Of a stretch of 13,681 nt of DNA, positions 1-13,681 are shown in pieces (the first letter of the stretch is position 1; the number at the start of each line of letters is the position of its first letter). The position numbers and the translations under genes are program-made. The stretch covers positions 1 through 13,681 of the forward strand of contig JAJRVC010000530.1 in assembly GCA_024277475.1 (NCBI GenBank), read 5' to 3'. This DNA comes from Deltaproteobacteria bacterium (GTDB lineage: Bacteria > Desulfobacterota > Desulfobacteria > Desulfobacterales > JAFDCJ01). The notes under the pieces were generated by a model. The model did no database searches, was not told the origin of the DNA, and was given only the letters and a program-made list of their open reading frames with translations.

Positions 1-288
1 ATGGGCCGCAAATGTGGCTTTCAGCTCCGCCTCCATTTTAAGCTCAGTGTCCCGGATCGCCACACGCAAGGATTCAAGGGCTGTCACTTGCTCCGTTTCG
101 ATTTCGCTGCGGGCTTTGTTTAACATTTCTTCGGCCTCGGCTTTGGCTTGAGCCACAATCCTGGAAGCCTCCTGCTGGGCCTCTCTCAGAACCTGATCGG
201 ACTTTTCCCGGCCGGCTTTGACACCCTCATCCCGCAGCCGGTTGATGAGTTCCTGGACGCCCGATGTAACTGTTGTCGTCTCTGCCAT
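1..288 (-). CDS. ntpE: V-type ATPase subunit E, N-terminal part (cut by window edge)
   Basis: The first 96 residues of a V-type ATPase peripheral-stalk subunit E are visible and the frame is still open at base 1. The protein is a charged, Ala/Glu/Lys-rich helix without membrane segments. Heptad-like runs such as REAQQEASRIVAQAKAEAEE suit the long stalk helix that pairs with its partner stalk subunit to hold the catalytic head still. The pattern of an early LRDEG stretch, then repeated A-K-A-E-A, then LESLRVAI resembles Chlamydia-type AtpE from memory. The start is the ATG at 288, preceded by a very strong GGAGG-type ribosome site inside the end of the K gene, with a 3-bp gap to the K stop. 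It is the fifth visible gene of the B-D-I-K-E operon. A related coiled-coil stalk subunit (G/H type) is the main alternative. Confidence 0.8.
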   Translation of the reverse strand, partial: MAETTTVTSGVQELINRLRDEGVKAGREKSDQVLREAQQEASRIVAQAKAEAEEMLNKARSEIETEQVTALESLRVAIRDTELKMEAELKATFAAH

Positions 289-291
289 GCT

Positions 292-747
292 TTAACCTCC
301 TCCTCCGGTAGCGGTGCCCAGCAGTACCAGTGCAAACACAAAGGCAAAAACGGCAAAGCCCTCCACCACAGCCGCCGGCGCGAGGGAAATGCCGAACACC
401 TCGGGTTTACTTTTAGAAACGCTGATGGATGAAGCGCAAGCATACCCCTGGTAAACAGCGCTGGCCATCAGGGCCAGCCCGGTTAACACACCGATGCCAA
501 AAATGGCTGCGGCAGATTCCGGTTTGATGGCTTCCCCGAAAGTCAATGTAACGACGATCCCATAGATCACCTGGGAAGACGGCATCGCCGATACGCCTAT
601 AAACCGGCCGTAGCCGCTTTCGGTCTCCAGCATGGCGCCGATTGCCGCCTGTCCGGCCCTTGAGCAGCCGATGATACTACCGACGGCTCCCAGAGCCAGC
701 GGGGCGAATACGCCCAACCAACCCAAAGCTAATATCATGTTTTCCAC
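292..747 (-). CDS. ntpK: V-type ATPase membrane rotor subunit K (proteolipid), probable Na+ site
   Basis: A 151-residue, very hydrophobic protein with four membrane helices in two hairpins, the 16-kDa V-type proteolipid layout. It forms the rotor ring that carries the coupling ion. Only the second hairpin has the carboxylate, E129 in VVEGFAVFAF; the matching first-hairpin motif is MPSSQVIYG (residues 55-63). Compared from memory with Enterococcus hirae NtpK, the Na+ ligands L61, T64, Q65, Q110 and E139 correspond to M55, S58, Q59, Q100 and E129, and Y68 to Y62. I chose the GTG at 747 because AGGAGA lies 7 nt upstream, against 16 nt for the ATG at 738. This start gives a 13-bp overlap with the end of subunit I. 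The frame extends upstream to 807, but that part encodes the subunit I tail region in another frame and is not K-like. The protein ends in four glycines. Confidence 0.93.
   Translation of the reverse strand: MENMILALGWLGVFAPLALGAVGSIIGCSRAGQAAIGAMLETESGYGRFIGVSAMPSSQVIYGIVVTLTFGEAIKPESAAAIFGIGVLTGLALMASAVYQGYACASSISVSKSKPEVFGISLAPAAVVEGFAVFAFVFALVLLGTATGGGG
296..306 (-). promoter_or_regulatory. Extended ribosome binding site of subunit E, overlapping the K C-terminus
   Basis: On the minus strand the bases read GGAGGAGGAGG, followed by 7 nt before the ATG of subunit E at 288. The same bases encode the terminal Gly-Gly-Gly-Gly of subunit K. The match to the anti-Shine-Dalgarno sequence is far longer than at any other start in the window and suggests strong, coupled translation of E. 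Confidence 0.7.
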
Positions 748-2528
748 GATTCTTTCTCCTTTCTTGCAAAGGCATTGAATGGATGCCCTTCTTCGGAAAT
801 ACTCCACCTAAAAAATTCAATAAAGTTAAGACGCAGGCCATGGATAAATCCGCTACTTAAAGCCAATACAAAGTTCAAGGTGTGTCCGAACAGGGCAATC
901 AGAAGCGCGAACAGGATTCCAACCCCCGGCAGCGCTTCTTTGACCTGCCAGGCCATATCGTTAAACGTGCCTGCCAGGGACGCGCTGGCCAGGCCGAGGG
1001 CAAAAAGCCGCAGATAGCTCAGCGCGTCCCCGAAAGCATTGGAAAGACCGGTAAGCCCGCCAAGCCCTTTTAGCAGGCGCTTCCAGAGCGGGCCCTCGGG
1101 ACTGCTGAATAGCACCACGCCTGCCAGCCCCAGCACCATGGCCGCAATGCCGTAAGGCTGCAAAAAGGCCAGGGTATCACCATGGGAGGCAGCCTGCCAG
1201 AGGGCTGCGGCACCCAAAAAGATAAAAATCCAGGCGGTGGGTACGGCCGCCCGAATCGAACGCCGAAAGTGCAAAGCGGTGACGGCATTAGCGACAACAA
1301 GATGGAAAACGCCCAATAAAATCGATAACTGCATCATGAGGCTAAAATCCATCATGTCGACAATTTTCAGTTTGGCCGGCAGACTGCCTGCAGCCGGGGA
1401 AACGCCAAAATAACTCCCGACGATCACGCCATAGACCACTCCTGCACCCACCAGGGTTGCCAGCAGAATGCGAAAGCGTCGGCCGGCATCCGATCGCCCC
1501 ATTTTTTTCCAAAACGCAGCCACAATCAGACCCAGACTGGCCGAATATCCGGCATCGGAAAAAATCATCGCAAAAAAGAGGGCAAAAGAAAAAAACACTA
1601 TCATTGACGGATCCCACAGCCAGTATTTGGGTGTGGTATAAAATGAAACCAGATCCTGCCCGCCGGCCAACCCCGGTGGATTTTGCATTAAGGTGGGCGG
1701 TGTTTCCTCCGGTTGGGGCTCTGTCACTTCAATGACCAACCCCTTGTCACCGGCATATTGCTGCAACCTGGCAACGCTGTTGACAGGGGTCCAGGCCTGC
1801 AATGCAAAGATGGGATCCTCGGCATAGGTCTGCTGCGTCGCCGCGGCCACGGCCGCTTGATCTTCCAGGCGATCAATACTGCGGGCAAATAGAGTACACC
1901 AGCGGGTCAAACCGGTGCGCTCGGCCTGCCGGTCTTCCAGCTCCAACTCAACCGCTTCCAGCCGATCTTCCAATTGCGAAAGGGGTTTGTTGCCGGTGCG
2001 AACCCGTTCAACCGGCATTCCTTCCGGTTGGTTTTCTGATATCACCACTACATAGCAAAAACGATTGTCGCGTGATATCATCTCCCATAGGAGGTCCGTA
2101 GCTTCAACTTTTTTTAGGTCGTTATGAGGGACGACATAAAACCACAGCCTCAGATTGTTGAGTGCTTCGCGCTGCGGAAAAGAAAACTCACCCCAGGGCT
2201 TCAGATCTGCCACCCGGCCCATCAGAAAATCTCTTTCAGCCTCCAGGTCTTGAATTTTATCCAATAGCGCAAGTGTCTGTTGTTCGATTGCATGGGCATC
2301 AAATTTTTTGGCATCCCGTACCTGCCGCCGCCTATTCGGACAGCTGGTGAGAAATCGAAGGGCTTCCCGGGCACGCGAAGAAGGCCCTCCCCCCTGGTGA
2401 AGGATCTCTTTCTCGGGGGTTAGCGGAATCAGATGCAGACAGCCGAATTTTTGCAGGTTAGAGAGGATCTGCTGCCGGTCATCTGTGTGGCCATAAAACG
2501 TCACTTTTGCCAGCGATACGATACTCAT
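735..2528 (-). CDS. ntpI: V-type ATPase subunit I (a-subunit, ion channel stator)
   Basis: A 597-residue homologue of the V-ATPase a/I subunit. Residues 1-300 are a soluble cytoplasmic arm with coiled-coil stretches (about 80-110 and 182-205), which joins the peripheral stalks. Residues from about 308 onward form the membrane domain with about seven or eight helices. Family signatures are FSDAGY at 323-328, SYLRLFALGLA at 504-514 and GHTLNFVLALSSGFIHGLRL at 548-567. R507 is the conserved arginine that faces the rotor carboxylate and separates the two half-channels. Length is near the lower end for bacterial subunit I. The start at 2528 has an AAGGGAT-like ribosome site. The gene lies 118 bp downstream of subunit D and overlaps subunit K by 13 bp, so I and K are probably translationally coupled. 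Confidence 0.95.
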   Translation of the reverse strand: MSIVSLAKVTFYGHTDDRQQILSNLQKFGCLHLIPLTPEKEILHQGGGPSSRAREALRFLTSCPNRRRQVRDAKKFDAHAIEQQTLALLDKIQDLEAERDFLMGRVADLKPWGEFSFPQREALNNLRLWFYVVPHNDLKKVEATDLLWEMISRDNRFCYVVVISENQPEGMPVERVRTGNKPLSQLEDRLEAVELELEDRQAERTGLTRWCTLFARSIDRLEDQAAVAAATQQTYAEDPIFALQAWTPVNSVARLQQYAGDKGLVIEVTEPQPEETPPTLMQNPPGLAGGQDLVSFYTTPKYWLWDPSMIVFFSFALFFAMIFSDAGYSASLGLIVAAFWKKMGRSDAGRRFRILLATLVGAGVVYGVIVGSYFGVSPAAGSLPAKLKIVDMMDFSLMMQLSILLGVFHLVVANAVTALHFRRSIRAAVPTAWIFIFLGAAALWQAASHGDTLAFLQPYGIAAMVLGLAGVVLFSSPEGPLWKRLLKGLGGLTGLSNAFGDALSYLRLFALGLASASLAGTFNDMAWQVKEALPGVGILFALLIALFGHTLNFVLALSSGFIHGLRLNFIEFFRWSISEEGHPFNAFARKEKESWKT

Positions 2529-2566
2529 CGTGTTGTATCCCTTAAATAACTTATACTACTCGTAAT

Positions 2567-2614
2567 TGAACCTCAACCCGAACCTTTGAACTTTGAACCC
2601 TGAACCCCTGAACG
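2567..2614. repeat. Degenerate tandem array with TGAACCY-like units
   Basis: Between subunits D and I, the plus strand holds about six to seven imperfect copies of a 6-8 bp unit of the GAACCCT type (GAACCT, CAACCC, GAACCTTT, GAACTTT, GAACCCT, GAACCCCT, GAAC). It begins 18 bp past the last stop-proximal A/T-rich stretch and fills nearly half the 118-bp gap. No coding potential is seen in it. The opposite strand reads as repeated GGTTCA. I believe such GTTCA-type intergenic repeats recur in Desulfobacterales genomes, but this is recollection only. Confidence 0.6.
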
Positions 2615-2646
2615 GTTACTACTTGCGGTCTAAAGTATCAAAAAAT

Positions 2647-3255
2647 TCACTCCGCTGCTGCTTGTTGCTGCCGCATTTTTTTTGTTAGTTTGGAACGTAC
2701 CACGGCGGCCCGTTCGACATCGGCTAAATATATCTGGATCTTCTGGATATTTTTCTTGGCAGTGGGGATCAGAATTTTGTCGAAAAGATTGACACGCTGG
2801 GTGACTTTGCGCTCGGCCTTTTCCAGCAAACGCACCCGTTCTGCCGCCACCTGAACCCTGGTTTTTTGTTCGACCATTTGCTTAAGCTGGTCAACCAGCA
2901 CATCCACCCAATGGGGCTTGGCCAGCATCGAATAGGGCCTAATGTTGCACTTTACTTCCATCAGGGCGGGAAGCTTAACGCCCACCAGATTCTCCTCTTC
3001 GAGCTGAAAGGATTCCACCTGAACCAGCCCCGAAACCTCAATTTCCCGATTCGCAAGCATCGGCAACTGTTCCGCGACCCGTTTATTTAACTTTTCAACC
3101 TCAGCCTCTGCTTCGACCAGCTGCTGCCGGGCACGCTTTAATTCACCGGAAAGCTGCATCCGCTTGAGATCCAGCGACGGCAGCACCCGCTCATACAGGC
3201 GCATATCTTCGCGCTGCTTCTGAAGCCCGCTTTTGCTCAAGGATAGTTTTGCCAT
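2647..3255 (-). CDS. ntpD: V-type ATPase subunit D (central rotor shaft)
   Basis: A 202-residue soluble protein, close to the usual 200-215 of subunit D. It forms the central shaft that turns inside the A3B3 head and passes torque to the membrane ring. Two long helices are evident: residues about 1-75 (LSKSGLQKQREDMRLYERVL, then LDLKRMQLSGELKRARQQL) and about 125-195 (LVDQLKQMVEQKTRVQVAAE onward). They would pair as the antiparallel coiled coil typical of subunit D. The motif VNLFDKILIPTAKKNIQKI near the C-terminal helix is also family-like. The start at 3255 has AAGGGGGT 6 nt upstream. It lies 222 bp downstream of subunit B, an unusually long gap for this operon, and 118 bp upstream of subunit I; both gaps hold short repeats. 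Confidence 0.92.
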   Translation of the reverse strand: MAKLSLSKSGLQKQREDMRLYERVLPSLDLKRMQLSGELKRARQQLVEAEAEVEKLNKRVAEQLPMLANREIEVSGLVQVESFQLEEENLVGVKLPALMEVKCNIRPYSMLAKPHWVDVLVDQLKQMVEQKTRVQVAAERVRLLEKAERKVTQRVNLFDKILIPTAKKNIQKIQIYLADVERAAVVRSKLTKKMRQQQAAAE

Positions 3256-3272
3256 AGCCGACCCCCTTGGGG

Positions 3273-3290
3273 AATGACGCTTGACGAATA
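3273..3290 (+). repeat. Short heptamer repeat, left side of the B-D spacer
   Basis: The plus strand reads AATGACG, CTTGACG, then AATA, two heptamers plus a fragment. The same AATGACG word appears in the opposite orientation at the other end of the spacer (3464-3489), so the spacer between subunits D and B is bordered by inverted copies. Confidence 0.45.
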
Positions 3291-3463
3291 CCTATAGTTC
3301 ATTGATGATTCTCTTATACTCGATTGGTTTTTGAACGAGCTTTAGAAGTAACTATGGACTCCTGTTGATCATTAATTGAGACACTCCAAAATCATACAAA
3401 ATATGCGGATCTACTCTGCGATGCATGAACCAACCAGTTATAAAAAGAATCGACAGAATTCCA

Positions 3464-3489
3464 CCATTCGACATTTGTCATTCGTCATT
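3464..3489 (-). repeat. Heptamer array AATGACG covering the stop of subunit B
   Basis: Reading the minus strand, 3489 to 3464 gives AATGACG, AATGACA, AATGTCG and AATGGT, three clean 7-bp units and a partial fourth. The first two units encode the last residues N-D-E and the TGA stop of subunit B, so the array defines the end of that gene. The units run inverted with respect to the copies at 3273-3290. Confidence 0.6.
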
Positions 3490-4800
3490 CTTTTTAAAAT
3501 ATTTATCAATCAACTCCAGCTTCATAAGCAGTTCCTGGGATTCAAAACATTCGGCCAGTGTCTCCCAGCAACGATCCAGGGCTTCAATCACCGGCATGGA
3601 AACCCGGATATCCATAAATCTCTCACGAAAAAGCTGTCCGAATTTAAGCAATTTTTCATCGAAGGCGGACAACTCGAAAGCCATGGCCTGCTTCTTCTCG
3701 GCATCCTGCGCATTGGAGTATAAACGGATCATCGTGTTCATGATCTGGCTGTGATCCTCACGGGTCGCCTTGCCGACCACATGCTGCTTCAAACGCGACA
3801 GGGAGCCGAAGGGATCGATAAATCCATCATGCAAATAGAACTGGCCTTCGGTGATGTAGCCGGTGTTATCCGGTACCGGATGGGTAACATCGTTGCCGGG
3901 CATCGTTGTCACCGTGAGGATGGTGACCGAGCCGGCACCTTTGAAATCACAGGCTTTTTCGTAGCGCATGGCCAGCTGGGTATACAGATCACCCAGGTAG
4001 CCGCGGGCGGCCGGAATACGTTCCAGGGAAATACCGATTTCTTTCATGGCGTCCGCATAAGCGGTCATATCCGTCAATAGCACCAGCACCCGCTTACTTT
4101 CCTCCACAGCGTACTTTTCGGCCACGGCCAGCGCCATATCCGGAATCGACAACCGCTCCACAATCGGGTCGGCGGCTAAGTTGATATACATCACTGTACG
4201 GTGAAAAACGCCATGCTCCTCAAAAGCGGAGCGAAAAAAATGGTAGTCATCAAAAATCAACCCGAGTCCGCCAAAAACCACAATGTCGGCATCGGCCTGA
4301 AAACCGATACGTGCAAGCAATTCGTTATAAGGTTCGCCGGCCACCGAGAAGATCGGGATCTTTTGACTTTCCACCAAACAGTTAAACAGATCGATCATGG
4401 GAACTTCGGTTTGGATCATTTTATCGGGCATCACCCGCATCATGGGGTTTACGGTCGGACCTCCGACCTCGATTGTCGGATCCGAGGATAGATCGGGACC
4501 GTCATCAAAGGATTCCCCGGACCCCCGAAAAATTCTTCCCAAAATATTATCAGAGTAAGTCACATTTTGAGGATGGCCGAGAAAACGCACACTGGCGTCG
4601 GTTGACAGCCCCTTGCTGCCGGCAAATACTTGCAGGCTGACAATATCACGATCGAGTTCAACCACCTTGGCCTGAGAGGTTTCACCATCGACATTCTCGA
4701 CGATGGCCAGATCACCAAAAGCGGCACCCTTGGCCTTTACCCGGATCGTATCTCCGACAATCTCCAGCACACGTGTGTGTCGGGTTAACTCTGGGAACAT
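3478..4800 (-). CDS. ntpB: V-type ATPase subunit B (non-catalytic nucleotide-binding subunit)
   Basis: A 440-residue V-type B subunit, which alternates with catalytic subunit A in the A3B3 head and contributes the arginine finger. The N-terminal beta-barrel domain covers residues 1-70. The nucleotide-binding domain has the degenerate P-loop region FSVAGEPYNELLARI at 151-165 in place of a GxxxxGK[ST] Walker A, which is normal for B. The Walker B-like strand is VLVLLTDMT (238-246). PVPDNTGYITEGQFYL (309-324) and GSLSRLK (332-338), with probable arginine finger R336, are diagnostic. The sequence is closest, from memory, to Chlamydia/spirochaete V-ATPases. The ATG at 4800 has GAGGAG 10 nt upstream. 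It is the first gene of this transcription unit; subunit A, usually directly upstream, is absent. The last residues come from a heptamer repeat. Confidence 0.96.
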   Translation of the reverse strand: MFPELTRHTRVLEIVGDTIRVKAKGAAFGDLAIVENVDGETSQAKVVELDRDIVSLQVFAGSKGLSTDASVRFLGHPQNVTYSDNILGRIFRGSGESFDDGPDLSSDPTIEVGGPTVNPMMRVMPDKMIQTEVPMIDLFNCLVESQKIPIFSVAGEPYNELLARIGFQADADIVVFGGLGLIFDDYHFFRSAFEEHGVFHRTVMYINLAADPIVERLSIPDMALAVAEKYAVEESKRVLVLLTDMTAYADAMKEIGISLERIPAARGYLGDLYTQLAMRYEKACDFKGAGSVTILTVTTMPGNDVTHPVPDNTGYITEGQFYLHDGFIDPFGSLSRLKQHVVGKATREDHSQIMNTMIRLYSNAQDAEKKQAMAFELSAFDEKLLKFGQLFRERFMDIRVSMPVIEALDRCWETLAECFESQELLMKLELIDKYFKKNDE

Positions 4801-4985
4801 AATTTGAATTCTCCTCTTTTTGTGAACGGTGTTATGGTGGATAGAACCCTGTTTAGAAAATGGTTGGAAAATTTAGAATTGTATTCTGTATGCACCATTC
4901 TTAAAATAAAAATTCAGCTGGACGAGGCCTACGATTTTTCATCCCGAATACGAACAGAAGATTTAATTCAAAACCCATCTCGTTT

Positions 4986-5013
4986 TATATACGTTCTCAG
5001 AAATAATTGTCAA
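4986..5013 (-). promoter_or_regulatory. Candidate sigma70 promoter of the V-ATPase operon
   Basis: On the minus strand TTGACA (5013-5008) is followed after 16 bp by TATATA (4991-4986). The -35 box is perfect and the -10 is a good match. Transcription would begin near 4979, giving a leader of about 180 nt before subunit B. Confidence 0.5.
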
Positions 5014-5052
5014 TATTAAAGATAATCTTGGCATGGGCCTCAAAAATCGCAG

Positions 5053-5081
5053 TTGACAACCAATATTGTTTTCTATATTTA
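5053..5081 (+). promoter_or_regulatory. Candidate sigma70 promoter of the universal stress protein gene
   Basis: The plus strand has a perfect TTGACA at 5053-5058. The best -10 box is TATATT at 5074-5079 with a short 15-bp spacer; TATTTA at 5076-5081 gives 17 bp but matches less well. The predicted leader to the ATG at 5264 is about 180 nt. The ribosome site GGAG at 5251-5254 is clear. Confidence 0.4.
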
Positions 5082-5228
5082 AATGTTTATCTTTTTGCCG
5101 ACAGGGTGTTTCCTCACGTTGGTCTGTATCTGAAAACCGATAAATAACTTACATTTTGGCGTCACCGTATCCAATTTCGGGGAAAATTCGGAAGATCTAA
5201 AAAAACCTCTATATTCTCAGTAGGTTGT

Positions 5229-5244
5229 AGAAATTCCGAGACGT
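5229..5244 (+). repeat. 16-bp direct repeat, copy 1 (upstream of the stress protein gene)
   Basis: The exact 16-mer AGAAATTCCGAGACGT lies 20 bp before the start codon of the stress protein gene, just ahead of its ribosome site. An identical copy follows the gene at 6211-6226. Bases outside the 16-mer do not match. Confidence 0.75.
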
Positions 5245-5263
5245 AATTAAGGAGAATAAACTG

Positions 5264-6196
5264 ATGGAAAAAAAAATTCTGCTGGCTGTGGATGATTCAC
5301 TTCAATCGAAAGATGCCGTCAAATACGCAGTTGCCATATCCTCGACGGTAAGAAATCTTCATTATGTTCTGTTTCATGTCCAGCCGATGATATCGCATTA
5401 TCTGCTAGATGAGGCCCGGACAAGTCCGCAAGCAAGGGCTGAATTGGATAAAGTGAATAAGAAAAACGACGCATCGGCCCGCAAAACACTTGAGCAATAC
5501 CAAAATAATATGGTGCGCATGGGAATTGGCGAAGATCGAATCGAAATTGTGACCCGGCCGAGAACATTGGGTTTGGCCAAAGATATTATCGATTTCGGTC
5601 ACGTGGGCCGTTATGACGCGATTGTTGTAGGTCGCAGGAGAATGACGCGTCTTCAGGAAGTGTTTATGGGGAGCGTATCCTCTAATTTGTTGGAGCACTC
5701 CCAATTCATACCGGTTTGGCTTGTGGACGGCGAGGTTGCTCCCGACAAAATAATGGTTGCCGTTGATGGTTCAGAAAGTTCACTTCGAGCCGTCGACCAT
5801 ATCAGCTTTATGTTGATGCGCAATCCAAATGTAGAAGTCACACTTTTGCATGTAATGGGTAACGCCAAAGAATTTTACGAAGAAGGCCTCGATGAAGAAC
5901 CGTCGGCGGAATTAGAAGACCTGGTGTCAAGCGATGACAAAAAGCGGATCGACCAATTTTACTCAACAGCCGTGAAAATGTTCAAGGATGTCGGCCTGTC
6001 CCAAAGCCAGATTGATATTCAAACGGTGGAAGGCCGGAGGCGCCCCGGTAAGGTCATCATCGAAACCGCCGGTAAAGGTAACTTCGGGACTGTGGTGATT
6101 GGCAGACGCGGAATCAATAAAGCGTTTTTCACGGGCAGTGTGTCGCACTATGTTATCAATAAGGTTTCCGGCTGTGCGCTGTGGGTCGTTTCATAA
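5264..6196 (+). CDS. Tandem-domain universal stress protein (UspA family)
   Basis: A 310-residue soluble protein made of two UspA domains, residues 1-156 and 160-310. Each opens with the family strand and aspartate (KKILLAVDDS at 3-12; DKIMVAVDGS at 161-170) and ends with an ATP-loop-like motif and hydrophobic strand. Domain 1 has GRRRMTRLQEVFMGS (123-137), which keeps the 9-residue spacing but has Arg in place of the second Gly. Domain 2 has GRRGINKAFFTGS (280-292), which keeps that Gly but has 7 residues before GS instead of 9. Nucleotide binding is therefore uncertain. Usp proteins act in stress and starvation responses, and some modulate transporters. It is the only plus-strand gene, divergent from the V-ATPase and convergent with mrpG (73-bp gap), and is flanked by an exact 16-bp repeat. 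The start has GGAG 9 nt upstream. Confidence 0.93.
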   Translation: MEKKILLAVDDSLQSKDAVKYAVAISSTVRNLHYVLFHVQPMISHYLLDEARTSPQARAELDKVNKKNDASARKTLEQYQNNMVRMGIGEDRIEIVTRPRTLGLAKDIIDFGHVGRYDAIVVGRRRMTRLQEVFMGSVSSNLLEHSQFIPVWLVDGEVAPDKIMVAVDGSESSLRAVDHISFMLMRNPNVEVTLLHVMGNAKEFYEEGLDEEPSAELEDLVSSDDKKRIDQFYSTAVKMFKDVGLSQSQIDIQTVEGRRRPGKVIIETAGKGNFGTVVIGRRGINKAFFTGSVSHYVINKVSGCALWVVS

Positions 6197-6210
6197 TGAG
6201 ATCGCCAACA

Positions 6211-6226
6211 AGAAATTCCGAGACGT
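6211..6226 (+). repeat. 16-bp direct repeat, copy 2 (downstream of the stress protein gene)
   Basis: Identical to 5229-5244 and in the same orientation, 14 bp after the stop codon of the stress protein gene, in the short convergent gap before the end of mrpG. Confidence 0.75.
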
Positions 6227-6269
6227 TACCGAATTCCGCTTTATGGAACCTGTCTTGCACTGCGGGTCT

Positions 6270-6620
6270 TTATTTCAGGGCCGGTTTGGTCTCACGTGCC
6301 AGATCGTCACGTCGTGCTCCTTTCATTGGAAGATTGATTCGTTTTGCGGCTGAAGCAATAGCATGAGCCGTTGGCGGGCCGGCCGCCAGCAAGAAAAGAA
6401 TCAACACCAGTGCATGCCCCCAGCTCACAGGGGTCAGGACGGCAGCCGCAACGAGCAGCAACACCACGCCGAATATGCTCACCATCCCGGCTGCATGTAG
6501 GCGGGTATAGACGTCAGGTAGACGGAAGTATCCCAAAACACCGACTACCGAAAAAAATGTTCCGATCACTACGGCGGCAATGGCGAAGATGTAAAAAACA
6601 GTTTCCATGAAAGTCACCAT
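6270..6620 (-). CDS. mrpG: Mrp Na+/H+ antiporter subunit G
   Basis: A small membrane subunit of the multi-subunit Mrp (Mnh/Pha) cation/proton antiporter, about 116 residues with three predicted membrane helices. The diagnostic PhaG/MnhG motif GYFRLPDVYTRLHAAG is at residues 30-45. The start is chosen at the ATG at 6620, whose A is shared with the TGA of mrpF (TGATG), a coupling arrangement. The ATG at 6608, giving METVFYIFAI, is also plausible. The open frame runs upstream to 6836, but that extension only shadows mrpF. It is the last gene of the antiporter operon and ends 73 bp from the convergent stress protein gene. No convincing terminator hairpin is visible in that gap. The charged C-terminal tail, KGARRDDLARETKPALK, is predicted to be cytoplasmic. 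Confidence 0.93.
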   Translation of the reverse strand: MVTFMETVFYIFAIAAVVIGTFFSVVGVLGYFRLPDVYTRLHAAGMVSIFGVVLLLVAAAVLTPVSWGHALVLILFLLAAGPPTAHAIASAAKRINLPMKGARRDDLARETKPALK

Positions 6621-6895
6621 CAAAACATGCGTTTGTCCGAAATGTATTTGGCAAAGGTTATAATCGTGATATAGCCGATGGCGGCCAGTCCAAGGGCTAC
6701 ATCGATGAATATCTTCTGCCGGTGTATCAGGGCGGCCAGAACCAGAACCGCCATGGTCAGATTGCTGAGCAAATCCGAGGCCATCAACCGGTCGATAACA
6801 TTTTCTCCGTTCCACAGTCTCCAGGCGGCCAGGCACATGAGTAGAACATGGATGAGTAGCGAAATGTGTAGGATTGTAATCAAAAGCTGTTCCAC
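6620..6895 (-). CDS. mrpF: Mrp Na+/H+ antiporter subunit F
   Basis: A 91-residue membrane protein with three helices, the usual size of MrpF. Family marks are VIDRLMASDLLSN (33-45), matching the conserved DR-x-x-A-x-D pattern, and FIDVALGLAAIG (63-74). D35 corresponds to a conserved aspartate of the family. The start is a GTG at 6895, supported by GGGAG about 7 nt upstream. It lies 27 bp downstream of mrpE, and its stop overlaps the mrpG start by one base. Like the other small subunits it is thought to be needed for assembly of the whole antiporter rather than to work alone. Confidence 0.92.
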   Translation of the reverse strand: MEQLLITILHISLLIHVLLMCLAAWRLWNGENVIDRLMASDLLSNLTMAVLVLAALIHRQKIFIDVALGLAAIGYITIITFAKYISDKRMF

Positions 6896-6922
6896 GATAA
6901 ACTCCCGGTCAAATGCCGTTTT

Positions 6923-7402
6923 TCAGTCCAGAATCTTTCTCAACATTTCACCCTGAATTTTTTGAGCTGCCCCGGCTTGTTTCTCAGTCAAGTAAACGTC
7001 TAGGCTATGGATATACATGGTACCGTCGTCATCTATCTCCACGAACAGTTCGCCGGGGGGTAGGGAGATCGCGTGGGCGCTGATCGCCCGGCCGAATTCG
7101 CTTTCACAACCGGCGGTAATGGCAACGATTCCGGATTTGATCGGCAATTTCGGATGCAGGATGATCAGGACCATTTGAATACCGCTCCTGGTGACGTTGT
7201 ACAGGAGAATCCCGATAAATTTCGCCAGTGCCATGAAGGCCGGGGGCAACTGCGACCATCTGACAGGGAAGCGCGGGAACCGGAGCAGGCTCAAGATTCC
7301 GGTAGCGATAACAAATCCCAGAATAAAATTCGAAAACTCCAAATTGGCCGACAGCGCCAGATAGGTAAACACCAGGACGAACATCGGAACTATCGTATGC
7401 AT
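6923..7402 (-). CDS. mrpE: Mrp Na+/H+ antiporter subunit E
   Basis: A 159-residue MrpE/MnhE-type protein. The N-terminal third is hydrophobic (membrane helices at about 3-35 and 59-79). The C-terminal half is a soluble domain with the family pattern: LYNVTRSGIQMVLIIL, then SGIVAI, then a SLPPGELFVEIDDDGTMYIH stretch, then a LDV segment near the end. A TTG three codons upstream (7411) overlaps the mrpD stop, but I prefer the ATG at 7402 because GGGGA lies 10 nt before it, whereas the same site would be too close to the TTG. With this start the gap to mrpD is 5 bp. Function is as a required accessory subunit of the Mrp complex. Confidence 0.9.
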   Translation of the reverse strand: MHTIVPMFVLVFTYLALSANLEFSNFILGFVIATGILSLLRFPRFPVRWSQLPPAFMALAKFIGILLYNVTRSGIQMVLIILHPKLPIKSGIVAITAGCESEFGRAISAHAISLPPGELFVEIDDDGTMYIHSLDVYLTEKQAGAAQKIQGEMLRKILD

Positions 7403-7407
7403 AGTCG

Positions 7408-8898
7408 TCAATTCCCCAGAACCGCTTGAATATAGATTAGTGGATTAACCAGCCAGCGCACCGTCTCACGGGACAATGCTACCAGTGGGTCTGCGAAAAG
7501 ACCAAGAAACAAAATCAGGGTGACAAGCAACAACGGTGCATAGAGACTGTCGCCTGCCGGTTTGGTGGTTATCCCCTCGGCCGGTGATAGCCACCAGATA
7601 CGCATAAATGCTCTCATGGTGTAAACCAATGTCAATACGCTCGCAAGGCCGATCAGCAGCAGTGTCCACACCTGTTCGGCTTCAAGACCGCTTTTGAAAA
7701 GCAGCATTTTACTGATGAAACCGTTGGTGGGCGGGATGCCGGCCAAACCGAGACCACCGATAAAGAATAAAGCACCAGCCAGGGGTAGCGGTCTTCCCAC
7801 GCCGGTTACAACCTTAAAAGCTGCCGATTTGACCGATGCCCGGCTGGCGATATAGCCGGCCAGCATGAGCATGGCCGCTTTGGCGATGCTGTGGTTAAAG
7901 GCGAAAACGAGAGCCGCTGTCAAACTTGACGGTGTAGCCCATCCGATGCCCACCAGCATAAATCCGACCTGAGCCAGCGTGGAATAGGCCAGCATCCGTT
8001 TGACATTATGGGTCCCGATGGCCGACGTCCCACCGAAACAGATGCTGGCTATCCCCAGGACAATTAGGGCTTGCTGCATCAAAGATGAATAGCCGACGAA
8101 CAGCAGCGTGGTCATCCGGATGAATCCGTAGACACCCAGCTTTACAACCACCGACGAAAGCATGGCGCTAACCGGTGTCGGCGCCGCGGTATGAAAATCA
8201 GGCTGCCAGAAGTGAAAGGGAAACGTGGCGCTTTTGATCATAAAGGACGCCATAAGAAAAGCCACGGTGAGCGGCACCAGCGATTTCTGCGGGTCAGCGG
8301 CGATCGCTGCAGACAGTTGGGCCATGTTCAGAGTGCCGCAGCTCACATACAGGGCGCCGATGGAAAGCAGTAGCAGAATAGCGGCGATTTGGCTCATGTA
8401 AAAGTATTTATACGCGGCCTCGGTTCCGAAGCGGTCATCTGAAATCGCCGTCAGCACGGTGCTGGATATTGCCAGCAGTTCCACAAACACAAAGAGATTA
8501 AAAATATCTCCGGTCAGAAAGGCGCCGGTCAATCCGGTTGCCAAAAAAAGAAACAGCGGATAGAAAGTTGGATACTTAACGCAGCTGTCCTTGCTCCCGA
8601 TTGCATATAAAACGCCCATAACCAGCACGAACTGACTCATCAAGGCGAACATCGCCGAAAGCAAATCGGCAACCAGTGTAATACCGAACGGCGCGTTCCA
8701 GCCTCCCACCTGCAACACCACCGGTTGTCCGCTGTGCCGGACCATAAAGAGGAGCCATGCGGTGCAGACAAAACCCGCGGTCATGGCTCCCACGGCCAAC
8801 CAGCTCTGTACACGCGCATGCCGTTTAAAAATCAGCGCAATGAGTCCGCCGACAAGCGGGGTTATGATAGGCAGTATGACCAGGTGGTCGAGGAGCAT
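7408..8898 (-). CDS. mrpD: Mrp Na+/H+ antiporter subunit D (complex I NuoM/N-like)
   Basis: A 496-residue membrane protein with about 14 helices, homologous to the proton-pumping antiporter-like subunits of respiratory complex I. The key ion-path residues are present: E140 in NLFVFVELLAISS, K222 in MIKSATFPFHFWQPDFHTAA, K253 in VVKLGVYG, H336/K340 in FNHSIAKAAM and K397 in GFISKMLL. The motif HTAAPTPVSAMLSS (236-249) is typical of MrpD. The ATG at 8898 follows an AGGA 11 nt upstream. It lies 97 bp downstream of mrpC, the only gap of that size inside the operon, and 5 bp upstream of mrpE. Together with MrpA it is thought to form the proton and cation translocation path. NuoM/N or a formate hydrogenlyase subunit is ruled out by the surrounding mrp genes. 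Confidence 0.95.
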   Translation of the reverse strand: MLLDHLVILPIITPLVGGLIALIFKRHARVQSWLAVGAMTAGFVCTAWLLFMVRHSGQPVVLQVGGWNAPFGITLVADLLSAMFALMSQFVLVMGVLYAIGSKDSCVKYPTFYPLFLFLATGLTGAFLTGDIFNLFVFVELLAISSTVLTAISDDRFGTEAAYKYFYMSQIAAILLLLSIGALYVSCGTLNMAQLSAAIAADPQKSLVPLTVAFLMASFMIKSATFPFHFWQPDFHTAAPTPVSAMLSSVVVKLGVYGFIRMTTLLFVGYSSLMQQALIVLGIASICFGGTSAIGTHNVKRMLAYSTLAQVGFMLVGIGWATPSSLTAALVFAFNHSIAKAAMLMLAGYIASRASVKSAAFKVVTGVGRPLPLAGALFFIGGLGLAGIPPTNGFISKMLLFKSGLEAEQVWTLLLIGLASVLTLVYTMRAFMRIWWLSPAEGITTKPAGDSLYAPLLLVTLILFLGLFADPLVALSRETVRWLVNPLIYIQAVLGN

Positions 8899-8995
8899 TT
8901 GTAAATATGTCCTAGGGTCTTACAACGTTGTTTGAATCTTGCGAAATACAGTTGACTGACTGGACATTCCCTTCAAACGGTCCCAAACACCGAAT

Positions 8996-9331
8996 TTAGT
9001 TCTTCAACCCGTCAATCGCATCCCCATCACAGGTATCATATCGCCTGGCGATAACAAACAGCATGGCCAGAACGAATGCCGTCACACCGAAACTGATTAC
9101 GATAGCCGTCAATATCAGAGCCTGGGGCAGCGCATCGCTAAAGTTCCCTGCGGTTATACCGACGTAAGGCGCCTCCTGGCCTGTGTATGCGCCGGTAGAG
9201 AGTAGAAAGAGATTGACGGCATTGGCCAGCAGCATCAATCCGATGACTGCCCGGATCACATTCCGTCTCAATATATTGAAAAGGCCAACACCAAATGTCA
9301 GTCCGATGGCAAAAGCGATCATAATTTCCAT
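8996..9331 (-). CDS. mrpC: Mrp Na+/H+ antiporter subunit C (NuoK-like)
   Basis: A 111-residue protein with three membrane helices, homologous to NuoK of complex I. Family motifs are IGLMLLANAVNLFLLSTG (30-47) and SDALPQALILTAIVISFG (65-82), the latter matching the near-invariant D-x-L-P-Q-A-L-x-L-T-A-I-V-I pattern. The ATG at 9331 has GAGGA about 7 nt upstream. The gene overlaps the end of mrpAB by 13 bp, so the two are probably co-translated. The acidic C-terminal tail after residue 95 (RRYDTCDGDAIDGLKN) is predicted to be cytoplasmic. The 97-bp stretch after it, before mrpD, shows no gene or clear signal. Confidence 0.94.
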   Translation of the reverse strand: MEIMIAFAIGLTFGVGLFNILRRNVIRAVIGLMLLANAVNLFLLSTGAYTGQEAPYVGITAGNFSDALPQALILTAIVISFGVTAFVLAMLFVIARRYDTCDGDAIDGLKN

Positions 9332-12219
9332 AATGTATCCTCTTCTTCCGGATGGCCCATCGCGTTGAGCATATGCATAACGCTTCCCACAACGCTGAGC
9401 GCAATAGCGGACTCGAATAAAAACGACGTGCTCAAGTGTATGCCCGCCGGCAGTTTGAGCCCCATCATCTCATCGAAATCTACATTAGATAGAAAACTAC
9501 CGCTGACAAACATCCCCGCTGTACCTGTTATAATGGCCAGCAGTATGCCCCAGCTGATAAACCGCGAAGGTCTGATCCAGGACAGATGTCGGCGGGTTTC
9601 GTGGTAGCCGAAAACCACATACCAGAAACCGATGCCGATGCTGGTGATCACACCGGCTGTAAATCCATCGCCGGGCTGGTCGTGGCCGTACAGCAGATCG
9701 CATACGCTGATGACCATCGCCAAGGGTAGGACAATTCGTGCCAGAACTCGAATCGGGGGGGCAAGTTTATTGCCCCCGACGCCGAGTGTTTTGAAATCCG
9801 GCGTTTCCGCCTTCCCCCATTCATCGCCCATCGCATCGATATCTTTGTGCTTTCGCGTACCAAACCAAAGTAGTGTATAGATCCCGAGACCGGCGATGCT
9901 GAAAACCGCAATTTCGTTCAGGGTGTCGATTCCGCGAAAATCCGTAAGAATCGCCCCGACGATACTTTTGGAGCCGGTTGCTTTGGCGTTAGATTCAAAA
10001 AAAGGTGTCAACTCACTTATGCGCGGCCGTGAGAGTAAGGCTGTAAGCGACATGAGCATCACAACGATTCCAAATGCGATGGAAACGAGCGCATCGCGCC
10101 AAATGCCCAATCTGTGTCGACTTAGTGCCAGTTTCTGCGCTTCCCGCAGCTTTTTCCCCGGCAGAAGTGATAACGCAAGTACAAGAATAATTGTCAGCAA
10201 GATGTCGACTACGATCTGCACCAGGGCCACATCCGGTGCCGACTCCAGCGCCATGAGCACGGCAACACCCAGCCCTGATGCCCCGAATGCCAGAATAGCG
10301 AAGAAATCGTTGGCCAACAGAACACAGGCCATCGAGGTTCCGGCGACAACCAACAGGGCAACTATCTTTAGCAGCACGAGTTCGCCGGCAAATGATAGAG
10401 CCGGTGCCGTTATCGCAGACAGATCCACCGGCGGCGGAAAGCCGCCGAAAAAGAAAACCAGCACCAGGGCCGAAGCCAGCATGGTCACCAGGTAATGACG
10501 CAATTTACCGTGCTGTAACCGTGTGGCACCCGCAGCCAGAATATCAATACCCTGGATAAGCCTTGTAAACAGATCATTTAATGTCGGTAGGGACGAAACG
10601 CCCTGCATCCATACAGTGATCCGGCGACGATAGATAAAAATTACAGTTCCGATGGAAATGGCAATCATGGACAACAACAGCGGAACATTCAATCCGGTCC
10701 ACAGGGCCAGTGAAACTTTGACACTTGCGCCGTAGGCCGTCCCGGCAGCGTTGCTCAGCAGGGCGGCTCCTTCTTTCGGACCGGGAAGCTGCCCCAGTAC
10801 CAGAGACAGGATGGCAGGAACTGCCGGAGCCAAAAGCATCGCGGCAGGGGCCTCACGACCATGGATGTCCGGATCCCGGGGCCGGCCCAAAAACGTATCC
10901 CATATCAGCCGGCCGGATATGGCCAGCATCAGCGCTCCGGTCAGAACACTCGCCAGCGCAAAAATCCAGGCAACAACGGTGGGCAGCGAGCGGTGAACCG
11001 CGGTCGCCAGAAGGGTTTCCTTTGCCAGAAAGCCAAACAGGGGCGGCAGGCCGGCCATCGAGAGAGCAGCCAGCCCGCCGATGGCAAACGTGAAAGGCAT
11101 CGATCGGCGCAATCCGCCCAACCTCCTCAGATCCCTGGTTCCGGTTTCGTGATCGACGATACCGACCACCAGGAAGAGCGTGCTCTTGTAGAGGGCATGA
11201 GCCAGGATGCCGATGATCAGGGCTTTAAAGGATATAGCCATGTCCTGCCCGATCATCATCATCAGGATACCGAGCTGGCAGATCGTTGAATAGGCCAGCA
11301 CGGCCTTCAGGTCGTTTTTCTTTAGGCCGAGAACAGCCCCGGTCAGCATAGTGGTCATCCCGGCAATGGTCAGCAGCCAGAACCAGGTTTCGGTCAGTCC
11401 CATCACAGGGTGCAAACGCGCCATCAGGTAGATGCCGGCCTTGACCATGGTCGCCGAATGCAGATAGGCGCTGGCGGGCGTGGGGGCGCTCATGGCATCC
11501 GGCAGCCAGATGTGAAACGGAAATTGGGCACTCTTGGTAAATGCGCCAAGGGCGATCAACCCGAGTATCAGGGGATAATAACCACTTTCACGTAGAGCCT
11601 CTCCGCTGGTCAGAATAGAGATAAAGCGTGTGTCACCGACCACATGGGCCACAAAAAGCAGGCCGATCAGCAACGCAATCCCCCCACCGGCAGTGATGAA
11701 CAAGGCCTTAAAAGCACCCTTCCGGGCGGTTTCGTCCTTGAATTTGTAGGCGACCAGGAGAAACGAAACGATGCTGGTCCCTTCCCAGAAGATGAACAGA
11801 GTCAGCACATCACCGGCCATGACCAGACCCAGCATAGCACCCATGAAGAGTAAAATATAGGTAAAAAACCGCCAGGCACCCGAATCGTGTTTGAAGTATT
11901 GCCCTGCGTAAATGACCACAACAGTACCGATAAACGTGATCAGCAGGGCAAAAAGCGCACTTAGACTGTCATAGTAAAGACCAGCATTTAAACCCAGTGA
12001 CGGTATCCATGCAACCTGCCAGGTAAAAGCCAGGTTGGCTTGCAGGTCTGGAATATACTGCAGCAGTACGAGGAAGGCTGCCAGCGGTGCCAGTGCCAAC
12101 AACCAGCTGAGTTGAATAATGGACAGTCGCCGATTCAAGGCCGGCAGACCGAATAAGGCGGCAACCAGTGCACCGGTGAAGATAATGAAAAGCGGCAATA
12201 AAAGCAACGGATCATTCAT
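9319..12219 (-). CDS. mrpA: Mrp Na+/H+ antiporter fused subunits A and B (NuoL/J-like)
   Basis: A 966-residue fusion of MrpA (about 1-800) and MrpB (about 820-966), the arrangement of group 2 Mrp systems such as PhaAB. Residues 1-450 are the NuoL-like antiporter core with E146 (TLFIFWEGTSIVSF), K229 (FTKSAQFPFHIWLPDAMSAP), H254/K260 (LHSATMVKAGIYL), H341/K345 (AHALYKS) and K400 (GFLAKE). A NuoJ-like part follows, with ESAPDVALVQIVVDILL (659-675) and ILTDFRGIDTLNEIAV (757-772). The MrpB domain shows the YGHDQPGDGFTAGVI signature (844-858). About 20 or more helices are expected. The usual glutamate of the Q-x-x-V-E stretch is Asp (D672). The ATG at 12219 has only a weak ribosome site. It begins 40 bp after the sdhB stop and overlaps mrpC by 13 bp. 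Confidence 0.95.
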   Translation of the reverse strand: MNDPLLLLPLFIIFTGALVAALFGLPALNRRLSIIQLSWLLALAPLAAFLVLLQYIPDLQANLAFTWQVAWIPSLGLNAGLYYDSLSALFALLITFIGTVVVIYAGQYFKHDSGAWRFFTYILLFMGAMLGLVMAGDVLTLFIFWEGTSIVSFLLVAYKFKDETARKGAFKALFITAGGGIALLIGLLFVAHVVGDTRFISILTSGEALRESGYYPLILGLIALGAFTKSAQFPFHIWLPDAMSAPTPASAYLHSATMVKAGIYLMARLHPVMGLTETWFWLLTIAGMTTMLTGAVLGLKKNDLKAVLAYSTICQLGILMMMIGQDMAISFKALIIGILAHALYKSTLFLVVGIVDHETGTRDLRRLGGLRRSMPFTFAIGGLAALSMAGLPPLFGFLAKETLLATAVHRSLPTVVAWIFALASVLTGALMLAISGRLIWDTFLGRPRDPDIHGREAPAAMLLAPAVPAILSLVLGQLPGPKEGAALLSNAAGTAYGASVKVSLALWTGLNVPLLLSMIAISIGTVIFIYRRRITVWMQGVSSLPTLNDLFTRLIQGIDILAAGATRLQHGKLRHYLVTMLASALVLVFFFGGFPPPVDLSAITAPALSFAGELVLLKIVALLVVAGTSMACVLLANDFFAILAFGASGLGVAVLMALESAPDVALVQIVVDILLTIILVLALSLLPGKKLREAQKLALSRHRLGIWRDALVSIAFGIVVMLMSLTALLSRPRISELTPFFESNAKATGSKSIVGAILTDFRGIDTLNEIAVFSIAGLGIYTLLWFGTRKHKDIDAMGDEWGKAETPDFKTLGVGGNKLAPPIRVLARIVLPLAMVISVCDLLYGHDQPGDGFTAGVITSIGIGFWYVVFGYHETRRHLSWIRPSRFISWGILLAIITGTAGMFVSGSFLSNVDFDEMMGLKLPAGIHLSTSFLFESAIALSVVGSVMHMLNAMGHPEEEDTLWKL

Positions 12220-12244
12220 TAAGGTTTCAGATACCTAACCGCGG

Positions 12245-12264
12245 TTTGATTGTCAATAATCAAA
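12245..12264. other. Short inverted repeat at the sdhB stop codon
   Basis: TTTGATT (12245-12251) and AATCAAA (12258-12264) form a 7-bp stem with a 6-nt loop over the sdhB stop codon. The T-run lies on the plus-strand side (12265-12268), while on the transcribed minus strand the stem is followed by CCGCGG. It is AT-rich, so at most a weak processing or attenuation hairpin between sdhB and mrpAB. Confidence 0.3.
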
Positions 12265-13022
12265 TTTTACCCTTATTAAATAGTGCTGCTTTCAAAAACT
12301 CCCGATTAAAGCGGGCAATATGGGTAATGGATACTTCTTTGGGACAGGCGCTTTCACACATTCGATGATTGGTGCAGTTGCCGAAACCGCAGTTATCCAT
12401 CTCTTTGAGCATGGCCAGCACCCGCTGGCTCGCTTCCGGCTTACCCTGGGGCAGCAGCGCAAACTGGGACACCTTGGCGCTGACAAACAGCATGGCCGAT
12501 GCGTTGGGGCAGGAGGCCACGCAGGCACCGCACCCGATGCAGGCAGCAGCGTCCATGGCTTCTTCCGCATTTTCCTGGGCTATGGGCATCCGGTGGCCCC
12601 CCGGTATCCACGGATATGTAACCGCCGGCTTGTATGATCTTATCCAGGGCACCACGGTCCACGATCAGGTCTTTGATCACTTTAAAGGCCCTGGCCCGAA
12701 AGGGTTCCACCACAATGGTATCTCCATCGCTGAACGCGCGCATGTGCAGCTGGCAGATGGTCATGCCTTTGCCGTGACCATGGGGAATGCCGTTGACCAT
12801 CGCCCCACAGGTACCGCAAATTCCTTCGCGACAGTCATTGTCGAATTCGATCGGTTCTTTGTCCTCGAGAATCAGCTTCTCATTTAGAGCATCCAGCATT
12901 TCCATAAACGACATGTTGGGGTCCACATCTTTGACAGGAATGGTTTCGAACCGGCCCCGTTCTTGCGGTCCTTCCTGGCGCCAGATTATCAGAGTGATAT
13001 TGATTTTTTCAGGTTCACTCAT
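12260..13022 (-). pseudogene. sdhB: Succinate dehydrogenase/fumarate reductase iron-sulfur subunit, frameshifted
   Basis: The electron-transfer subunit of complex II (SdhB/FrdB), which passes electrons between the flavoprotein and the quinone-binding cytochrome b, is split over two frames. Frame 1 starts at the ATG 13022 (AGAGGAG upstream; 1-bp overlap with the sdhA stop) and encodes the plant-type [2Fe-2S] domain with C64, C69, C72 and C90 (DNDCREGICGTC, then GMTIC). It keeps family sequence to VDTGGPPDA and then reads nonsense to a stop at 12441. The second frame resumes with [20 protein letters not shown] and carries the [4Fe-4S]/[3Fe-4S] domain, [12 protein letters not shown] and [12 protein letters not shown], to the stop at 12260. 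Joined, it would give about 257 residues, the normal size. All cluster cysteines survive, so the break is recent, an assembly error, or bypassed by frameshifting. The junction lies at 12585-12589. Confidence 0.88.
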
Positions 13023-13681
13023 TATTTGTAACTCCTCTGGGTTAATTCGACATGTTCAAAAACAAGCGGTTCCTTGTAAAGTTCGGGCTGCACGCCATCA
13101 CCTTTGTACTCCCAGGCCGACACGTGGCAAAAATTGTTGTCGTCCCGGATGGCTTCGCCCTCCTCGCTTTGTGACTCCTCACGCAAATGGCCACCGCAGG
13201 ATTCCTTGCGATTCAGCGCATCGATGGCCATCAGTTCTCCGAGCTCCAGAAAATCAGCCAGGCGCCCCGCCTTTTGGAGATTGAGGCAGTAACTGCGATC
13301 ATTTCCCGGAACCTTTAAATTTTCCCAGAACTCCTCCCTGAGTTCCCGGACTTTCTCTATGGCCGTCTTTAAGCCTGTCTCGTTTCGCGTCACTCCCACA
13401 TAATCCTCCATAATTCTTCCCAGTTCCTTGTGGATGCTGTCAACTGTGCGTTTACCGTTTATGGACAAGAGTCTCTTGATACGCGCGTCAACCGTTTGAA
13501 GGGACGTCTTGAATGCATCATGATCGCGGCTCGCATCCGAGATATCAGCTTCAGCGAGGTAGCCGGCAATGGTGTATGGAGCGACGAAGTAACCGTCCGC
13601 CAGTGCCTGCATGAGCGAATTGGCACCCAGACGATTAGCCCCATGGTCCGAGAAGTTGGCTTCACCGAGCACGAACAGACC
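13022..13681 (-). CDS. sdhA: Succinate dehydrogenase/fumarate reductase flavoprotein subunit, C-terminal part
   Basis: The last 219 residues of the FAD-containing catalytic subunit of complex II; the 5' part lies beyond the right edge. The visible frame opens with GLFVLGEANFSDHGANRLGA, the conserved end of the FAD/substrate domain, in which HGANRLG holds the substrate-binding arginine (R17 of this fragment). A helical domain follows, then RKESCGGHLREE (158-169), matching the E-S-x-G-x-H-x-R stretch of the family. The tail SAWEYKGDG then EPLVFEHVELTQRSYK is typical of the Geobacter/Bacteroidetes-type SdhA/FrdA. The methionine-like GTG at 13672 is internal, not a start. The enzyme interconverts succinate and fumarate at the inner membrane; direction cannot be told from sequence. 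The stop TAA shares its last A with the sdhB start. Confidence 0.95.
   Translation of the reverse strand, partial: GLFVLGEANFSDHGANRLGANSLMQALADGYFVAPYTIAGYLAEADISDASRDHDAFKTSLQTVDARIKRLLSINGKRTVDSIHKELGRIMEDYVGVTRNETGLKTAIEKVRELREEFWENLKVPGNDRSYCLNLQKAGRLADFLELGELMAIDALNRKESCGGHLREESQSEEGEAIRDDNNFCHVSAWEYKGDGVQPELYKEPLVFEHVELTQRSYK

Follow-up and report, generated by a model that had tools for sequence, protein, structure and literature searches.

Rotor proteolipids predicted to carry Na+ have a polar residue at the position of Q65 of NtpK, the subunit from the Enterococcus hirae V-ATPase, and those predicted to carry H+ have Leu, Ile or Val at this place, according to the available part of PMC2359735; this motif, as applied by ProAD (PMC11738941, likewise available in part), was used here as the definition of a Na+-type site. 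NtpK (2bl2) is the first match, in a phmmer search of PDB sequences (E 2.8e-4, 24.4 bits), of the V-type ATPase subunit K analysed here. The next match is subunit K of 8yy1 and 6qum, which we take to be the H+-coupled Thermus V/A-ATPase.

The K gene lies in a 13,681-nucleotide stretch of DNA from Deltaproteobacteria bacterium (GCA_024277475.1, contig JAJRVC010000530.1), hereafter the window. A preliminary description had located the gene at 292-747 and given no strand; the frame is real and is on the minus strand, open over 151 aa from a GTG at 747 to a stop codon at 292-294, with AGGAG 8 bases 5' of the GTG, and the plus-strand translation of 292-747 is interrupted by stops. There is an alternative in-frame ATG at 738, and the corresponding 148-aa form was employed in the searches. 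Pfam identifies ATP synthase subunit C (PF00137) in two stretches of the protein, and the NCBIfam model NF007200 ('ATP synthase subunit C') is matched with 164.9 bits, compared to a cut-off of 108. All residues previously named in K, that is, M55, P56, S57, S58, Q59, V60, I61, Y62, G63, Q100 and E129, are found in the translation; the codon coordinates below were obtained by arithmetic, codon n extending from 747-3(n-1) down two bases.

292..747, minus strand: V-type ATPase subunit K (rotor proteolipid), 151 aa, GTG start at 747, two hairpins; PF00137, NF007200
559..585, minus strand: codons of the motif M55-P-S-S-Q-V-I-Y-G63 in hairpin 1, residues from the translation
448..450, minus strand: codon of Q100, aligned to Q110 of NtpK
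361..363, minus strand: codon of E129, aligned to E139 of NtpK

The phmmer alignment, in which both motifs are free of internal gaps, pairs K with NtpK as M55:L61, S58:T64, Q59:Q65, Y62:Y68, Q100:Q110 and E129:E139. Thus, as originally proposed, every Na+ position of NtpK is matched in K by an identical residue or by a Thr to Ser or Leu to Met replacement. The principal Glu (E129) is located in the C-terminal helix of its hairpin, with Gln in the preceding helix (Q100), a Ser hydroxyl (S58), a polar residue at the Q65 position (Q59) and the supporting Tyr (Y62). Hairpin 1, again as described before, lacks a carboxylate: Ser57 occupies the counterpart of Glu129, so that there is one carboxylate per four helices. 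Taken together, these comparisons support the prediction of a Na+-type site in K, with all ligand positions matching.

The discriminating power of these positions is not equal. The Thermus rotor, in which the equivalent stretch is L-P-E-T-L-V-I-F-G, has Leu at the place of Q59 and Phe at the place of Y62 but retains the Glu, the Thr and the helix-1 Gln. The alignment with NtpK and an H+-type rotor, which had been suggested as a check, accordingly singles out Q59 and Y62 as the residues that separate NtpK from Thermus, and K has both; because Thermus keeps the others, we place the weight of the Na+ argument on these two residues rather than on all six equally. The Thr and Gln ligands that persist in Thermus are one reason to consider that the enzyme could be H+-coupled in the cell despite its Na+ ligands; furthermore, Na+ rotors can carry H+ when Na+ is absent (PMC2359735, available part), and an N-type ring predicted to be Na+-specific proved H+ selective (PMC5376962, available part). 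We nevertheless consider H+ coupling quite improbable, given that Q59 and Y62 are present in K, near-invariant in its relatives and missing from Thermus K, and that the relatives already possess an H+ machine, an F-type c subunit with Leu, in all nine genomes searched. K has a four-helix, two-hairpin fold like that of 2bl2. Structure was discarded as a criterion for the ion, since the proteolipids of eukaryotic V-ATPases fit K equally well.

Relatives of K were collected by a DNA scan of a genome collection with the patterns SSQxIYG[IV]VV and VEGFAVF[AS], and the best 80 of 331 were retained. The M/L-S-Q-Y-Q-E set is present in 78 of these 80 loci (M-S-Q-Y-Q-E in 71 and L-S-Q-Y-Q-E in 7), a sample that is biased towards the motif because the scan patterns hold part of it, and in all of the closest 120 homologous proteins out of 3,634 matches (117 with Met and 3 with Leu). 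Judging by these counts from loci and proteins, the conservation of the site is greater than chance. In one locus (L061, a Chromatiaceae MAG), K has Asn at the position of Gln59, which is a naturally occurring variation of the Na+ site; in another (L009), the K alignment ends short of E129. The K genes of L009 and L098 look frameshifted ahead of E129, perhaps because of a draft-assembly error. The NF007200 cut-off was exceeded in 6 of the 194 genomes from the order of the nearest genome (G001) and in none of the 14 control genomes. Relatives of K at 65-76% identity are labelled as Gammaproteobacteria, Planctomycetota, Nitrospirota and others (best 80 of 331), and the distribution of K appears scattered and transfer-like.

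The window contains part of a V-type ATPase operon, which runs along the minus strand in the order B, D, I, K, followed by the start of E; A lies outside the window.

3478..4800, minus strand: V-type subunit B, 440 aa, with which the operon begins in the window; NF002555, 694 bits, cut-off 431
2647..3255, minus strand: V-type subunit D, 202 aa; PF01813; NF002565, 195.9 bits, cut-off 189
735..2528, minus strand: V-type subunit I (stator a), 597 aa; PF01496
1..288, minus strand: beginning of V-type subunit E, truncated by the window edge, with 96 of about 225 residues present; NF002424, 59.6 bits, cut-off 241

L001, from Desulfobacteraceae bacterium 4572_123, is the closest relative (K 99% identical) and has its genes in the order B-D-I-K-E-DUF2764-A. 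A longer copy of E is found there (L001:6357-7034), without a Pfam match, and subunit A (L001:7711-9503) looks frameshifted near 9213-9297, perhaps due to a draft-assembly error; no F or G subunits were seen among the frames of at least 90 aa in this operon. Among the best 80 of 331 loci, the B-D-I-K-E-X-A order is found in 60 and a partial order in 18, some of these contigs being short; the remaining reading, B-A-D-I-K, was obtained for two loci and is possibly an artefact of cross-matching between the A and B queries. Split arrangements were observed in L057, with I and K several kb behind the best matches to B and D, and in L051, where the B match is 7 kb before D. Subunit I is most similar to subunit I of a V-type sodium ATPase (8wci; 92.9 bits, with the next match at 64.5), and its R507, R566 and E571 align with R573, R629 and E634 of chain P of 8wci; these stator residues do not discriminate between ions because the Thermus-type stator also has arginines there. 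The Rfam search at gathering scores gave no matches in the window or in L001-L005, and hence no Na+ riboswitch was seen in these sequences.

Companion ATPases were read in the genomes of relatives only, with PF00137 searched in nine. All nine encode an F-type c subunit with E-S-L-x-I-Y, that is, with Leu at the diagnostic position, which is predicted to be of the H+ type. A second c, with E-S-T or E-S-A motifs, was found in five of the nine: in G001, G002 and G005 it is of a multi-hairpin kind and has a one-hairpin partner, and in G003 and G004 it is a single hairpin with E-S-T-A-I-Y, presumably N-type. RnfC is over the cut-off in 3 of 13 genomes (G001, G006, G007) and NqrA in 2 of 13 (G002, G040). 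According to ProAD (PMC11738941, available part), the two ions are usually combined in genera that have multiple rotary ATPases (1,137 of 1,388 genera). The H+-type ATPase beside the V-type one in the relatives makes a separate Na+ role likely: the V-type enzyme would most likely serve as a second rotary ATPase, coupled to Na+.

The analysis establishes the sequence, alignment, conservation, fold and operon of K, together with the H+-type F-ATPase of the relatives; that Na+ is the ion in vivo has a probability of roughly 0.8. K would then be the rotor-ring proteolipid of a bacterial V/A-type ATPase that is coupled to Na+ and has the seven-gene B-D-I-K-E-DUF2764-A organization, and each K would hold one Na+ between its two hairpins, liganded by the M55 carbonyl, S58, Q59, Q100 and E129, with Y62 steadying E129. 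The published motif rule (PMC2359735, PMC11738941, both available in part) leads, as a prediction, to the earlier wording that the ATPase pumps Na+ or is driven by it. Such a motor would be reversible in principle, and its likeliest job would be ATP-driven Na+ export, because the relatives also have an H+-type F-ATPase; we lean slightly towards pumping as the direction. The enzyme could instead work mainly as an ATP synthase on a sodium gradient from Rnf or NQR, as the E. hirae V-ATPase can synthesize ATP when a sodium gradient is present, at a Na+/ATP ratio of 3.2 (PMC12018189, available part) and the two closest relatives have RnfC (G001) or NqrA (G002) over the cut-off. This role seems rather doubtful, given that the F-type c in 9 of 9 relatives provides another machine for ATP synthesis and that one site per four helices would give a low ion-to-ATP ratio, which suits pumping. 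Nothing on the ion of the K family was found among the papers listed for V-ATPases of methanotrophic and anammox bacteria, or in the available parts of PMC10427799 and PMC2936114.

G001, the nearest genome (its K is 99% identical), has genes for three kinds of c or K subunit, H+ F-type, multi-hairpin F-type and V-type, so that the V-ATPase might be one gear of a set. We put forward tentatively, at somewhat less than even chances, that three rotary ATPases with different gearing coexist: an H+ F-type, a Na+ F-type with a mixed ring of one- and four-hairpin subunits in which some hairpins lack the carboxylate, and a Na+ V-type pump.

The long F-type c frames of Desulfobacterales, all outside the window, consist of 324-492 aa with four hairpins, once five, and adjoin a one-hairpin c with E-S-T-G-I-Y. 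Such a frame is present in 24 of the 194 genomes among the matches listed; in the 15 genomes read, Gln replaces the ion-binding Glu in one to four hairpins.

L136:13477-14740 (G001): long F-type c
L134:5832-7092 (G193): long F-type c
L135:7132-8413 (G005): long F-type c
L081/L090 (G002): long F-type c
L114, L117, L118, L120-L122, L124, L126-L130: further loci with long F-type c

In three loci, visual inspection alone suggests that the neighbours of the long c are atpI, a and b genes. The c ring of Acetobacterium woodii is mixed, and the long c together with the one-hairpin c may be like an extended version of that ring. Titles and abstract starts among the matches listed contained no multi-hairpin F-type c of Desulfobacterales, which is no proof of absence; these subunits look more unusual than the V-type K site.

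Upstream of the ATPase operon in the window, a full MrpA-G gene set is encoded, and the double universal stress protein gene between the two operons is on the opposite strand.

6270..12219, minus strand: Mrp-type antiporter operon, Pfam and NCBIfam matches
9319-12219, minus strand: fused MrpA/B, with MbhD, MbhE and MnhB domains in A
8996-9331, minus strand: MrpC
7408-8898, minus strand: MrpD
6923-7411, minus strand: MrpE
6620-6895, minus strand: MrpF
stop end 6270, minus strand: MrpG, start uncertain, near 6620
5264..6196, plus strand: double universal stress protein, PF00582

With few exceptions, the Mrp subunits match NCBIfam models at scores under the curated cut-offs, and these models carry both 'Na+/H+' and 'K+/H+' names; the antiporter may exchange K+. 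The preliminary description combined the ATPase and the Mrp antiporter in a Na+ cycle. The part of this interpretation that stands is the Na+-type site, with its ligands and the best match of stator subunit I to 8wci; the Mrp operon is indeed present but the data do not support a conserved partnership, leaving the cycle as a possibility that the sequences may allow. That the two operons form one functional unit selected to remain together would fit their proximity, with 1.5 kb between the Mrp end and the ATPase operon start in the window and Mrp starting 3 kb past subunit A in L002, behind DUF1538 and PII-like genes. This is unlikely, however: MrpA (E 1e-60 or better) was detected in only 2 of 13 relative genomes (two matches in G002, one in G009) and near the V-ATPase in one, G002, where the 73% match is on the downstream side, whereas it is upstream in the window; Mrp is found in the flank only at L002 among the best 80 of 331 loci, many flanks being short; and the opposite-strand Usp gene intervenes in the window. 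Linkage to Mrp was therefore largely rejected as support for a Na+ cycle. G001 has no MrpA at this threshold, and a 'putative Na+/H+ antiporter' (PF07399) is encoded behind its subunit A. Between subunit A and Mrp in L002 (L002:13743-15901) are the genes of a DUF1538 membrane protein (596 aa) and of a PII-like protein; these two may be an ion transporter and the protein that regulates it. Elsewhere in the window, a frameshift near a six-C run (12597-12602) divides sdhB/frdB (12260-13022, minus strand), placing its Fer2 and 4Fe-4S halves in different frames; the frameshift is either a sequencing error or real.

ProAD predicts 4,927 of 9,167 A-type enzymes to be Na+-specific (PMC11738941, available part), which makes a Na+-type K a routine addition to a large predicted class. 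The prediction for K is well supported but ordinary, and K alone leaves the general picture unchanged because such enzymes are already widely predicted. With K, a lineage related to Desulfobacterales joins the bacteria that have a Na+-type V-ATPase, and a natural pair becomes available for the ion rule, with Leu in the F-type c versus Gln in the V-type K, in the same genomes, at the residue considered to decide between H+ and Na+.

Compared with known systems, K shares with NtpK the two-hairpin organization, the single carboxylate in helix 4, the fold and the Na+ ligand set but is only 22% identical to it in the structural alignment. The Thermus K subunits (6qum, 8yy1) belong to the same superfamily and match in the Glu, Thr and helix-1 Gln but are single hairpins, with Leu and Phe at the places of Q59 and Y62. 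The gene order in the relatives of the window, B-D-I-K-E-DUF2764-A, is unlike that of the E. hirae operon. K, B and D are all above the curated cut-offs of NF007200/PRK09621, NF002555 and NF002565, respectively, presumably the Chlamydia/spirochaete/Bacteroides-type set. The order in Chlamydia is E-X-A-B-D-I-K, whereas the operon in the window begins with B; the Chlamydia enzyme itself is described as a sodium-dependent A-type ATP synthase in the available part of a review (PMC12682751).
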